Positions 1 to 64,000 of a stretch of 64,000 nt of DNA are shown one piece after another. The notes beneath the pieces were generated by a model. The model ran no database searches. It was not told the DNA's origin and saw nothing but the letters and a program-made list of their open reading frames with translations. The position numbers were made by a program, and so were the translations under genes. Position 1 is the first letter of the stretch; each line of letters opens with the position of its first letter. Origin of the DNA: Megasphaera paucivorans (GTDB taxonomy: Bacteria; Bacillota; Negativicutes; Veillonellales; Megasphaeraceae); contig NZ_FNHQ01000001.1 in NCBI RefSeq assembly GCF_900103535.1, forward strand, positions 171,268 through 235,267, in the 5' to 3' direction.

Positions 1-3000
1 CTATTTTTGTTTCCAAGTTATTTTTGGAATTATTGATTTTGTTTTCACGGTTGGTATTTTTTTGTTTTTCAGCTTGGTCAGATTGGGCGTTTCCAATTGT
101 ATTTTCAACGGCTTGTCCACCCAAGCGTGCCCGATTGATTTCATTGTTTTCTCCTTTGAATACAGTATCCGTAATATTTTTAGCCTGCTTTAAAACGTCC
201 TCAGGGTTCCTGCCATATATGCTGTGCTGAAAATCTCCGGCAGCTCGTTGCGCAGTATCCATATCCAAAAAAGCTTCTGGAAAATTATCGGAAGAATGAT
301 ATACCATCCAGTTTGCTAACCTACCATATATATCCTTGAAAAAATCATTATAGGATATTTTTTTTGGTCTGCCTTCCATTGATATAGAAAGCTTGTTCTG
401 ATGAGCATAGTTTTGAAGAATATCTGCCACTTTTTCTGTAGGAACAGGTCCATCATTTCGAATATTATTGACAACAGCCCCAACACCGGCATTTGTTTCG
501 TTTTCCCATATACCATTGCGCTGATCATATAAAGCATTCAATTTCTGTTGACTAGAGACAGGGATAATGTCTTTATCATCACCAAGTCCCATATGTATAA
601 CAGAGTCTTCCCCATATTTATTGGCAAGAGCATCTTCCATACTATCAATTTCTTTTTGCACATCATCATACGCAGGCTGCCGTTGTTTATCAGTTGACAC
701 CTTCCCTCGTAATTTATCCTGCAATGTTTGTACCGCTAATGGCTTATTTGCAAGTACATCATTCCGAAGCTTGTTATTAACAGGAATATTATTGTCATCT
801 GCTAATTTTAGCAGTTGTTTTTCTAGTCGTAATTCCCCAGTGCTGCCCGTTGTTCCTCTGGCGTTTTTTTGTTCCACTCCGCTGTTTTCTTGTCTAAATA
901 AGCGTTCATTTCCGGCGTGTTCCTGTGCATAAAGGCTTTCCGTTCCGCCAACGTTGGTTTCTTTAGAATTTTCCCGTCCTTGCTCAAATAATGATTTTTG
1001 TCCATTGTTATTCACCTCATTAATAGAACGTTCAATAATATTTTCAAGAGAAGGTCTTTCCGTACCAAATAATTCTGCTTGGTGCGGATCTCCAACAGCC
1101 ATAATTTTATTGCAGATGGTTTTATATACTTCGCTAATTTTTTTGGTACTGAATTTATTAGCATCAACAAATTCCAAGATTGCCCGTTCTTCAGGCGATA
1201 TGGAAGCATCAAACAAACTTGTTTCTTTAAGATAAAAATTAAGCGGTTTCTTAGCATCACGGAGTGACATTAATACTTTAGATGCATCAGACATAACTTT
1301 TGATATGTCATACTTATAAAGAGTTCCATGGTCTATCCCATAATTTACTTTTGCCACATCGGGAGCTGCAATAATCATTGCTTTTAAAATATTTTTACTA
1401 TTATTATCTGTCGATTCACTCATTTTTGCAAGTAATGCATTATCATGATATGCCTTAGCAAACATTGCATTCTTAATACGGCTAACACCATAGGGAGTAA
1501 CTTCGTGCTTGTCATTATAAATAGCATTACTGTCATCTTCTGTCTTAATATCTCGTGCCGCAAGTTTTCTAAATTCCCTGTTCCCCGGATTCAAGAATTC
1601 TCCTGTACCATCATCAACAAATTTATTCATGGTAGATAGTTTGAGTTTGTTTGCATCCATTTGTGCTTGTTCTGCCGAACCTAGCCGTGCACCACCTTCA
1701 GTACTATGAATAATATCTTTGATAGGCGCTTCTTTATCTACTTGGCGAACGAGTATTGGATTATCAATAGCTTGCACTTGTCCTGATGTAAAGCCAAATT
1801 TATTAGCGTTATCTTTTAAATATTGTTTATATCCAGCCGCACTTATTTTATGCTGTCTATCTTGTCCCTCATATGCCCGTTGAATAGCAATAGTCCGGCC
1901 ATTACCATTTAAAACAATACCATTTTTATTAACAACCGGGGCCCCTTGATTAACAAATTGACTGTCCGACAGCAATTCAGGTTTAATAGTCCGTGCCATC
2001 TTTTCAACTTGATTGCGCATTTCACCACGCTGCCGATCTCTCGGTTGCAGTTCAATTGGATATTTAGGATTAATAGAATAATCCGTCAGATTGCTAGTTA
2101 TCAGGTCACCTGACGGTACCAGTTTATATGTTGCATTAAATCCTTTATCTAATGTATTTGCATGAACACTTGTGACATTGCCTGTTGGTACATGCTGCAT
2201 TAATTGTTCCTTTTTGTTTAGATAATTATCTTGTACAAAAGGTTCATTTGTCGATTCTTCCAATGGCTTTGGCGTTATTGATTTTTGCAGCAGAGAAGAC
2301 GGTGTATCTTCCTGCTGCTGTTTTAATGCATTCTGTATTTGACTATCCGGCACATGACTTTTCTTTAATTTATCTTGCAAAGTCTGTACTGCTAAAGGCT
2401 TGCTTTCAAGTACCGCTTGACGTAATTTATTATTGACAGGCACTTGATTATTATCAGCTAAATCTAACGGCGTGGGAACATTTTGAATAGGAATCGTATT
2501 CATATCAGCATTCTTTAAGTCAATCTGTGGATTATTCTGCAAAATATTCCTAATTGCTTCCAAATCTCCGTTTATACCCGCCATCTTAATACTGTCACGC
2601 AGTGCCTCATCCGAGTTATCAGGCAACGAATTTAGGACTAAATCTGCCGTCCGTTGTGCCGTCATAGCATCAATTTGAGGACCATACATATTTTTCAGCG
2701 TATCAATGTTTTCCTGTGTATCGATGAATGGGCTATTATTTTGATCTCCTTTGAACATTGCATCCAAAGTACTTTTTTCATCCGGATTACTATTTTCCTG
2801 ACGCTGAATATCAGCTTCTTCTTTTGCCATTTCATTACTGATCTGATCTATTGTATCATCATTAACAATATCATTCATTGCTTTTTGATCTGCTTGTTCA
2901 TCCTGTCGAGATGCTTTATCAAATTGATTAATGATATTATCCTGTGTAGAATCAGAATTTATTGAATCGGTTGATGTTCCAGAAGTATCAGACGTTTTAA

Positions 3001-5632
3001 TAATTTTAGTGGGTTCCAGACCACCCATTTTATTATAATCATCGCCATGAATAATCTTACCTTGACTTGTAGAATTACCAATATAACCACCGTCACCATC
3101 GTATAAAACAACATGGTCATCATCGCCATATACAATAACGTCGCCTTTTTGTAAATTATCTTCGCTGAATGGAACAACTCTATCACCAGCATCTTTTACA
3201 AGGGTATCTACATTATCTACCCCTTTCTTTGATTCTTCTGCTAAAAATGGATCATAAAAAGAACCTATTTTGCCAACAGCTTCAACACACCCATTTGCAC
3301 CATTTTCCATTGATTGCCCAATCCACGCTTCTGTACCGGCAGATAAGCCATCATTTGACTCTGTATCAAATTCACCAGTGCCGCCTAAATTATCATATGC
3401 ATTTTGTACTTTACTCAGATATTCGTCATCGCCACCACCATTGTAATCTTGTACACCTTTCCACAAATCACCATCGTCATTAGCTATTTTGTCTTTCAAA
3501 ACTGCCATGCCTGCTTCTGCATTCTGTTTCGGATCAGTCTGATAGTCTGGATATAAATCTGCAATTTTTGCCCGGCCACCATTGCCATCATTAATATCTG
3601 TATCTGGTTCAATCTGAAACATGCCCCCACCATCAGACATTTTTATAGCATTGACATCTCCACCGCCTGTTTCAACTGCTGCAACTGCAAGTGCTACTTT
3701 TGGATCAATGCCTGCATTATTTGCAGCATGTTCAATAATTCCGACATTACTATTATCAGAACTTACAGGAATATCGTCAGAATTATTTTCTTTATCGGAT
3801 ACAGATTCCATGGGTATATCTTCTTCATTTTCAGATGTTTCTTCTGGCATTGATGACATCATATCATAGGCAGTATTGACACGTTTCGAGTCCCCACTGC
3901 GCAGAGCATCAAACATTGTATTATAATTATCTTCACCTATTGACTCTGGATCTATATTATCCAGATAATCTGAAAGTTCATTTTCTTTAGATAATGTATC
4001 AACATCAACAGATGAATCAGGCCTCGTTGCTTGGTCATTATTCATTTGTCCATTATCAGTATTTGCCATGGAAGACATTGGCTCTGTTGCTGATTGACTG
4101 TTTTCTGTTTCATTGGTATTTGGATTTACCGTTGTTTGTGTATCCTGCATTGTCTGATTCCCGGATACAGTATCCGTTTTAGGCACCATTCTACTTAAAA
4201 CACCGCCAGGAATACCCATGGCTGCGCCACCATAGGCACCTCCGAAGAAAGAAGCTACTTGATCAGGTGTCCATGTATCCGGATTCCATAGATCGCCCGA
4301 CGGTTGCCCCATTGCATTATTCTGAATTCCTTGCTGTTCTACTTGCTGTAAACCACCAATTGCCGCGTTTGCAGCAAGTCCCGGTACAGCACGAGGTACA
4401 GCAAGTGCTGCACGTTGTGCGATACTTTCACTTGCTGTAGGTGTAAGATTCCCAAATGTTGCACCTTTCATACCCGCATATTCAACAGGAATAGTTGCCA
4501 TATCTACACCTAATGCTTTCACAAATACAGGAAAAGCTTTAAGACGCGCATTAGTTTGTGATTCACCATTTTTTACCATATCATTAATAGTACTTCCGTA
4601 ACGGGACGCTGCATCAAGGAATGAAGCCGGAGAAGTCTTAATAAAATTAGTAATAATTTCTTGCCCTACTTTACTGGTTGCTGCCCGTTGTAATCCAATT
4701 CGGGATAATCCTCTAGTAATTGCACCTGTCCCCGTTCCAACGACAGCTTCAGGAAATAGAGCAGCTGTACCGGCAATAGCGGCTGCCGAACCAAGCCCTG
4801 CACCTATATCAAAAGCGAGTCCCATTGGATTAGTGAAATATTCCATAGATGTATAACTTTTAAATTCTGGTCGTTGCATAGATGCATTTACTCTATCCAT
4901 TCCTTCTAAAGGCGCGCTCCATCCAAAATCATTGGCTGCGCCCGCAAGCATGTTGCCAACTCCCGATACAGCACCTTTTAAAACCCCCGTTGCATAAGGA
5001 TGGTCACTATAAAATTGCTGAGATTGTGCAGTTCTTTCTTCTTCCGGCATTGCGGTACCTTGTTCACCATTCATTTCTGGTAAATTAGGCATAGATGGGT
5101 CTATATCACTATCAAGAGGACGTTGATAGCCATTTCCTATCGGTTCCGGTGTAAGATATTGTTTTGCCGCTTGTGCAATACTATTTAAGGTTTCATTTAT
5201 TCCAGATTGTTGTGATTGAGCTGCTCGTTTCTCTTCTGGCATTGCAGTTCCAAATTCACCGCCTTGTTCGGGTAAATTTGGCATAGAAGGATCTGCATCA
5301 CTGTCCAGGGGACGCTGATAACCGTTCCCTATTTGTACTGGAGTAAGATATTCCTGTACTGTTTGTTTTACATTCCCCAAACCATTACTAATCGCACTTT
5401 CGGCAGCATTCGCTGGCTGTGGATTATCGAATCCACTTACATCTACATCTGATGTATCCGGTAATTGCCAATTATCTAATGTGCTTTTAATTTTACCAAT
5501 TATATTATCAAATATCCCCGGTTGATTTTGTGATTCTTCCGATGTATTTTCTTGTCCATCATCAGTAGATTGTATTTGTTTAATATTATCCGGATCTCCA
5601 ACAACAGATTCTAATTCGCTATAAAAAGACAT
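1..5632 (-). CDS. Giant ejection (internal virion) protein, SLT + NlpC/P60-like + DdrB-ParB, partial
   Basis: The frame is open from an ATG at 5632 (AGGAGG just upstream) to the window edge, at least 1,877 residues, with no stop seen. Domains I read: a lytic transglycosylase-like stretch (about 633-748) with VETGGG carrying the likely catalytic Glu 654 and GGGMFQI; an NlpC/P60 or CHAP-like peptidase with Cys 782 (GANGCVEAV) and a downstream DDDHVVLYDG histidine; and a DdrB-like ParB domain around Arg 1246 (NGNGRTIAIQRAYEG). Such multi-enzyme proteins are known as phage polyvalent proteins, injected with the genome. It is the last of three large genes after the tail genes, as expected for podophage ejection proteins that open the wall. 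Two internal duplications are visible (about residues 93-135/157-199, and a later LADxNxxPVNNKLR pair). Confidence 0.8.
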   Translation of the reverse strand, partial: MSFYSELESVVGDPDNIKQIQSTDDGQENTSEESQNQPGIFDNIIGKIKSTLDNWQLPDTSDVDVSGFDNPQPANAAESAISNGLGNVKQTVQEYLTPVQIGNGYQRPLDSDADPSMPNLPEQGGEFGTAMPEEKRAAQSQQSGINETLNSIAQAAKQYLTPEPIGNGYQRPLDSDIDPSMPNLPEMNGEQGTAMPEEERTAQSQQFYSDHPYATGVLKGAVSGVGNMLAGAANDFGWSAPLEGMDRVNASMQRPEFKSYTSMEYFTNPMGLAFDIGAGLGSAAAIAGTAALFPEAVVGTGTGAITRGLSRIGLQRAATSKVGQEIITNFIKTSPASFLDAASRYGSTINDMVKNGESQTNARLKAFPVFVKALGVDMATIPVEYAGMKGATFGNLTPTASESIAQRAALAVPRAVPGLAANAAIGGLQQVEQQGIQNNAMGQPSGDLWNPDTWTPDQVASFFGGAYGGAAMGIPGGVLSRMVPKTDTVSGNQTMQDTQTTVNPNTNETENSQSATEPMSSMANTDNGQMNNDQATRPDSSVDVDTLSKENELSDYLDNIDPESIGEDNYNTMFDALRSGDSKRVNTAYDMMSSMPEETSENEEDIPMESVSDKENNSDDIPVSSDNSNVGIIEHAANNAGIDPKVALAVAAVETGGGDVNAIKMSDGGGMFQIEPDTDINDGNGGRAKIADLYPDYQTDPKQNAEAGMAVLKDKIANDDGDLWKGVQDYNGGGDDEYLSKVQNAYDNLGGTGEFDTESNDGLSAGTEAWIGQSMENGANGCVEAVGKIGSFYDPFLAEESKKGVDNVDTLVKDAGDRVVPFSEDNLQKGDVIVYGDDDHVVLYDGDGGYIGNSTSQGKIIHGDDYNKMGGLEPTKIIKTSDTSGTSTDSINSDSTQDNIINQFDKASRQDEQADQKAMNDIVNDDTIDQISNEMAKEEADIQRQENSNPDEKSTLDAMFKGDQNNSPFIDTQENIDTLKNMYGPQIDAMTAQRTADLVLNSLPDNSDEALRDSIKMAGINGDLEAIRNILQNNPQIDLKNADMNTIPIQNVPTPLDLADNNQVPVNNKLRQAVLESKPLAVQTLQDKLKKSHVPDSQIQNALKQQQEDTPSSLLQKSITPKPLEESTNEPFVQDNYLNKKEQLMQHVPTGNVTSVHANTLDKGFNATYKLVPSGDLITSNLTDYSINPKYPIELQPRDRQRGEMRNQVEKMARTIKPELLSDSQFVNQGAPVVNKNGIVLNGNGRTIAIQRAYEGQDRQHKISAAGYKQYLKDNANKFGFTSGQVQAIDNPILVRQVDKEAPIKDIIHSTEGGARLGSAEQAQMDANKLKLSTMNKFVDDGTGEFLNPGNREFRKLAARDIKTEDDSNAIYNDKHEVTPYGVSRIKNAMFAKAYHDNALLAKMSESTDNNSKNILKAMIIAAPDVAKVNYGIDHGTLYKYDISKVMSDASKVLMSLRDAKKPLNFYLKETSLFDASISPEERAILEFVDANKFSTKKISEVYKTICNKIMAVGDPHQAELFGTERPSLENIIERSINEVNNNGQKSLFEQGRENSKETNVGGTESLYAQEHAGNERLFRQENSGVEQKNARGTTGSTGELRLEKQLLKLADDNNIPVNNKLRNDVLANKPLAVQTLQDKLRGKVSTDKQRQPAYDDVQKEIDSMEDALANKYGEDSVIHMGLGDDKDIIPVSSQQKLNALYDQRNGIWENETNAGVGAVVNNIRNDGPVPTEKVADILQNYAHQNKLSISMEGRPKKISYNDFFKDIYGRLANWMVYHSSDNFPEAFLDMDTAQRAAGDFQHSIYGRNPEDVLKQAKNITDTVFKGENNEINRARLGGQAVENTIGNAQSDQAEKQKNTNRENKINNSKNNLETKI

Positions 5633-5641
5633 GTTGACCTC

Positions 5642-7678
5642 CTAAAAATAATCATCCCAGTTAACATCATTTATAATTGATTGAGCCGTATGCGGTTCCA
5701 AATTGTTACTAATTAAATTTTGCATTGCATCTTTACTATAAGGATTACCTAATGCCTTATTTCTATCCAATCTATCTGTTATCCATTCCATTGCATCATT
5801 ATAATTATTGTTGCTAGTAAGAGGAACTAGTCCATAATTGTCAATAACATCTTTGGCCGGTGCATAAGCAGCAGCTAAATCCTTTTTTTCCTCATCAGGT
5901 GTATCTGGATTATCATATGCTTTTACGATGGACATTGCATTACTAATTGTTTGTCCATTACCACCATTACTACCTTTGTTATTAGCTCTTATAATTCCAA
6001 GCTTTTCTTGGGTTTCTAGCTTTAATTTTGTTAATGCATATTGGAAATTCTGTGCAGTCTGCATTTCAGACAGCTTATTTTGATGCGCATTATTCTGAAG
6101 TGCCTCACGAACTTTTCCGTTATTATAAATATCTTCCGTAGTATATCCATGCTGCATTTTCATATTTGATTGTTTATACTGCTGTGCTGTTTCTGCACGC
6201 TGACGAGCATCGTTAGTATTGTAATAATTCAATGCTGTTGGCCCTGTCTTAACATATTGTGCACCTAATGTCGGATTATACTGCATTAATTGTGAAGCCA
6301 AAACATTTGCAGTTGGATAATCTCCTTTTGCAACAGCAGCTTGATATGCCGGTACTATCTTATTGGACATATATTGATCATATTGCTGTTCTTTAAGATC
6401 AGCATCAGGTTTTAATCGGTTAATTACTTCATCAATCTGGTTTTGCGGCATTCCCATTGAATGCATTTTCGCAGTAGCATCACTTACCCACTTAGCAGAA
6501 CTGAATGGTTGAGGCGTATATTGTATATCAGAAATCGGCTGTCCTGCCTGAAAGTGAGAGTTTACAGCAGTATTATTTGCATTATTTTGTTGTATAGCAT
6601 TTGCTGCCGTATTTTTATCCATTATAGGAATATCGCCTTTTTCCGCTTGTTGTTCTGCCGTAAGCGGATCACCTTTAGTATTCGGATACACCTGCTGTCC
6701 TGTTTGTGGATTTAATTGTACTTCCGATGTTGCAGGCGTTGAACTTGTATTGGTTTGATTAGTTGACTGCATCGCATTTAATATTGTTTGTGCTTTTTGT
6801 GCCTGCTGTGGCGATAATTGTTGTTGAGATCCTAACGGTTGTATAACTCCATTTTGATTTGAAGCTATCGGTTGCTGTTCCGTTATCGGACCACCTTGAC
6901 TTGTAATTGGTCCACTATTTTTATATGCAGAACCGCTATCAGTTGCTATCGGTTGTGATTCAGTTGGTGCATGATTTATAGCTGAAAGATCAGAAATTTG
7001 TTGTTGTAAATCTGTGTTTTTTGATAAATCAGATGTTACTCCACCACTAATAAAATTACTTAAATCAGGCATCTGTCCATCTGTCGTTATTGTAGAAGGT
7101 GCTGGTATTGAAGTATCTGATGATGTTCCATCTACCCCTTCATTAGACAATACAGGCTGTGTCTTTGCATCATTTCCTGATAGAGTCGCAAGTTTGCTCA
7201 TATCAATAAGGCCACTACCATTTACATCTCCCTGATTTGTATTAACAAAATCTGCAAAACTAGTTGGATGCGCATAATTGATAGCATTGTTTTTGGAATA
7301 CAATGCTGGAATAAATGCCGGTGCCTGATAGGTTATTTGCCGTGTATTAGGATCATATGTCAATTTATTCTTATCATTCGCTAATGCGCTTTGAAAGTCA
7401 GCTGCTTGCTGTCCGTTATCACCCGCACCACTTTCCAATTGTGGAGCTGAAAATGCCTGTGTATCATTTGATATTCCATTTCCATGCATATCATCTAAAC
7501 CACTTGTTGCTGCCACTCCTTTATCAACGCCCCGTTGATTATACTGATTGTTCCATGCTTCTCCCAATAATTGACCTAATGCAAACATAGGGTCTTTATA
7601 AGCATACATAGCAAAACTAGGAACATTAAAACTACTAGGAGAAATTGCAGGATATTGTAATTTATAGTTATTAGGCAT
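5642..7678 (-). CDS. Probable ejection/internal virion protein, Gln/Asn-rich
   Basis: A 678-residue protein. I chose the ATG at 7678 (MPNNYKLQY) because GGGGAGG sits 7-8 nt upstream; a longer frame to 7750 would overlap the previous gene. It overlaps the 3' end of the Hint-domain gene by about 8 bp, so the two are translationally linked. The N-terminal two thirds is low complexity, rich in Gln, Asn, Ser and Thr. The C-terminal third (about 480-678) is predicted helical and charged. No enzyme motif is visible. Its place between the Hint protein and the giant hydrolase suggests the middle one of three podophage ejection proteins. That role is inferred from order and composition only. Confidence 0.65.
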   Translation of the reverse strand: MPNNYKLQYPAISPSSFNVPSFAMYAYKDPMFALGQLLGEAWNNQYNQRGVDKGVAATSGLDDMHGNGISNDTQAFSAPQLESGAGDNGQQAADFQSALANDKNKLTYDPNTRQITYQAPAFIPALYSKNNAINYAHPTSFADFVNTNQGDVNGSGLIDMSKLATLSGNDAKTQPVLSNEGVDGTSSDTSIPAPSTITTDGQMPDLSNFISGGVTSDLSKNTDLQQQISDLSAINHAPTESQPIATDSGSAYKNSGPITSQGGPITEQQPIASNQNGVIQPLGSQQQLSPQQAQKAQTILNAMQSTNQTNTSSTPATSEVQLNPQTGQQVYPNTKGDPLTAEQQAEKGDIPIMDKNTAANAIQQNNANNTAVNSHFQAGQPISDIQYTPQPFSSAKWVSDATAKMHSMGMPQNQIDEVINRLKPDADLKEQQYDQYMSNKIVPAYQAAVAKGDYPTANVLASQLMQYNPTLGAQYVKTGPTALNYYNTNDARQRAETAQQYKQSNMKMQHGYTTEDIYNNGKVREALQNNAHQNKLSEMQTAQNFQYALTKLKLETQEKLGIIRANNKGSNGGNGQTISNAMSIVKAYDNPDTPDEEKKDLAAAYAPAKDVIDNYGLVPLTSNNNYNDAMEWITDRLDRNKALGNPYSKDAMQNLISNNLEPHTAQSIINDVNWDDYF

Positions 7679-8795
7679 TGTTGTTACCTCCCCAAATAGC
7701 GTTTGAACCACCCTGTGCAATAAATCCATCCGCACAATAGTTGTTGGCACCTGTCAAAGCCATATCATAAACCTTCCGTTCCCCGCTATAAATAATACTG
7801 ATTACCTTTCCTACCCCTTTTAATGCAAGACCAATACTTATTTTCCCTAATTCAACGAAATTACCATCTGCCGCTAAGAATGGCTGCGTAGATGTTGCGC
7901 TTACATAATGCTTACTTTTTCCGTCATCCGTAATGACATTGTATACATCATTATATGTAGCAGGCATAAGTCCTGTGATTGTTTCCGTGCTTTCCGTCCC
8001 ATCTGTATGAGGGCAGATTACCTTATCCCCAACCTTCAAACTGTCCATTCGTACATTCCCGTTTGGTGTCTTGATTTTGGTATCTCCCGGAAAACAAAAT
8101 AAACCAGAATTATTTGCAAGTCCGGCAAGAATACCGCCAAATAAACCACTACCGCCACTGGTATTTGCTGAAGAGGTCGTTGTTCCTTTACCTGATAAAG
8201 CAGATAAGGCACCCGTTGTAGCTCCATTTAATCCCAAAGAAGCATTCCACAAATTTAAAGCCGGTTCTTGGGCTGCTTCCTGCGCTGATGCTGCTGTTGT
8301 AATCGGCTGTTGTGCATTGCTTACTTGTTGGCTGTAAAGGTTTGATAAGGTATTGATGTTATTGTTATATTCCTGTGCCATGGTATTTGCTGCACTATCA
8401 CTTATCCCTTTTAATCCGGTATCAGTAACACTACTATTTAATACTCCTTTATTACCAAGACTGGATAATAAACTTCCCATACTATTTTGAACACCGGATT
8501 TTATGCTGTTTTCCATAGCTGTTTGATACGATGAAGGCAATTGTCCATTAGCTAAGTTATTTACTCCTGTTTGTGCTGAATTAATTTGTCCCAATGCATT
8601 ATTCAGAAGGCTGTTATAATCTACTTTACTATCACCTAAAGAGTTATATAAAACATTTGCAGCTTTCGTATTTAATGCTAATGCATTCGGTTCAACAGCA
8701 TTTGTATACTCCAATTCTTTGCCAGTCAATGCATCTTCATTAGCAGTAGGTTTATATGACTGTACTGTTGTAGAACTCGAACCTTTGCTACTCAT
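7671..8795 (-). CDS. Virion-associated protein with C-terminal degenerate Hint (intein-like) domain
   Basis: 374 residues. Residues 1 to about 230 are Ala/Ser/Asn-rich and helical with a Gly-rich segment (GGSGLFGGILAGLANN), as in small podophage ejection proteins. From about 234 a Hint module begins: CFPGDTKIKTPNGNVRMDSL (block A with the nucleophilic Cys), VGDKV, then a beta-rich block and a terminal VYDMALTGANNYCADGF. Hint domains self-cleave after their first Cys. Here the usual block-B His appears as Gln (ATSTQPFL) and the usual terminal His-Asn is replaced by AQGG, so complete splicing is not expected. No homing endonuclease is inserted. It sits in the late operon directly before two other ejection-protein candidates. 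Confidence 0.75.
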   Translation of the reverse strand: MSSKGSSSTTVQSYKPTANEDALTGKELEYTNAVEPNALALNTKAANVLYNSLGDSKVDYNSLLNNALGQINSAQTGVNNLANGQLPSSYQTAMENSIKSGVQNSMGSLLSSLGNKGVLNSSVTDTGLKGISDSAANTMAQEYNNNINTLSNLYSQQVSNAQQPITTAASAQEAAQEPALNLWNASLGLNGATTGALSALSGKGTTTSSANTSGGSGLFGGILAGLANNSGLFCFPGDTKIKTPNGNVRMDSLKVGDKVICPHTDGTESTETITGLMPATYNDVYNVITDDGKSKHYVSATSTQPFLAADGNFVELGKISIGLALKGVGKVISIIYSGERKVYDMALTGANNYCADGFIAQGGSNAIWGGNNNA

Positions 8796-8806
8796 ATTAT
8801 CAACTC

Positions 8807-9262
8807 CTATCCATTAACTGTTTTCCATTTTTTATATTGTTTGTGCATTGCTTGCGTCACATAGTAATAAATTTCTCCATGTACGCCAACATATTTAGCA
8901 GTAATAACGATTTCTCGATTTTCTTGATCAGAACAGATATATCTTTTAAATCCATTAACGGTAAATTTTTGTTCAATAGTCCACCCAAAATAACGAATGT
9001 ATGGCAGTATATGACGAATACATAGTGTCATAAGAAAATCATATCCATATTGATGTGCTAAGCATTCCATAGTATCTCGCCAAAAATGTGCATCATTACA
9101 TGTGTCTCGAATAAATATAAGCTTTTCATTTGGCAGCATTGTAAATTGACAAAATCCTCTATTAGGTAAATACCACAGTGTAAAATCTTTCAAACATTCA
9201 AATTTATTGCCTGTTCCCTTTTCATATTCTTGTATCCAGTCTTTCAAGCTTTTTTGTATCAT
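8807..9262 (-). CDS. Conserved-looking phage protein of unknown function
   Basis: 151 residues, starting at an ATG that overlaps the stop of the tail gene upstream (ATGA), so translation is coupled. It is rich in aromatic residues and Cys (for example CLAHQYGYDFLMTLCIRHIL) with no signal peptide or membrane segment. It lies between the gp10-like tail protein and the Hint protein. I do not recognise the family. A small GNAT-like or tail accessory fold is possible but not supported by a motif. Confidence 0.6.
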   Translation of the reverse strand: MIQKSLKDWIQEYEKGTGNKFECLKDFTLWYLPNRGFCQFTMLPNEKLIFIRDTCNDAHFWRDTMECLAHQYGYDFLMTLCIRHILPYIRYFGWTIEQKFTVNGFKRYICSDQENREIVITAKYVGVHGEIYYYVTQAMHKQYKKWKTVNG

Positions 9263-10611
9263 AAATCCGCCACCTCTAATGCAACATAATCCACGGTGAA
9301 GCGATCACCTGATTTAATGTTTAATTCTAAGTTATCTGCACTATGACAACATTTAACGTTATTTCTATCATTGCTTGGCACCTTTATATCCAGCGAGCCA
9401 TCTATCAATTCTACTTCACCTGCATAATCAGCTGAAAACTTAGTATCAATAGATGTCAATAATACTTTATTCGCTCCAATAATAGATTTTAATTTAATTT
9501 CATAATCTATCTTTTTACCATCGTCATCTGTATATTCGTCACTCCACTTATAAATGTTATTGTTAGAAGCGACCAGTATATCATTGGAAGTTTCACAAAT
9601 ACTGGCTATGGGAATATTAAATTTTAATATTGTTGCAGCTCCTACTAAATAGTTATATGCAACAAAATACGTCCAATCTGAGGTTGAACGTATTAGCAGC
9701 ATACTATGTCGTTTTAAATGAAAAACTCGTGGTTCAAACATATTAGAGGTAATGAGTTTATTGAATTTATCTCCTATGTCATTTGTTGCAATGTTTCCAT
9801 ATTCTTCTACCGCTGCCATTGTTTTTAATCCACGAATAGAGAGGAATATAACAGAATTACCAATATTCACAGCGCAGTTTGTACCAACAGTGTCAGTATC
9901 GCAGGATATTTCCGTTACTTCCCAGTTAGAGGGATCGGCATCCCCAGATAGTTGATATATCTTTCCATTTGATTTAAGAAAAATAATGTCAGTAGCAAGT
10001 GGAACAATACCAATAATAGTCCCACTATCACCATACCCAACATCTAACCATTGTTCTTTATTTGACATGTTAGTATCCTCTGTCCATGACGTACCATCGC
10101 CAACCTCGGAAATATAAAATCCGTCGGTTCCATCCATGGACACCGCAAGTCTGGAGAATCGTTGGAATACAAGATTACATATAGGGCTTGATGTTACCGT
10201 ACCTAATTGTCCCTTTTCTGAATAATCATAATATTGTAAATGACCACCAGAAGCTATCCATATTTTATCTTGAAACTTTGCACACGTAGGATTGTCTGAT
10301 CCATTTAAATCTCCGATAAAAGTAGGTGTCTGCCCCACCACATAGGAATATGCTTTAAAGGTATTCGTAAATAATAACAATACATTTGTATCAACGTCAT
10401 ACCATATATCACGAATACTATCATCCATTGCATATAATTTTCCAATACCATCACGTCCTGTAAGACGATTACTATCTCGGCTATATACAAAATTAATGCA
10501 TTGCTGCATATCAGCATCTCCTATTTGCTCAGGCGCTTGTGATACATTAATACCACCCGTTAAACCTACAAACGTTGTTTTTGTTACGGTATGCTTATTA
10601 AATCGTTTCAT
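9259..10611 (-). CDS. Podophage tail accessory protein, P22 gp10-like propeller
   Basis: 450 residues from the ATG at 10611 (MKRFNKHTVTKTTFVGLTGG), which follows the previous stop by 4 bp; the upstream extension would lie inside that gene. The N-terminus LTGGINVSQAPEQIGDADMQ and repeated beta-blade segments (GRDGIGKLYAMDD, WIASGGHLQYYDYS, IIFLKSNGKIYQLSG) are typical of the stabilisation/hub proteins that close the portal in P22-like podophages. It probably forms the tail tube below the portal and adaptors and plugs the packaged DNA. The family call is by pattern; the structural role follows from the family and the order in the late operon. Confidence 0.7.
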   Translation of the reverse strand: MKRFNKHTVTKTTFVGLTGGINVSQAPEQIGDADMQQCINFVYSRDSNRLTGRDGIGKLYAMDDSIRDIWYDVDTNVLLLFTNTFKAYSYVVGQTPTFIGDLNGSDNPTCAKFQDKIWIASGGHLQYYDYSEKGQLGTVTSSPICNLVFQRFSRLAVSMDGTDGFYISEVGDGTSWTEDTNMSNKEQWLDVGYGDSGTIIGIVPLATDIIFLKSNGKIYQLSGDADPSNWEVTEISCDTDTVGTNCAVNIGNSVIFLSIRGLKTMAAVEEYGNIATNDIGDKFNKLITSNMFEPRVFHLKRHSMLLIRSTSDWTYFVAYNYLVGAATILKFNIPIASICETSNDILVASNNNIYKWSDEYTDDDGKKIDYEIKLKSIIGANKVLLTSIDTKFSADYAGEVELIDGSLDIKVPSNDRNNVKCCHSADNLELNIKSGDRFTVDYVALEVADL

Positions 10612-10615
10612 CACA

Positions 10616-11215
10616 CTACCATTCTTTCCATGTATAATTGACCGCGTAATCGGGTTTTCCATGGCCAGCATATGCCATGCTTTCCCATTTTCCGGCTTGA
10701 TATCCTGCTCCAACCGATAAACCATTATCGTGATACAGAACTCCGCCCTTGAGTTTATGGTTGTTTCTGAGATTTATCTTATACACATCCACCTGCTGCT
10801 GTTCCGTATTAGCCGTTACCACTGTCCGGTCCGTTTTTTCAACTGCTGCTGTCGGCAAATTTTTCGTGTTTTTTCCTGTATCCATTGTTGTTTTTATATC
10901 ATCTGCCGTATCGTTAGCTGCTTTTTTTAAGGTAGGTGCAGTTACATAATAAATAGTTTCTGGCGGAATTTCACCATCATGAATATATTCAATTTGTTTT
11001 ACCAATTGATTTGCCGTACCATCATCTACATCTAGGGTATTTTTTAATTTACCCGGATTGGTCGTATCTGGGTATTTCATCACTTTAGGCGCTTCCTGTA
11101 CCGTTTTTTCATGATGCAGGTAAAAGTATAAGCCAATACCCAGTAAAACAGCTACAACGACAGCACAGACAACACAAACAATTATTTTTTTATGTTTCTT
11201 AATAAAATTCAACAT
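10616..11215 (-). CDS. Single-pass membrane protein in the lysis/tail region (possible spanin-like)
   Basis: 199 residues; ATG at 11215 is favoured by AAGGAG 7 nt upstream (a GTG lies one codon earlier). Residues 9-33 form one strong membrane helix preceded by Lys/His (N-in), followed by about 165 residues that would be extracytoplasmic. The C-terminus (GVLYHDNGLSVGAGYQ, YAVNYTWKEW) looks like a small beta domain. In the second prophage the corresponding slot after endolysin holds a spanin-like pair, so this may be the functional replacement acting on the outer envelope during lysis. That is inference from position; no family is recognised. Confidence 0.55.
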   Translation of the reverse strand: MLNFIKKHKKIIVCVVCAVVVAVLLGIGLYFYLHHEKTVQEAPKVMKYPDTTNPGKLKNTLDVDDGTANQLVKQIEYIHDGEIPPETIYYVTAPTLKKAANDTADDIKTTMDTGKNTKNLPTAAVEKTDRTVVTANTEQQQVDVYKINLRNNHKLKGGVLYHDNGLSVGAGYQAGKWESMAYAGHGKPDYAVNYTWKEW

Positions 11216-11239
11216 CACAAACTCCTTCTCAAATTATCT

Positions 11240-11268
11240 TTGACAATATGGGATATATCCTATATAAT
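11240..11268 (+). promoter_or_regulatory. Promoter and operator of the HigBA module
   Basis: A consensus -35 TTGACA (11240-11245) is separated by 17 bp from TATAAT (11263-11268). A perfect palindrome GGATATATCC (11251-11260) fills the spacer, the expected position for autorepression by the antitoxin. It reads towards higB. Confidence 0.75.
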
Positions 11269-11313
11269 AATTATGAAATATCTACCATATAAAATATGCA
11301 AGGTAGTGAATCA

Positions 11314-11670
11314 ATGCAAACTTTTGAAGTAATTTTTTATGACAAAAAAAACGGGACAGAACCAGCAAAAGATTTTATCTTAACTCTTAACAATAAAATG
11401 CGAGCTAAGGTATTACGCACAATTAAACTTTTAGCTGATAATGGTCCCGAACTACGAGAACCTTTATCTAAATCACTCGGATATGGTATTTTTGAGCTAC
11501 GTATCAAGTTTGCCTCTGATACCTCTCGTATATTGTATTTTTTCTACGTAGATCAATTGATTATTCTTACAAATGGGTTTATCAAAAAAACACAAAAGAC
11601 ACCCTCTTCAGAAATTAATAAAGCAAAACGTTATCGTACTGATTACCTCGACAGAAAGGAGTCTGAATAA
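11314..11670 (+). CDS. higB: RelE/HigB-type toxin (Gp49-like)
   Basis: 118 residues from ATG 11314 (AAGGT upstream; an earlier ATG at 11296 has no site). The pattern AKDFILTLNNKMRAKVLRTI, then FELRIKFASDTSRILYFF and the terminal FIKKTQKTPSSEINKAKRY is that of phage-derived Gp49/HigB ribosome-dependent mRNA interferases. It overlaps the antitoxin start by one to two bases, toxin first, the order typical of higBA. It runs against the surrounding late genes, so it is an independent module inserted in the lysis region, likely for plasmid-like maintenance or phage exclusion. Confidence 0.85.
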   Translation: MQTFEVIFYDKKNGTEPAKDFILTLNNKMRAKVLRTIKLLADNGPELREPLSKSLGYGIFELRIKFASDTSRILYFFYVDQLIILTNGFIKKTQKTPSSEINKAKRYRTDYLDRKESE

Positions 11671-11954
11671 TGACTAAATTCGATGATTTTTTATCTCAAC
11701 AACTTCAAAATCCTGAACTAAAAGCTGAATATGATGCATTAGATCCAGAGTTTACCATTATTCAGTACCTAATTAATGCCAGAAAAAGTACTGGTTTTAC
11801 TCAAAAACGCCTTGCTGAAAAAACAGGTATAGCGCAAAGCGATATTAGTAAGTTGGAACGAGGACATGCCAATCCTTCTTTACGAACCCTAAAGCGGCTC
11901 GCTGCCGGTATGGGTATGAAAATGAAAATTGAATTTGTAGCAGATGAAAAATAA
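11670..11954 (+). CDS. higA: HigA-type XRE antitoxin
   Basis: 94 residues. An XRE helix-turn-helix lies at about 36-90 (TGFTQKRLAEKTGIAQSDIS KLERG, read in two parts). The N-terminal extension probably contacts the toxin. Start overlaps the higB stop, so expression is coupled. It should bind the palindrome in the shared promoter (11251-11260) and neutralise HigB. A terminator follows 28 bp after the stop. Confidence 0.85.
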   Translation: MTKFDDFLSQQLQNPELKAEYDALDPEFTIIQYLINARKSTGFTQKRLAEKTGIAQSDISKLERGHANPSLRTLKRLAAGMGMKMKIEFVADEK

Positions 11955-11982
11955 ATATAATTTTTTTGTATTATACAAAATA

Positions 11983-12014
11983 GGCCGGAAGGAAATACTC
12001 CCTCCGGTCTTTTT
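11983..12014 (+). terminator. Terminator after higBA
   Basis: Stem GGCCGGA...TCCGGTC around an AAGGAAATACTCCC loop, followed by TTTTT. It separates the rightward HigBA unit from the leftward lysis genes and may also act in the other direction. Confidence 0.7.
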
Positions 12015-12019
12015 CATAT

Positions 12020-12361
12020 CTAATATCGCTGATAAATAATCACAGCCAAAGCTACAATTTCAATTATATTTAATATTTCATTGCCATATTTTTCCCGGAA
12101 TGTCTTTTCTGCGGTTTCCACATTAGTCACAACGTTTTTTGCTTCTTGCTGCAATTGGGCTTCCGATGCCGCAATTTTGGCCTTCAAAGATTTAATTTCG
12201 TCCGCATACAACTCTTTATCATCCTGTTCCAAGTTAGTCAAATGTTGTTTCATATTAACAATATCCTGTTTTACTTTTTCTTCCGGTGTAGTCTGTACTA
12301 CCGGTTGAATTTCTGGTGCTGCTAAATTCTGTTCTGTTTCTTGTTTAACTTCTTCTGCCAT
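12020..12361 (-). CDS. Coiled-coil protein with C-terminal membrane anchor, lysis cassette
   Basis: 113 residues with AGGAGG at the start. Residues 30-85 are a long charged coiled coil (EEKVKQDIVNMKQHLTNLEQ); the last 20 residues are hydrophobic (ILNIIEIVALAVIIYQRY), giving a tail-anchored protein. A diverged copy of the same architecture is at 56825-57172, again directly after the GH25 endolysin, so it is a regular part of this lysis cassette. A holin or spanin accessory role is plausible, but the family is not recognised. Confidence 0.6.
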   Translation of the reverse strand: MAEEVKQETEQNLAAPEIQPVVQTTPEEKVKQDIVNMKQHLTNLEQDDKELYADEIKSLKAKIAASEAQLQQEAKNVVTNVETAEKTFREKYGNEILNIIEIVALAVIIYQRY

Positions 12362-12397
12362 AATTATTTTCCTCCTATGTTATATATAATATGTAAA

Positions 12398-12988
12398 TTA
12401 CGACGGATCGTCGTTCCATTGATCCGTATCCACGTTGGTACCGTCAATATTCCCACTTTCACTATCCTGCCATGCCGCCATGTGCTTGTTCGGATATTGG
12501 GACGGGAAATCACATTGCGATACTCCATATTCTGCAATCCAATAGGGAACGTAGTCCGCTAATAAGTTTGGATTAATTGCATTGGTTGCATCACCAAATT
12601 TACCATCACTGGCATACACACCACACTTCAACCCTGCGTTATTGACGGCACAAATAAACGCACTGCATAATGCCGTAGTATCTACGCCATCAGCAAAACA
12701 TTCGTCTGCTTCAATATCGTACCAAACACCTAACGGAGGTACTCTGCCATTCAAATAACTGACTAAGTCATTAGCTTCCTGTGCCGCTTCATCAGGTACC
12801 GTAGCATGGGTAAACAGATATACGCCCCAAGGTAAGTCTTCGTTTTCTACATCCTGCAAGAATGTTTCAAAGTCAGCGTCTTCCTGCTTTCCTTCTTCAA
12901 TTTTGATGACAACGCCATCTACACCGTTATTTCGTAAATCGTCAAAATTAAGACCTTCCTGCCAATCAGATATGTCAATTACGTTCAT
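12398..12988 (-). CDS. GH25 endolysin (lysozyme)
   Basis: 196 residues from ATG 12988 (GAGATG 9 nt upstream). It is a single glycosyl hydrolase family 25 domain: MNVIDISDWQEGLNFDDL at the first strand, the substrate-binding GVWYDIEADE with the catalytic Asp/Glu pair near residues 108-111, GVYAS and AAWQD towards the end. It lacks a signal peptide and a wall-binding domain, so it needs the holins upstream for export. It cleaves the MurNAc-GlcNAc bond. A near-identical copy lies at 57204-57794, differing mainly at the C-terminus. Confidence 0.92.
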   Translation of the reverse strand: MNVIDISDWQEGLNFDDLRNNGVDGVVIKIEEGKQEDADFETFLQDVENEDLPWGVYLFTHATVPDEAAQEANDLVSYLNGRVPPLGVWYDIEADECFADGVDTTALCSAFICAVNNAGLKCGVYASDGKFGDATNAINPNLLADYVPYWIAEYGVSQCDFPSQYPNKHMAAWQDSESGNIDGTNVDTDQWNDDPS

Positions 12989-13006
12989 GTAAATCATCTC
13001 TTAATT

Positions 13007-13288
13007 TCACTTATTATTACCTCCATTTTGTTGTTTTATATCCGGAAACACTCCCCTAGGACTATTAAGTGCCGAATTAATTAAATGGGTAAACAAACCG
13101 ACAAGTCCCGCTCCCATAGCGGTAAGCCCTTGCCAACAACTATCAATAGGAAATTTCATACCGTATAACCCTTCTAACCAATATCCGACTGTCCATGAAA
13201 ACAACACATCAACCGCGCCAAAAACACCGATTACCATGCAAATATCAGCTATATTTTGGTGTATCCATCGTGCAAATTTAAGAAACAT
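13007..13288 (-). CDS. Holin-like membrane protein
   Basis: 93 residues. Two hydrophobic segments are visible, about 16-40 (ADICMVIGVFGAVDVLFSWTV) and 53-72 (GLTAMGAGLVGLFTHLI), with a charged, flexible C-terminus, as in small class II holins. It sits immediately before the GH25 endolysin and overlaps the end of the preceding membrane protein. The protein encoded at 57813-58094 is identical. It probably forms the membrane lesion that frees the endolysin. Confidence 0.7.
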   Translation of the reverse strand: MFLKFARWIHQNIADICMVIGVFGAVDVLFSWTVGYWLEGLYGMKFPIDSCWQGLTAMGAGLVGLFTHLINSALNSPRGVFPDIKQQNGGNNK

Positions 13289-13610
13289 GTAATCCCTCCC
13301 TCGGCGGCAACTCAGAAAGACGCATCATTTCTTTATATTTTTCTTCCATGACACCATTTTGTCCTAAGCTTTCATACTGGTTATACAAGTTTTCAAAATT
13401 ACGTTTTTCATAATCAGGGGCCCAATTCTTCTCAAGTACGTAATGCTGATATTTTCCCAATAAATCATCCCGGAGAACTGCCTGTGTTCCGAGTTTAATT
13501 GCAACAACTGCTTTATACAACTTATACAAAATGCCTATAATACCGGATAGCATTATAGGCACGATTGTTATTAATACGACATATAATATTTTTAAATATA
13601 TGGTTTCCAT
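13278..13610 (-). CDS. Second holin-like protein (N-terminal anchor)
   Basis: 110 residues with GGAGG upstream. One or two membrane helices occupy residues 5-45 (YVVLITIVPIMLSGIIGILY) and the rest is charged and helical, similar in layout to phage LLH/superfamily holins or antiholins. Its end overlaps the start of the next holin by 11 bp. Having both fits a holin/antiholin pair. In the second prophage only its 3' third survives (58085-58209). Confidence 0.6.
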   Translation of the reverse strand: METIYLKILYVVLITIVPIMLSGIIGILYKLYKAVVAIKLGTQAVLRDDLLGKYQHYVLEKNWAPDYEKRNFENLYNQYESLGQNGVMEEKYKEMMRLSELPPREGLHVS

Positions 13611-13681
13611 ATCTCACCTCCGATATTTACTCATACCCGCCTATAATCCTCACCAACACTCCATCCATGCCGCGCACATCC

Positions 13682-14929
13682 TTAATACATAAGTAATACC
13701 ATTCCCGGTCCACCATTGCCACCTGTTTTAACAGATGGTGTATTATTATCATATTTTCCAGCGGCACCCCCGCCACCAGATCCTAATCCGCCATTCCCCG
13801 GAGGCGTTGAATTATTTCCAGCAGAACCACCAAACAAACCACCACCTCGTCCACCGACTGATCCTGTAGTTTGGGATTGTCCACTATTTAGAATTATCTG
13901 AGAATTACCACTATACCCATATATCAAAGCTCCCGTTCCATCAGCCATACCCCCAGATGCATATAGAATAGAACCGAAAGACGAAGCCCCTCCGTTACTT
14001 CCTAAGTTAATTCCGGGTGCACCATTTTTAGTTGCAGCTCCCCCATTGCCGCCTGCCCCTACCGTAATAGCATAATCAGTGCCTGGCGTAACAGGGATTG
14101 AAAAATCTCTGATAATATTTCCACCACCGCCACCATTAGGACATACTGTAGTATTATTTAAATAAGCTCCCCCTGCACCGCCCCCACCAGCTCCTATAAC
14201 AGTAACTAAAATCATTGTTATACCTGCCGGACACGTCCATGTATAGGTCCCCGGTGTGGTATATACAACTTTAGTCAATCCACTTTCCGCTGTGCTCCAA
14301 GTTCCATCCCCCCTAAAGAATTTCTTTTGATCACCTGCCGCAGCTACAGGCACTAACCCCTTATTACTAGCAGTCGTGTCCGTTGCCCCGGAAAATACAG
14401 CCATGCCATCAATTGCCTTTGTTAATCCATCTTTTGTAGCATATGTATCTGTAATAACATTACCGGCTGCATCATATTTTGCTTTTTCCACGAGAATTTT
14501 ATCTGCATCTAATGAAGCAATTCCATTGTCAGCCCCCTTAGATGTAGTCGGTACATAACTCAATTGAGGGATTTGTGCAGTCGGAATCTTCCCCGTATTA
14601 TCAAGCGTGGCCAATCCATTAGATACTCCCTTTACATTACTTATTGCCGTCTTCACTCTGGCAGGTGACATGATTTTGTCGTCTACCGTTCCGGCCTTTG
14701 CCTCATCATCCGTTGCAAAGGAAGGTGAATCTAACAGCCAATCTGTACCATCCCATTTATACGTATTTTTTAAATCTGTACGATAACATTTCATCCCAAC
14801 AAATAGATTTGCTGTAGGGAATACCTCACCACTGAAATTACTGGCCACACTTTCAAGACTAGTCTGCATCTGTGGTATGACCGTCTTTACATCTTTTGTC
14901 ACATCTAACGAATAAAAATTTTGCGCCAT
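13682..14929 (-). CDS. Tail fibre / receptor-binding protein with Gly-rich C-terminal domain
   Basis: 415 residues. The N-terminus carries repeats typical of phage fibres (FATDDEAKAGTVDDKIMSPA, the tail-fibre repeat, about 72-92). The last 170 residues are a Gly-rich beta domain (VIGAGGGGAGG, GGGGNIIRDF, GNGGLGSGGGGAAGKY), like the adhesin tips of many Firmicutes phages. It is the distal gene of the tail group and directly precedes the holins. It should determine host recognition; the receptor is unknown. Confidence 0.8.
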   Translation of the reverse strand: MAQNFYSLDVTKDVKTVIPQMQTSLESVASNFSGEVFPTANLFVGMKCYRTDLKNTYKWDGTDWLLDSPSFATDDEAKAGTVDDKIMSPARVKTAISNVKGVSNGLATLDNTGKIPTAQIPQLSYVPTTSKGADNGIASLDADKILVEKAKYDAAGNVITDTYATKDGLTKAIDGMAVFSGATDTTASNKGLVPVAAAGDQKKFFRGDGTWSTAESGLTKVVYTTPGTYTWTCPAGITMILVTVIGAGGGGAGGAYLNNTTVCPNGGGGGNIIRDFSIPVTPGTDYAITVGAGGNGGAATKNGAPGINLGSNGGASSFGSILYASGGMADGTGALIYGYSGNSQIILNSGQSQTTGSVGGRGGGLFGGSAGNNSTPPGNGGLGSGGGGAAGKYDNNTPSVKTGGNGGPGMVLLMY

Positions 14930-14933
14930 TCAA

Positions 14934-16622
14934 TCACCATCCTTTCGATACCCATGAAATGATGCCTGTCACTCTATTGCTCGTACTATCAAGCAGTTCT
15001 ACTTCAAAATATCTGCCTTTTTCATCGATTTTATCGGTACTCATAATAGACGGCATGGCAAATGCACTGCCACCACGCAGCGTAACCTGCACTTCCGGAG
15101 CGTTATAGTAGTGCTTATTGTAATAGACCTTTGTTGCCGATGTGGTATCCGTTATTTCTACAATGCCGCTGTCATTAGTATCATCAACATCGACATGAAG
15201 AGCCACGTCATATAACATCGGCTGTGAATGAGTTGCATTGCTTATTACTTGCAGCCGCATCAACGCTTTTTCATACTCATAATCACCCACATTGAAATCC
15301 GTAAATTCTTCAAATGTATACGGGATATTGATGTCTTTCTTGAACTGTTCCAATGTCAGTTCATTACCTGATATCCGGATTGCTTCCAGAATAGCATTGC
15401 AAGCCCTAACATAAGCATCCGCTAGTAGGAAATATTCAGGCATGGTTTTTCCTTGATATTTAGAAAGAGCTTCTCCAATCGTTACCAATTCTTTTACAAT
15501 ACGGCTGAATTTCATATCACGGTTAAAAGACTCCGCGGTCAAAACAGTCTCACAAATTCGATGGAAAAGAGCAATCGATTTATGATTATTCAAACCAATC
15601 CGGTCATTCTTCCTAAGTTCCATCTGACGACTAATAGCATCCATGGTCTGCATGACTTCCATAAATGTGCGGTATATGCTGCACACCCGGCCCATGGTAT
15701 CCGATAAATTAAATATTTCCTTTTTAGATGGAGCCATGCGCTTAGATAGGCCATCCAATAGTTTCATCTGAACAACAATAACATGACGTAAATTTTGCAT
15801 TACAGTATCTCGTATCGTAACGTTTTCCAATATTCTAATGATAAAAGATATGTTGTCCCAGTACGTTTCTGTTATACAAAATTTCTCTTTTTTTACAGCA
15901 CTGATATACCGCCTGTAGGCTTCTGCAAAAAACATTGTTTCTTTATACATATTTCTGTAAGTTGTTTGATGTACATCTGATATGGTTGTAGATTCAGTCT
16001 TGATAGATTGGATATATTTTTTCAATATATCCGACATAGATATAGAAAATATTTCTCTAACCATTTGTTGTAAATCAGTAAGGGATGTATCTTGTACTCT
16101 AACAGAATCATCCCATAAAAAATTTAGCATTTTCCATATGCTATCTACCATATTCAGATGTTCTGACAAAAAATGAATGTACTTCCAACTACACACATCT
16201 TCCATAGAAAGATAGTCAAATTTAACCGGATAAAAAACTTTCCGGATTGCATCTGAAACTGCAATTACATCTTTCAAAAAATGCTTAAAATCATAAGACC
16301 TACACTCGTTTACGCCAATGTTCTCCACTATATGGATAATAAAAAAAATATTATCCCAATACGTTTCAGCTATCCGGATAACATCTTTTTGTACTATACT
16401 AAGTTTTCTGACATACCCTTCGGCAAAATGCATCACTTCATAAGAATTTTTTCCATGATTGGTTATATATGTATCGGATATTCCCATGACATCTGCATTT
16501 CTCATGGCATAATCAGCGTATCCAAAATCTTGCAACGGCTTACTGCATTGTGAATCCGTCAGCAGGAACGCACAATCTTGAACGGCATAGTAATGCAGAT
16601 CGCTCGTAATATCCGTACTCAT
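14934..16622 (-). CDS. Large tail/appendage protein with long internal repeats
   Basis: 562 residues, ending 4 bp before the fibre gene. About 450 residues consist of diverged alpha-helical repeats, the clearest being ITETYWDNISFIIRILENV and IAETYWDNIFFIIHIVENI, spaced about 175 residues. The C-terminal 130 residues are beta-rich (GIVEITDTTSATKVYYNKHY). The layout suggests a rod or fibre shaft connecting the tail hub to the receptor-binding tip. No family is recognised with confidence. Confidence 0.6.
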   Translation of the reverse strand: MSTDITSDLHYYAVQDCAFLLTDSQCSKPLQDFGYADYAMRNADVMGISDTYITNHGKNSYEVMHFAEGYVRKLSIVQKDVIRIAETYWDNIFFIIHIVENIGVNECRSYDFKHFLKDVIAVSDAIRKVFYPVKFDYLSMEDVCSWKYIHFLSEHLNMVDSIWKMLNFLWDDSVRVQDTSLTDLQQMVREIFSISMSDILKKYIQSIKTESTTISDVHQTTYRNMYKETMFFAEAYRRYISAVKKEKFCITETYWDNISFIIRILENVTIRDTVMQNLRHVIVVQMKLLDGLSKRMAPSKKEIFNLSDTMGRVCSIYRTFMEVMQTMDAISRQMELRKNDRIGLNNHKSIALFHRICETVLTAESFNRDMKFSRIVKELVTIGEALSKYQGKTMPEYFLLADAYVRACNAILEAIRISGNELTLEQFKKDINIPYTFEEFTDFNVGDYEYEKALMRLQVISNATHSQPMLYDVALHVDVDDTNDSGIVEITDTTSATKVYYNKHYYNAPEVQVTLRGGSAFAMPSIMSTDKIDEKGRYFEVELLDSTSNRVTGIISWVSKGW

Positions 16623-16624
16623 GA

Positions 16625-17068
16625 TTATGACAAAGTAAACTGGAAAGTCGTTGTCATGGTGTCATCGGCAGCTTTATTGATAACATCAAATGTGACGCGA
16701 TCCAAGAATGTACCCCCGGAAGATGCATTACAGATACCCGCTTCCGTGATTGCGCCTGTTGCTTCTCCTGCTGCAAACGTTGTCGTAAGGGTAAAGATAT
16801 GCGTTCCTGCTGTATGTGCATAGGCAGCCGCTTTACGCTTCAGTTCTGTTACAAGTGCCGTTTGTCCTGCCTCTACTGCTGTTGTACCAGTCCCTACTGC
16901 GGTATATGCCATAATAGCAGGCCGAGAAGTACCTGCCAATGCATCACAAATAAAATCAAATCCGGCGGTTAAAATCAAATTGTCCCTGCGCCTTGCAATA
17001 ACATCACCATTGGCTTTATGCAGCATTACATTGATACTGCCTTTTATTTTTAATTTATCTTTTTCCAT
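16625..17068 (-). CDS. Small tail/virion protein
   Basis: 147 residues from the ATG at 17068 (GGAG 8 nt upstream); a start 24 nt earlier has no site. Beta-rich with Ala/Thr-rich central part (YTAVGTGTTAVEAGQTALVTEL), a signature often seen in short phage baseplate or fibre-attachment proteins. The gene lies between two tail proteins in the same operon. The precise role is unknown. Confidence 0.55.
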   Translation of the reverse strand: MEKDKLKIKGSINVMLHKANGDVIARRRDNLILTAGFDFICDALAGTSRPAIMAYTAVGTGTTAVEAGQTALVTELKRKAAAYAHTAGTHIFTLTTTFAAGEATGAITEAGICNASSGGTFLDRVTFDVINKAADDTMTTTFQFTLS

Positions 17069-17073
17069 TTTAT

Positions 17074-18840
17074 TTACTCCTTCGGATAACAATATAATTG
17101 AGTAAAACTGCCACAGGGAGAAACTTCATATGAATCCTGTCCCATGACATCGTAACTCAGACCATATACAAAAAATGACCGCCTATCTATCGTCTGTGAA
17201 ATCCCGATAAATAACCAGTCCCTATCTAATGTCTTAATACTTACCGTGAGCATGTCCGGATGAACATCATCACGCAAATAGAATGCATCTTGTTTTTTAT
17301 CATACCCCACATAAAGAGTATGACTGCCGCGAAGTACCAAGATGATACAGTCGTGCAGCAACACTTTTTTCTTTATCCAAAATTCAAGGCTAAACCGTTC
17401 TGGAATCGACACATCATACGATAACTGGGTTGTATCCGTTATGAATATTCCTTTGTTATACCGGCACTCATCTATTGATATGTTGATATTCTCATTCAGT
17501 GAGCCTCCGTTTGCTGCTGCCGTGCCATCTACAATTGCATTAAATAGATCGTCTGAATCAGCTCCTATATATCGTGCTATTTGTTTCTTTACCTGTACGC
17601 CGTCTATATCACCGATAATGCCACAGACAAGAATATGTTCCGCTTCGTAGCTTTCAACAGAAAAGTCCATATCACAAATACGTATCATTTGCGTTGTAAC
17701 AGCATTAATTTTATTATCAATCCAGTTCCGCGCTTTTATTTTTTGTGGTAAAGATACATTCATAATATATTCACCGTTAAAAGCTGATTCTTCAAGTCGC
17801 AGACCATTCATATCACTATCAAGATACATGTTTATTTTGTTACCGCTATACCCTTGTGCCTGCTGATCAAAATTAAATATGATATTCTTATTAATTTCTG
17901 CATCAGCAGACAGTAAGTACCATGCACAATCAGATGAATAATTATTATGATCATCAACGGCTTTGATCATGAAATACCAATTCCCTGAGTTTGGATATAT
18001 ATAATTCTGTTTGTTTAATTTAGTTGAAAATATTTCAATCCCTTGTTCCCAATCATGCGTAGTTCCTACTTTTACAACGTACTTCACATTATAAAGAGAC
18101 AAAGCATCCCAGCTAAATGTCAAATCGGCACCATTTTTTTCTACATAAAAGCCTGTCACAGTTGGAACATAACAGGATAACGCACCTCGTTCACCTTCTC
18201 CAAATTGATCATAATAAGCAATTTCAAGCGTCCTAATAGTATCCTGATTATGATAAAGTACTACATTATCCAATGCTTGATATTTAACACCATCAATATA
18301 AAGGTTGGCACCAATACAATCCGAAGGTATCTCTAAAAACGTTATAAGCGTGCCTTCATTGTTCTTGGTAAGAGAAATATTGGTCGGCGCATTCGGACGC
18401 GACTTGGTATAATGAAGACTAATTCCATTTGAAGTTTTTCCTTCTGTACTAACAGCGAATAGATAAACAACACTGGAATATGATGGTGGTAAAATAGTCG
18501 TTTCATTATCTTTCGTCTGAATGAGCAGACCATATGCATTCCCTACATTAGAATCCATCCGTACTTCATAGCATTTAAGCTTACTTTCATCGCTTATTCT
18601 ATCCCATAATAATAATCCTCCTAAACGGTCAAACGTCAAAGTGAGATTTTTAGGCATATCATATTCGCCTTTATTATTCGCATCTACATCATCAGCCGTA
18701 AATCCATTAGCAAGATTAAGCTGATCATTTACAGTCTTTAAATAACTCCGCAACAGCGACAAAACATATCGTCCATCGCCCTTAATAGATGTTGGCAAAT
18801 TTGGGAATGTGACAATTTTTTTGATATCGTCTGCCATCAT
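17074..18840 (-). CDS. Tail appendage protein with fibronectin-III-like and lectin-like domains
   Basis: 588 residues, ATG at 18840 one base before the previous gene's stop. Residues 95-300 contain two to three fibronectin type III-like modules (RPNAPTNISLTKNNEGTLIT, VTGFYVEKNGADLTFSWDAL). The last 170 residues (FSLEFWIKKKVLLHDCIILV, DRDWLFIGISQTIDRRSFFV) look like a LamG/concanavalin-type lectin domain. The combination suggests carbohydrate contact on the host surface. It lies between the adaptors and the fibre genes. Confidence 0.6.
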   Translation of the reverse strand: MMADDIKKIVTFPNLPTSIKGDGRYVLSLLRSYLKTVNDQLNLANGFTADDVDANNKGEYDMPKNLTLTFDRLGGLLLWDRISDESKLKCYEVRMDSNVGNAYGLLIQTKDNETTILPPSYSSVVYLFAVSTEGKTSNGISLHYTKSRPNAPTNISLTKNNEGTLITFLEIPSDCIGANLYIDGVKYQALDNVVLYHNQDTIRTLEIAYYDQFGEGERGALSCYVPTVTGFYVEKNGADLTFSWDALSLYNVKYVVKVGTTHDWEQGIEIFSTKLNKQNYIYPNSGNWYFMIKAVDDHNNYSSDCAWYLLSADAEINKNIIFNFDQQAQGYSGNKINMYLDSDMNGLRLEESAFNGEYIMNVSLPQKIKARNWIDNKINAVTTQMIRICDMDFSVESYEAEHILVCGIIGDIDGVQVKKQIARYIGADSDDLFNAIVDGTAAANGGSLNENINISIDECRYNKGIFITDTTQLSYDVSIPERFSLEFWIKKKVLLHDCIILVLRGSHTLYVGYDKKQDAFYLRDDVHPDMLTVSIKTLDRDWLFIGISQTIDRRSFFVYGLSYDVMGQDSYEVSPCGSFTQLYCYPKE

Positions 18841-18841
18841 A

Positions 18842-19324
18842 TCACCCGCTTGTAGTCCCACTTATACCACTTGCAATAGCCTGTTGCAAAGCCTGCATAA
18901 TACTTGTATCTTGAGTTATATCCATTTCGTTATCGTTACCAGCCAATAACGTAGCTGCCATTACAACAACATCATTGATCCCGCTATGAGTAAACGGAAG
19001 ATCAATGGTTGTATCATCAATTAAATCAGGTGTAGCAAAATAACGAAAGGGAACGGTTTCGTAATCATCATCAATAATTTTTACTGTCCCATCGGTCATA
19101 CGAAGTGGGTATGTTCCAACACAGCACATATAATTTTTAGGAAGTGAATCCCCATCACGCACAGTGGTTTCCTTTATAAATGCTGGCCATCTGGCAGCAA
19201 TGAGTAATGAACTTACCTGTTGGACAGCCGTATTTAAAAAATCAATGTATTGAGCGTCTGTATATTCATTTGAGATATCATGAATAGATGACTTTATTCG
19301 AGCTATTGCATCTGTTACTTTCAT
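18842..19324 (-). CDS. Head-tail adaptor-like protein
   Basis: 160 residues. The N-terminus is helical (KVTDAIARIKSSIHDISNEYTD and AQYIDFLNTAVQQVSSLLIA), the shape of P22 gp4-type connectors that dock below the portal. It follows another adaptor-like gene in the correct place. The call rests on order and helical layout rather than a firm motif. Confidence 0.55.
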   Translation of the reverse strand: MKVTDAIARIKSSIHDISNEYTDAQYIDFLNTAVQQVSSLLIAARWPAFIKETTVRDGDSLPKNYMCCVGTYPLRMTDGTVKIIDDDYETVPFRYFATPDLIDDTTIDLPFTHSGINDVVVMAATLLAGNDNEMDITQDTSIMQALQQAIASGISGTTSG

Positions 19325-19336
19325 AATAAATCACCT

Positions 19337-19966
19337 CTAACAATAAAACGGCATCTGTCTATGCGCATTCGTATATTTACGCCTAGGAACAATATTTGAC
19401 AAAACATCCTCTACAGCCTGTGCCATAGTATCTCCATTCGGATTATTTGCAAGTATAGTGCAACTGATTTTACATAACGCATCTTTAAATATATCAGGAA
19501 TATTAACATTATCAGTTTCTGTTTTTACGCCTGCAATAGCCGCATTATATACCATATCAAGGTCTTTCACGCCTGCATACAACTTGCCACCCACTATTTT
19601 ATACTGATGTGGAAGTGGATCTCTAATGGATTGACACGGTTCAAGCTGTACCCGATTCCATGTCCGTTCAATTGCAACAATGTCAATAAAATCATCAGGA
19701 AGGTTTATACCGGTCATCCTCATGTCTATATGCGGTACAGATGTGTTATTTGCAACATTATCTGCATCAATTTGAGCGTTAATCGTATCTTCTCTGATAT
19801 GAACAGCCTTTTCCAAAAAATCACTGTTTGCTAGTGCATAATACTGGTTTACATATCGAATACATTCATTCAGTGCTTGAATAATATCATAGTCACTGAA
19901 TTGTACAGCATTATTATCTTTTGTCTTATAACGGATAAGTTTCATTAACTCCTTAACCGATATCAT
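19337..19966 (-). CDS. Head-tail adaptor-like protein
   Basis: 209 residues from ATG 19966, overlapping the previous stop as ATGA; the longer frame would start inside that gene. It begins ISVKELMKLIRYKTKDNNAV and ALNECIRYVNQYYALANS, a helical pattern shared with podophage/siphophage adaptor proteins that detect full heads. A conserved-looking LPDDFIDIVAIERTW follows. It is probably the first ring below the portal. Confidence 0.6.
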   Translation of the reverse strand: MISVKELMKLIRYKTKDNNAVQFSDYDIIQALNECIRYVNQYYALANSDFLEKAVHIREDTINAQIDADNVANNTSVPHIDMRMTGINLPDDFIDIVAIERTWNRVQLEPCQSIRDPLPHQYKIVGGKLYAGVKDLDMVYNAAIAGVKTETDNVNIPDIFKDALCKISCTILANNPNGDTMAQAVEDVLSNIVPRRKYTNAHRQMPFYC

Positions 19967-20301
19967 AATAAAAATGCCCCCGTTCCCCGCCAATAAATAC
20001 GTTTGTGATTGACTTTGAATGCTTGATGAAGATCAAAGAACTTTTTCAAATTTCGTAAGTATGTCCGCATATCTCCCTCTTTTTGCGCCCGCCGTGCGGT
20101 AATAAGCCATGGATCAAAATTCCAAAAAGCAGGGGGAATACAGCCCATAAACATACAACGTCCGTTTTTGTCACCAAAATAACCATTTGTTGTTTCATTG
20201 TATTCCCGTACCTTATTTACCTCATCAGAACAGTCAATTTTATTTCGCAATACCACTGTGCCGTTTTTTTCGGTATGAAGGGATTGTTTTGTTACTTTCA
20301 T
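19963..20301 (-). CDS. Small phage protein of unknown function next to capsid gene
   Basis: 112 residues, rich in Arg, Lys and Trp (MGCIPPAFWNFDPWLITARR). No signal or membrane segment. It starts after the capsid gene terminator and is coupled to the adaptor by ATGA overlap. It is likely a late structural or assembly protein, but I do not recognise it. Confidence 0.55.
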   Translation of the reverse strand: MKVTKQSLHTEKNGTVVLRNKIDCSDEVNKVREYNETTNGYFGDKNGRCMFMGCIPPAFWNFDPWLITARRAQKEGDMRTYLRNLKKFFDLHQAFKVNHKRIYWRGTGAFLL

Positions 20302-20316
20302 TGCATCACCTTCTTT

Positions 20317-20355
20317 AAAAAAATAGAGACATAGAAAACAATGTTCCTATGCCTC
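20317..20355 (-). terminator. Terminator directly after the capsid gene
   Basis: On the minus strand GAGGCATAG...CTATGTCTC is followed by TATTTTTTT, 16 bp past the capsid stop. It could lower expression of the tail genes relative to capsid, or be read through by an antiterminated polymerase. Confidence 0.6.
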
Positions 20356-20370
20356 TTAATGATTAAAAAC

Positions 20371-21570
20371 TTACCGTGGAATATTGATAATAGAGCAGGA
20401 CGCTTTTGGCTGCGTACCTTGAAGTCCCATTTTTGTTTCAACAACGAACTTATCATAGGTACCAGTTTTAGGTAATCCCTGTACTTCATGGGTTTTGGTA
20501 AAGAATCGGTTGTCCCAGTACTGCATGTCAAGAATATCAATACGGTTATCCGGATAGAGCGGATGGATATTAGCATTGATAGTACCAAATGCTCCTGTAT
20601 AAGTCGTCGCCACCATACTAATGCTTTTATCTTTACTACGTTGCGTAGTAGTCTGTGCCAAAACAAGTTTATTCCAAGCCTGATATTTACGGCCAGAAAT
20701 AAACATTTCGGTAGGATTACCTCCACGACGGAACGCCATTTCCATTGCGTTATTAATATCATCCAGTGTAAAATCTGTTTTACCGTCAAGGGCAATAACA
20801 TTATTTTTTACAACAAACGGTTTTGTACCACTATCAGTAGGAATGACCTGCTGCGTTGTATCTTTTTCAATAGCACCCTGCATAGTATTATAAATCGTAA
20901 ATTTGGTGGTTGGATTCGTATCATCGGTACGGATGTAGTATACTAATCCGGATTTCAATCCTCCCGGTATTTTATCTGCCGTAAAGTACACAACATCACC
21001 CGTTTGTAAATGTAGGGTATCAGCAACAGTAAATATTCCCGTAGTAGTATCAATCGTAACCGCTTCATTTGAAAGCTGCATAAAAAATGGAACACCACCG
21101 GACCGCGCCGGAGTAGTAGCATCTCCTGCCACTTTTTTATTGCTGGTAACAAGCATATATTCAATATCTTTGGATTGTCCAAGGATAGCATCAAACTTGG
21201 CATCATCAAGATCAGAGCCATGTTCATTGTTATATGCCTTTGCCATCAGGTTTTGATCATCGGTTACATAACCGGAGTTCTGGAAACGCTGGATATTGTT
21301 GCTCATACCTTGAATGCTGCCGACTTTGCCAAAGGCATAATCTTCCATTTCAAGATGAGCATTGTCCTGAGGTGGACGAAGGCCTTTTGTCATCCAAGTA
21401 AAATCAAGTTCAGTTGCCGGTTTTGTTGTACCGAATTTCGGCAGGAACAGGGTTTGTTCCGGATCAATATTATACAGTATCGGTGTTAAATCTTCTGAAT
21501 GTCCGATTGCTTCGTAGGATACTGACTGCGAAGAGGAAGGACCAAGGTTTCTTTGTACATCTGTTGGCAT
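20371..21570 (-). CDS. Major capsid protein, SU10/DUF5309-like (HK97 fold)
   Basis: 399 residues with AAAGGAG at the start. The N-terminus (SYEAIGHSEDLTPILYNIDP, then FLPKFGTTKPATELDFTW) and the internal ALDGKTDFTLDDINNAMEMA plus MFISGRKYQAWNKL match the N4gp56/SU10-type major capsid family of podoviruses. An insertion of about 75 residues (168-245, HLQTGDVVYFTADKIPGG) looks like an added beta domain. It is preceded by a scaffold gene and portal, the usual assembly order. It builds the icosahedral shell. Confidence 0.85.
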   Translation of the reverse strand: MPTDVQRNLGPSSSQSVSYEAIGHSEDLTPILYNIDPEQTLFLPKFGTTKPATELDFTWMTKGLRPPQDNAHLEMEDYAFGKVGSIQGMSNNIQRFQNSGYVTDDQNLMAKAYNNEHGSDLDDAKFDAILGQSKDIEYMLVTSNKKVAGDATTPARSGGVPFFMQLSNEAVTIDTTTGIFTVADTLHLQTGDVVYFTADKIPGGLKSGLVYYIRTDDTNPTTKFTIYNTMQGAIEKDTTQQVIPTDSGTKPFVVKNNVIALDGKTDFTLDDINNAMEMAFRRGGNPTEMFISGRKYQAWNKLVLAQTTTQRSKDKSISMVATTYTGAFGTINANIHPLYPDNRIDILDMQYWDNRFFTKTHEVQGLPKTGTYDKFVVETKMGLQGTQPKASCSIINIPR

Positions 21571-21597
21571 TTTTATTTTCTCCTTTGTTTAAAAAAA

Positions 21598-22875
21598 TTA
21601 TTTTCGTTCTTTAGACCAAAATTTATGCAGCATGGCACGCCGATCACGGATTCCGACAGTACGTAATTTATTAAAGTCAAACGCTTTCGGCGTTGATGTT
21701 GTACCGGTTCCCGGTTTCTCAACCTTTGGAACAGGTGTTTTTTTAGGCGTAGTAGATAAATCATTTTTCTTTGCATACCAAGCAACACGACTGTCTTCAT
21801 AGTACTTTTGCAATACTTTACATTGTTGCGGGTTGATCGTACCGGCATTCATCGCATTTACGGCATCCGCAATTATATGAGCATCTTGATATGGCATTGC
21901 TTTGTAGTATGTACTCATAAACTGATTAATAGCAGCAAAGTTTTTTTCTTTTGACATGGCATCTGTAACAAAAGTCGCAATATCGTTATAAACGCTTTTC
22001 TGCGACTGCTGCGCCTGTTGTTTTTGATACTGCTGCATTTGCACACCGTTAATAAGCTGCTGCCTATTCCATTCAAGAGCTGTTTGATATTGACTGATTT
22101 TTTCCTTTTCATTTGCATCATCAGAATATTCAGCAATTTCAAGATCCTTTGCAGTAAGCCCCAACTGTTTTAATGCAGCATCTTTAGCCATAGTATCAAT
22201 CTTGGCATATAATTGTTTTTGCTGCTCCACCGCCTGTTTCTGCTGTTGCTGTTTCAATTGTGCCTGCTGCGTCTGCATCATTTGCTGCTGTTGCGTTTGT
22301 TGTGATTTATACTGATTGTACTGATAGAGATATTGAGGTGGAATACGCCCTTCATTAACATTTCCCATCTGGATTGCCATATTTAACTGTTCAAGAGTAT
22401 ATGGCTGGGTATTAATGAGTGGTTCCGTATTGGTCGACTTAACCTCTGTATCCTTTGTATCAGACGGTTTCTCCTCTGATGTATCGTCCGGTTTATCGGC
22501 TACAGTAGCTTCATTGGATTCCTTTTGGGTTTCCGTTGCTGTTTCTTCCTCTATTGATGATGTTTCTTTATCACCTTCGCCGGTAACCTCCGCCGGTTTT
22601 GCTGCCGATTGTTCTTCTTGTGCTGCATCATCAGTAGAATGCGTTGGTTCCGCAGCACTCGTAATAATTCGACGATGCCCTGAACGATCAATATAAAGCT
22701 TTACCTGTTGAGCTGGTTTTTCCTCAGACACTGGTGTAGATGTTTGTTTTGGTGACGCAGCTGGTTCATTACTAGGCGTTCCTGATGCCGGGGTTCCTGC
22801 GGGGGCGCCCGTGGTAGTGGATGGAGTTGCTTCTCCACCTTCTGCAAATCGTTGTAAATTAAAATCAAATTTCAC
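21598..22875 (-). CDS. Scaffolding protein
   Basis: 425 residues from a GTG at 22875 (GGAAGGAG upstream; KFDFNLQRFAEGG is the classic opening). Residues 15-160 are acidic and low complexity. Residues 185-300 are a Gln-rich coiled coil (QQQMMQTQQAQLKQQQQKQ), and the C-terminus is basic. This acidic-coil-basic layout, immediately before the capsid gene, is characteristic of procapsid scaffolds. It should be expelled or processed after shell assembly. Confidence 0.8.
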   Translation of the reverse strand: MKFDFNLQRFAEGGEATPSTTTGAPAGTPASGTPSNEPAASPKQTSTPVSEEKPAQQVKLYIDRSGHRRIITSAAEPTHSTDDAAQEEQSAAKPAEVTGEGDKETSSIEEETATETQKESNEATVADKPDDTSEEKPSDTKDTEVKSTNTEPLINTQPYTLEQLNMAIQMGNVNEGRIPPQYLYQYNQYKSQQTQQQQMMQTQQAQLKQQQQKQAVEQQKQLYAKIDTMAKDAALKQLGLTAKDLEIAEYSDDANEKEKISQYQTALEWNRQQLINGVQMQQYQKQQAQQSQKSVYNDIATFVTDAMSKEKNFAAINQFMSTYYKAMPYQDAHIIADAVNAMNAGTINPQQCKVLQKYYEDSRVAWYAKKNDLSTTPKKTPVPKVEKPGTGTTSTPKAFDFNKLRTVGIRDRRAMLHKFWSKERK

Positions 22876-22902
22876 CTGTTTTTCTCCTTCCCATAATAAA
22901 AT

Positions 22903-23166
22903 CTAGTCCGCATCATTTTTCTTGCTTTTGGCAAGTTTTATAATGCTCATCATATAATTATAAAAAGCAATTGCTGTCCTATATTGTGCCTGCAATTGCT
23001 CTGGATACTGTACTTTAGGAAACAGATTAAGAGCTTCCCGTTCTTGAATTTTCATAAAATCATCAAGAAAGTTTTTAAGATTGTCCGCTTGTTGTCCCTG
23101 TTGGAGAAGTCCCGCCAGATATTGTTTGCGGCTGTTGCTGTCCTTGTATGCTTGGCCCTGCCCCAC
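22903..23166 (-). CDS. Small helical protein between portal and scaffold (start uncertain)
   Basis: The frame ends at 22903 with a Lys-rich helical C-terminus (FYNYMMSIIKLAKSKKNDAD). I place the start tentatively at the GTG at 23166. A longer frame to 23274 would overlap the portal gene by 200 bp, and a later ATG at 23055 lacks a ribosome site. It is a late gene of unknown role, perhaps a scaffold or portal accessory. Confidence 0.45.
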   Translation of the reverse strand: MGQGQAYKDSNSRKQYLAGLLQQGQQADNLKNFLDDFMKIQEREALNLFPKVQYPEQLQAQYRTAIAFYNYMMSIIKLAKSKKNDAD

Positions 23167-25414
23167 TGTTTTGTCCCGTAGGTGTTCCAAGCGGGTTTTG
23201 AATTGTTCCAACACGTTTAAGCAACTCCTTTTCTGCGATATCCATTGGTGTAACATTCGTCGCTGCATTGGCATTCATAATCTGCATTTGTGTATTAGGC
23301 GGTAAATCGTCTAAATTTGCCCTGACTGATGGTGTCTGTGCAACTGCAAGTTTGCCTTCATTCTTCATCTGTTCAACGGCAAGCTGTGCTTCTAATTGCG
23401 CTTGGTATTTAATTGCCGCCAGTTGAACAGCCTGTTGTTGTACTTGTTGCTGCTGCTGTTTAGCTTCATCACTTGAAGGATCAAGCAGAATACCTGATGT
23501 ATTTTTCAATCCCATTTCTTCCAATAGTGCCGACCCTGCCTCATAATATGAGTTTGGTGTAGCAACGCCTTGTGCGCCAAGTGTCGGAAATACATTTGCA
23601 AGAAGAGCCATATACGACTGTATCCTTGCTTCCTTTGTTCCTGCGCCATCGCCAACATTAATTACTAAGTCAACATCCATATCCATATCACTGTTGCTAA
23701 TAGATAAGTTCTGCCCTTTATAAGGAAAAGTCTGTACCGGTTCGCCATACTTTTGATTAAGCAGAATAAGGAAACGCACCATCGGAATAATCCAACTTTC
23801 AGCTATCAGCCGTGCCATAAGTTTAATACGTTTATCACTTTGTCCAAGAATAGCAGTAAGCCCCGTAGCTGTTTTATTCAAACTATTAGCATCAAGACCT
23901 TGATTATACTTTGTACTGCCTGAACGATTTTCTACTTCCGTTTCAGCGTATTCAATCATTGACATTGCCATTTCGGATATCTGGTATTGCGGTACACTAT
24001 ATATAACGGTTGATGGATCATCCTTTGTTGGTACATATTCTTCACCGGCAAACAAAGCATCTGCATCAATTTTGGAATAGTTGATAAAACTCTGCCTGTC
24101 ATTATTCTTAGCAACGTTAATAATAATTTGCCGTATGAGTGCCGTTTTAAGATCCTGTAACGGTTCAAGTTGTTCTGCAAATCCTTCTTCCGGAAAAATA
24201 CGACGGTTATCCCGTGTGGCTGAAATGGTAAAGAAAGGGGCAATGCCAAACTCATTTGTCTGAATAGACAATGGCGTATCTCCTACACAATGTACAATCA
24301 AATATTCATAAATACCATCATCGTTATAATCTACTTTAAGATAGCATTCATATAATTCCACATCTTTACTAGCATTATCACTGTCTGTGGCCTGCATCTT
24401 TGGTTGTGTTAATACTGGATTATTGTATATATCGGCAGCTGTATAAGTTGTATCTCCCGTTTTTTCTAATGCTTCATCAACATTTTTAAAGTCGCCGTCC
24501 GCTTCTTTCCGTTTGAGATAATCACCTTTGACAATCTTACGATGAGCAACAAACTTGCACTGCTGAATACTGGATTCTTCCGGCGTAAATCTTAATTCTG
24601 TCGGCGGAACATACTCAACAACCGGATAATTGGAGATAAGCTTTACATGATCAAATTCGACTTTATACAGATCATCTGCATCTTTGATCGAAGATATATC
24701 GGTAATCTCAATGTCACCGCTTAAAGTCGCTTCCGTCAGCATGATTGCAGTCTGCACGTCGGCAATATTAAACATCATTTTATAATGGTCACGCTTTTCT
24801 TCTCGCTTCCACCAACATTTTGATACTCCAAGATTTAAACCTAAACCATCAGTCACAACATCATTGATTAATGATGTATAGTTGTTTTTACGTGTGAGCT
24901 GATACTCTATCAACCGCTGCAATGTTGTTGCTGTATCATCATTTTCAATGGTATTGCCCGCAATCGTAACAGGACTTTCACTACCCGTAAAAACTTCTAC
25001 TAATGATGGCTTAATCCAGTCAATTACATTAGCAATATCATAGGAGACAAATTTACTGCGCTCTGATAACTGCGGGAATTTTTCCTTATACAGTTTTTGA
25101 TCAGCCTTAACTAACCGTTGACGATCAATTAATTTCGGTTCTACAACAGATTCATAGTATTCCTTTGATACCGCTATCCCATCTTTTACAGAGGTCATAA
25201 TCTTGTCAATTTCATCTTGTGAAAGCGTATCAAGTGACACTGGTTCATCTGTTGGTTCCGCTTGCTGCATCAACCAGTCAGATAATGACGGCTGCTGTCC
25301 TTGTCCAAATAAGCTTTGCGGCATTTGTGGCGGTGTATCTGATTGCATTTGCATAGGAATCAATCCTTGTGCTTGGTCACCGGCCTGCGCTATCGAATTA
25401 TTAATATCTTCCAT
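23075..25414 (-). CDS. Portal protein (podophage, P22-like size)
   Basis: 779 residues from ATG 25414 (AAGGTGG 9 nt upstream; the upstream frame runs into the tRNA). It has the usual order: helical wing, IANVIDWIKPSLVEVFTGSE, the clip/stem region ending in PLQDLKTALIRQIIINVAKN and NQGLDANSLNKTATGLTAIL, then a long Gln-rich coiled coil (640-780) that would form a barrel into the head. The length and barrel fit podophage portals. It is the dodecameric DNA channel and docking site for the terminase. Confidence 0.88.
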   Translation of the reverse strand: MEDINNSIAQAGDQAQGLIPMQMQSDTPPQMPQSLFGQGQQPSLSDWLMQQAEPTDEPVSLDTLSQDEIDKIMTSVKDGIAVSKEYYESVVEPKLIDRQRLVKADQKLYKEKFPQLSERSKFVSYDIANVIDWIKPSLVEVFTGSESPVTIAGNTIENDDTATTLQRLIEYQLTRKNNYTSLINDVVTDGLGLNLGVSKCWWKREEKRDHYKMMFNIADVQTAIMLTEATLSGDIEITDISSIKDADDLYKVEFDHVKLISNYPVVEYVPPTELRFTPEESSIQQCKFVAHRKIVKGDYLKRKEADGDFKNVDEALEKTGDTTYTAADIYNNPVLTQPKMQATDSDNASKDVELYECYLKVDYNDDGIYEYLIVHCVGDTPLSIQTNEFGIAPFFTISATRDNRRIFPEEGFAEQLEPLQDLKTALIRQIIINVAKNNDRQSFINYSKIDADALFAGEEYVPTKDDPSTVIYSVPQYQISEMAMSMIEYAETEVENRSGSTKYNQGLDANSLNKTATGLTAILGQSDKRIKLMARLIAESWIIPMVRFLILLNQKYGEPVQTFPYKGQNLSISNSDMDMDVDLVINVGDGAGTKEARIQSYMALLANVFPTLGAQGVATPNSYYEAGSALLEEMGLKNTSGILLDPSSDEAKQQQQQVQQQAVQLAAIKYQAQLEAQLAVEQMKNEGKLAVAQTPSVRANLDDLPPNTQMQIMNANAATNVTPMDIAEKELLKRVGTIQNPLGTPTGQNSGAGPSIQGQQQPQTISGGTSPTGTTSGQS

Positions 25415-25449
25415 ACTTTCACCACCTTTCATTAAGATTTCGTAGTACA

Positions 25450-25537
25450 TGGCGGAAAGGATGGGATTTGAACCCATGGAGCAATTCGCTCTCTTGCTTT
25501 CAAAACAAGTACCTTAAACCAACTCGGTCACCTTTCC
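25450..25537 (-). tRNA. tRNA-Ser(UGA), CCA encoded
   Basis: On the minus strand the acceptor GGAAAGG (25531-25537) pairs with CCTTTCC (25454-25460), followed by G and an encoded CCA (25450-25452). The anticodon stem-loop is CTTGT-TTTGAAA-GCAAG with anticodon TGA. A long variable arm (AGAGCGAATTGCTC) and GGGTTCAAATCCC T-arm identify serine. It lies inside the late operon between the Tad2-like gene and portal, so it is a phage-carried tRNA rather than the integration site. Confidence 0.92.
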
Positions 25538-25539
25538 AC

Positions 25540-25568
25540 AAAAAAGGACAGTGTGTATGCCACTGCCC
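25540..25568 (-). terminator. Terminator just upstream of tRNA-Ser
   Basis: Minus-strand GGGCAGTG-GCATACA-CACTGTCC followed by TTTTTTG, ending 2 bp before the tRNA. It would stop terminase-proximal transcription ahead of the tRNA and portal. The 110 bp between it and the Tad2-like stop (25569-25680) holds no gene I can see. Confidence 0.7.
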
Positions 25569-25680
25569 CTATATCGGCACGTTAAATACCGTCTACTGTA
25601 TCAACGTACATACCATGCGTTAATATCTCGACAGGCTAAACCGTTACCAAATGTTTATATGAATAAGGTATTGCTATAAT

Positions 25681-26130
25681 TTATTTTGCAAATTGCCAAT
25701 CATCTGCTAACATGTCTGCTTGACTTGCAAGCCAGCCTAATTGGATACCAGATGTTCCTACAAATGCTATAGCCTTATTACCCATTTGATCATGATTTAC
25801 ATTCTGCATTTTATTATCTGGATTCATATAACTTACGTGAGTAGCAAGTTCAATATACTGTCCTTTACCATTCCAACCTTTACGACAAACTTTCTTTCCA
25901 AGTTTTACCGCTTCAATAGCAAATCCAAAAGTCATACCATTTGTTTTTTTATATGCATTTTCAAACGCATCTCTTGGCGACCATGATTGATAACCACCTT
26001 CATATTCAACTAAATATCCATTGGCATTGTTATCTTCACCACTTGCAACGGGATGTCCAAGATGTTTTTCTGCATTTCCTTTTGTCATGTGTTCACCATG
26101 AACGATTTTCGTTCCAATATACTGTTCCAT
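25681..26130 (-). CDS. tad2: DUF2829 / Tad2-like anti-Thoeris protein
   Basis: 149 residues. The C-terminal half is a DUF2829 domain (MTFGFAIEAVKLGKKVCRKG, WNGKGQYIEL, and the ending GWLASQADMLADDWQ). Tad2 proteins of this family neutralise the Thoeris defence by sequestering its cyclic-ADP-ribose-type signal. The N-terminal half (QYIGTKIVHGEHMTKGNAEK, GYLVEYEGGYQSWSP) is a second small domain common in phage proteins of this kind. It lies in the late operon between terminase and portal. The anti-defence role is inferred from the family. Confidence 0.82.
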   Translation of the reverse strand: MEQYIGTKIVHGEHMTKGNAEKHLGHPVASGEDNNANGYLVEYEGGYQSWSPRDAFENAYKKTNGMTFGFAIEAVKLGKKVCRKGWNGKGQYIELATHVSYMNPDNKMQNVNHDQMGNKAIAFVGTSGIQLGWLASQADMLADDWQFAK

Positions 26131-26556
26131 TTATTTATCCTCCTTAAAATTAATAAACCATTCTCTCTGTAAATTATATTTTGCCATAATTAGACTCTTT
26201 GCCATTTGTTCCAGTAACATGTGTTCCGTCTGCATTAGGGATACTTCTTCATAAGAAGGATTTGATGCATCAACTAAATTATATTTAAGGTGTAATAATT
26301 CATGCACTAAAATAAGTTCCTGACAGAATTTAGATATGCGGCTTTTAGCATCATCATCTGGAATGCAAATACTAATAACAGATGCCTTATTGGTTATTTG
26401 AAATGTGTTATGACCTGCATCATCATCCGTCATTTGAATACGTGGCAACAGATTTAATTTGATAATCCAATCATCTAAAAACAATCTATTCTGCCATTCA
26501 TGTAAACAGTCATAGGCTTGCTTAATTGATGTGAATTCTATAATAGGCTCTGTCAT
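26131..26556 (-). CDS. Small HExxH metallopeptidase-like phage protein
   Basis: 141 residues. The motif LVHELLHLKYN (about 94-104) has the HExxH zinc signature, and a later conserved-looking QTEHMLLEQMAKSLIMAKYN helix could supply the third ligand (Glu/His). It resembles SprT/ImmA-like phage peptidases, without their zinc ribbon. Its neighbour downstream is the Tad2-like gene, directly abutting. The substrate is unknown. Confidence 0.6.
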   Translation of the reverse strand: MTEPIIEFTSIKQAYDCLHEWQNRLFLDDWIIKLNLLPRIQMTDDDAGHNTFQITNKASVISICIPDDDAKSRISKFCQELILVHELLHLKYNLVDASNPSYEEVSLMQTEHMLLEQMAKSLIMAKYNLQREWFINFKEDK

Positions 26557-26559
26557 TTT

Positions 26560-26730
26560 TTATTTTCCCCTGACTTTATTCAATGCCGGATTTTTTCGTC
26601 TGGCGCCTGCCGATGCCCTGCGGGTACCAGAGGCAAGTTCTGCGGATGCCGTTTTCAATGATACTCCTTGACGTTGTGCAATGAGCACAGCATTGTTCTT
26701 AAATCCTTTTACTTTTTTACGTTTCGCCAT
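26560..26730 (-). CDS. Small basic protein, 56 residues
   Basis: Starts MAKRKKVKGFKNNAVLIAQR with AAGGAG upstream and ends KNPALNKVRGK. It is very rich in Lys, Arg and Ala (GTRRASAGARRKNPA), suggesting nucleic acid contact, perhaps in the virion. It lies between terminase and the HExxH gene, in the same operon. Confidence 0.6.
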   Translation of the reverse strand: MAKRKKVKGFKNNAVLIAQRQGVSLKTASAELASGTRRASAGARRKNPALNKVRGK

Positions 26731-26743
26731 AATTCATTACTCC

Positions 26744-26893
26744 TTATTTACTGGGTTCGGTATTCTGTTGAGTACCTTCATTGGCTGTAGCTGTGGATTT
26801 CCCTGATTCGTTACTATCCATACTTTCTTTTAAAGCAGCTACATCTTTTACTAAACCATCAATAATTTTTTCATCTTCTTCGCGTGTACGCAT
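26744..26893 (-). CDS. Small acidic protein, 49 residues
   Basis: ATG 26893 with a strong GGAGGTGATGATT site, 24 bp after the terminase stop. The sequence begins MRTREEDEKIIDGLVKDVAA and has a Ser/Thr/Asn-rich tail. It is predicted to be a short coiled coil. Function unknown. Confidence 0.55.
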   Translation of the reverse strand: MRTREEDEKIIDGLVKDVAALKESMDSNESGKSTATANEGTQQNTEPSK

Positions 26894-26917
26894 AATCATC
26901 ACCTCCTTACATAATAT

Positions 26918-28429
26918 TTACATACAACCGGCTTTACGTACCCGGCCACGGCTTTTAGCTTTCCATTCATCAAAACAATTGGTATTCTTTTGGCCATACA
27001 TCTTCGCACATAGATATCCGATACAGTCCATTAAATGACTGTAGTCATTCTTTTCCGGTTCATCTAAGATACGATTTGCAACAACCTTACGATGATAACC
27101 GCCTTGGAATCCTTCAATAATCCTTGTACACGATGGATCAATCAACATCATTGGCTGTCCATCTGATGTAAGTGTCGTTAGGTAATACCTCACCGCTTCA
27201 CTCCGTGCTGTTTGTGTAATAGCCCCCGGCGATACATAGATACCAAATTCATTCTGCAATAATTCATTGGCCGTCTTTTCATCTGCCTGTGAGCGTTGGT
27301 TTCCTGCCGGATCACCGGTATCATTTGCGGCATAGCCTGAATAAAATGTCCCCATTTCTGCCCGTACTGCTTTAGCATGATTTCTCATTCCACAATCAAA
27401 TGACTGCAATTCATCCAGTATTAACAACTGACCTTTTGCCGTCTGCTGCGCTATTAATGTCGCCGGTGTAAGTCCATAGTCCCATGTCCGTTCTAATGGC
27501 CGTCCTTCCAACGGTTTCAATGGTTCTTTAGCTACATGACGTTCATAGGAAAATTCTGGGTAATACTTCGGATTAATGGACACATTCCAATTGATTTCAT
27601 ATTCACGTTCCCAGCCTTCAGTTGTTGCACCGGCTTTTTCATTAGCGATCCATACAGGATCACGCTTTATCGGATCAGCCGTATAATGGATACGTGCAAT
27701 ATAAGCACCATTTCTACGATATTCATGAACACCTGTTAAATCATCATGTGATTCCAGTTCCTTATCATCTGACTGTTCATTAATTTTCCCTGTAACTAAC
27801 CGTTTAAAAAAGCCCGGATTAGCCGAGCTGTCCACGATAATTTTCCCTCCGCCTTGGATAACAGGCCGGAAACTGTTCCATGTGCTTTCTGCCTTTTCCC
27901 AGAATGCCATTTCAGTAGCATACAAAATAGAGGCTGTATACTGCCGTAACTGGTCTGGTCCTTCAGCGATGGCCATAAATGTAGTACCATTGTCGAATTG
28001 GATGTATCCATAGCCGAGCTTATCTTTCGTTGCCCGGATAATCTGTGGCCATGAATGATGCATCGGTAAATGATGGTACATAAATAATAATCGGTCATCA
28101 CTCATAAGATATGTGCTGTCTTCAAACTTCTTAGATTGAATGAATATAGCAAGATTCGGATTAAACATTGCTGCATATAATAAATTAGCCAGGCATCTCC
28201 AAGTCATCATCATCCGGCGACTCTTCGGGAATATACTTATTTTTTCTCCTGTAATAATCTTATCAACACGTTTGAGATAATCCTTCTCCGGAAAGTGTTT
28301 TACTTTTCCTTCATCTGCTTCATCTCGTGTCAAACAACATTCTTGGATAAAAGCCGTCTTGTTATGCTTCCATTCTCGCCATTCAAGCAGTTGCAGCAGT
28401 TCATTTTTTTCCTTTTTAGTTAGTGCCAT
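26918..28429 (-). CDS. terL: Terminase large subunit
   Basis: 503 residues from ATG 28429 (GTGGTGG upstream). The N-terminal ATPase has a Walker A-like SIFPKSRRMMMTW, then AIFIQSKKFED and a Walker B region ASILYATEMAFWEKAEST. The C-terminal nuclease half shows TWDYGLTPATLIAQQ and ILDELQSFDCG, with ANDTGDPAGNQ and DYSHLMDCIGYL supplying acidic metal ligands. It cuts and pumps DNA into the procapsid through the portal. It sits after the small subunit as usual. Confidence 0.92.
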   Translation of the reverse strand: MALTKKEKNELLQLLEWREWKHNKTAFIQECCLTRDEADEGKVKHFPEKDYLKRVDKIITGEKISIFPKSRRMMMTWRCLANLLYAAMFNPNLAIFIQSKKFEDSTYLMSDDRLLFMYHHLPMHHSWPQIIRATKDKLGYGYIQFDNGTTFMAIAEGPDQLRQYTASILYATEMAFWEKAESTWNSFRPVIQGGGKIIVDSSANPGFFKRLVTGKINEQSDDKELESHDDLTGVHEYRRNGAYIARIHYTADPIKRDPVWIANEKAGATTEGWEREYEINWNVSINPKYYPEFSYERHVAKEPLKPLEGRPLERTWDYGLTPATLIAQQTAKGQLLILDELQSFDCGMRNHAKAVRAEMGTFYSGYAANDTGDPAGNQRSQADEKTANELLQNEFGIYVSPGAITQTARSEAVRYYLTTLTSDGQPMMLIDPSCTRIIEGFQGGYHRKVVANRILDEPEKNDYSHLMDCIGYLCAKMYGQKNTNCFDEWKAKSRGRVRKAGCM

Positions 28430-28536
28430 CAAAACCACCACTTTGTATAAACACAAAACGGAACTGACAACTTTATGTTATCAATCCCGTTATACTAGGT
28501 ATATTAATGTATAAACATACAACAATCACAAAAATA

Positions 28537-29034
28537 TCAATGCTTTTGCTTTGATTCTAATTCCGCAATACGCTTATCAGCATCCTCATCACTCATATTG
28601 CATACATTGATTGGGCCGCCATCTTTACCGGTAATCTCGGTTTCCTGCTTATCACGCCATTCATCCCGCTTACGATTTTTAAGCCAGAATATCTGTGCCG
28701 TTGGATTAGGCTGCACAACTTTATGTACAACCTTTGTTACCACTAATTTGCCGTCTTTATCTGGTTCTTTCGTTGTTTCGTCATATTCCCAACCACAGGC
28801 AGCTTTATGTAATGCATTTTCTACTTGCCGATCAGCTACATCTTTGGATTCTTTTAGGACCTGCGCTATCTGCGGAAATCTGACCTTCCATTCATAAAAT
28901 GTCCGATCACCAATCTGCATATTCTCGGCTATCTGTTCATCCGTCAGTCCATCACGTGCCCAGCCTTGGATACGCAACAGCCCTTCATTCGTCAGCCATT
29001 TTTCATATTTTCCTTTACGTCCTGCTTTTGCCAT
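28537..29034 (-). CDS. terS: Terminase small subunit
   Basis: 165 residues from ATG 29034 (AGGTGATAGT upstream). An N-terminal helix-turn-helix (GLTDEQIAENMQIGDRTFYE) precedes a coiled coil and the segment IFWLKNRKRDEWRDKQETEI, which is diagnostic of phage terminase small subunits. It recognises the packaging site. A terminator (29056-29080) isolates it from the FRG gene upstream, so its late promoter probably lies in 29035-29055 or transcription is antiterminated. Confidence 0.85.
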   Translation of the reverse strand: MAKAGRKGKYEKWLTNEGLLRIQGWARDGLTDEQIAENMQIGDRTFYEWKVRFPQIAQVLKESKDVADRQVENALHKAACGWEYDETTKEPDKDGKLVVTKVVHKVVQPNPTAQIFWLKNRKRDEWRDKQETEITGKDGGPINVCNMSDEDADKRIAELESKQKH

Positions 29035-29055
29035 ACTATCACCTAATTTACGTAC

Positions 29056-29080
29056 TAAAAAAGCACCCATTGCTGAGTGC
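29056..29080 (-). terminator. Terminator after the FRG gene
   Basis: Minus strand GCACTCAGCAATGGGTGC followed by TTTTTTAG, between the FRG stop (29094) and terS start. Confidence 0.65.
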
Positions 29081-29093
29081 TGTAAATTAACTA

Positions 29094-30158
29094 TTATAAC
29101 AATCCTAATACCTTCCAATTTTTACTTTGATCTGCACAACCTTTATACCCCGGAAATAAATGTGCTGTTAGATAATCTTGTTCTCGTAAAAAACGTAAAG
29201 TTGAATTAATATCTTCACTAGGGAATATGAATTTATATAAAACGGCTTCATTATCCATCTTTTTAACAATTCCTTTCCAGTCGTCATCATTAAAACTGTT
29301 TTTACAATAATCTGAAATAAGTTTTTCTAATGCTGCATTATTTGTATCTCGTAGTTCATTCTCATAACTTTCTTTTCCTTCATCGGTACATAAGTTTAAC
29401 CGCCATGTTGTTAAAATACCTTTTTGTGCACATATATTAGGATTTTGACTATACTGAGGAACTACAAATTCTAATGGGATAGTATCTTGTTGTGTTTTAA
29501 TCTTTTTATACCTAAGAGTCCCAATTTCAGCTGTATTCAACGCCCAAATAACATACGATCTATTCGTTCTTTTTTTTAAATTTTTAAGAGTTGCAAAATA
29601 CGCAGCAACTCTTACATCAAAAGTCCAATCCAACATTCGTGTTGGCAAACCATAATGTTGTGCTAACGCAACAAAATTCAAATACATATCAGAAACCCAT
29701 TGACCCTTTTCCATTACATTTTCAAAAACATTTTTCTTAATATTTTCTAAATCAGTATTTGTCATAGTTTCTAAAATTTCTTTATTGCTATATATTTGAG
29801 TAAATTGATATTTGCTAAGATTAATATCTCCAGGTATAGGTAATCCCTGAAAATTACATTGTTTATAAAATTCTTCTAAAAATTTAAATTCATTAAAAAA
29901 ACAACTCTCAAACGCTGTCTGATAATTGCCTGAAACCAAAGAATAATAAGGGGAACTCCGAAACCATCTGTGAAATGAAGGAATTAATTCATAAGAAGCA
30001 TCGTGCATTCCTCTAAAAATAAAATCTTTATAATTAAACTCAAGACATTTGCCTGTCCTATTCTTTTTGTTGGTTATAGGTTCAATAAAATTTTCTTCAT
30101 AAAATTCTAAAAAGCTGTCATATTCAACCGTTTTTACGCTTTGCCATTCTTCTTCCAT
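29094..30158 (-). CDS. FRG-domain protein (accessory, possible defence)
   Basis: 354 residues. The FRG signature is clear: FIFRGMHDASYELIPSFHR (about 47-65), then VALAQHYGLPTRMLDWTFDV and RVAAYFATL, which are conserved in FRG-domain proteins. Family members occur in defence islands and prophages; their biochemical activity is not established. It has its own ribosome site and a terminator at its end, and lies at the edge of the metabolic cargo region. It is AT-rich compared with the cargo next to it. Likely a lysogenic-conversion gene affecting other phages (inference). Confidence 0.75.
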   Translation of the reverse strand: MEEEWQSVKTVEYDSFLEFYEENFIEPITNKKNRTGKCLEFNYKDFIFRGMHDASYELIPSFHRWFRSSPYYSLVSGNYQTAFESCFFNEFKFLEEFYKQCNFQGLPIPGDINLSKYQFTQIYSNKEILETMTNTDLENIKKNVFENVMEKGQWVSDMYLNFVALAQHYGLPTRMLDWTFDVRVAAYFATLKNLKKRTNRSYVIWALNTAEIGTLRYKKIKTQQDTIPLEFVVPQYSQNPNICAQKGILTTWRLNLCTDEGKESYENELRDTNNAALEKLISDYCKNSFNDDDWKGIVKKMDNEAVLYKFIFPSEDINSTLRFLREQDYLTAHLFPGYKGCADQSKNWKVLGLL

Positions 30159-30429
30159 AGGATATCACCTCAATTACGATAATATCATAAAGTTCGAAGA
30201 ATTAACACCTCAATTAAATCAAAAGCCGCCACTGTATCAAGTGACGGCTATCCAGAAAGGAGACATTGAATCATAGACCTATGCAAACTCATTACTTGTA
30301 GTAGTGTTTTACATAATTCTACTGTATATAGTATAACAGTTTTTGAAGCTTCTTATTCCGCGAATAAAAATAAACTATTTATCTCAAATATATTTTATAA
30401 TTACTAAAAATCATATTTATCATGTATCT
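30159..30429. other. Gene-free junction between phage and cargo operon
   Basis: No gene of usable length. A hairpin AGCCGCCACT...AGTGACGGCT (30224-30249) is followed by GAAAGGAG (30255-30262) and only an 11-codon frame starting TTG, resembling a decayed type I toxin leader. A smaller inverted repeat TTATTC-CGC-GAATAA lies at about 30352-30366. Confidence 0.5.
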
Positions 30430-30461
30430 TATTCACTTTTGAATATATTCAAAAGTGAATA
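30430..30461. promoter_or_regulatory. Perfect 32-bp palindrome, candidate sigma-54 activator site (UAS)
   Basis: TATTCACTTTTGAATA followed by its exact reverse complement TATTCAAAAGTGAATA. It lies about 85 bp upstream of the -24/-12 promoter, the normal distance for an enhancer bound by a sigma-54 activator. Related ATTC/GAAT half-sites flank it (TTATTC-CGC-GAATAA and ATTCTTAAACGAAT). Confidence 0.65.
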
Positions 30462-30490
30462 GATTATTCTTAAACGAATAGCACACAAAC

Positions 30491-30517
30491 AAAAATGCCT
30501 TATTACAGGCATTTTTT
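30491..30517. terminator. Terminator between UAS and promoter
   Basis: AAAAATGCCT-TATTAC-AGGCATTTTTT can terminate in both directions, shielding the cargo promoter from phage transcription. Confidence 0.7.
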
Positions 30518-30530
30518 CTATAAAAATATT

Positions 30531-30546
30531 TGGCATAAATATTGCA
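30531..30546 (+). promoter_or_regulatory. Sigma-54 (-24/-12) promoter of the cargo operon
   Basis: TGGCATAAATATTGCA matches the sigma-54 consensus TGGCACN5TTGCW with exact GG-to-GC spacing. It is 55 bp ahead of the acyl-CoA dehydrogenase start. A sigma-54 activator is encoded at the other end of the same cluster. Confidence 0.85.
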
Positions 30547-30601
30547 TATATATTATCGCATGAAATAATTTAATCACCATTACATCATTAGGAGGTATAT
30601 T

Positions 30602-31741
30602 ATGGAATTTGTTTATGACGAAATGAATCAAGATATTGTGAAATTGGCGAAGGACTTTGCCGAAAAACGGCTGTTGCCGACAGTACATGAACGGGATGAA
30701 CAAGAAGTTTTTGACCGCTCCTTGGTAAACGAATTAGGAGAATTGGGAATGTTGGGAATACCCTTTCCTGAAGAATATGGCGGTGTCGGTGCTGATTATC
30801 TGAGCATGGCAATGGCTTGCGAAGAACTCTGCAAGGTCGATGCTTCCATCGGCCTCAGCTTAGAAGTACATACGACATTATGCTCTTGGCCAATTTACAA
30901 ATTTGGCACGGAAGAACAACGACAAAAATATTTAGTACCATTGGCAAGCGGTACCAAATTAGGTGCTTTTGGCCTTACTGAACCGAATGCTGGTACGGAT
31001 GCTCTCAACGGTAGTACAACCGCGATTAAGGATGGTGATCATTACATCCTTAACGGATCCAAAATTTTTAACACCAATGGTGGCGAAGCAGAAATCACCG
31101 TGGTTTTTGCTGTAACAGATAAATCCAAGGGTTCCAAGGGTTTAAGTGCTTTTATTGTAGAAAAAGGAACACCTGGTTTTACTTACGGTAAACAAGAAGT
31201 AAAGATGGGTATTCATGGTTCCGTACAACGTGAACTTATTTTTCAGGACATGCAGATTCCCGCAGAAAACCTACTCGGAAAGGAAGGCGAAGGTTTCAAA
31301 ATTGCTATGATGACCCTCGACGGTGGTCGTGTTGGGGTCGCTTCTCAGGCACTTGGTATTGCCGAAGGCGCTTTGGATCATGCTATCAAATACTCGAAGG
31401 AACGTATCCAGTTCGGCAAACCCATTGCTAAATTCCAAGCTATCAGTTTTATGCTGGCAGATATGAAGGCTAAAGTAGAAGCAGCCCGTTGGCTAGTCTA
31501 CAAGGCAGCGTATGATATGTCGACTGGTGCCAACTATACCATGTCAGCAGCTATTGCCAAAAAGGTTGCTTCAGATGTAGCGATGCAAGTTACGACAGAT
31601 GCAGTACAAATTTTTGGTGGTTATGGCTTTACCCGTGAATACCCAGTAGAACGCTATATGCGTGACGCGAAAATTACTCAGATTTATGAAGGTACCACAC
31701 AGGTACAGCAAATGGTTATTGCCGGTGCCTTGTTGAAATAA
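30602..31741 (+). CDS. Acyl-CoA dehydrogenase, butyryl/crotonobetainyl-CoA type
   Basis: 379 residues, AGGAGG at the start. The full short-chain acyl-CoA dehydrogenase fold is present: GAFGLTEPNAGTDA (FAD/substrate loop), FNTNGGEAEITVVFAVTDKS, RIQFGKPIAKFQAISFMLAD, QIFGGYGFTREYPVERYMRD, and the catalytic Glu in ITQIYEGTTQVQ. It is very like Negativicutes butyryl-CoA dehydrogenases. With CoA-transferases and a CaiT-like carrier it likely reduces an alpha,beta-unsaturated betainyl-CoA (crotonobetainyl-CoA, the CaiA role) or oxidises butyrobetainyl-CoA. No electron-transfer flavoprotein is encoded nearby, so it must use the host's. First gene after the sigma-54 promoter; 125 bp gap to the next gene. 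Confidence 0.88.
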   Translation: MEFVYDEMNQDIVKLAKDFAEKRLLPTVHERDEQEVFDRSLVNELGELGMLGIPFPEEYGGVGADYLSMAMACEELCKVDASIGLSLEVHTTLCSWPIYKFGTEEQRQKYLVPLASGTKLGAFGLTEPNAGTDALNGSTTAIKDGDHYILNGSKIFNTNGGEAEITVVFAVTDKSKGSKGLSAFIVEKGTPGFTYGKQEVKMGIHGSVQRELIFQDMQIPAENLLGKEGEGFKIAMMTLDGGRVGVASQALGIAEGALDHAIKYSKERIQFGKPIAKFQAISFMLADMKAKVEAARWLVYKAAYDMSTGANYTMSAAIAKKVASDVAMQVTTDAVQIFGGYGFTREYPVERYMRDAKITQIYEGTTQVQQMVIAGALLK

Positions 31742-31866
31742 TCCTCCAAAGTAAGAAATGTATTTGTCTATAAACTGTGCAGGCAAATACATTTCTTATA
31801 AAAAAACTTTGTGAAAAATATAACAATGATGTTTTGATTACCTATCATTATCGAGGAGGTTATGGA

Positions 31867-33051
31867 ATGAAACTTTTAGACGGTATTAAAATACTTGATT
31901 TATCAACAGGTCTCGCCCCTGCTTTGGCAACAAAATACTTAGCTGCCTTTGGTGCTGAAGTCATAAAGGTGGAAAAACCCGGTGCCGGTGATATGACACG
32001 GAAATGGGAACCACTGAAAGACGGACGGAGTCTATATTTCAATTATCTAAATGGCGGTAAGAAGTCTGTAGCGTTGGATATTGCTTCCGGAGTAGGAAAT
32101 GCAATTATTCTGGAATTGGTCAAAAAAATTGATGTTTTTGTAGAAAGCTTCCAACCCGGTTACATGGAAACTATCGGACTGAGTTATGAAATTTTGCAGG
32201 ATATCAATCCAGATTTAATTTACGTGCAATATTCTACGTTTGGTGACAACGGCCCCGACAAGAACCGCCCGGGCTCTAGTCTTGTGGCCCAGGCCAAGAG
32301 CGTAGCCATGGACATGACCGGTGTCATTGGACAGGAACCCATCAAATTGGAACCTTCTGTTGGAGAACACTATGCTTCCGGCAACCTAGCTGCCGGAATT
32401 ATGCTGGCTTTAATCAACAGGGAACGCCATGGCGGCGGACAAAAGTTAGATGTTTCTCTCGTCGATTCACTGTTCAACTGTATTGAAGCAGCACCGGCAG
32501 CTTATTCGACAGTCGGAGAAATCCATACGCGTAAGGGTAATTTTGACCCGTCCTGTGCTCCTTATGATACGTTCAAGACAAAAGACGGTTTCATCGCTAT
32601 CGGCATTGCCACCGATGCCCAATGGTTCAAATTTTGTGATGCCCTGGAACTGAAACATTTGAAAGAAGATTCGCGTTTCCAGACCAACGAAGGTCGTGTC
32701 GATGATTATCTCAACAAGTTGCGTCCCCTTGTAGAAAAGGAAACCATGATTTACACGAAAAGTGAAATCGAAGAAAAATGCCGCGTCGAAGGCATTCCCT
32801 GCAGCGCCGTTTTTGATATCAGTGAAATCATGTCTCACCCAAATACGAAAGCTAATCATTTCATGTGTGAATTGGAAAGCAAACAGTTCGGACAGATGTG
32901 TGTACCCAACCTGCCTTTTGAATTAGGTAGAAGCACAGCAGAAATTTCCTGTGATGGCCCGGAACTTGGGGCAAACACAGAAGAAGTATTGGACGGCCTC
33001 GGCTATACAGCAGATGCCATTAAAGAATTTGTTGAAAATCAACATTGTTAG
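31867..33051 (+). CDS. CaiB/BaiF family III CoA-transferase, copy 1 (Glu at catalytic Asp)
   Basis: 394 residues from ATG 31867 (AGGAGG 7 nt upstream); the longer frame to 31777 lacks a site. It has the family start KLLDGIKILDLSTGLAPALA, HVIKVEKPGAGD-type loop (AEVIKVEKPGAGDMTRKWE) and GQKLDVSLVDSL. Aligned without gaps to copy 2 next door, the position of the catalytic Asp (IGDSYSG) is Glu here (VGEHYAS). The family forms an aspartyl-CoA thioester on that Asp, so copy 1 may be altered in activity or act as partner subunit. Probably transfers CoA between betaine-type acids. Confidence 0.85.
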   Translation: MKLLDGIKILDLSTGLAPALATKYLAAFGAEVIKVEKPGAGDMTRKWEPLKDGRSLYFNYLNGGKKSVALDIASGVGNAIILELVKKIDVFVESFQPGYMETIGLSYEILQDINPDLIYVQYSTFGDNGPDKNRPGSSLVAQAKSVAMDMTGVIGQEPIKLEPSVGEHYASGNLAAGIMLALINRERHGGGQKLDVSLVDSLFNCIEAAPAAYSTVGEIHTRKGNFDPSCAPYDTFKTKDGFIAIGIATDAQWFKFCDALELKHLKEDSRFQTNEGRVDDYLNKLRPLVEKETMIYTKSEIEEKCRVEGIPCSAVFDISEIMSHPNTKANHFMCELESKQFGQMCVPNLPFELGRSTAEISCDGPELGANTEEVLDGLGYTADAIKEFVENQHC

Positions 33052-33061
33052 GAGGATACCT

Positions 33062-34240
33062 ATGAAATTATTAGAAGGAGTAAAAGTCATCGACTTTACA
33101 CATGCCTATGCAGGTCCATACTGTTCACTCGAATTAGGAGACTTCGGTGCTGAAGTTATTAAAATAGAACGACCCGATACAGGCGATCAAGCTCGTCTTT
33201 GGGGACCATTCAAAAATTGCTATAGTGCTTACTATTCTTCCTTTAACAGAGGAAAACGAAGCTTGACATTGAATCTTACTTCAAAAGAAGGCAAGAATAT
33301 CGTATTCGACTTGGTCAGAAATGCAGACATTGTCATTTCTAATTTTAAGAGCGGTACCTTAGAAAAATACGGTCTCGGCTATGATGAACTCAAACAAGTT
33401 AATCCTGAAGTCATCTTTGCAGCTATCAACGGCTTTGGCCGCTTTGGTAAATATGCTAAATTTGCAGCTTATGACAATGTTATTCAGGCCATGGCCGGCA
33501 TTATGGACATGACCGGCTTCCCCGACAAGACACCGACAAAAATCGGACCAGCTATCGGCGATAGCTACAGTGGTTTAATGTTGTTGGTCGGTGTTCTATT
33601 GGCGTATTATAACAAACTCAAGACCGGCAAGGGCCAGCGTGTCGACGTTTCTATGCTGGGCTCGCTTGTTTCTATGGCAGAATATCCGGTTCTGGAATAT
33701 GCTAATTTCGCAAAAAAGATTTCCCGTATCGGTAATGTGAACCCCTACTACGCGCCGGGCGATATCTATAAATGTGCTGATGGTTACATCGCCATTTCTG
33801 TAAAGAAGGAAGTCATGTGGATGCCCTTCTGCGAAGCTTTGAATCTTACCATCGCCAATGATAACCGGTTTGTTACGAATGATCGGCGCCTGGCTAATGT
33901 AGCAGAGCTGAAGAAAATCATTGAAACGGCCATTGAAGACAAAACACGTCGTGAAATTGTGGACCTACTGACTCCGGCAGGCATTGCCGCAGCAGGTGTC
34001 ATCAATATTGCCGAATCCTTTGAAGACTCCCAACTAAAAGCTCGTGATATGGTCATCAGCTTGAAAGATCCTGGACTCGGACCGATCAAACTGGTTGGCA
34101 ATCCTATCAAGCTTTCCAAAAATCCACCGGTAACAAATATTCCTTCACCGCTGTTAGGTGAACATACGGATGAAGTGTTGCGAGAATTAGGCTATACTGA
34201 TGCGGAGTTAGTCGATTTCCACAGTAAAAATATTGTATAA
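33062..34240 (+). CDS. CaiB/BaiF family III CoA-transferase, copy 2
   Basis: 392 residues, GGAGG 7 nt before ATG 33062, 10 bp after copy 1. Motifs: KLLEGVKVIDFTHAYAGPYC, GAEVIKIERPDTGDQARLWG, PEVIFAAINGFGRFGKYAKF and the catalytic AIGDSYSGL with Asp retained, then GKGQRVDVSMLGSL. It exchanges CoA between an acyl-CoA and a free acid without ATP. In E. coli the carnitine pathway uses one such enzyme (CaiB); here two are in tandem, as expected if substrate and product sides are handled separately or a heterodimer forms. Both readings are inference. Confidence 0.88.
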   Translation: MKLLEGVKVIDFTHAYAGPYCSLELGDFGAEVIKIERPDTGDQARLWGPFKNCYSAYYSSFNRGKRSLTLNLTSKEGKNIVFDLVRNADIVISNFKSGTLEKYGLGYDELKQVNPEVIFAAINGFGRFGKYAKFAAYDNVIQAMAGIMDMTGFPDKTPTKIGPAIGDSYSGLMLLVGVLLAYYNKLKTGKGQRVDVSMLGSLVSMAEYPVLEYANFAKKISRIGNVNPYYAPGDIYKCADGYIAISVKKEVMWMPFCEALNLTIANDNRFVTNDRRLANVAELKKIIETAIEDKTRREIVDLLTPAGIAAAGVINIAESFEDSQLKARDMVISLKDPGLGPIKLVGNPIKLSKNPPVTNIPSPLLGEHTDEVLRELGYTDAELVDFHSKNIV

Positions 34241-34253
34241 GGAGATGAAATTA

Positions 34254-35822
34254 ATGAAAAACACAAAGGGTAATATAGACTATGCATTAATGCTTCCGGC
34301 AATTCTTGTTACGTTGCTGATCTCCCTGCCACTCGTACTCTTTAAAGAAGAAGGTGCGGACATCGTCAATGCACTTTTTAAGGGTGTTACGGGAAACTTT
34401 AAGTTTATCTTCCTGCTTTATGGTTTTTTCTGTGTCACGTTTCTGCTCTGGCTCGGTCTGAGCAAATGGGGTAGTATCAAATTTGGAGGACCTGATGACA
34501 AACCGGAATTCTCTACATATAAATGGGGCATCATGATGTTCTGCGCCGGCATCGGTATTGCTATCGCTCGCTGGGCCTTTATTGAACCTGCCTATTATAT
34601 AAGTGCCCCCCCCCTCGGAATCTTGCCGAACAGCACGGATGCCGCCGAATGGGCCGGTATGCTTGGTCAGTTCCATTGGGGCATTACCCCGTGGGCTATT
34701 TATGCCTTACCGGCCTTTCCCATTGCTTATGCACTCCATGTCAAGAAGTTGCGAACGTTGCGTTTCAGCACGGCCTGCAAGGGAGTACTTGGTTCCAAAG
34801 CTGACGGTATTATTGGTAAAATTATTGACATCCTAGTTATTTTCGGCATGATTGGTGGTGTTGGAACATCGTTAGGTCTGGCTGTACCACTCGTATCTGC
34901 TTTGGTCGCCCATTTCATGGGCTTGGAACAGAGCCTGTATCTGCAGCTAGTAGTCCTTGTTGCTTTTGTGGCTCTCGTTTGTGTCACGGTCTTCTTTGGA
35001 CTGAAGAAAGGTATTTCCAAGCTTTACGACATTAAGACATATTTGGCTTATTTTCTGTTAGCCTTTGTCTTCATCGCCGGGCCGACTATCTTTATTCTCA
35101 ACACCTGGGTCAACAGCATCGGCCTCATGGCCACGAACTTTATTCGCATGAGTCTTTTTACCGATCCCATTGCTCATACGGGATTTACCGAAAGCTGGAC
35201 CGTTTTTTATTGGGCTTGGTGGATTGCTTACTCACCGATGATGGGACTCTTCGTAGCCCAGATTTCCAAGGGACGTACAATCAGGGAATTAGTTTTCGGT
35301 GAACTCTTTTTCGGTAGCCTGGGTTGCTGGGTATTCTTCGCTGTCTGGGGTGGTTATTCCATCAATCTCCAGATTACGGATGTCTTAAACATCTCTCAGA
35401 TTGTTAAAACCATGACACCAGATGGCACTATCGTTGCTATCTTGGGCACCTTGCCAATGGCAGAAACGTTAATCATTCCGGTATTTGCTGTCATGTGCTT
35501 GGTTTTTCTGAGTGGCACGATCAGTTCCTCTGCGTATACACTATCTTCTCAGGTATCCAAGGATATCGGTAGTAGTGAAGAACCAAATAACAAAGTCAGC
35601 ACTCTTTGGGCTATCTTGCTCGGCGTTTACGCCGCTGGCTTGCTCACTACCGGCGGATTACAGTCCGTACAGCTGTCCTCAATTATCTTGGCATTACCGT
35701 TGATTGCAGTTATGGTAATGATGGTACTGTCCTTTATGAAATGGCTTCACGAAGACTATGGTGAAATCTTGGATACAAAGAAAGTAGCTGCAAAGAGCGA
35801 AGACATCAAACCTGTGGAATAA
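34254..35822 (+). CDS. BCCT-family transporter, CaiT-like
   Basis: 522 residues from ATG 34254 (AAGGAG upstream). About twelve membrane segments. CaiT-like stretches: PEFSTYKWGIMMFCAGI, YYISAPPLGILPNSTDAAEW, FHWGITPWAIYALP and the signature WTVFYWAWWIAYSPMMGLFV with the Trp box that binds trimethylammonium groups, followed by ISKGRTIREL. BCCT carriers move carnitine, betaine, choline or DMSP; the CaiT subgroup exchanges carnitine for butyrobetaine. Last gene of the operon. It probably brings in the substrate and exports the reduced product. Confidence 0.9.
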   Translation: MKNTKGNIDYALMLPAILVTLLISLPLVLFKEEGADIVNALFKGVTGNFKFIFLLYGFFCVTFLLWLGLSKWGSIKFGGPDDKPEFSTYKWGIMMFCAGIGIAIARWAFIEPAYYISAPPLGILPNSTDAAEWAGMLGQFHWGITPWAIYALPAFPIAYALHVKKLRTLRFSTACKGVLGSKADGIIGKIIDILVIFGMIGGVGTSLGLAVPLVSALVAHFMGLEQSLYLQLVVLVAFVALVCVTVFFGLKKGISKLYDIKTYLAYFLLAFVFIAGPTIFILNTWVNSIGLMATNFIRMSLFTDPIAHTGFTESWTVFYWAWWIAYSPMMGLFVAQISKGRTIRELVFGELFFGSLGCWVFFAVWGGYSINLQITDVLNISQIVKTMTPDGTIVAILGTLPMAETLIIPVFAVMCLVFLSGTISSSAYTLSSQVSKDIGSSEEPNNKVSTLWAILLGVYAAGLLTTGGLQSVQLSSIILALPLIAVMVMMVLSFMKWLHEDYGEILDTKKVAAKSEDIKPVE

Positions 35823-35847
35823 AAACGAAACATGTCATGAACGCATG

Positions 35848-35887
35848 AAAAAAGAAGCCTTATCTGTACAAATAGGCTTCTTTTTTG
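35848..35887. terminator. Bidirectional terminator between transporter and activator genes
   Basis: AAAAAAGAAGCCT...AGGCTTCTTTTTT between two convergent genes, usable from both sides. Confidence 0.85.
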
Positions 35888-37243
35888 TTATTCAGTATCC
35901 TTGATATATTTCTTGATGAGACGGTAAGCCTTTGGTTGACTGATTTTCAGGGCCTTGGCTACATGAGTACTGGTTTGGTATTTGTTGTAAGCATCATGGA
36001 TGATTCGGCTTTCGTAATCGGCTAGTAAATCGTCAAGCGATGTATCTTCTTTAACTATTTGCTCCGTAGAAAAAAATTTAAAAAGATTCTTTGGCAAGTC
36101 TTGGGGTAGTAACTCATGGCTATCTGTAGACAGGACTACCATTTTTTGGATGATATGATCCAGCTCGCGTATATTACCCGGCCAAGAATAATTCATCAGC
36201 ACGCTGAGTGTTTCCTCCGTAATAAGTTGATTGCGTTTAAATTTCTTATTGTATTTATTCAGGAAAAAATAGGACAACGCCTTAATGTCATCGGGTCTTT
36301 CCCGGAGTGGTGGCAGGACGATTTCAAAAGCATTCAGGCGGTAATAAAGATCCTGACGGAAATTCTTTGTCGCAACTAGTTTTTGAAGATTGCAATTGGT
36401 AGCAGCAATAATTTTGACATTGACGGTGACCGGCTTATGTCCACCCACGGGGATAAATTCCTGATCCTGCAGGACTTGTAGGAACTTGCTTTGCAATTCC
36501 ATGGGAATCTCCGATACTTCATCCATGAACAGGGTACCACCATCGGCGATTTCCAACAGACCCTTTTTTCCTTGTTTGTCAGCTCCAGTAAAAGAACCAG
36601 ACTTGTAACCGAACAGCTCCGACTCTATGAGGTTCGGATTGATACAGGCACAATTTAGGCTGACAAACGGTTTATCCTTGCGGAGACTGATGTTATGCAT
36701 ATATTTGGCTAACAAGCTCTTACCAGTACCGGTTTCACCCATGATCAGGCAGGGCATATCGTAAGCCGCCAATTGTCCGACCATGGACATGATTTTTTCC
36801 ATGACTTTACTACTGTAAATATAGTCACCCTTTGAAGTTTTAGGATAAGTAACATCAATGGATTTCTTTTCGCTATCATTTAACTCGTTGATAGTATACA
36901 AGTCATTGACGTTCATGACTACATATTGGATATTTTTATCTTTATCCATGATGGGAACAGAAATAGTAATAATGTCGGCGCCAAGATTCGTGATCTGTCG
37001 GCGGGTTATAGTTTTTTTCTCTCTGTACACTATAGGCAGTGTGGAATTACCCCAAAAAGTGTTATCTAACACGGAAAAATTCTGGCCGATAAAATGTTCC
37101 GGCGGCAGTCCGTAGTGACGGAGACTAGCTTTGTTGAGATAAACTAATTTGTAGTTGTTATCAAAAATCATGATTTCGTCATGGAGATTATCAATGAGAT
37201 TTTTGAAAGTTTTCAAATCCCAATCTGTAGTATTTTTTGTCAT
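35888..37243 (-). CDS. Sigma-54-dependent activator (PAS-AAA+-HTH)
   Basis: 451 residues. PAS sensor at about 10-120 (LHDEIMIFDNNYKLVYLNKA). The central AAA+ domain has Walker A GETGTGKS, ESELFGYKSGSFTGADK (the GAFTGA loop that touches sigma-54), Walker B GGTLFMDEVSE and RQDLYYRLNAFEI. The C-terminal HTH is of Fis type (STHVAKALKISQPKAYRLIK). It is convergent to the cargo operon and is the obvious activator of the promoter at 30531, with the 32-bp palindrome as probable site. Start at 37243 chosen over one eight codons earlier; neither has an ideal site. Related to activators of amino-acid and betaine catabolism. Confidence 0.9.
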   Translation of the reverse strand: MTKNTTDWDLKTFKNLIDNLHDEIMIFDNNYKLVYLNKASLRHYGLPPEHFIGQNFSVLDNTFWGNSTLPIVYREKKTITRRQITNLGADIITISVPIMDKDKNIQYVVMNVNDLYTINELNDSEKKSIDVTYPKTSKGDYIYSSKVMEKIMSMVGQLAAYDMPCLIMGETGTGKSLLAKYMHNISLRKDKPFVSLNCACINPNLIESELFGYKSGSFTGADKQGKKGLLEIADGGTLFMDEVSEIPMELQSKFLQVLQDQEFIPVGGHKPVTVNVKIIAATNCNLQKLVATKNFRQDLYYRLNAFEIVLPPLRERPDDIKALSYFFLNKYNKKFKRNQLITEETLSVLMNYSWPGNIRELDHIIQKMVVLSTDSHELLPQDLPKNLFKFFSTEQIVKEDTSLDDLLADYESRIIHDAYNKYQTSTHVAKALKISQPKAYRLIKKYIKDTE

Positions 37244-37724
37244 GCTCAAACAACCCTTCCGCAACAATTTCTGTATGTTTTTATTATATCATATGGGCCA
37301 CGGTCTCGCAGTATCTTTTTGACGGCTCGATCAGGTACTAGTGCAAATGTTATTACATTTTAGATTAAGCTATAAAATTATTTCCATTTATATAAGTAAA
37401 ACGGGTGTATCAAGATTTTTGTGTAAATAAATTTTAACAGCGCGTATCATACTGCTGCATCAATTCGCTTATATATTATTTTTTTATTCATACAAAATTC
37501 CCTATACCATTTTAATTATTATTCGATAATTGTTTATATATAAGTTATTTCTCAAAAGAATATTGGTCAACTGCTTAATTTACACTTAATAATAAACAAC
37601 AAAGCGACCACCAAAAATTGATTTTAAGGTAGTCATTTTGTATTTTTCAATATTTTATATCCATAATCATACGAATTAACCTTATCCTACCAATAAGAGT
37701 TTATTGATATTGTAGCACAACAAC
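37244..37724. other. Gene-free AT-rich stretch at the cargo/phage boundary
   Basis: No gene is supported. A hairpin GACCACC...GGTAGTC (about 37604-37639) followed by ATTTTG lies before the phage late-regulator gene end. I see no direct repeat shared with 30.16-30.43 kb that would mark an insertion. Confidence 0.45.
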
Positions 37725-38183
37725 TCACACCACATGAATCAGTCCCAAATCAATTGCAATCTCGATCGCATGGTTATCCGCCTTTTCTAGAATTTTGTAA
37801 TACATTGTCCGTCCCATATTCAGCTTATTACATATTCGTCGCCAATGGCTGCCTTCATACCTCATTTTTACGGCTTTGCGACTAACATCATCCAAGCCAT
37901 CATACGTAGCGTCAATTACTTTAATCCACTTTCCGGGATTATCAATCACAATTCCATTCCGAAGTGTTACAGATTTTAATTCCGTCGCTAATTTAATACC
38001 TTGCACTGCAGTAGGATCAGAAACAAAAGCCTGACTACCTGAACCATCTGTATGCCCCGCTGTACTGAGTGATTCTTCTCGCGCTTCCCGGACAGCCCGT
38101 TTAAGTACCTGTTCATGATAGAATATAAATTGTATTGTTTGTTTCTTGGGATCTTTTCGCGTCCGCTGTCCTTTTTTTATCAA
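37725..38183 (-). CDS. ArpU/RinA-like late transcription regulator
   Basis: 152 residues. The C-terminal half has a sigma-70 region 4-like helix-turn-helix (DDVSRKAVKMRYEGSHWRRI, MGRTMYYKILEKADNHAIEI), as in ArpU and RinA proteins that switch on late phage genes. It is the last gene of the early operon and would normally be followed by the terminase; here the cargo cluster lies between. It probably acts at a promoter ahead of terS. Confidence 0.75.
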   Translation of the reverse strand: MIKKGQRTRKDPKKQTIQFIFYHEQVLKRAVREAREESLSTAGHTDGSGSQAFVSDPTAVQGIKLATELKSVTLRNGIVIDNPGKWIKVIDATYDGLDDVSRKAVKMRYEGSHWRRICNKLNMGRTMYYKILEKADNHAIEIAIDLGLIHVV

Positions 38184-38197
38184 GGGATATCACTCCT

Positions 38198-38371
38198 TTA
38201 GCACACATGTTTACATTTTTCTTGTAATGGGAACCATTGCCCCTTCTTGCCACAAAATGAGCAGCTATGCTTCCTGCATGCCGTATTATGACAATCAGTA
38301 CAATTACAATCCTTACACTGTTTAGATGATCCTGTTATGGTTTTAGCACTCTTTTTTATAGTATTTTTCAT
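38198..38371 (-). CDS. Cys-rich small protein, zinc-binding
   Basis: 57 residues, GTAGGAGG upstream of ATG 38371. Nine cysteines in CKDCNCTDCHNTACRKHSC and CSFCGKKGQW patterns imply one or two structural zincs. It lies between the AAA+ and ArpU genes in the early operon. Function unknown; likely a nucleic-acid or protein-binding accessory. Confidence 0.65.
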   Translation of the reverse strand: MKNTIKKSAKTITGSSKQCKDCNCTDCHNTACRKHSCSFCGKKGQWFPLQEKCKHVC

Positions 38372-38381
38372 TAGCTGCCTC

Positions 38382-39263
38382 CTACAATAACCCGCTTAAA
38401 ATACACTGTTTATGTAATCTAACAGCCTCATGTTCTAAATCGCTGTAAGACGTACATTGTTCTATCTTTTCCTTATCAAAGGGTAACTGTATCGCTTTTC
38501 GCTTCATATACTTTTCAACATACATTTCTTTTTGCTCTATTGTCGGATCTGGGAATGAAAGCACTACATCAAACCTACGATGTACTGCACTATCCAATAA
38601 ATCATCACGATTGGTAGCTGCTACAAATACAACGTCTTCAGGCAATCGGTCTAAGCTCATTAACAGACTATTAACAATATTGTTGTAAGCTCGCCCGCTT
38701 GAGGCTGTATCATCTGTCCTTGATGTACCCAACGTATCAAATTCATCCAGAAATAAAAGCCCCTGCGAAGGAATATTCTGGATTAAATTTATCACGTTCT
38801 TTTCAGACTCCCCTAAATGCGAATCGATTAACTCATTTGTGATGGCAATATACGGTGTAATCCCTAAATATCCGGCTAAGGCAATGGCAAAACTGGTCTT
38901 ACCGTTGCCCGGCGGTCCAACTAACAACACCCTGTTACTATTTGTTAATCCCTGTTCCCGGAGTTCTTTGCGATAGGACCATTCTTTACGGATGTTTTCC
39001 AAAAACTCAATGATCGTATCGTTCAGTAATAGATTATCCATGGAAACTTCTTTATAGGTCTCACAAACAAACGGTTTTAATGCCTGCGGAAGTTCAATTA
39101 ATTTGCCGGTATTATTTTTATAAGAATCATATATGCGTTGTAACCGATACGCACCATTTGTATTTCCTAACTCACTGATCATTCGGTTAAATCCAATATC
39201 TATTTTTTGTTTATCTCCATCCACCAATGAGCAGATTAAATCAAATACCTGATCCTGTTTCAT
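38382..39263 (-). CDS. AAA+ ATPase (FtsH/Vps4-like core)
   Basis: 293 residues. Walker A VGPPGNGKTS (about 113-122), Walker B GLLFLDEFDTLG, sensor FVAATNRDDLLD and arginine finger region AVHRRFDVVLSFPDPT form a classic AAA domain. The N-terminal 90 residues are a specific helical domain. No protease is fused or adjacent, unlike two-gene ATPase-subtilase defence pairs. In the phage early operon it may remodel a replication or host complex. Confidence 0.8.
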   Translation of the reverse strand: MKQDQVFDLICSLVDGDKQKIDIGFNRMISELGNTNGAYRLQRIYDSYKNNTGKLIELPQALKPFVCETYKEVSMDNLLLNDTIIEFLENIRKEWSYRKELREQGLTNSNRVLLVGPPGNGKTSFAIALAGYLGITPYIAITNELIDSHLGESEKNVINLIQNIPSQGLLFLDEFDTLGTSRTDDTASSGRAYNNIVNSLLMSLDRLPEDVVFVAATNRDDLLDSAVHRRFDVVLSFPDPTIEQKEMYVEKYMKRKAIQLPFDKEKIEQCTSYSDLEHEAVRLHKQCILSGLL

Positions 39264-39278
39264 TTATTTACCTCTTTT

Positions 39279-39686
39279 TTATAACGGATGAATGCATTTG
39301 GAATTTCTAATAATCCCCTTATTATTTTCAATAGAACACAGCTCTTCCTCTTTTATCTTGCATCGTAAACAAAATGAACTAAGACGGATATGTTCCCATT
39401 TCCAACATCGGATCATCTGCCGTGGTCTGAATGTACCGGCTTGCTTTCTACGCCATATCTTATTCCATCCACGTTTGTGCCATTCAGCAGCCGCTCTGGA
39501 TCTAGCAATATTTAATGCACTTACACGTTCCAAACAATCATCATACTGTAAATCAGTACATGTCCGTTTATTACATTTTCTAGCAGCGAATTCACATTTA
39601 CGGCCAAACTTCTTAAAAAAATGCTTCTTGCAAATACTCCATTTATCTTTTCTAATGATATATTCATCTATGGTTTCTTTTTTCAT
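39279..39686 (-). CDS. Cys/Arg-rich early phage protein
   Basis: 135 residues from ATG 39686 (GGGAGGGG upstream). Cysteine clusters (KKHFFKKFGRKCEFAARKC, CTDLQYDDCLERV, CLRCKIKEEELCSIE) and many Arg/Trp residues suggest a zinc-dependent nucleic-acid-binding protein. It sits between RusA and the AAA+ ATPase. Family not recognised. Confidence 0.55.
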   Translation of the reverse strand: MKKETIDEYIIRKDKWSICKKHFFKKFGRKCEFAARKCNKRTCTDLQYDDCLERVSALNIARSRAAAEWHKRGWNKIWRRKQAGTFRPRQMIRCWKWEHIRLSSFCLRCKIKEEELCSIENNKGIIRNSKCIHPL

Positions 39687-39719
39687 TGTTTCCCCTCCCA
39701 CTAAATCAATAGGATACTC

Positions 39720-40148
39720 TTATGCCCGACGCATATTTTTAAGCACGTATGGATCAAGCGTATAGGCAATGCCATCCGTTGGCACAATTTCTATCCCAAT
39801 ATCTACATGAGGATTCTGCTTGTCTATCCCTGCTATCCGGCTGTCACCAAAACCAACAACCAGTCTGTCATTTGCAAGGATCGCCGCTTTTTCCAATATG
39901 TCACACGTTGCCTGTAGCAATCCTATCAAGTCCGGCCATGACTTTCGATTTGGCATATAATACAACGCTGTCATAATGACAGGGCAGTCAATTGTATTTT
40001 CTTTATGCCTGACTTTTAATTGCCATAAAGCCGATTCTTCATATGCTGCATACTGCTTACTTTGCATCAAACTATTTTTTGTCCGCCTCATACTGTTCTT
40101 TTTAGTTATCGGACGACCTGTAATTGTAAATGTATACGGTTGATTCAC
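39720..40148 (-). CDS. rusA: RusA-like Holliday junction resolvase
   Basis: 142 residues. RusA features: TFTITGRPITKKNSMRR at the N-terminus, RKSWPDLIGLLQATCDILEK with the catalytic acidic residues (the usual KPDxDN region), and DDR-like NDRLVVGFGDSR. It resolves branched DNA made by the annealing protein during replication or before packaging. A frameshifted, truncated copy lies at 61056-61378. Confidence 0.85.
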   Translation of the reverse strand: MNQPYTFTITGRPITKKNSMRRTKNSLMQSKQYAAYEESALWQLKVRHKENTIDCPVIMTALYYMPNRKSWPDLIGLLQATCDILEKAAILANDRLVVGFGDSRIAGIDKQNPHVDIGIEIVPTDGIAYTLDPYVLKNMRRA

Positions 40149-40227
40149 TTTCTAATTACTCCTTTAACTGTTATTTATATATACAAAAATTTACTAACTA
40201 TCTACTTTTCTTTTAAATATTTTGTAC

Positions 40228-40370
40228 TATAATGGAGCCAAGCAGAGTTCCATTCATGCAAAAACTTCCAAATTATGACAAATCAAAAGTTCCACACCTG
40301 CTAATCTTCCAATGAAACTCTGCTGTAAGACAAGATATGTGAAGACAAACCACGTATCTTGTCTTTTATT
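40228..40370 (+). ncRNA. Candidate small RNA, copy 1 (about 130 nt)
   Basis: Antisense-oriented to the early operon, in the 247-bp gap between rusA and the next gene. A -10 box TATAAT is at 40228-40233. The putative transcript begins near 40240 with AGCAGAGTT, which pairs with AACTCTGCT (40316-40324), closing an arm of about 85 nt; a further CATT/AATG extends it. It ends at a 15-bp intrinsic terminator (AAGACAAGATATGTG... CACGTATCTTGTCTT, then TTATTT). No ORF or ribosome site is present. A second copy at 61483-61630 keeps -10 box, closing stem and terminator. Confidence 0.65.
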
Positions 40371-40395
40371 TATGTTGATGATGTATTCATCCGTT

Positions 40396-40638
40396 CTATT
40401 TAACCCCATTATTTTCACCATCCATTGGCATAGTCCATGTTCTTTTCCCCTCTGCAATAGCCTGATATATAGCATCCCGTACTTTTTCTGGATCTTTGTA
40501 TTTTCCAAGCATATCAAACAGGTAATCATGTTCTAATGAATCATATCCGCAATAAGAAAATATCTCATTATTATGAATTTCAACCGCTATGCTCTTATCC
40601 AGATTTACAATGTTTCCATCTTGTGTTAAAATCCACAT
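40396..40638 (-). CDS. Small early phage protein
   Basis: 80 residues (MWILTQDGNIVNLDKSIAVE...). It has a regular fold-like composition with FDMLGKYKDPEKVRDAIYQA helix, as seen in short phage early proteins of unknown function. Its start overlaps the end of the Lar-like gene by 44 bp. It is absent from the second prophage, where a deletion removed this segment. Confidence 0.6.
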   Translation of the reverse strand: MWILTQDGNIVNLDKSIAVEIHNNEIFSYCGYDSLEHDYLFDMLGKYKDPEKVRDAIYQAIAEGKRTWTMPMDGENNGVK

Positions 40639-40828
40639 TTCCCTTCACCTTCCTAGCAATATCATCATCGTTAAATAAATTTACTGCCCCGTCCTTTGTG
40701 GTAGACCATCCGCCGGTACGTCCGCAGTGGTGACATACCAGACGATATATCGTAATGCCGTTGCTACTATTTACTTCTAAACAGGCACTATACCCACATT
40801 TACAACTCGTTTTCTTTGTAGTTTTCAT
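40595..40828 (-). CDS. Lar-like zinc-ribbon protein
   Basis: 77 residues. CKCGYSACLEV and LVCHHCGRTGGWSTT form a four-cysteine zinc ribbon followed by a VNLFNDD-type end, the pattern of Lar (restriction alleviation) family phage proteins. Lar relieves type I restriction in the original system; the role here is only inferred. The 5' half is preserved in the second prophage (61645-61738). Confidence 0.65.
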   Translation of the reverse strand: MKTTKKTSCKCGYSACLEVNSSNGITIYRLVCHHCGRTGGWSTTKDGAVNLFNDDDIARKVKGNVDFNTRWKHCKSG

Positions 40829-40852
40829 AATTATTTATGAGTACCACCTTTA

Positions 40853-41251
40853 CTAAAATGGGATTTCTTCTTCATTTACATCAGACCCGTAGTGATCAAA
40901 ACTACTGTCATTTTTTTGTATTTTTTCATCATTCGTTATATTTCGGCTGACATAATCTGCAATAATTTCAGTTACGTAGCGTTTTGTACCATCTTTCGCC
41001 TCATAGGATCGGGTACTGATTCTACCTTTTACTAATACGTTGTCACCCTTAGTCAACATATTCCCCACCGATTCAGCAAGCTTGCCCCAACATACCACAT
41101 TCAGCCAATCCGTTATTTCTGTCCCTTCCCCATTGGATTTCACGTAGTTTGATGCAGCAGCCACACTAAAGCTTGCCACGGCTTTGCCGTTTGCCGTAAA
41201 CCGCAGTTCAGGATCTCGTCCCAGATTTCCGCTTATAATTGCTGTATTCAT
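40853..41251 (-). CDS. ssb: Single-stranded DNA-binding protein
   Basis: 132 residues. OB fold with MNTAIISGNLGRDPELRFTA, ASNYVKSNGEGTEITDWLNV and VKGRISTRSYEAKDGTKRYV, ending in the acidic EEEIPF tip that recruits partner proteins. It protects and organises ssDNA for annealing and replication. An almost identical gene is at 61756-62154. Confidence 0.92.
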   Translation of the reverse strand: MNTAIISGNLGRDPELRFTANGKAVASFSVAAASNYVKSNGEGTEITDWLNVVCWGKLAESVGNMLTKGDNVLVKGRISTRSYEAKDGTKRYVTEIIADYVSRNITNDEKIQKNDSSFDHYGSDVNEEEIPF

Positions 41252-41295
41252 ACATAGTCCTCCTTAAAAATCTCCTATCATCGAAAATTCGCAAT

Positions 41296-41610
41296 TCATT
41301 CATGGTGAACGCTTTCGCCTTCGATTTCCGCCACAATACAGCCAGTAAACTGATCTATGTCCAATACTGCCTTCTGCGTTACAAGCGTACCTGTCATTCC
41401 CTGCCAGTTCACGTACTGTACTTGATTATTGTCATAGGCAAAGGCGATTTCAGTATAGTTATCACGCAGCATCTTTTCTGTCAGTTCCGGGAAACATCGT
41501 TTTGCATATTCCACTACTTCCGGACGCATTTGCATTTCTTTCCGGAATGTACCCGTCTTAATGCTGTTAAAAATATTTTTTATACGGTCTGGCAATTCTC
41601 TGTTAGTCAT
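41296..41610 (-). CDS. Early phage protein of unknown function
   Basis: 104 residues from ATG 41610 (GGAGG 8 nt upstream), overlapping the previous gene by 8 bp. Begins TNRELPDRIKNIFNSIKTGT and ends with a beta segment (LDIDQFTGCIVAEIEGESVH). A broken copy with a stop codon lies at 62194-62420. Function unknown; genetic context is replication. Confidence 0.6.
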   Translation of the reverse strand: MTNRELPDRIKNIFNSIKTGTFRKEMQMRPEVVEYAKRCFPELTEKMLRDNYTEIAFAYDNNQVQYVNWQGMTGTLVTQKAVLDIDQFTGCIVAEIEGESVHHE

Positions 41611-42157
41611 CCTCATGACCTCCCATACATTCACCAATTCGCTGTAATTTAGATTCTTTTGTTGCCGATATCGGAATTTCATATACTCCCAGTTTTCTAT
41701 CAAGAGCATTTTCGCTATGCCGGGTACACGCAATTTTATAGGTATCTCGAAATTGAGCCCTGTATGTACTGCTTTGCCGTGTTTCCATCATGCAGAGATT
41801 CCGCCACCCCATGCTTTTCACTGTTTCCGCTATTTCAGGAGTAGAGAATTTCGGAGCTTGATAAACAAAGCAAATTCTGACTTGCTCCATCACTTCTTCC
41901 CAAGCTTCGTTCATATCTTTTTGTCTGGTCCCGTTAACCTTGGTGATCATCTTTTCAGCCGTTTCCCGTATTTCTGCTACCGTGGGAAGAAATTTCGATG
42001 TACATATCAGTTTCTTAATTGCCTTATCCAGAACAACGGGATGAATATCTCGTAACATATCTGCATAAAACTTCATTTGTGATTTTGAAAGGCTGTCCCG
42101 ATAAGCAAGCTGTAATCCTGATAAAGCCTTCACTACCTGCTGATCCCTAGTTTCCAT
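41603..42157 (-). CDS. Helicase-loader/inhibitor-like replication protein
   Basis: 184 residues, ATG 42157 with GGGAG. The N-terminus (VVKALSGLQLAYRDSLSKSQ, KFYADMLRDIHPVVLDKAIK, LPTVAEIRETAE) resembles the G39P/Gp40-type helicase loader N-domain that interacts with DnaB-like helicases. It overlaps the initiator gene by 11 bp. A dedicated phage helicase is not encoded in the window, so the host DnaB is the probable partner. Confidence 0.65.
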   Translation of the reverse strand: METRDQQVVKALSGLQLAYRDSLSKSQMKFYADMLRDIHPVVLDKAIKKLICTSKFLPTVAEIRETAEKMITKVNGTRQKDMNEAWEEVMEQVRICFVYQAPKFSTPEIAETVKSMGWRNLCMMETRQSSTYRAQFRDTYKIACTRHSENALDRKLGVYEIPISATKESKLQRIGECMGGHEDD

Positions 42158-43010
42158 TTTGTTCTCCCATCTCGTCATACAGTTCATTGACAACATCGAT
42201 AGCAGCTTGTTTGCTGTCTTCTTTTCCTGTACTTACTTGATTCAAATATCCTTCAAATTTATTACTAAAGAGTGTTTCTGGACGGAGATACTTACTCATT
42301 TTGCAGTCTCCGGCCCAGTCAGCAACTTTCTTATCAATGACAAACTTAAAATCGCTGACAGCAAACCCTTCTTTCATTCTGGATCGTATTAATTTCACTG
42401 TCAGAGGGGTATTCGGTTTATACCGTGTTCCGACCTTATCATTCAAATAATCGATAATCTCAGTTATTTCACCGTGATGGTTTTCTATACCGCAAACTTC
42501 TTCAACCTGTTCAATTACCTTTGATTTTGATGAATCCGGTGTATCACACTCGCCCTTTATATATATATTATTTTTATTATTAGTTATATTAGTATTTTGT
42601 ATATTAGTATTTTGTTGTGTGCGATTTTCCAACGTAGGTTTTTCCACGATTGGATTTTCCAACGTAGGTTTTTCGGACATAGGTGCCTGCGTCTGATTTT
42701 CCAATATAGGCTGTTCCGGTTCTTCTCTGATAATATATTCGGTTCCATCCAGACGGCCCTTGTCATCTCTAGCCCGTTCCATAACAAGATATCCACATTC
42801 TTTCAGTTCGTTTAGAGCTGTTCGAATGCTGTTTTTCCCGTCTTTAGAACAATACGCCAACCCTTCTATGGAATAATCCCAATCAGGCGGTAAACTAAGC
42901 ATAAAAGCCAATAATCCTTTCGCTTTAAAAGATAAGCGTTTATCCTGCAATAGTTTATTGGATAATATTGTAAAATTTTTTACTTTTTCAACTCTTATTT
43001 TTGTCGACAT
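42147..43010 (-). CDS. Replication initiator, winged helix + DnaD-like C-terminal domain
   Basis: 287 residues. N-terminal winged helix (LSFKAKGLLAFMLSLPPDWD, LKECGYLVMERARDDKGR). A Pro/Asn/Thr-rich linker has repeats of EKPTLENPIVEKPTLENRTQ. The C-terminal conserved phage replisome domain (VADWAGDCKMSKYLRPETLF, SNKFEGYLNQ) is diagnostic. It opens the origin and recruits the helicase loader encoded next. The origin itself may lie in the AT-rich linker region around 42540-42640. Confidence 0.85.
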   Translation of the reverse strand: MSTKIRVEKVKNFTILSNKLLQDKRLSFKAKGLLAFMLSLPPDWDYSIEGLAYCSKDGKNSIRTALNELKECGYLVMERARDDKGRLDGTEYIIREEPEQPILENQTQAPMSEKPTLENPIVEKPTLENRTQQNTNIQNTNITNNKNNIYIKGECDTPDSSKSKVIEQVEEVCGIENHHGEITEIIDYLNDKVGTRYKPNTPLTVKLIRSRMKEGFAVSDFKFVIDKKVADWAGDCKMSKYLRPETLFSNKFEGYLNQVSTGKEDSKQAAIDVVNELYDEMGEQNGN

Positions 43011-43013
43011 ATA

Positions 43014-43289
43014 TTACCTCCGGCCGTGCCAGCGTTCTCCATACAATTTAGTTAGATAGTCACGACAAATTTTTCTTATTTTAGCGACCGCCCCAAAATG
43101 CCGCTGTTGATGACAGGCATAGCAAAGCGTTACACCTTCTTCGATACAATCATTTTTAAGACCGCTGCGTTCATGATGGAATTTAATGCCATTCGGGACA
43201 TATACTCCGCAGACAATGCACTGATGATGATCTCTATCGTGGATATCATTGTTCAGTTTTCTTAGCTTTTTCCCGCTGAGTCTCATCAT
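43014..43289 (-). CDS. HNH endonuclease
   Basis: 91 residues from ATG 43289 (one codon later is also possible). HQCIVCGVYVP, IKFHHERSGLKN and VTLCYACHQQRHFG make the HNH/zinc core. It overlaps the previous gene by 44 bp. Located in the replication module, not next to terminase, so recombination or nicking is a more likely role than packaging. Confidence 0.8.
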   Translation of the reverse strand: MMRLSGKKLRKLNNDIHDRDHHQCIVCGVYVPNGIKFHHERSGLKNDCIEEGVTLCYACHQQRHFGAVAKIRKICRDYLTKLYGERWHGRR

Positions 43290-43824
43290 GCTCGCCCCAT
43301 TCCTGCAATAAGCCATCAACATATTCCCGTGGTTCGGTTGCTACGCCTAACCGCTGCGCTTCATCAAGCAAGCAATTAATTAACCTTGTCATTTCTTCTA
43401 CGGTATAGGTACTGCTTCCGTGATACATGGCAACAATGGTATATCCCTTTGTGTTTTTGCAGGGGCCTAAAACTTCACTTACCCACCCCAAGCCTTTGCT
43501 TCCCCATCTCCGGCACCATTCATCTACAACATCATCCCGCACCGGTACCGGAACAAAATGGCCGCAATCTTTAATACAGGCACGATATACATCTTCTTTG
43601 CTGTGATAGCTGCCGTCCTGCGATAACTTTTCAGCGATCCGCTGCGTTAACACCCAACAATACGCATTCGCCTGTAAGGATCTTTTCCGATAGGGTTTCT
43701 TGATTTCAATGCTGTATTTTTTCTTTCCGTCAAACTTGTTTATCTCTTCAGATTTAGGTGCCGTAATAACAAGGGCCGTTCCTAATGCCCCTGTTATCGT
43801 CTGCACTGTTGCTGTAAATTTCAT
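43246..43824 (-). CDS. NinB-like recombination-module protein
   Basis: 192 residues. Segments RSLQANAYCWVLTQRIAEKL and YTVEEMTRLINCLLDEAQRL, GVAT, resemble the NinB/Orf family and similar phage proteins that bind ssDNA with SSB. It abuts the annealing protein gene (shared base at 43824). Evidence is pattern-based; a plain hypothetical is the alternative. Confidence 0.5.
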   Translation of the reverse strand: MKFTATVQTITGALGTALVITAPKSEEINKFDGKKKYSIEIKKPYRKRSLQANAYCWVLTQRIAEKLSQDGSYHSKEDVYRACIKDCGHFVPVPVRDDVVDEWCRRWGSKGLGWVSEVLGPCKNTKGYTIVAMYHGSSTYTVEEMTRLINCLLDEAQRLGVATEPREYVDGLLQEWGEHDETQREKAKKTEQ

Positions 43825-44687
43825 TACCTATTCACTGCCTCTTTATCCTCGGCTTCCGCCATAGCCGTATCGAGAATAAAATCAATATTTTCATACATTT
43901 CTTTTGCCTGTTCAAAGGTTAATTTATTAATGCTGTTAACTCCGTATTCTTCTTGTATAATCGATGGCAGCCTGTTTGCCATTTCTTTTACATTCGCGGC
44001 CTTCACAATTTCAATCAGGTAATGATTCCGCATTTTTATATCATTGGCAGCATTCGAGGTTACATCATTCGTCTGTTTTTCAGCCTGAGCCCCGCTGCTT
44101 TGCGTTTTATTTTCTTTTCCTATACTTTTATCATCGTTTTGCTTCGGTACCGTTACAGCCGACTTCACGGGTGATTGTAATGAATACCTGCTTTTCCCTT
44201 TGCTGTCTACAATGCTAAGTTCCGTAAATTTCCGGAGTGTTTCATCATACTGAATGCTTTTTACGTAGAATTTCGCATAGGAGGTCGTCTTTCCATTACT
44301 CCGTGGCACTATTTCCGTCTTATCCAGTAAGATAAAGATAGGCGGAACATCATATAATTCTCTGCCGATTCCCCAACAGGTACCCGCACGCTTAAATGCA
44401 TCGCTTGCCTGTCCTTTTTCTGCTTCTGTCTGTGAAGGAACGCCGACATCCTGTTTAGATATCCACGCTTTTTTGCTCTCGTCCCACACTGCTATAGTAC
44501 AGAACAGATTGTTATTTACCACTTGGTGCTCCCGCTGCCAATTCATCGGCCCGAATACTTCATCTAAAACCCGCATATCTACACGGGCGTTCTTATACAG
44601 TAAAACCAACGCTTTATTATTCTTGGTAATCATTTGTATCCGACATTCAATGTCATTTGCCGTTAAAAGCGGTATTTTTTTATCCAT
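43824..44687 (-). CDS. Rad52/Sak-like single-strand annealing protein
   Basis: 287 residues from ATG 44687. N-terminal Rad52-type fold: LVLLYKNARVDMRVLDEVFG, PMNWQREHQVVNNNLFCTIA, DVGVPSQTEAEKGQASDAFK, RAGTCWGIGRELYD. The second half is a polar linker and a short C-terminal helical domain. It anneals complementary ssDNA during phage recombination, with SSB and RusA from the same operon. Confidence 0.8.
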   Translation of the reverse strand: MDKKIPLLTANDIECRIQMITKNNKALVLLYKNARVDMRVLDEVFGPMNWQREHQVVNNNLFCTIAVWDESKKAWISKQDVGVPSQTEAEKGQASDAFKRAGTCWGIGRELYDVPPIFILLDKTEIVPRSNGKTTSYAKFYVKSIQYDETLRKFTELSIVDSKGKSRYSLQSPVKSAVTVPKQNDDKSIGKENKTQSSGAQAEKQTNDVTSNAANDIKMRNHYLIEIVKAANVKEMANRLPSIIQEEYGVNSINKLTFEQAKEMYENIDFILDTAMAEAEDKEAVNR

Positions 44688-44699
44688 ATTTCCCACCTC

Positions 44700-45704
44700 T
44701 TACTCTTCAAGCGTTACGTCATACACCCGGTCAAACCCATCAATCATTTGACAAATGAGTTGATCCTCTCTTTCTGAAACGTGGACTCCGTATATTTTAA
44801 TGACCATGGTTTTACATACAGGCAGCGCGTCTTCATTTTCAATTGGGGAATTGTCCTTTTGTATGACTTCCTGCGGTTCTTTTTGATTGATGGTTTCCTG
44901 TTCTGCCTCTAATGCCCGATGCCATTCTTGTTCCTGCGCTAATTTTTCTTGTTCGGCACGTTCAATGGCTTGCTGTTCTATCTCATGCAATGTCTGCGCC
45001 TTGCCATATATCAACTGCTTTAACTCGGTTATTGTCCGTTCGCTTAAAGATGATTCAGGAATAACATCACTCAATTTCATGGAAGTACTTAATCTGTATT
45101 TTTCATTTGCCATGCTGACCCATTCATTGGCCATTTCAAGCCGTTCTTCCAATAATTTTTTTCTGTCGTCATCGGCTTTTTGTAATTCCATTAATCTGCT
45201 GATTTCCCGATCAATGCCAATCGTTGTTTCGCTGTACTTGGAAGTCTTGTTATACCAACGGGTATCACTAACAAACTGTTCTAAATAGGTTTGACGCAAA
45301 CCAGCAGCCGCTGCCTTATTTGTTATTTCGTCTGCGATTTGCTCGGACAAAACCGCTTGTCTGTGTTCTTCATACCTATTAAGCTGCTCACGCAACGGCA
45401 CTTCCACTTCAGAAACAACCTGAAGTAACTCTTTTACCTGTAATTCCAAGGTATTGACCGGCTCTTTTAATTTGTGTTTTGCTTTAGTTTGAAATTTAGT
45501 AATCGCAGTACGCAGGGAAACTACTTCCCGCAGCGCTTTCGACATATCCTCTTCATTTTCATCGGTAACCACTAATCCATGATATTTTTCTGTTACGGCT
45601 ACCAAATAATTTTTGACCTGCTCGTGATTCCAATCAAAGACTAAATCCGCTTTCATTAGTTTAGGTTCTATTGGCACGAGTGTTGGCAATGCGTTTACGG
45701 CCAT
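44700..45704 (-). CDS. DUF1351-like coiled-coil protein
   Basis: 334 residues, ATG 45704 with AGAGG. Residues 30-280 are mostly helical with coiled coil (FQTKAKHKLKEPVNTLELQV, EQLNRYEEHRQAVLSEQIAD), as in the DUF1351 proteins found beside phage annealing proteins. The C-terminus is acidic with VIKIYGVHVSEREDQLICQM. Role in recombination is inferred from neighbours. Confidence 0.7.
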   Translation of the reverse strand: MAVNALPTLVPIEPKLMKADLVFDWNHEQVKNYLVAVTEKYHGLVVTDENEEDMSKALREVVSLRTAITKFQTKAKHKLKEPVNTLELQVKELLQVVSEVEVPLREQLNRYEEHRQAVLSEQIADEITNKAAAAGLRQTYLEQFVSDTRWYNKTSKYSETTIGIDREISRLMELQKADDDRKKLLEERLEMANEWVSMANEKYRLSTSMKLSDVIPESSLSERTITELKQLIYGKAQTLHEIEQQAIERAEQEKLAQEQEWHRALEAEQETINQKEPQEVIQKDNSPIENEDALPVCKTMVIKIYGVHVSEREDQLICQMIDGFDRVYDVTLEE

Positions 45705-45719
45705 ACTGATCATCCTCTC

Positions 45720-46001
45720 CTATTCTGCTGATACACTTTGTCGAGCAATTTCTAATTCGTCCATTTCAGCACGGATATCATCTACAATCACTTCAAGTTT
45801 TGTTAACGATTCATTTAGTCTGGATTTCGAGTAATCATTTTCGGCATTATTTCTCATATCTTTTGCAACACCATCTAGCTGTCCGCTGATATAGGATAGT
45901 TCCGGATACGAATCTCTTATCCGCTGTATGGCACTATTGGGTAATCTGTCTGGATCTATTCTTTTATTAAAATCGTTTCTGTACATGGTGCAATTCATCA
46001 T
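45720..46001 (-). CDS. Small coiled-coil early protein
   Basis: 93 residues (YRNDFNKRIDPDRLPNSAIQ, then LTKLEVIVDDIRAEMDELEI). It is helical, with no membrane segment, 15 bp ahead of the DUF1351 gene. Function not recognised. Confidence 0.55.
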   Translation of the reverse strand: MMNCTMYRNDFNKRIDPDRLPNSAIQRIRDSYPELSYISGQLDGVAKDMRNNAENDYSKSRLNESLTKLEVIVDDIRAEMDELEIARQSVSAE

Positions 46002-46065
46002 TTTGAATCCCCCTTTAACTATTTATTGTTTCGTGGTAAACTATTCACAGATTTAATTTTTCTTA

Positions 46066-46092
46066 GTCGCCTCTGCCAAGGCGGCTTTTTTT
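46066..46092 (+). terminator. Rightward terminator inside the leftward early operon
   Basis: GTCGCCT-CTGCC-AAGGCGGC followed by TTTTTTT. It points against the genes around it, so it may end a short antisense RNA starting in 46005-46060, or stop readthrough; no promoter is convincing. Confidence 0.55.
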
Positions 46093-46327
46093 ATGTCAGA
46101 TCATAAATAATTCTACAAAGCAATAAAATTGTTACTGCCGATACAACTAACACCGCATAATACTTTGCCTTTAACTTATTTAATTGCATTTTTAACTGCA
46201 AACTTAGCTGTGATTCCAAGGCTTGCTGCACGTCAATATAATAGATAGCTTTAGGTGGTTCCCTAGGGTTGTTATATCCCTTAAAGTGCCACGGTATTAC
46301 GATGTCCTCTTTCGGTTTTACTGCCAT
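46091..46327 (-). CDS. Small membrane-anchored early protein
   Basis: 78 residues from ATG 46327 (GGAGG 10 nt upstream); the longer frame overlaps the neighbour. The C-terminus is a membrane helix (YYAVLVVSAVTILLLCRIIY). The N-terminal part is soluble and basic. Possibly an exclusion or host-interaction protein; not recognised. Confidence 0.5.
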   Translation of the reverse strand: MAVKPKEDIVIPWHFKGYNNPREPPKAIYYIDVQQALESQLSLQLKMQLNKLKAKYYAVLVVSAVTILLLCRIIYDLT

Positions 46328-46526
46328 TTTGTTTAACCTCCTTTTCTTTGGCCATACTGTCAATCCATGCCCGAATCTGCCAACCGGCAAAACGAAGCTG
46401 ACTATGAGGCGTTGCTTGAAAACATGGAATTCTTCCGTTTTTAGCCATGGCATATACGGTTGTCGTTGCTATACGCAGTTCCTTTGCCACACCTCTAGCT
46501 GAATAAATCTGTCCTTCTACAATCAT
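46281..46526 (-). CDS. Excisionase-like HTH protein (MerR-type)
   Basis: 81 residues. YSARGVAKELRIATTTVYAM, AKNGRIPCFQATPHSQLRFA and GWQIRAWIDS is the DNA-binding pattern of the excisionase/HTH_17 family. It is among the first genes leftwards from the lysogeny switch and could direct excision or control early transcription. Confidence 0.75.
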   Translation of the reverse strand: MIVEGQIYSARGVAKELRIATTTVYAMAKNGRIPCFQATPHSQLRFAGWQIRAWIDSMAKEKEVKQNGSKTERGHRNTVAL

Positions 46527-46594
46527 GAAAAACACACCTCACTTTCTATATTTTTTCTGTTATCAAATATGTCTACTCCTTTTTACACGATGTT

Positions 46595-46810
46595 TTATAT
46601 ACTTGTATTTCCGTCATTTTCTTTTAAAAAATTAAGATCGATATTTAAAAGATTACCTAATCGAGAAAGAAGTTTTAAGCTGGGAGTATATCTACCACGT
46701 TCAACATCTGCATAATAAGCTCGTGATACTTCAGCTTCATCGGCAATTTGCTGTTGAGTCTTGCCAATATTTTCACGTGCTTTTTTTAACATTTTTCCAA
46801 TCTCCTTCAT
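46595..46810 (-). CDS. Cro-like XRE regulator
   Basis: 71 residues of a single XRE domain (KTQQQIADEAEVSRAYYADV, ERGRYTPSLKLL). Divergent from the repressor gene, as cro is from cI. A TATTTCCGTC operator-like copy lies at its 3' end (46606-46615), besides those in the intergenic region. Confidence 0.8.
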   Translation of the reverse strand: MKEIGKMLKKARENIGKTQQQIADEAEVSRAYYADVERGRYTPSLKLLSRLGNLLNIDLNFLKENDGNTSI

Positions 46811-46860
46811 TATTAATCTCCTTCCTACTTGTATTTTCGTTCTTAATGATTATTGTATTG

Positions 46861-46926
46861 TATTTCCGTCTTTTTGTCAATGGTATTTCCGTCAAAAATG
46901 TACTATAATTTATATATAGACGGAAA
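46861..46926. promoter_or_regulatory. Lysogeny switch operators
   Basis: Direct copies TATTTCCGTC at 46861-46870 and 46884-46893, and the inverse GACGGAAA at 46919-46926, sit between the divergent cro-like and repressor genes around TACTATAAT. A weaker GTATTTTCGT is at 46831-46840. These are probable binding sites of the two XRE proteins. Confidence 0.7.
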
Positions 46927-46955
46927 AACCGTACAAATAAAAGGAGGCATTATTA

Positions 46956-47348
46956 ATGGCTACTATTGGAGAAAACATAAAAGAGGCTCGTAAAAAAGCT
47001 GGACTTACTCAAGTAGAATTAGCAAAACTAACAAACCTCTCACGTTCCTATATCGGAGATATAGAAAAAAATCGTTATAACCCCAGTGTTTCTACATTGA
47101 AAGCAATTGCTAATGCAACAAATGCACCCTTAGATACAATTATTATCTCCGAAAAAGTAAATCCAGAAAAATCAGAAAAGGTGCCTGCGGATTTAAAAAA
47201 ATACTTAGAGCAATCAGAAGTAATATTTGACGGAGATACATACAACCTAACTCCAGAAGAAAAGGATATGGTTATGCAGTCGTTAAAAGTCGCCTTTTAT
47301 GCTGCCAAACGTGCCAACAAACGCAAAATAGACGACAAAACTAAGTAG
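46956..47348 (+). CDS. CI-like XRE repressor
   Basis: 130 residues; AAGGAGG upstream. N-terminal XRE (TQVELAKLTNLSRSYIGDIE, KNRYNPSVSTLKAIA) and a C-terminal helical tail (LTPEEKDMVMQSLKVAFYAA). No Ser/Lys LexA-type peptidase domain, so inactivation likely relies on the ImmA/IrrE peptidase downstream. It keeps the prophage silent via the TTTCCGTC operators. Confidence 0.85.
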   Translation: MATIGENIKEARKKAGLTQVELAKLTNLSRSYIGDIEKNRYNPSVSTLKAIANATNAPLDTIIISEKVNPEKSEKVPADLKKYLEQSEVIFDGDTYNLTPEEKDMVMQSLKVAFYAAKRANKRKIDDKTK

Positions 47349-47358
47349 GTGTCGTCTA

Positions 47359-47802
47359 TTGCGAAAAAATATTAAATTACGTGTTAAAAATCTTGTACGG
47401 AAAATGGGGACCTCTAATCCCATGCAAATTGCTAAAATATTACGAATTCCTATTGTATATACTTCTCTTCCTGATGATATTCTTGGATACCTTACCCACC
47501 CACTCCGCCGAAAAACATTTGTTCTGAATAATAAACTAGATGAACGAGAAATTCCTATTGTTGTTGCTCATGAATTAGGACATGCACTCATGCATGGTAC
47601 TATTGGATATACTTTCCACACGGACACAGTAAATTACTGTCGTGCCCGTAGCGAATATGAGGCAAATATATTTGCACTTTATTTATTGTCATATAGTTAT
47701 GATATAGATCCACGATTGCTTCAAGCAGCTCCTCGTTATAAAGATATTATGACCCATCGAGAAGCACATTTTTTATTATGCAGGTGTATTGAAAGATACT
47801 AA
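47359..47802 (+). CDS. ImmA/IrrE-family metallopeptidase
   Basis: 147 residues from a TTG at 47359, ten bases after the repressor stop. The zinc motif VVAHELGHALMHG and the later SEYEANIFALYLL Glu are present. Such peptidases cleave the adjacent repressor on damage signals, inducing the phage. Confidence 0.85.
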   Translation: MRKNIKLRVKNLVRKMGTSNPMQIAKILRIPIVYTSLPDDILGYLTHPLRRKTFVLNNKLDEREIPIVVAHELGHALMHGTIGYTFHTDTVNYCRARSEYEANIFALYLLSYSYDIDPRLLQAAPRYKDIMTHREAHFLLCRCIERY

Positions 47803-47920
47803 TTAGAAGAAACAGTATAATAACATTGTTTCCTTTAGGGAATATATATTAAACTGTTATAAAATAATTAGTGCAAATGCATTTTATGTTATTTGGCGAA
47901 ATTGATAAAGAGGCATGTCT

Positions 47921-48550
47921 ATGAAAAAAACATTTTATGTAATGATTTTTGTTTTATTATTATTTGTAACTGTATCTAGTAATGTATACGCCGATGATTG
48001 GTATAATATTGGGTATTCAATTGGACAATCTATAGGAAATTCTCCAGCTCAAGATGACAAATCATTTTATAAAGATGATAAATATGATTTTACTCATATA
48101 AAAAAAATTTGTGTCGTCTCCACAGTACCCCCCCAATGCTATGCCTATATATCAGATCCATATATAACCCAAAAATATACAAATTATATTAGCCATTCTT
48201 TTGCTGATATATGCAACATGTCCTCTGCGAATGAAGCCGGTGATGTTTTTACAGCATTATATTCCGATACCTTGAAACCAGGAAGCACTGAATTTAATTC
48301 TGCTTATATTACATATATACGTAAAAATTATGATGCAGTACTTTATGTGAATATTTACGCATATAATCAAAATGAAGGACTCGGAAATGTTTTTATGGAT
48401 TTTCGGCTTATTGATACAAAAACTGGAAAAGATGTAATGTATTATAAAGACATGAGATTAAATGCACCCCGTTCAGATAAGGAAGGCATGATTCAAAGAA
48501 TTACAAACACATTTAGAACTAAATTTAAAAAAGCAAAAAATAACTACTAA
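47921..48550 (+). CDS. Secreted protein, lysogenic-conversion candidate
   Basis: 209 residues from ATG 47921 (GAGG 7 nt upstream). Signal peptide MKKTFYVMIFVLLLFVTV...VYADD, then a soluble domain (KKICVVSTVPPQCYAYISDP, DAVLYVNIYAYNQNEGLGNV, DFRLIDTKTGKDVMYYKDMR) with a layout like periplasmic GNA1162/DUF4136-type proteins. It lies between the repressor unit and the integrase, the usual place for genes expressed by the lysogen. Exact family unknown. Confidence 0.65.
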   Translation: MKKTFYVMIFVLLLFVTVSSNVYADDWYNIGYSIGQSIGNSPAQDDKSFYKDDKYDFTHIKKICVVSTVPPQCYAYISDPYITQKYTNYISHSFADICNMSSANEAGDVFTALYSDTLKPGSTEFNSAYITYIRKNYDAVLYVNIYAYNQNEGLGNVFMDFRLIDTKTGKDVMYYKDMRLNAPRSDKEGMIQRITNTFRTKFKKAKNNY

Positions 48551-48577
48551 ATATCATAATAAAGAGGAGATAATTTA

Positions 48578-49195
48578 ATGAAAAAATTATTCATGACACT
48601 CACATTTATTTTATTAGCTATTCCTGTTTTTGCTTCTGTCGAATCTGGATATCAAGAAGATACTAACATGCAATTATCCTACCCTCTTGTGTATATAGAC
48701 AATGCGGATGCACAAGAAAAAATCAATACTGATATTGCTAGCTATGTAGAAAAAACAAAAGCTGATTATTACAGTGGTTGGTATAAAGTAAAATTGTCCT
48801 ACACTGTAAAATATGAAGATAATCATACTTTATCCATTATACTAACTAAATTAAGAGATGGCGGGGGTGCTCATCCACAAGAACATTATTATGGATTGGT
48901 ATATGATAAAGACACCGGAGATCGAATTCCAATATCTAATTTTGTAAATATTGCCAGTATTGATCAGTGGAAAAGACTAGCCGGTAGTCAAATTTTTCCT
49001 GCATACAATTGGCAATGGAAGCAAATTTATCTAATGCACCAACCAACTAGAATAAGTAATGACTATTATTTAGTCGGGCAAGGTATTTTTTATATGATAT
49101 ATCAGCCATACGAAGTATCTTCTTATGCCAACGGAATGATATCTGTTGAATTTAACTCATCCAATATTGATTACTTGAATAGATTAAATAACTAA
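48578..49195 (+). CDS. Secreted DUF3298 (RsiV/PdaC-like) protein
   Basis: 205 residues, AGAGGAG upstream. Signal peptide KKLFMTLTFILLAIPVFASV. The DUF4163-DUF3298 arrangement is visible: LSYPLVYIDNADAQEKINTD early, GGGAHPQEHYYGLVYDKDTG in the middle and FYMIYQPYEVSSYANGMISV at the end. In RsiV this fold binds lysozyme. Here it lacks a membrane anchor and sigma partner, so an envelope or lysozyme-binding role for the lysogen is possible (inference). Confidence 0.7.
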   Translation: MKKLFMTLTFILLAIPVFASVESGYQEDTNMQLSYPLVYIDNADAQEKINTDIASYVEKTKADYYSGWYKVKLSYTVKYEDNHTLSIILTKLRDGGGAHPQEHYYGLVYDKDTGDRIPISNFVNIASIDQWKRLAGSQIFPAYNWQWKQIYLMHQPTRISNDYYLVGQGIFYMIYQPYEVSSYANGMISVEFNSSNIDYLNRLNN

Positions 49196-49237
49196 TAACT
49201 AATGCCTACAAATTTACAATAAAGGAGCTCTTATCCA

Positions 49238-50194
49238 ATGAGACTTAGTGAAATTCAAAAAATTATTGAAGAAAATAAAGATTTATTATCTATATCAATT
49301 GACCCCATTCCTCGTGATAGCAATTTATGTATGGTAAAAAACGTAACAAATGTATTAATAGCATTACATAAGCTAGAACGTATTCCCAGTTTAAAAGAAC
49401 ACATTAATATAATAACAAGTATTCCCGAAATTTCCACAATACATACATCTAACCAAACTGTAGTTGCAAATGCTAATTGCAATAAGTTCAATAATGAATT
49501 AGCAACATTGAAGATTGAATGTAATGCAATATTATCGCTTGCAAACAATATTTTGCCTACAATGGATAAAGATATGATTTGCATAAAATTACCAGAAGAA
49601 TCAGATCTTAAGACTTTAAGTGATATAGCTGATAATTTTTCTAAACTTTTCACAGCAGTATTAACCGTTCCCGAAATTGAAGGAAACATTAAATTTGTAG
49701 GTGTTGAAGCGGGGTGTTCATGGTTATATATAAAAATGACAGGGAAGATAATAGCTATAATTAATATAATTATAAATAATATTTATAATGTATTTAATAA
49801 GTACATAACAACTAAAAAGGCTAATCTAGACCTTCAATCTCTAGAAAAAGATATCAAAATTAAGACATCAGCAAACATAGATATAGAACAGGTTCTTCAT
49901 GCTCTATGTGAAAAAGCAATAAAAGAAATAAATAACAATGAATTGAAAAAGTTAGATGAAGGAGAACTAGGAAAATTTACTCGTACAATGGAAAATCTAG
50001 TAAAAATATTAGAAAAAGGAATGGAAATACATCCATCCCTTATGGCTCCTCCCGAAATACAAGAAGAAAAAAATAATCAAATTTTACTTCTCCAAAAACA
50101 AATTAAAGCTATAAAACTTCTTGAGTTTACACCAAAAACATCTGAAGAAGAGAGTTCCTTGGAAGACAATTCTGATAATTCAACTGATGTATGA
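49238..50194 (+). CDS. Lysogen-expressed protein of unknown function, hydrophobic centre
   Basis: 318 residues, AAAGGAG upstream. Two helical, polar halves flank one very hydrophobic stretch at about 170-187 (IIAIINIIINNIYNVF). The tail is acidic (EEESSLEDNSDNSTDV). Third gene of the accessory unit before the integrase; superinfection exclusion would fit the location but nothing in the sequence proves it. Confidence 0.55.
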   Translation: MRLSEIQKIIEENKDLLSISIDPIPRDSNLCMVKNVTNVLIALHKLERIPSLKEHINIITSIPEISTIHTSNQTVVANANCNKFNNELATLKIECNAILSLANNILPTMDKDMICIKLPEESDLKTLSDIADNFSKLFTAVLTVPEIEGNIKFVGVEAGCSWLYIKMTGKIIAIINIIINNIYNVFNKYITTKKANLDLQSLEKDIKIKTSANIDIEQVLHALCEKAIKEINNNELKKLDEGELGKFTRTMENLVKILEKGMEIHPSLMAPPEIQEEKNNQILLLQKQIKAIKLLEFTPKTSEEESSLEDNSDNSTDV

Positions 50195-50202
50195 CAGAAA
50201 AA

Positions 50203-50296
50203 CCTCACCATGCTATCAACATGATGAGGGGAAAACGCAATCGCACCACTCGCTAAAATGGGCTGATTACTTCCTAAGTATATCATATCAGCCCTT
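50203..50296 (+). ncRNA. Integrase leader RNA element, copy 1
   Basis: Three parts: hairpin CCTCACCATG-CTATCAA-CATGATGAGG; conserved core GGGAAAACGCAATCGCACCA; and attenuator-like hairpin GGGCTGAT (50260-50267)/ATCAGCCC (50287-50294) followed by TTTATTT. The integrase start is 31 bp further. The same parts precede the truncated integrase at 60695-60795, with a different first stem sequence. Confidence 0.65.
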
Positions 50297-50326
50297 TATT
50301 TCACATACTCAAAGGAGCTGATTTTT

Positions 50327-51562
50327 ATGATAACTCAAAAAAGTGGAAAATATTATGTTATCATCAATTACAAAAGTATTTCAGGTAAATGGAAAAAAAA
50401 ATGGTATCAAGCCGGAACAGGAATTCGAGAAGCAGAACGCCTTGAACATAGATTAATCGTAGCTCGTGATAGTGGAGAATCAATTTTAGACAGAAATACT
50501 GCTCCCACGATACACGAATTTTTAGATCAATGGTTGGATACATCTATAAAACCACCATCACATGCACTAGGAACCTATGAAAATTATAAATATTGCTGCA
50601 CCAAAATCAATAAATATATCGGAAATGTTCGAATTGATAATTTAAAAGCTTTTGCTTTAACAAAGATGTACAAGAAAATGATGAATGATGGCCTATCTGC
50701 ATCATCTGTTCGTATTATTTATAGAGTGCTGAGAACTGCATTAAATAAAGCCGTTAAATGGGACATTATATTCAAAAATCCAGTACTTTCTTCCGATGCA
50801 CCAAAAAACACCGAATCACCAGCTCAGGCTTATGATCAAAATCAGGCTATCTTATTATTGCGCCAATCTGAAAAAATGGGGATTTTATATAATCTAATTA
50901 TTTCATTAGGAATGTTATGTGGGCTTCGAGGCTCAGAATCCTGTGGACTTCGTTGGCAAGATTATGATAAAAACGCAGAAAAACTTTTTATTCGACACAA
51001 CCTTTGCCGACGAGACATGACCGGTTTTGATACTACTGCATACGAATATTGTGAAAAGGCAGGTAAAAGCTGGCATGTGCTCGATACAGTTAAAACAAAA
51101 GCCTCAGAGAACACCATTAAATTACCAGAATATGTATGTGAATTATTAGATAAACGAAAATTGCAATATGAGACATATCACCTAAAACTCGGACAGGCTT
51201 ATCATGATGACAATTTCATTTTATCAAATGATATAGGTATCCCATATGACGTTCATTATATCTACTTTGTCGTACATAAAGTAATTAACACCTATAATAA
51301 TGCTCACCCAGATGACCTCCTACCTGTCATTCGTGCTCATGATCTCCGCCATACCGCTGCTACATTATTACTTGAATCTAATATTGACATAAAATATGTT
51401 AGCCGACAATTACGCCATTCATCCACTACGATAACACAAAATTTATATCAACATGTTACTGACAGAATGGCATCCATTACCGCAGATGCCATGGAAAAAA
51501 TTGCACGACCAGAAAAAAAAGATGCTAATCTTTCTACCGCAGTTTCTACCGCAAACCATTAA
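50327..51562 (+). CDS. int: Tyrosine integrase
   Basis: 411 residues, AAAGGAG at the start. AP2-like arm-binding region, SAM-like core-binding domain (TIHEFLDQWLDTSIKPPSHA), and a catalytic domain with LGMLCGLRGSESCGLRWQDY (Arg I), IRAHDLRHTAATLLL, RQLRHSSTTITQNLYQHV giving the R-H-x-x-R-H-Y set. It inserts the phage at the tRNA-Lys core about 100 bp downstream. Confidence 0.92.
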   Translation: MITQKSGKYYVIINYKSISGKWKKKWYQAGTGIREAERLEHRLIVARDSGESILDRNTAPTIHEFLDQWLDTSIKPPSHALGTYENYKYCCTKINKYIGNVRIDNLKAFALTKMYKKMMNDGLSASSVRIIYRVLRTALNKAVKWDIIFKNPVLSSDAPKNTESPAQAYDQNQAILLLRQSEKMGILYNLIISLGMLCGLRGSESCGLRWQDYDKNAEKLFIRHNLCRRDMTGFDTTAYEYCEKAGKSWHVLDTVKTKASENTIKLPEYVCELLDKRKLQYETYHLKLGQAYHDDNFILSNDIGIPYDVHYIYFVVHKVINTYNNAHPDDLLPVIRAHDLRHTAATLLLESNIDIKYVSRQLRHSSTTITQNLYQHVTDRMASITADAMEKIARPEKKDANLSTAVSTANH

Positions 51563-51659
51563 AACGCGCATTTGACAACCATCTCATATAATTAAAGAAA
51601 TGCGTCAACCATGCACTATAAGAGACACACACGAACACAAAAAAACAGCCTCTGCTTTG

Positions 51660-51704
51660 CTCTTAATCAGGGTGTCCAGGGTTCGAGCCCCTGGTGGTCC
51701 ACCA
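51660..51704 (+). other. Attachment core: 3' half of tRNA-Lys(CUU)
   Basis: CTCTTAATCAG (anticodon loop, CTT) through the T-arm GGGTTCGAGCCCC... to the terminal CCA. The 5' half of the tRNA is missing here, which marks the distal junction of an element integrated in a tRNA-Lys gene. The intact gene should lie left of position 1. Confidence 0.8.
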
Positions 51705-51717
51705 TAAAAAGTATGAT

Positions 51718-51749
51718 AACCATGCCGTTTGCGCGGCATGGTTGTTTTT
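51718..51749 (+). terminator. tRNA-type terminator after the attachment core
   Basis: AACCATGCCG-TTTGCG-CGGCATGGTT followed by GTTTTTG. Confidence 0.8.
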
Positions 51750-51820
51750 GTATATACGGGAAAAAACAGCTCATCTACACCCTTATCTACACCTTTTGTA
51801 AATTTTTTGCATTATGCACA

Positions 51821-51850
51821 AAAAAGGTCCTATTTAAAATAGGGCCTTTT
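51821..51850. terminator. Bidirectional terminator before the methyltransferase
   Basis: AAAAAGGTCCTAT-TTAAA-ATAGGGCCTTTT, just past the methyltransferase stop. Confidence 0.75.
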
Positions 51851-51852
51851 AG

Positions 51853-52536
51853 CTATATAGCATTCATTATTCTTTTCTCAGCAATATCATAATATACTTC
51901 AGTCTTCTCAAATCCAATATATTGCCGGTTATGTTTCTTGGCTGCCACGCACGTCGTACCGCTTCCCGCAAATGGATCTAAAATAACTGACCTTTCCGGA
52001 ACAATTTGTACCAGTTCTTCCATGAGTGGTGTCGGCTTTCCGGTCAAATGGAACTTATCTTTTTGTTTTACTGGAAAATTAAAGCAGCCGGGATACGGTC
52101 CTGCATGTTGAGCTTTAGGACACTTTCCATTCGTGCCCCATACAATGTATTCACATTGATGTCGAAAATAGCCTTTGTGCGGGGCTCTCGCCCCAAGTCC
52201 TTTATTCCATGCTACAATACCACGCCATATCAAGCCGCCCATTTGCAGCGCATCTGAAGCCGTCGGCATTTGTCGCCAATCAGTAAACATAAGAAAATAC
52301 CCACCCGGCTTAAGAATCCGCTGACAATCCGTAATCCATAATATACACCAATGCAGCCATGAACGTTGATCCATGGTATCACCAACAAAATCCGGACGAT
52401 GGACAATTTTATTATCTGATTGTTCATATTTGCTGGACGGACTTTGTGCCCGTACATTTGCAGTTTGTCCACCACTACAGTATGGCGGATCTGTAATAAC
52501 TGCATCCACGGAATTATCTTCAAGCTGCTGTAACAA
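51853..52536 (-). CDS. DNA methyltransferase (DPPY type), start uncertain
   Basis: 227 residues from a TTG at 52536. Motif IV AVITDPPYCSGGQ and motif I LDPFAGSGTTCVAAKKHNRQ identify an N6-adenine or N4-cytosine methyltransferase. The expected N-terminal NQIICGDSIELLQQLEDN is encoded further upstream in frame, but the codon where ATG should stand reads TTA and a stop follows 5'. So either the start is non-canonical or the gene has lost it. It would protect DNA from restriction. Belongs to the second prophage. Confidence 0.75.
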   Translation of the reverse strand: MLQQLEDNSVDAVITDPPYCSGGQTANVRAQSPSSKYEQSDNKIVHRPDFVGDTMDQRSWLHWCILWITDCQRILKPGGYFLMFTDWRQMPTASDALQMGGLIWRGIVAWNKGLGARAPHKGYFRHQCEYIVWGTNGKCPKAQHAGPYPGCFNFPVKQKDKFHLTGKPTPLMEELVQIVPERSVILDPFAGSGTTCVAAKKHNRQYIGFEKTEVYYDIAEKRIMNAI

Positions 52537-52700
52537 TTCGATGGAATCACCGCATATAATTTGATTTAAAAATTTCTCGTTCGTTTACAACCACCTCATA
52601 ATAATAGATTCTGACTAGTCTAGTATTAGTATAACATGATAGTAATTACAATACAAACATTTGTTCTTATTTTAAAAAGTGTATTAGGATATTCTTTCTA

Positions 52701-55700
52701 TTATATTTTTTCTTTCTGTAAAGAAGACATTAATAAGTTTGTTTTTGTGTGTTTTCCTAAAAAAAATTTGTCTATTATTTGTTGACGTTTAGTATATGAC
52801 AATTGTGGATTACACATCAAATGTTTTCGTGCGATAAGTCCCACTATATAATAAGCTTTAACATCAAAATTTTTGATTACCTTTTCCGCCTCTTTTATAA
52901 ATTTTTCAGTATCTCCTAAATTTTCAACTATCATTAATCTTTCTATATTTTTATTCAGTTCTTTATATTCTTTTGTTAACAAAAGTTCAATTGTTCTTTG
53001 ACTTGTACAAAGTTCAGAAAAATGATCATATGTATTCAATATCATTGAGAGTCCAAATTGAGAAAACATTTCACGTATATCTTCTTCATTATATAAAACA
53101 CCTTCTTTTTTCTCAATCTTTTTTTTCTTAATAATTTTTAATAATTTCTCACATATTATATCAATTTGTTCATCAATAGGTTCTAACATAGCAAATACAA
53201 TTTTATGTGGATATGAATAAATCAATTCAACTAAATGTTTTTTTTGCTCAAGTAGGATGCTACTATTAAAAGCAGGTAAAGCTTTACATATCATTTCCGT
53301 ATATTTAATAGCTCTAATAAGTCTGTAGGGATATTCATCAATATCTTTTTCATTATATTCAAATAATCCTTTTGCCTCAATAGTACAATCCTGATATTTT
53401 CTTTCTTCAGCAATCTCTTGGTTTTGTTTCATATTGTCATGATCTTTTGGCGTTGGAGTTGTTATTCGATCAAACTTACGCTGTTTTAAAAATGATATAT
53501 TGCTTTCATTTAAATTAAATTCCTTCCATGGATAAAGAAGTTCGCCAGCATATTGAGCAATTAACATTACAATTTTTGTATTACCTGACAAATACGAAAT
53601 AAATAAAATAATATCTGAATTAATACCAAAGCAAATATTTTTAAGCGCATATTGTATCAATAAATTACCTGTAGACTTATCGTCTTGTAAAACTCTTAAA
53701 AGATGCTTAGCTATAAAATATGCTAAATAATTTTTATTTACAAAATAAATTGAACAATCCTCCGTGTTTTTAAACAATTTTGCTTGTTCACCAATTTTTA
53801 ATATCTGTGCTAAATATACATTCATGCCATAGAGTGCATTATATTTGTCAACAATATCTCGTACTTCCTCTTGCTTTAAAATGTCTTTGCGGTGTTCATA
53901 CATATATCCTGCTATTTTTTCAAACACGATAAAATCCTGATTAATATCAGCATCTTTAGATACTCTCATAATAGAAGTATGTAATTCATATTCAAATATT
54001 TGACTAAAAATTGCCTCCCCTTTTGTATAGTCACAATAATGTTCTTTAGTAAAGTAATCTGTATATCTAATAATAAATCCAGGATTTAATGAAAACAAAT
54101 TACTATTATTATAAACCAATCTATCAATTAGCTTATTTACCCCGTCTGCATCTTCACTAGTATATGTACTATTAAGTAAACATATTTTTTTCACAAGTTG
54201 ACTACGTTTTTCTGCAAAAAAAGGTTTTATTCTTAATTCTTCAAAATAATCAGCTTTAACAATTTCGTTTTCAACTAATTCTACAATATTTTTTCGTTCT
54301 TCATTTGCACTAAAAATAATAAAATCAAAATTAACTTCAATTACTTTTTGCAATTGTTTTTTATTTTCTTCTTTTAATTGTTCCCATCCATCAACAATTA
54401 AAACTTTTTTATTTTTTTCTGTTTGTTGATATTTTTCAAATAAAATAGAGTTATCACCATATTGATCCTCAAATAATCGTCTAATAAAATTTTTTGAATT
54501 AATTTTAGTTGCAGAATCAATAAAAAGAAACAATGGCAACTTATCCTTGGTCATAACCAAATACAGATACTTAAGAAGAGTTGATTTTCCAGAATTAGAT
54601 TCTCCTAAAATTAATATTTTCTTTTTCTGATCAATATATTCAAGTAACGCTTCACCCGTTTTTATTTCTTCATATTTACCAAATTCATTTTTATGTTCGC
54701 TAATTAACTTAGGAAAAACAAAATATTGCGTAAAATCTTTTGAATAGTAATAAATATCTTCCTTCATTGTCTTAACATAACTTTGCAATGGATTTAATTT
54801 TCTAGTTTTACTTAGAAGATTTTTATTTTCTATTACCAGTTCATGTATAAATATTTTTTCTCTATAATTCCAATTAAATATATAGCCACAAAAAGTATTA
54901 TCATCTGTATTAATGATAATACTATTAAATGAATCAGAAAAATTTAATTCAGAAAAATTCATTGCTCCTGCACACGATATCCAAGTCTCAAAACTTTCCT
55001 TATTTGAAATAGCTTTTGTATCGGCATAATGGTCATGACCTAATAATAGTATTTCCGAATTACTCAGAATTGAATGTTCTAAATTGGATTTATATCTAGG
55101 ATTAAACCATTCCCATCCATGATGCATTATTGTTATACATAAATTTGCCTCATCATCCTTATCTAAAACGTTCATTTTATCTTGAGGAAAATAATGTAAT
55201 TCCTTATCATCAGGATTAAGTGTAGAAAACAAAGCCGTATTAATCAAATTAAATTGTATACAATAATCCTTATATCTACAAAAGCGTTTATCAATAATCT
55301 TATCATTAGGTTTTTTAAAATTCGCATGAGAATAAGTATAAAAATTATCAAGTAATTTTATTTCATTTTCAACAATTGATTCTATACAATTTTTATCATA
55401 ATAACCCTGTATAATAATATTATCTCTTACTTCTTTCGTTAAAGTTAAATCGTGATTTCCAGGTACAATTAACATATCAATAAATTTTTGATTATTTTTT
55501 TTTTTTATTCCCGCAATTATTTTTCCTATCACATATCGAGATTTCTTATATTCAGTAATTTCACCTGAATATGCTAAATCTCCAGAAAAAGCAATAATAT
55601 ATTTATCGATATGACTCAATACATTTAGAGAATTTAAAAATTTTTCTATCTTTTCATTTATAATTTGATCTTTATCATTAACATGAAAATCACTAATATG

Positions 55701-55718
55701 AACAATCGCCAATTTCAT
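52701..55718 (-). CDS. Metallophosphoesterase-STAND NTPase, probable anti-phage defence protein
   Basis: 1,005 residues from ATG 55718 (AGGGGAG upstream). N-terminal calcineurin-like phosphoesterase (1 to about 290): ISDFHVN, FSGDLAYSGE, VPGNHDLT, IMHHGWEW, LLGHDHYAD, all five metal motifs. Then a STAND/NACHT-type NTPase: Walker A LILGESNSGKSTLLKYL (about 376-392), Walker B VLIVDGWEQL, and a long helical C-terminal region (600-1005) for sensing. Such effector-NTPase-sensor proteins act as bacterial NLR-like immune proteins. Very AT-rich, single-gene unit: typical horizontally moved cargo. The effector target is unknown. Confidence 0.8.
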   Translation of the reverse strand: MKLAIVHISDFHVNDKDQIINEKIEKFLNSLNVLSHIDKYIIAFSGDLAYSGEITEYKKSRYVIGKIIAGIKKKNNQKFIDMLIVPGNHDLTLTKEVRDNIIIQGYYDKNCIESIVENEIKLLDNFYTYSHANFKKPNDKIIDKRFCRYKDYCIQFNLINTALFSTLNPDDKELHYFPQDKMNVLDKDDEANLCITIMHHGWEWFNPRYKSNLEHSILSNSEILLLGHDHYADTKAISNKESFETWISCAGAMNFSELNFSDSFNSIIINTDDNTFCGYIFNWNYREKIFIHELVIENKNLLSKTRKLNPLQSYVKTMKEDIYYYSKDFTQYFVFPKLISEHKNEFGKYEEIKTGEALLEYIDQKKKILILGESNSGKSTLLKYLYLVMTKDKLPLFLFIDSATKINSKNFIRRLFEDQYGDNSILFEKYQQTEKNKKVLIVDGWEQLKEENKKQLQKVIEVNFDFIIFSANEERKNIVELVENEIVKADYFEELRIKPFFAEKRSQLVKKICLLNSTYTSEDADGVNKLIDRLVYNNSNLFSLNPGFIIRYTDYFTKEHYCDYTKGEAIFSQIFEYELHTSIMRVSKDADINQDFIVFEKIAGYMYEHRKDILKQEEVRDIVDKYNALYGMNVYLAQILKIGEQAKLFKNTEDCSIYFVNKNYLAYFIAKHLLRVLQDDKSTGNLLIQYALKNICFGINSDIILFISYLSGNTKIVMLIAQYAGELLYPWKEFNLNESNISFLKQRKFDRITTPTPKDHDNMKQNQEIAEERKYQDCTIEAKGLFEYNEKDIDEYPYRLIRAIKYTEMICKALPAFNSSILLEQKKHLVELIYSYPHKIVFAMLEPIDEQIDIICEKLLKIIKKKKIEKKEGVLYNEEDIREMFSQFGLSMILNTYDHFSELCTSQRTIELLLTKEYKELNKNIERLMIVENLGDTEKFIKEAEKVIKNFDVKAYYIVGLIARKHLMCNPQLSYTKRQQIIDKFFLGKHTKTNLLMSSLQKEKI

Positions 55719-55736
55719 ATTCAAACTCCCCTTCAC

Positions 55737-56042
55737 GCTAAATTTAACAAAATTTTATCAAACTAAAAACATACAATATAATTTAAAATTATTATACACT
55801 TCTTAATAAAAATAAAAAAGAGCTTCTATCTAAAAGTAAGTACTCAATATATTATCACTTATACACCGTATGTAATAATTTTCATTTTAAAACAAATGTT
55901 CCACATTATAACTCATCCAATAACCTATTGGCCATGTTACAAATTGAATTCGTATAATTCCACAAAAATAAACCCCGGAACTCTCCGGGGTTTATAAAAC
56001 AGTAAATTTTTTTGATATATGAAATGCTATCTAGAATTTTTC
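55737..56042. other. AT-rich gap with terminator
   Basis: No gene seen. A strong hairpin AACCCCGG-AACTCT-CCGGGGTT (55971-55992) separates the defence gene promoter region from the lysis cassette. Confidence 0.6.
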
Positions 56043-56528
56043 TTATACTAATTTATCATGTATCACAACACCCACCAAGATACCGCATCCGGCAGCCCAC
56101 ATATCACGCTGCCGCTGCAAAACACTAATTTTATGTTCCAGTCCCTTGATTTGCTTGGTCAACGTTTGCGATAATACTTCGTTCTGCTGCAATGCCTGCT
56201 CGGCCTGATTCAACGAGATTGTTGCATTCGCCAATTGTGTCTTGATTAGATTGAACTGACTCTTGCAATCGGTCAGCTGACTGTTGAGCGTCATCAACGT
56301 CTGTTCCTGCCCTGTCGAGTTCTGACTGAGCAGATTTAATTTGGTCTGCAGCGTTGTCAACGTCATGTCCTGCTGATTTATCGTTTCTTTCAATTTGTTC
56401 CACTGTGTCAATTGCACTACGACCGTCTGCGGTTCCTGCACTGTTGTAGTGTCGGTACAATAACCAGCCACCGGAAGCGACAAGAACAACAAGCAACACA
56501 GCAATAATCCAAGTTTTTTTATCCACAT
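56043..56528 (-). CDS. Spanin-like protein, frame 1 (signal sequence, coiled coil, C-terminal membrane helix)
   Basis: 161 residues from ATG 56528. It has a hydrophobic N-terminal signal (KKLGLLLCCLLFLSLPVAG followed by YC), a long heptad-like coiled coil (40-140, LTTLQTKLNLLSQNS...LTKQIKGLEHKISVLQ) and a C-terminal membrane helix (WAAGCGILVGVVI). A lipid-modified Cys plus a C-terminal helix would be the u-spanin layout, although the lipobox is imperfect. It would span from outer to inner membrane. It shares its start region with a second reading frame. Confidence 0.65.
   Translation of the reverse strand: MWIKKLGLLLCCLLFLSLPVAGYCTDTTTVQEPQTVVVQLTQWNKLKETINQQDMTLTTLQTKLNLLSQNSTGQEQTLMTLNSQLTDCKSQFNLIKTQLANATISLNQAEQALQQNEVLSQTLTKQIKGLEHKISVLQRQRDMWAAGCGILVGVVIHDKLV
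56131..56526 (-). CDS. Spanin-like protein, frame 2 (N-terminal anchor, coiled coil), nested
   Basis: 131 residues from a GTG at 56526, offset by two bases from the other frame (shared ATGTG). N-terminal membrane anchor (WIIAVLLVVLVASGGWLLYR) and a polar coiled coil (DNAADQIKSAQSELDRAGTD, VDDAQQSADRLQESVQSNQD) with clear heptads, as in Rz-type i-spanins. The whole gene lies inside the other. Both products look like real proteins, similar to the nested Rz/Rz1 arrangement. Confidence 0.6.
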   Translation of the reverse strand: MDKKTWIIAVLLVVLVASGGWLLYRHYNSAGTADGRSAIDTVEQIERNDKSAGHDVDNAADQIKSAQSELDRAGTDVDDAQQSADRLQESVQSNQDTIGECNNLVESGRAGIAAERSIIANVDQANQGTGT

Positions 56529-56562
56529 TAGATTACCTCCTTAATATAATTATTGATCATTT

Positions 56563-56811
56563 TTATTGAACTGTAAAATTGTTACATTTTTTATATACAT
56601 CGACGTATGTTTCGTTTTTATCCCCATTATGCGTGATTTCATAATACATAGTACCTTTCATAAGGTCTACTATTGCCAATGCCTTCCAATTCTGCAATGT
56701 TTTACAAAACCATACTATATGTACGTGGTCTGTGCCAACTGGTTTATCTCCTGGAACTTTACCATACTCATTGAAATAATCGGCTATAATTTGTTTTGCT
56801 TTTTCCTGCAT
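56563..56811 (-). CDS. DUF6275-like phage protein
   Basis: 82 residues from ATG 56811 (GGAGGTGAT upstream). HIVWFCKTLQNWKALAIVDL, GTMYYEITHNGDKNETYVDV is the conserved block of the DUF6275 family found near phage lysis genes. Function unknown. Prophage 1 lacks it; HigBA occupies the slot there. Confidence 0.7.
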   Translation of the reverse strand: MQEKAKQIIADYFNEYGKVPGDKPVGTDHVHIVWFCKTLQNWKALAIVDLMKGTMYYEITHNGDKNETYVDVYKKCNNFTVQ

Positions 56812-56824
56812 ACATATCACCTCC

Positions 56825-57172
56825 TTAGAAAAAGAACAGCCGATAAATAATAGCACCGATCCCTATAATCTCAATTCCGTTTACCATGATGTTCCCATAC
56901 TTTTCACGGAAAGACGTTTCCGCCGTAACAATTTGGGTTTCCGTTTCCTTGGCTTCTGTCTCGATTTGAGCAGTCAAGGATTTTTCTTTTTCTTCCAGCG
57001 ATGCAATTTCATCCTTGAACAGCGTTTCCCCGGCTGCAATCAATTCATCTTTTTTGGCCCGAACCGTAGCCAAATCCTGTTCTACTGTAGTGTTAGTTGC
57101 TGGCGTATCCTGTACAGTTGCTTCCGGTATTGCTGCATCTATTGTCTGTACTGCATTTACTTCTTCTAACAT
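56825..57172 (-). CDS. Coiled-coil protein with C-terminal anchor, lysis cassette (copy 2)
   Basis: 115 residues, GGAGG upstream. Same design as the protein at 12020-12361: coiled coil (VRAKKDELIAAGETLFKDEI, ASLEEKEKSLTAQIETEAKE), FREKYGN and a hydrophobic end (GIEIIGIGAIIYRLFFF). Diverged in sequence though the flanking endolysin genes are near identical. Confidence 0.6.
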   Translation of the reverse strand: MLEEVNAVQTIDAAIPEATVQDTPATNTTVEQDLATVRAKKDELIAAGETLFKDEIASLEEKEKSLTAQIETEAKETETQIVTAETSFREKYGNIMVNGIEIIGIGAIIYRLFFF

Positions 57173-57203
57173 AATTATTACCTCCTAATTGTTAACCATA
57201 AAA

Positions 57204-57794
57204 TTATTCAGGCATATCATTCCATTGATCCGTATCAACATTCACTCCGTCAATATTCCCATTTTCACTATCCTGCCATGCTGCCATGTGCTTGTTCGGA
57301 TATTGAGATGGAAAATCACATTGCGATACTCCATATTCTGCAATCCAATAGGGAACGTAGTCCGCTAATAAGTTTGGATTGATTGCATTGGTTGCATCAC
57401 CAAATTTACCATCACTGGCATACACACCACACTTCAACCCTGCGTTATTGACGGTACAAATAAACGCACTGCATAATGCCGTAGTATCTACGCCATCTGC
57501 AAAGCATTCGTCAGCTTCAATATCGTACCATATACCTAAAGGAGGCACACGGCCACATAAATAACTAAGCAAGTCGTTTGCTTCCTGCTCTGCTTTATCT
57601 GGTGTCGTAGCATGGGTAAACAGATATACGCCCCAAGGTAAGCTTTCGTTTTCTACATCCTGCAAGAATGTTTCAAAGTCAGCATCTTCCTGCTGCCCTT
57701 CTTCAATTTTGATGACAACGCCATCTACACCGTTATTTCGTAAATCGTCAAAATTAAGACCTTCCTGCCAATCAGATATGTCAATTACGTTCAT
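57204..57794 (-). CDS. GH25 endolysin (copy 2)
   Basis: 196 residues, ATG 57794. Same domain and residues as the copy at 12398 (DISDWQEG, GIWYDIEADE). Differences cluster at the C-terminus (DGVNVDTDQWNDMPE) and around residues 70-95, so the copies are related by recent recombination. Confidence 0.92.
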   Translation of the reverse strand: MNVIDISDWQEGLNFDDLRNNGVDGVVIKIEEGQQEDADFETFLQDVENESLPWGVYLFTHATTPDKAEQEANDLLSYLCGRVPPLGIWYDIEADECFADGVDTTALCSAFICTVNNAGLKCGVYASDGKFGDATNAINPNLLADYVPYWIAEYGVSQCDFPSQYPNKHMAAWQDSENGNIDGVNVDTDQWNDMPE

Positions 57795-57812
57795 GTAAAT
57801 CATCTCCTAGTT

Positions 57813-58094
57813 TCATTTATTATTACCTCCATTTTGTTGTTTTATATCCGGAAACACTCCCCTAGGACTATTAAGTGCCGAATTAATTAAATGGGTAAAC
57901 AAACCGACAAGTCCCGCTCCCATAGCGGTAAGCCCTTGCCAACAACTATCAATAGGAAATTTCATACCGTATAACCCTTCTAACCAATATCCGACTGTCC
58001 ATGAAAACAACACATCAACCGCGCCAAAAACACCGATTACCATGCAAATATCAGCTATATTTTGGTGTATCCATCGTGCAAATTTAAGGAACAT
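57813..58094 (-). CDS. Holin-like membrane protein (copy 2)
   Basis: 93 residues, identical in sequence to the product of 13007-13288. The nucleotide sequences differ at only one or a few positions. Two membrane segments; precedes the endolysin. Confidence 0.7.
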   Translation of the reverse strand: MFLKFARWIHQNIADICMVIGVFGAVDVLFSWTVGYWLEGLYGMKFPIDSCWQGLTAMGAGLVGLFTHLINSALNSPRGVFPDIKQQNGGNNK

Positions 58095-58209
58095 GTAATC
58101 CCTCCCTCGGCGGCAACTCAGAAAGACGCATCATTTCTTTATATTTTTCTTCCATGACACTATTTTGTCCTAAGCTTTCATACTGGTTATACAAGTTTTT
58201 AAAATTAAG
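58085..58209 (-). pseudogene. 3' remnant of the second holin-like gene
   Basis: Matches 13278 to about 13402, then stops abruptly at AAAATTA, where unrelated early-region DNA begins. No start codon remains. Marks the left side of the deletion that fused lysis genes to the repressor region in prophage 2. Confidence 0.7.
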
Positions 58210-58306
58210 ATGGGTATTCATATTTAATGAGAAGCACAAGCGTAAGTTTGTCTACCTTACCATTTAGTTGTTTTAGCAACTGAATTGTTTGTTCATTTTC
58301 TTCCAT
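58205..58306 (-). CDS. Tiny early protein, probably truncated
   Basis: 33 residues with a strong GGAGGTGAGAGAAG site. MEENEQTIQLLKQLNGKVDK and then LTLVLLIKYEYPS. The last residues read across the deletion junction, so the original protein was probably longer. Confidence 0.5.
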   Translation of the reverse strand: MEENEQTIQLLKQLNGKVDKLTLVLLIKYEYPS

Positions 58307-58325
58307 CTTCTCTCACCTCCTCTTT

Positions 58326-58361
58326 ACCCAAATATTACGCTTTAAGTGTAATATTTGGGTA
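58326..58361. promoter_or_regulatory. Hairpin carrying an operator copy at the 3' end of the cro-like gene
   Basis: ACCCAAATATTAC...GTAATATTTGGGT is a perfect 13-bp stem whose loop side contains CTTTAAGTGTAATA, the same word as the operators at 58572-58657. It spans the stop codon of the cro-like gene. Confidence 0.6.
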
Positions 58362-58545
58362 AAAAAATAATTTCGGAATAAGGAAAGCCATATAACTTTT
58401 CTATTTTTTTGAGCATATGAACATCTGGATATGTTTTGCCAGGTTCATAGTTTTGTATTGTATATACACTGACACCAAGTGCTTTTGCGGCATCAATTTG
58501 TCGCATTTTTTTATTCGTTCTAGCGGTTTTTAAGGTAATTCCCAT
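58342..58545 (-). CDS. Cro-like XRE regulator, prophage 2
   Basis: 67 residues, one XRE domain (KMRQIDAAKALGVSVYTIQN, YEPGKTYPDVHML). Divergent from the repressor at 58685. With the intergenic operators it formed the lysogeny switch of the second prophage. Confidence 0.8.
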   Translation of the reverse strand: MGITLKTARTNKKMRQIDAAKALGVSVYTIQNYEPGKTYPDVHMLKKIEKLYGFPYSEIIFLPKYYT

Positions 58546-58571
58546 GTCGCCACCTCCTTTCTGTATACGAT

Positions 58572-58657
58572 TATATTACACTTAAAATGTAATATAACCA
58601 TTTTAAGTGTAATATTTTAATTTTTATATTGATTTTTTCTGTTTAAAGTGTAATATA
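58572..58657. promoter_or_regulatory. Operators of the prophage 2 switch
   Basis: Three sites sharing ATTACACTT/AAGTGTAAT: ATATTACACTTAAAATGTAA, TTTTAAGTGTAATATT and TTTAAAGTGTAATATAAT. They differ completely from the TTTCCGTC operators of prophage 1, so the two immunities are distinct. Confidence 0.75.
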
Positions 58658-58684
58658 ATACATATAAAAAGGAGGTATTGTTTT

Positions 58685-59107
58685 ATGAGCTATTTAGGCA
58701 ATAAACAAGTTATGGCGGATAACATAAAATATTATATGAAATTACATGATAAAAGCAGAGCTGAGATATGTAAAGACTTGGGGTTTAAATATTCTACATT
58801 TTCCGAATGGCTAAATGCTAAAAAGTATCCTCGAATTGATAAAATAGAGATATTGGCTAATTATTTTAATATTAATAAATCCGCTCTCGTAGAAAAACAC
58901 TCTCCTACAACAAACATAGCAACACCAAATTCACAATCCGTCGGCTACTACAACGATCCAGAAGTTGCTATTCTTACCGAAGCCCTTCGTACCAATCCCA
59001 ACGGAAGAATTCTTTTTGATGCATCTAAAAATCTAAAAAAAGAAGATATTCAATTTATCGTAAATATGATTAATGAATTAAAGAAAAAAGAAGGTATCGA
59101 TGATTAA
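58685..59107 (+). CDS. CI-like XRE repressor, prophage 2
   Basis: 140 residues, AAGGAGG upstream. HTH at 12-60 (SRAEICKDLGFKYSTFSEWL, AKKYPRIDKIEIL). C-terminal part without peptidase motif (FDASKNLKKEDIQFIVNMIN). It overlaps the next gene by a base, so repressor and peptidase are made together. Confidence 0.85.
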   Translation: MSYLGNKQVMADNIKYYMKLHDKSRAEICKDLGFKYSTFSEWLNAKKYPRIDKIEILANYFNINKSALVEKHSPTTNIATPNSQSVGYYNDPEVAILTEALRTNPNGRILFDASKNLKKEDIQFIVNMINELKKKEGIDD

Positions 59108-59370
59108 TGAACGTGATTCTTATATACAAATCTATGCCAGTTGAGATTAAGGCATTAACCCATACAAATACAGATGGGACGTATACTATTTTTGTTAATT
59201 CTCTCGTCGATCATGATGTACAAGTAAAAGGTGTTTTACATGAAATAAGCCATATTCAAAATGGTAATTTTAATTCCGACGCCCATGCAGATGTCTTAGA
59301 ACATTTATTACACAATCATGAAATCAAAGAATCCGATTTACCCGATATCCAATTCTTCGTTGTTGCTTAA
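59107..59370 (+). CDS. Short HExxH peptidase (ImmA-like)
   Basis: 87 residues. VLHEISHIQNGNFNSDAHAD has the HExxH zinc motif, with a downstream acidic/His cluster (DVLEHLLHNHEI). Much shorter than usual ImmA/IrrE proteins (120-180 residues), yet in the right place, right after the repressor. Probable inducer peptidase. Confidence 0.7.
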   Translation: MNVILIYKSMPVEIKALTHTNTDGTYTIFVNSLVDHDVQVKGVLHEISHIQNGNFNSDAHADVLEHLLHNHEIKESDLPDIQFFVVA

Positions 59371-59466
59371 TCTTTTTAATCCAATGTAAAAATGCTAGCC
59401 AGTCAACAATATTAGAAAATATTTTCATCTATTAGAAATTATTATTTAGAAAGAAGATGGCAAAGT

Positions 59467-59901
59467 ATGAAAAAAATATTAATGATTATTTTTACAGCTA
59501 TTTTTATGGGAATGTCTTTATTAGCAGGAGGATGTGGTGATTCACAACCCAAACAATTAACACCTGCAGAACAATTAGAAAAAGATAAGGGTGCGATCAT
59601 ATATACTGTACAACAGTATGTAAAACAAAATTTAAAAGACCCTGACTCTGCTGATTTTAAACAAGATGATACAGCACAACTTGAAAATTATAATGGTAAA
59701 AATCTTGCCTTAGTTATAGGTAGTGTAAGAGCTACCAATAGTTTTAATGCACATTTACTTCAAAAATATGTTGTGGTTGTTGATCGGGATGCCCAAAAAG
59801 TTATTGAATATGGACTAGGCAATCAAATGATTATTGATACAAAAGAAGGACAGGACTTCATGCAACACATAATTAATAAACATAAACAACAACAGCCATA
59901 A
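59467..59901 (+). CDS. Lipoprotein, lysogenic-conversion candidate
   Basis: 144 residues. Lipoprotein signal KKILMIIFTAIFMGMSLLAG followed by GC. Mature part ~120 residues with VQQYVKQNLKDPDSADFKQD and VIGSVRATNSFNAHLLQKYV, reminiscent of secreted proteins of unknown function. Located between the repressor unit and Fic. Confidence 0.65.
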   Translation: MKKILMIIFTAIFMGMSLLAGGCGDSQPKQLTPAEQLEKDKGAIIYTVQQYVKQNLKDPDSADFKQDDTAQLENYNGKNLALVIGSVRATNSFNAHLLQKYVVVVDRDAQKVIEYGLGNQMIIDTKEGQDFMQHIINKHKQQQP

Positions 59902-59946
59902 AAAACATAGTAATTTACTTGCAATATAAAAAGGAAGGAATACTTT

Positions 59947-60690
59947 ATGAATAACATACTAACCGAAATTAATGAGTTAGAAATCAAATTAAGAAGCCTA
60001 CGTCCTTTAAATAAATCTGAATTAAAACGGCTGCGTGATGAATTTATTATCGAAACAACGTACAATTCCAATGCCATTGAAGGTAATACACTAACACTAC
60101 GGGAAACCGCTTTAATTCTGCAAGAAGGCATAACAATTGCAGAAAAACCTTTGCGTGACCATCTTGATGTTATTGGTTTTAAAGATGCCTTCTACTATAT
60201 TATTGATTTAGCCTCCCATAATGAACCACTAACAGAACAAACCATTAAAGCAATTCATTCCCTTGTTCTAATGAATGATCGGGAAAATCGCGGAAAATAT
60301 AGAAATGTTCCAGTCCGTATTCTTGGTGCTCTTCATACCCCACCGCAACCTTATTTAGTACCACCAGCCATAGAACAACTTATACAGCATTATGAAGAAT
60401 GGAACCAAACAAAACATATTATTGAAGCAGTTGCTCTTTTTCATCTTGAATTTGAATCCATTCATCCTTTTATTGATGGGAATGGAAGAACTGGCAGATT
60501 GCTTTTAAATTTCGAACTTATCAAAAATGGTCTATTACCAGTCGATATAAAATTCACTGATCGCCGCGAATATTACAACTGTTTTAACGAATATCATACG
60601 CACAACAATAATCCCCAAACATTAATTTCTTTGATTGCAAAATACGAAAAGGAAGAATTAGAACGCTATATTCAAATTATAGAAAAATAA
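59947..60690 (+). CDS. fic: Fic-family protein, class II
   Basis: 247 residues, AAGGAAGG upstream. Active site HPFIDGNGRTGRLLL (about 178-192). The inhibitory helix motif TTYNSNAIEGNTLTL sits N-terminal (about 37-51), so it is the self-inhibited class. Fic enzymes AMPylate proteins. It sits in the accessory slot before the integrase; as moron it may act in host control or phage exclusion. Confidence 0.9.
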   Translation: MNNILTEINELEIKLRSLRPLNKSELKRLRDEFIIETTYNSNAIEGNTLTLRETALILQEGITIAEKPLRDHLDVIGFKDAFYYIIDLASHNEPLTEQTIKAIHSLVLMNDRENRGKYRNVPVRILGALHTPPQPYLVPPAIEQLIQHYEEWNQTKHIIEAVALFHLEFESIHPFIDGNGRTGRLLLNFELIKNGLLPVDIKFTDRREYYNCFNEYHTHNNNPQTLISLIAKYEKEELERYIQIIEK

Positions 60691-60694
60691 AAAA

Positions 60695-60795
60695 TCCCGT
60701 CATCGGCGGCAACCAGTAACGGGAAAACGCAATCGCACCACCGTCTAAAATGGGCTGATTACTTTTTTATTATATCATATCAGCCCTTTATTCAC
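60695..60795 (+). ncRNA. Integrase leader RNA element, copy 2
   Basis: TCCCGT...ACGGGA hairpin, then the same AAAACGCAATCGCACCAC core and GGGCTGAT/ATCAGCCC attenuator with TTTATT as at 50203. First-stem bases differ from copy 1 on both sides while pairing persists. Confidence 0.65.
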
Positions 60796-60818
60796 TATAT
60801 CTAAAGGAGCTGATTTTT

Positions 60819-61055
60819 ATGGCAGAAAAACACAAAAAGCGCGCTGATGGTCGATACCAAACAACGGCCACGATAGATGGCAAGCGCAAATTCTTTTTTG
60901 GAAAAACGTTCAAGGAAGCAACTGAAAATAAAGAAACATACCTTAAAACAGTACAAGCTGCCCCACATGTGGATTATAACATTACGCTCGGCCAATGGCT
61001 CGCCATATGGCTGAAAGGCGCAAAAAACACATTATCAGAAAGCAGTTTTGTCTCT
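60819..61055 (+). pseudogene. Integrase, N-terminal fragment
   Basis: About 79 residues of an arm-binding region (KKRADGRYQTTATIDGKRKF, ITLGQWLAIWLKGAKNTLSE) from a tyrosine integrase unlike the intact one. The frame then runs into antisense rusA sequence at about 61056. Catalytic domain is gone, so the element cannot excise itself. Confidence 0.8.
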
Positions 61056-61378
61056 TATCTACATGAGGATTCTGCTCGTCTATCCCTGCTATCCGGCTGT
61101 CACCAAAACCAACAACAAGTCTGTCATTTGCAAGGATCTCCGCTTTTTCCAATATGTCACACGTTGCCTGTAGCAATCCTGTCAAGTCCGGCCACGACTT
61201 CCTATTTGGCATATAATACAACGCTGTCATAATTACAGGACAGTCAATTGTATTTTCTTTATGCCTGAATTTTAATTGCCATAAAACCGATTCTTCATAT
61301 TCTGCATACTGCCTACTTTGCATCAAACTATTTTTGTCCGCCTCATACTGTTTTTTTAGTTATCGGGCAGCCTTTAAT
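61056..61378 (-). pseudogene. rusA-like remnant
   Basis: Matches rusA of prophage 1 (39801-40140). It has lost one T in a T-run near its start (ACTATTTTTG versus six T), shifting the frame, and is cut at the C-terminal end by the integrase junction. RKSWPDLTGLLQATCDILEK is still readable. Confidence 0.8.
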
Positions 61379-61482
61379 TATAAATAAATACAGTTATTTT
61401 ACTTTATAATTACTTCCTTAACTGTTATTTTTATATACAAAAATTTACTAAATATATGCTTTTATTTTAAATATTTTGTATT

Positions 61483-61630
61483 ATAATAGAACCAAGCAGC
61501 GTTTCATTCATGCGAAAAACTTCCCAAATTGTTAACAAATTAAGGGGCCACACCCACTAATTGTCCGATGAAACTCTGCTTTCAGACAAGATATGTGAAA
61601 ACAAATCACGTATCTTGTCTTTTATTTATG
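61483..61630 (+). ncRNA. Candidate small RNA, copy 2
   Basis: TATAAT at 61483-61488, transcript from about 61495. AGCAGCGTTTCAT (61496-61508) pairs with ATGAAACTCTGCT (61568-61580) with one mismatch. Ends in the same 14-15 bp terminator (AGACAAGATATGTG/CACGTATCTTGTCT) plus TTTATT. Flanked here by pseudogenes, yet its structural parts are kept. Confidence 0.6.
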
Positions 61631-61644
61631 TTGGTGATGTATTC

Positions 61645-61738
61645 ATACCAGACGATATATCTTAATGCCGTTGCTACTATTTACTTCTAAACAGGTACTA
61701 TACCCACATTTACAAATCGTTTTTTTTGTAGTTTTCAT
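61645..61738 (-). pseudogene. Lar-like gene, 5' half
   Basis: Start and first zinc-ribbon half match 40740-40828; the rest is deleted at a junction with the small RNA region. Confidence 0.7.
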
Positions 61739-61755
61739 ACTATTGCTCCCTTTTA

Positions 61756-62154
61756 CTAAAATGGGATTTCTTCTTCATTTACATCGGACCCGTAGTGATC
61801 ATAACTACTGTCATTCTTCTGTATTTTTTCATCATTCGTTATATTTCGACTGACGTAATCTGCAATAATTTCAGTTACATACCGTTTTATCCCATCTTTC
61901 GCCTCGTAGGATCGTGTACTGATTCTGCCTTTTACCAATACGTTATCCCCTTTAGACAACGTATTTCCCACCGATTCAGCAAACTTGCCCCAACATACCA
62001 CATTCAACCAATCCGTTATTTCTGTCCCTTCTCCATTGGATTTAACGTAATCTGATGCAGCAGCTACACTAAAACTTGCCACGGCATTCCCCTTTGTCGT
62101 AAATCGCAGTTCAGGATCTCGTCCCAGATTTCCGCTTATAATTGCTGTATTCAT
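61756..62154 (-). CDS. ssb: Single-stranded DNA-binding protein (copy 2)
   Basis: 132 residues from ATG 62154, intact. Same OB fold and EEEIPF tip as the copy at 40853, with about a dozen substitutions. It is the only complete early gene in the remnant, though its promoter and operon are gone. Confidence 0.9.
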   Translation of the reverse strand: MNTAIISGNLGRDPELRFTTKGNAVASFSVAAASDYVKSNGEGTEITDWLNVVCWGKFAESVGNTLSKGDNVLVKGRISTRSYEAKDGIKRYVTEIIADYVSRNITNDEKIQKNDSSYDHYGSDVNEEEIPF

Positions 62155-62193
62155 GTACACTCCTCCTTAAAAATCTCCTATCATCGAAATTTC

Positions 62194-62455
62194 ATAGGTA
62201 TTCATTCATGGTGAACGCTCTCGCCTTCGATTCCTGCCACAATACAGCCAGTAAACTGATCAATATGTAATACCGCCTTTTACGTTACAAGCGTACCCGT
62301 CATCCCCTGCCAATTCACGTACTGTACTTGATTATTGTCATAGGCAAAGGCGATTTCAGCATAATTATCACGCAGCATCTTTTCTGTAAGTTCCGGGAAA
62401 CATCGTTTTGCATATTCCACTTCCCCAGCTTCGTTCACGTCTTTTTGTCTGGTCC
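62194..62455 (-). pseudogene. Fused remnant of two early genes
   Basis: Matches the gene at 41296-41610 but a CAG codon has become TAA (near 62280). At about 62420 it jumps to sequence corresponding to about 41900 in the helicase-loader-like gene, so an internal deletion joined the two. Confidence 0.7.
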
Positions 62456-62462
62456 TGTTACG

Positions 62463-62741
62463 TAAAAAAGCGCAGCAACAATAATGTTGCCACGCTTTGG
62501 CCTAACTTTATGGAGTCACTACAAACACTAAAAAAGTTTGTTTTAGAATTATTTATTAGAATTTGTAGCGATTTTTTAATGATAAGAAAAAATACCTGAC
62601 ATCATATTTTCTTAAACATAAATGCCAGACATTCATTTTTCTCTATTTATGTTTACAACTTTTTCAAACAAACCATACTTCAAACTATGTATGCATACAC
62701 CAATTTCTCATTCGGTAATTTCATTGTATGATAAACACGAA
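62463..62741. other. Terminator and gene-free end of prophage remnant
   Basis: Minus-strand hairpin AAAGCGTGGCAAC...GTTGCTGCGCTTTTTT at 62463-62498. The remainder is AT-rich with no supported gene; the phage/host boundary falls within it. Confidence 0.55.
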
Positions 62742-63689
62742 TCATTCTATTCCTTTAATTTTCAAATTAGCATACTTTTTCAATTTTTCCCGCACAATTT
62801 TCATATTTTCAGAATCGGCAAAAAAACCACCTTGCGTGCATTTTATTTCTTCAAGATGCTTTGCACGACCACTTACAGTGGTACGATCTCGTGATAATCC
62901 ATTATCTTGAATAACGAACTTCCATTTTCCATTTTCCATCTGTTCTAATGTTCCACCAGCACCACATACCTGGCATTCTACCGGGAAATGGAGTCCATCC
63001 CATTGGGGTTCCCCCAATACAAGAGCATTAGAATGACAATTAGGACACCACCCCATATCTTTGTCGCCTAACCAAGTACGAGATTTCGCCGATGTACGAA
63101 CAGCTTTTATGATGTGAGAACCAACTAACCCAGCTCTAGCAATCATATCATCATGCAATAAACACTGAGCCGGTGCAGGTATACGGGTAGCCAAATACAT
63201 ATCAATAACCTTCATATCCGTTGTAAACATAGCAGCCTGCATAGATTCCAATGACATAGACATCCATGAACGTGTAGACCCGCCTACTGCTATTAACGCT
63301 GCAACACGATCCTTATGCGGAATTGCCCCTATCGTTTCCAAAAAAGATGTTTCATAACTTAAACTACGTTGAGCAAATCTCAAAAAAGTAGCACAAACTA
63401 TTAAATCATATGTAGGTGCTGAAAATATAACTCCATCAGCAGCAAGCATTGCTTGCATAATTTTCTTTTTATCATCTTTGGCATCAAGAACACAGCCCAC
63501 ATTTTTCCCTTGTGACATTCCTTTGGTACACGTTGTACAACCTATACAATCTTCAATATGATAATCGCGAAGATTAACTAAACGAATTTCTGCCCCTTGT
63601 TTTTGGCATTGCAGTAAAGCTTCCTTTAACAAAATTTCACTATTACTATTTTTCCGCCCAGCGGTAATACCCATAATTTTGTTATTCAT
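62742..63689 (-). CDS. Flavodoxin-fold NAD(P)H-dependent FMN reductase with zinc ribbon
   Basis: 315 residues, AGGAGG at the start. N-terminal flavodoxin-like domain (GITAGRKNSNSEILLKEALL, CIGCTTCTKG, AADGVIFSAPTYDL). The C-terminal part has CPNCHSNALVLG and VECQVCGAGGTLEQ, a four-Cys zinc ribbon. The Cys-rich insertion near residue 50 suggests redox function or metal binding. Ordinary host gene outside the prophages. Confidence 0.75.
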   Translation of the reverse strand: MNNKIMGITAGRKNSNSEILLKEALLQCQKQGAEIRLVNLRDYHIEDCIGCTTCTKGMSQGKNVGCVLDAKDDKKKIMQAMLAADGVIFSAPTYDLIVCATFLRFAQRSLSYETSFLETIGAIPHKDRVAALIAVGGSTRSWMSMSLESMQAAMFTTDMKVIDMYLATRIPAPAQCLLHDDMIARAGLVGSHIIKAVRTSAKSRTWLGDKDMGWCPNCHSNALVLGEPQWDGLHFPVECQVCGAGGTLEQMENGKWKFVIQDNGLSRDRTTVSGRAKHLEEIKCTQGGFFADSENMKIVREKLKKYANLKIKGIE

Positions 63690-63757
63690 CGTTAAATTCC
63701 TCCTAATATGTCAAATTTCTATGTCACTTATACTATCGAAAAATAGATAGAAGAACG

Positions 63758-64000
63758 TTACCAATTATCTTTTTCTTCAGCATAAACTTCTGGCAAAATA
63801 GAAGCTAGGTTGGCAAACTCCTTAATATTGTGACGAAAAAGGGCGCGAGGAACAATTTCCGGAATGGACTCACCGTCCATGACAAGTTTTATAAACTTGT
63901 TGTTTTTATAAGCATACCCTATCCAAAATCTGGATTCAAAACTAATACCGCCAGGAATACTGTAAAATTTGTGCGTCATCGCGGCTGGACAATTACCGCT
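63758..64000 (-). CDS. DAPG-hydrolase-like protein, 3' part (partial)
   Basis: At least 80 residues; frame stays open to the window edge, so the visible ATG at 63979 is not necessarily the start. SFESRFWIGYAYKNNKFIKL, LFRHNIKEFANLASILPEVY, AEE is like the C-terminal end of DAPG hydrolase (PhlG)-family proteins, whose anaerobe members are uncharacterised. Reads towards the FMN reductase gene and may form a unit with it. Confidence 0.45.
   Translation of the reverse strand, partial: SGNCPAAMTHKFYSIPGGISFESRFWIGYAYKNNKFIKLVMDGESIPEIVPRALFRHNIKEFANLASILPEVYAEEKDNW

Follow-up and report, generated by a model that had tools for sequence, protein, structure and literature searches.

A small RNA family with chromosomal and prophage-borne copies in Megasphaera, a candidate for trans-acting regulation

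An RNA gene in a prophage and in a prophage remnant

The window analysed here, a stretch of 64,000 nucleotides from Megasphaera paucivorans, holds a prophage (prophage 1) and a prophage remnant, each with a copy of the same small RNA gene. In prophage 1 it lies between two genes of the minus strand:

39720-40148 (-): rusA (PF05866 and phrog_140), flanking the RNA gene of prophage 1
40184-40239 (+): promoter block of the prophage 1 copy, with an AT-rich stretch upstream; -10 box TATAAT at 40228-40233
40228-40372 (+): small RNA gene, prophage 1 copy; box, stem, loop and terminator read directly
40240-40254 (+): 5' arm of the closing stem, AAGCAGAGTTCCATT, from fold and covariation
40255-40310 (+): large open loop of about 56 nt, from fold and alignments
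40258-40274 (+): conserved loop motif GCAAAAACTTCCAAATT, mostly unpaired, a candidate pairing seed
40311-40325 (+): 3' arm of the closing stem, from fold and covariation
40327-40372 (+): intrinsic terminator, 15-bp stem (40327-40341 with 40351-40365) and U-rich tail, from fold and covariation
40396-40638 (-): small early gene on the other flank, to which no protein family was matched; deleted in the remnant (alignment gap)
61437-61493 (+): promoter block of the second copy, 87% identical to that of prophage 1; -10 box TATAAT at 61482-61487
61494-61628 (+): second RNA copy, in the remnant; stem 61494-61508 with 61567-61581, terminator 61584-61598 with 61606-61620

The original prediction had described a -10 box, a closed arm and a 15-bp terminator, and direct reading and folding together find all three in place. 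The transcript of prophage 1 probably starts near 40240, its closing stem comprises 14-15 bp, and TTATTTA follows directly after the terminator stem. The -35 element is weak, and a scan for the sigma70 consensus does not list this promoter. A terminator scan likewise does not list the terminator, because its 9-nt loop is larger than the scan allows. The predicted folds have z-scores of -5.2 (prophage 1) and -7.1 (second copy), and none of 200 shuffles is equally stable. Judged from the sequence, the prophage 1 unit appears to be an independent gene some 130 nt long, with its own promoter and terminator and with no same-strand gene downstream. A peptide-coding reading was rejected: open reading frames of up to 28 codons do occur, so that the unit is not devoid of them as first described, but the copies as a set have no start codon, frame or SD in common.

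As had been noticed at the outset, the second copy persists among broken neighbours. The remnant retains only a truncated rusA and, on the other side of the RNA, has lost about 340 bp, comprising the adjacent gene and part of the one beyond it, yet all parts of the RNA are kept. It had also been suggested that one copy repairs a pair of the closing stem that the other lacks; each copy indeed has one unpaired position, at different places, but the two prophage copies alone contain no double compensatory change in this stem. Their least conserved region is the loop, with 22 of 36 positions identical outside the motif compared with 80-100% in flanks, stems and terminator. The loop (40255-40310 versus 61509-61566) diverges much faster than the stems, the terminator and the neighbouring genes, which could be due to relaxed constraint or to changed specificity.

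The surroundings hold several further genes. An integrase-like N-terminus in the remnant (60819-61232, plus strand), recognised by eye and not matched by Pfam, runs directly into the truncated rusA on the reverse strand; the junction may be a recombination scar that marks how the remnant was reduced. The remnant also encodes a Fic-domain protein (59947-60690, plus strand) that matches PADLOC PDC-S04 and SoFic. Between the two prophages, a protein of 1011 residues (52701-55736, minus strand) combines a calcineurin-like phosphoesterase domain with an nSTAND/NACHT-type NTPase, matches the PADLOC candidate PDC-S60 and is likely an anti-phage defence gene. The sole tRNA of the window, tRNA-Ser(TGA) at 25450-25537 (minus strand), adjoins a gene region that may be phage-related.

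Chromosomal homologues and a conserved fold

BLAST against the source assembly revealed a paralogue in intergenic chromosomal DNA of the same contig (host1, C55:250326-250466), with an orthologue in the one other species of the genus that was compared (G001 C25:454-594). A covariance model built from these two and the two prophage copies picked up a second, more distant paralogue, host2 (C55:242525-242693, same contig, intergenic, 7 kb past the window), and its orthologue in the second species (G001 C3:51073-51237), at E-values of 4e-8 and 7e-8. The remnant copy scores 130.5 bits with covariance model R2. The family thus totals six copies in which promoter, stem, loop and terminator always follow in the same order; by alignment of the sequences alone, each has its own promoter and terminator. 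An amidohydrolase gene lies upstream of host1 in both species, and the host2 orthologues share a common neighbourhood, including the next sRNA-like unit. No nearby same-strand gene lies downstream of the RNA at the host1 and host2 loci and no gene lies opposite it; the host copies therefore look like free-standing RNA genes, not riboswitches or attenuators.

The unit next to host2 (C55:242828-242948, about 140 bp downstream; orthologue G001 C3:51372-51494) has a TATAAT box, an 8-bp closing stem, a loop with an anti-SD-like CUCCU/CCUCC and a strong terminator. It is 96% identical between the two species, has fold z-scores of -6.1 and -6.2 and has no Rfam match. Its architecture resembles that of the family, but model R2 gives it only 20.7 bits and kinship is unproven.

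The six copies agree closely in their pairing. In their alignment, which is fitted to the covariance model, pairing is preserved in 96.1% of cells and both sides have changed in 11 of 30 pairs, a level of pairing and covariation that none of 500 shuffles reaches. A control with partners slid by 1-3 columns yields 37-47% paired cells and 0-2 double-changed pairs. A MAFFT alignment of four copies, not fitted to any model, gives similar values (95.0% paired, 8 of 30 pairs double-changed). Across the homologues, 4 to 7 pairs of the terminator have changed on both sides. Covariation in the closing stem comes from the chromosomal homologues; the host1 stem of the source genome is perfect and differs from the phage stems on both sides of several pairs. 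Loss of the stem in further homologues had been set beforehand as part of what would refute the original prediction, and the stem is kept in the chromosomal copies. This covariation, the conserved promoter block, the conserved terminator and the four further homologues support the claim of a genuine small RNA gene.

Conservation extends upstream of the RNA. Promoter blocks are 68-96% identical among the copies; the prophage 1 block shares 71-75% with host1 and 68% with host2, and beyond the block, on its upstream side, identity drops to 18-36%. The resemblance of the phage unit to host1 starts about 55 nt before the stem and stops at the terminator, so promoter and RNA behave as one cassette. 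Of the chromosomal RNAs, host1 appears to be the nearest to the phage copy.

Within the loop, conservation is concentrated in one motif. Prophage 1 and both host1 copies agree in all 17 consecutive columns of GCAAAAACUUCCAAAUU, compared with 16 of the remaining 40 loop columns (33 of 57 invariant overall); an invariant run of this length has p=1.3e-4 in column shuffles. The UUCC within the motif is largely unpaired in the predicted fold (0.87-0.97). In the remnant the motif is altered by an insertion (ACUUCCC), and it is largely absent from host2, where part of it is kept. An exposed UUCC is found in prophage 1 and the host1 copies, UCCC in the remnant only and neither in the host2 loops, and the copies need not all share targets.

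No Rfam 15 family exceeds its gathering cut-off in the window or at the host loci, and a permissive scan returns matches at chance level only. Identity with 6S RNA was rejected: RF00013 matches neither the window nor the host loci, and the genome has its own bona fide 6S RNA elsewhere (C58:34212-34392, 85.8 bits). Within the genus the search covered two species. A search of 61 genomes of the order with model R1 yields no additional credible homologue, nor does one of 380 genomes of the class with model R2 at E 0.001. Weak matches in the bacterial family and in the source genome itself (G010:C1, G000:C64, G007:C6, G000:C41 and G008:C129) were inspected and judged to be terminators or chance, and a 22-base match in G047 seems to belong to a coding gene. 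BLAST found nothing in E. coli genomes and plasmids, and only chance-level AT-rich matches in phages. In IMG/VR the unit occurs on one contig only, which represents this same prophage, and scans of viral contigs with promoter and stem patterns found no family member. It had been proposed to look for the unit beside rusA elsewhere; this association did not hold up, as phages with a related RusA or SSB lack the RNA, and a RusA search of genome contigs gave one distant MAG match only. A regulon defined by a shared promoter was also considered and dropped, the pattern being little enriched over its reversed control. Taken by its sequences, the family appears to be a new, structurally conserved small RNA family that is not specific to phages; it looks like a host regulatory RNA with a phage-borne copy.

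A candidate trans-acting RNA and its alternatives

We give an even chance to the reading that the RNA is a trans-acting, Hfq-independent antisense sRNA with a UUCC-type seed, the phage copy being an RNA cargo gene that resembles host1. In this mechanism the long stem would clamp the RNA ends and hold the loop of about 55 nt open, exposing UUCC-type stretches, mainly the conserved motif. Such a loop would pair in trans with G-rich stretches close to ribosome binding sites, thereby blocking translation or destabilising mRNAs without Hfq. The phage copy would act on some mRNA targets of host1 during lysogeny or induction, and such cargo would benefit the phage. We infer transcription, pairing and targets, as well as the phage benefit and the capture of the RNA from host to phage.

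There is precedent for such a mechanism. LhrC of Listeria is a multicopy sRNA with redundant UCCC motifs that represses without Hfq and acts on lapB, and C-rich motifs are described as typical of SD-blocking sRNAs in low-GC bacteria (PMC4132741). The CUUCC seen here is weaker than the classic UCCC motif; SD-blocking sRNAs of the UCCC type include LhrC, RsaE and FsrA. Hfq (PF17209) was not found in the source genome, the congener G001 or the complete relative G004, in a search that was positive in five control genomes with known Hfq; KhpA/KhpB-type KH proteins are encoded. When both genomes were searched for the motif's wobble complement, no conserved match at a ribosome site emerged: the matches are the RNA genes themselves and otherwise mostly coding sequence, and for the one that overlaps a ribosome site (G000 C34:17934) no orthologous match was seen. 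Duplex energies against gene starts of the phage and of the neighbouring host region contain nothing exceptional after multiple testing.

The original prediction had placed the RNA antisense to the early operon and named early phage genes or host mRNAs as possible targets. By position the antisense arrangement is correct: the RNA is read from the plus strand, amid a series of minus-strand genes that extends from about 46.8 to 37.7 kb, so any read-through mRNA would be fully complementary to it. Pairing with such an mRNA between the 40396-40638 gene and rusA could lower rusA and the downstream ATPase gene. As core function, however, this is unlikely, because the host copies have the same parts and no opposing gene; a fixed position opposite the regulated gene, as in phage cis-antisense RNAs of the OOP, sar or aQ type, is thus not shared by the family. 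In both stems compensatory changes preserve the fold of the RNA itself, for which antisense pairing has no need, and the remnant retains the unit despite its truncated rusA. Some cis-antisense effect of the phage RNA on the early operon is possible, but would not explain the host copies. With the family residing in ordinary intergenic chromosome of two species, regulation of early phage genes as core function is unsupported, and of the two kinds of target host mRNAs fit better.

Other readings account for part of the data. The long closing stem and open middle recall 6S RNA, and the loop is free to vary between copies outside one motif, as might be expected if a protein or polymerase were bound by the clamped loop and titrated as in 6S/CsrB-type RNAs. 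We consider this unlikely, given the separate 6S gene, the lack of a match to RF00013 or any Rfam model and the absence of repeated GGA motifs. Less probable again is that the phage RNA, with the same seed and fold, competes with host1 for mRNAs or a chaperone and so shifts the host regulon. The identical 17-nt motif in prophage 1 and host1 would suit such a competitor, and phage RNAs that interfere with host sRNAs are known (AgvB versus GcvB, AsxR versus FnrS; PMC12197685). These, however, pair with their sRNA or mimic its target, while the prophage RNA has the same sense as host1, and nothing indicates that it is unable to act directly on the target. Antisense control of rusA in cis ranks below this competitor, and the least probable reading is a passive promoter-terminator unit, moved into the phage and kept only to insulate against read-through. 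Fast loop divergence between the prophage copies would agree with a mere passenger, but a terminator has no need of compensatory changes in a closing stem, and both this stem and the 17-nt motif have been conserved in two species and in the phage.

Returning to the trans-acting sRNA, the two chromosomal loci are common to two species and the phage copies come from one, which favours capture from the host over the opposite direction, although the tree is unrooted and the second genome is only 87% complete. Somewhat more tentatively, at a little under even chances, a temperate phage would here have a functional version of a host regulatory RNA as an sRNA-only cargo cassette with the 17-nt pairing seed, by which the prophage would feed into or override the host sRNA's regulon in a bacterium without Hfq. 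If true, this would be a clear example of phage adoption of a host regulatory RNA, with the seed of the chromosomal sRNA retained and the rest of the loop drifting. As small RNAs of Negativicutes are little described (few papers were found) and these genomes have no detectable Hfq, an sRNA family with covariation support offers a good way into the study of regulation without Hfq.

Relation to known small RNAs

A close known parallel is offered by LhrC1-5 and relatives of Listeria monocytogenes, likewise a multicopy sRNA of Firmicutes with free-standing genes and unpaired C/U-rich stretches, which are seeds in LhrC and candidate seeds here (PMC4132741). LhrC differs in sequence and fold, its three redundant UCCC motifs being spread over two loops and a linker (PMC4132741), whereas the prophage RNA has one closing stem and one large loop with a UUCC motif. 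6S RNA (RF00013) shares the long closing stem and open middle, but the prophage RNA is shorter and does not match its model.

Among phage-related RNAs, AgvB and AsxR of enterohaemorrhagic E. coli are prophage-encoded sRNAs that act on the host sRNA network (PMC12197685). They counter a host sRNA, whereas the RNA described here is a homologue of a host RNA, sequence kinship having been compared through Rfam only. The c4 RNA of P1/P7 and sar of P22 are likewise small structured phage RNAs (PMC12197685). These target ant mRNA; the prophage RNA has no recognised ant gene beside it and, in contrast, has homologues in the chromosome.
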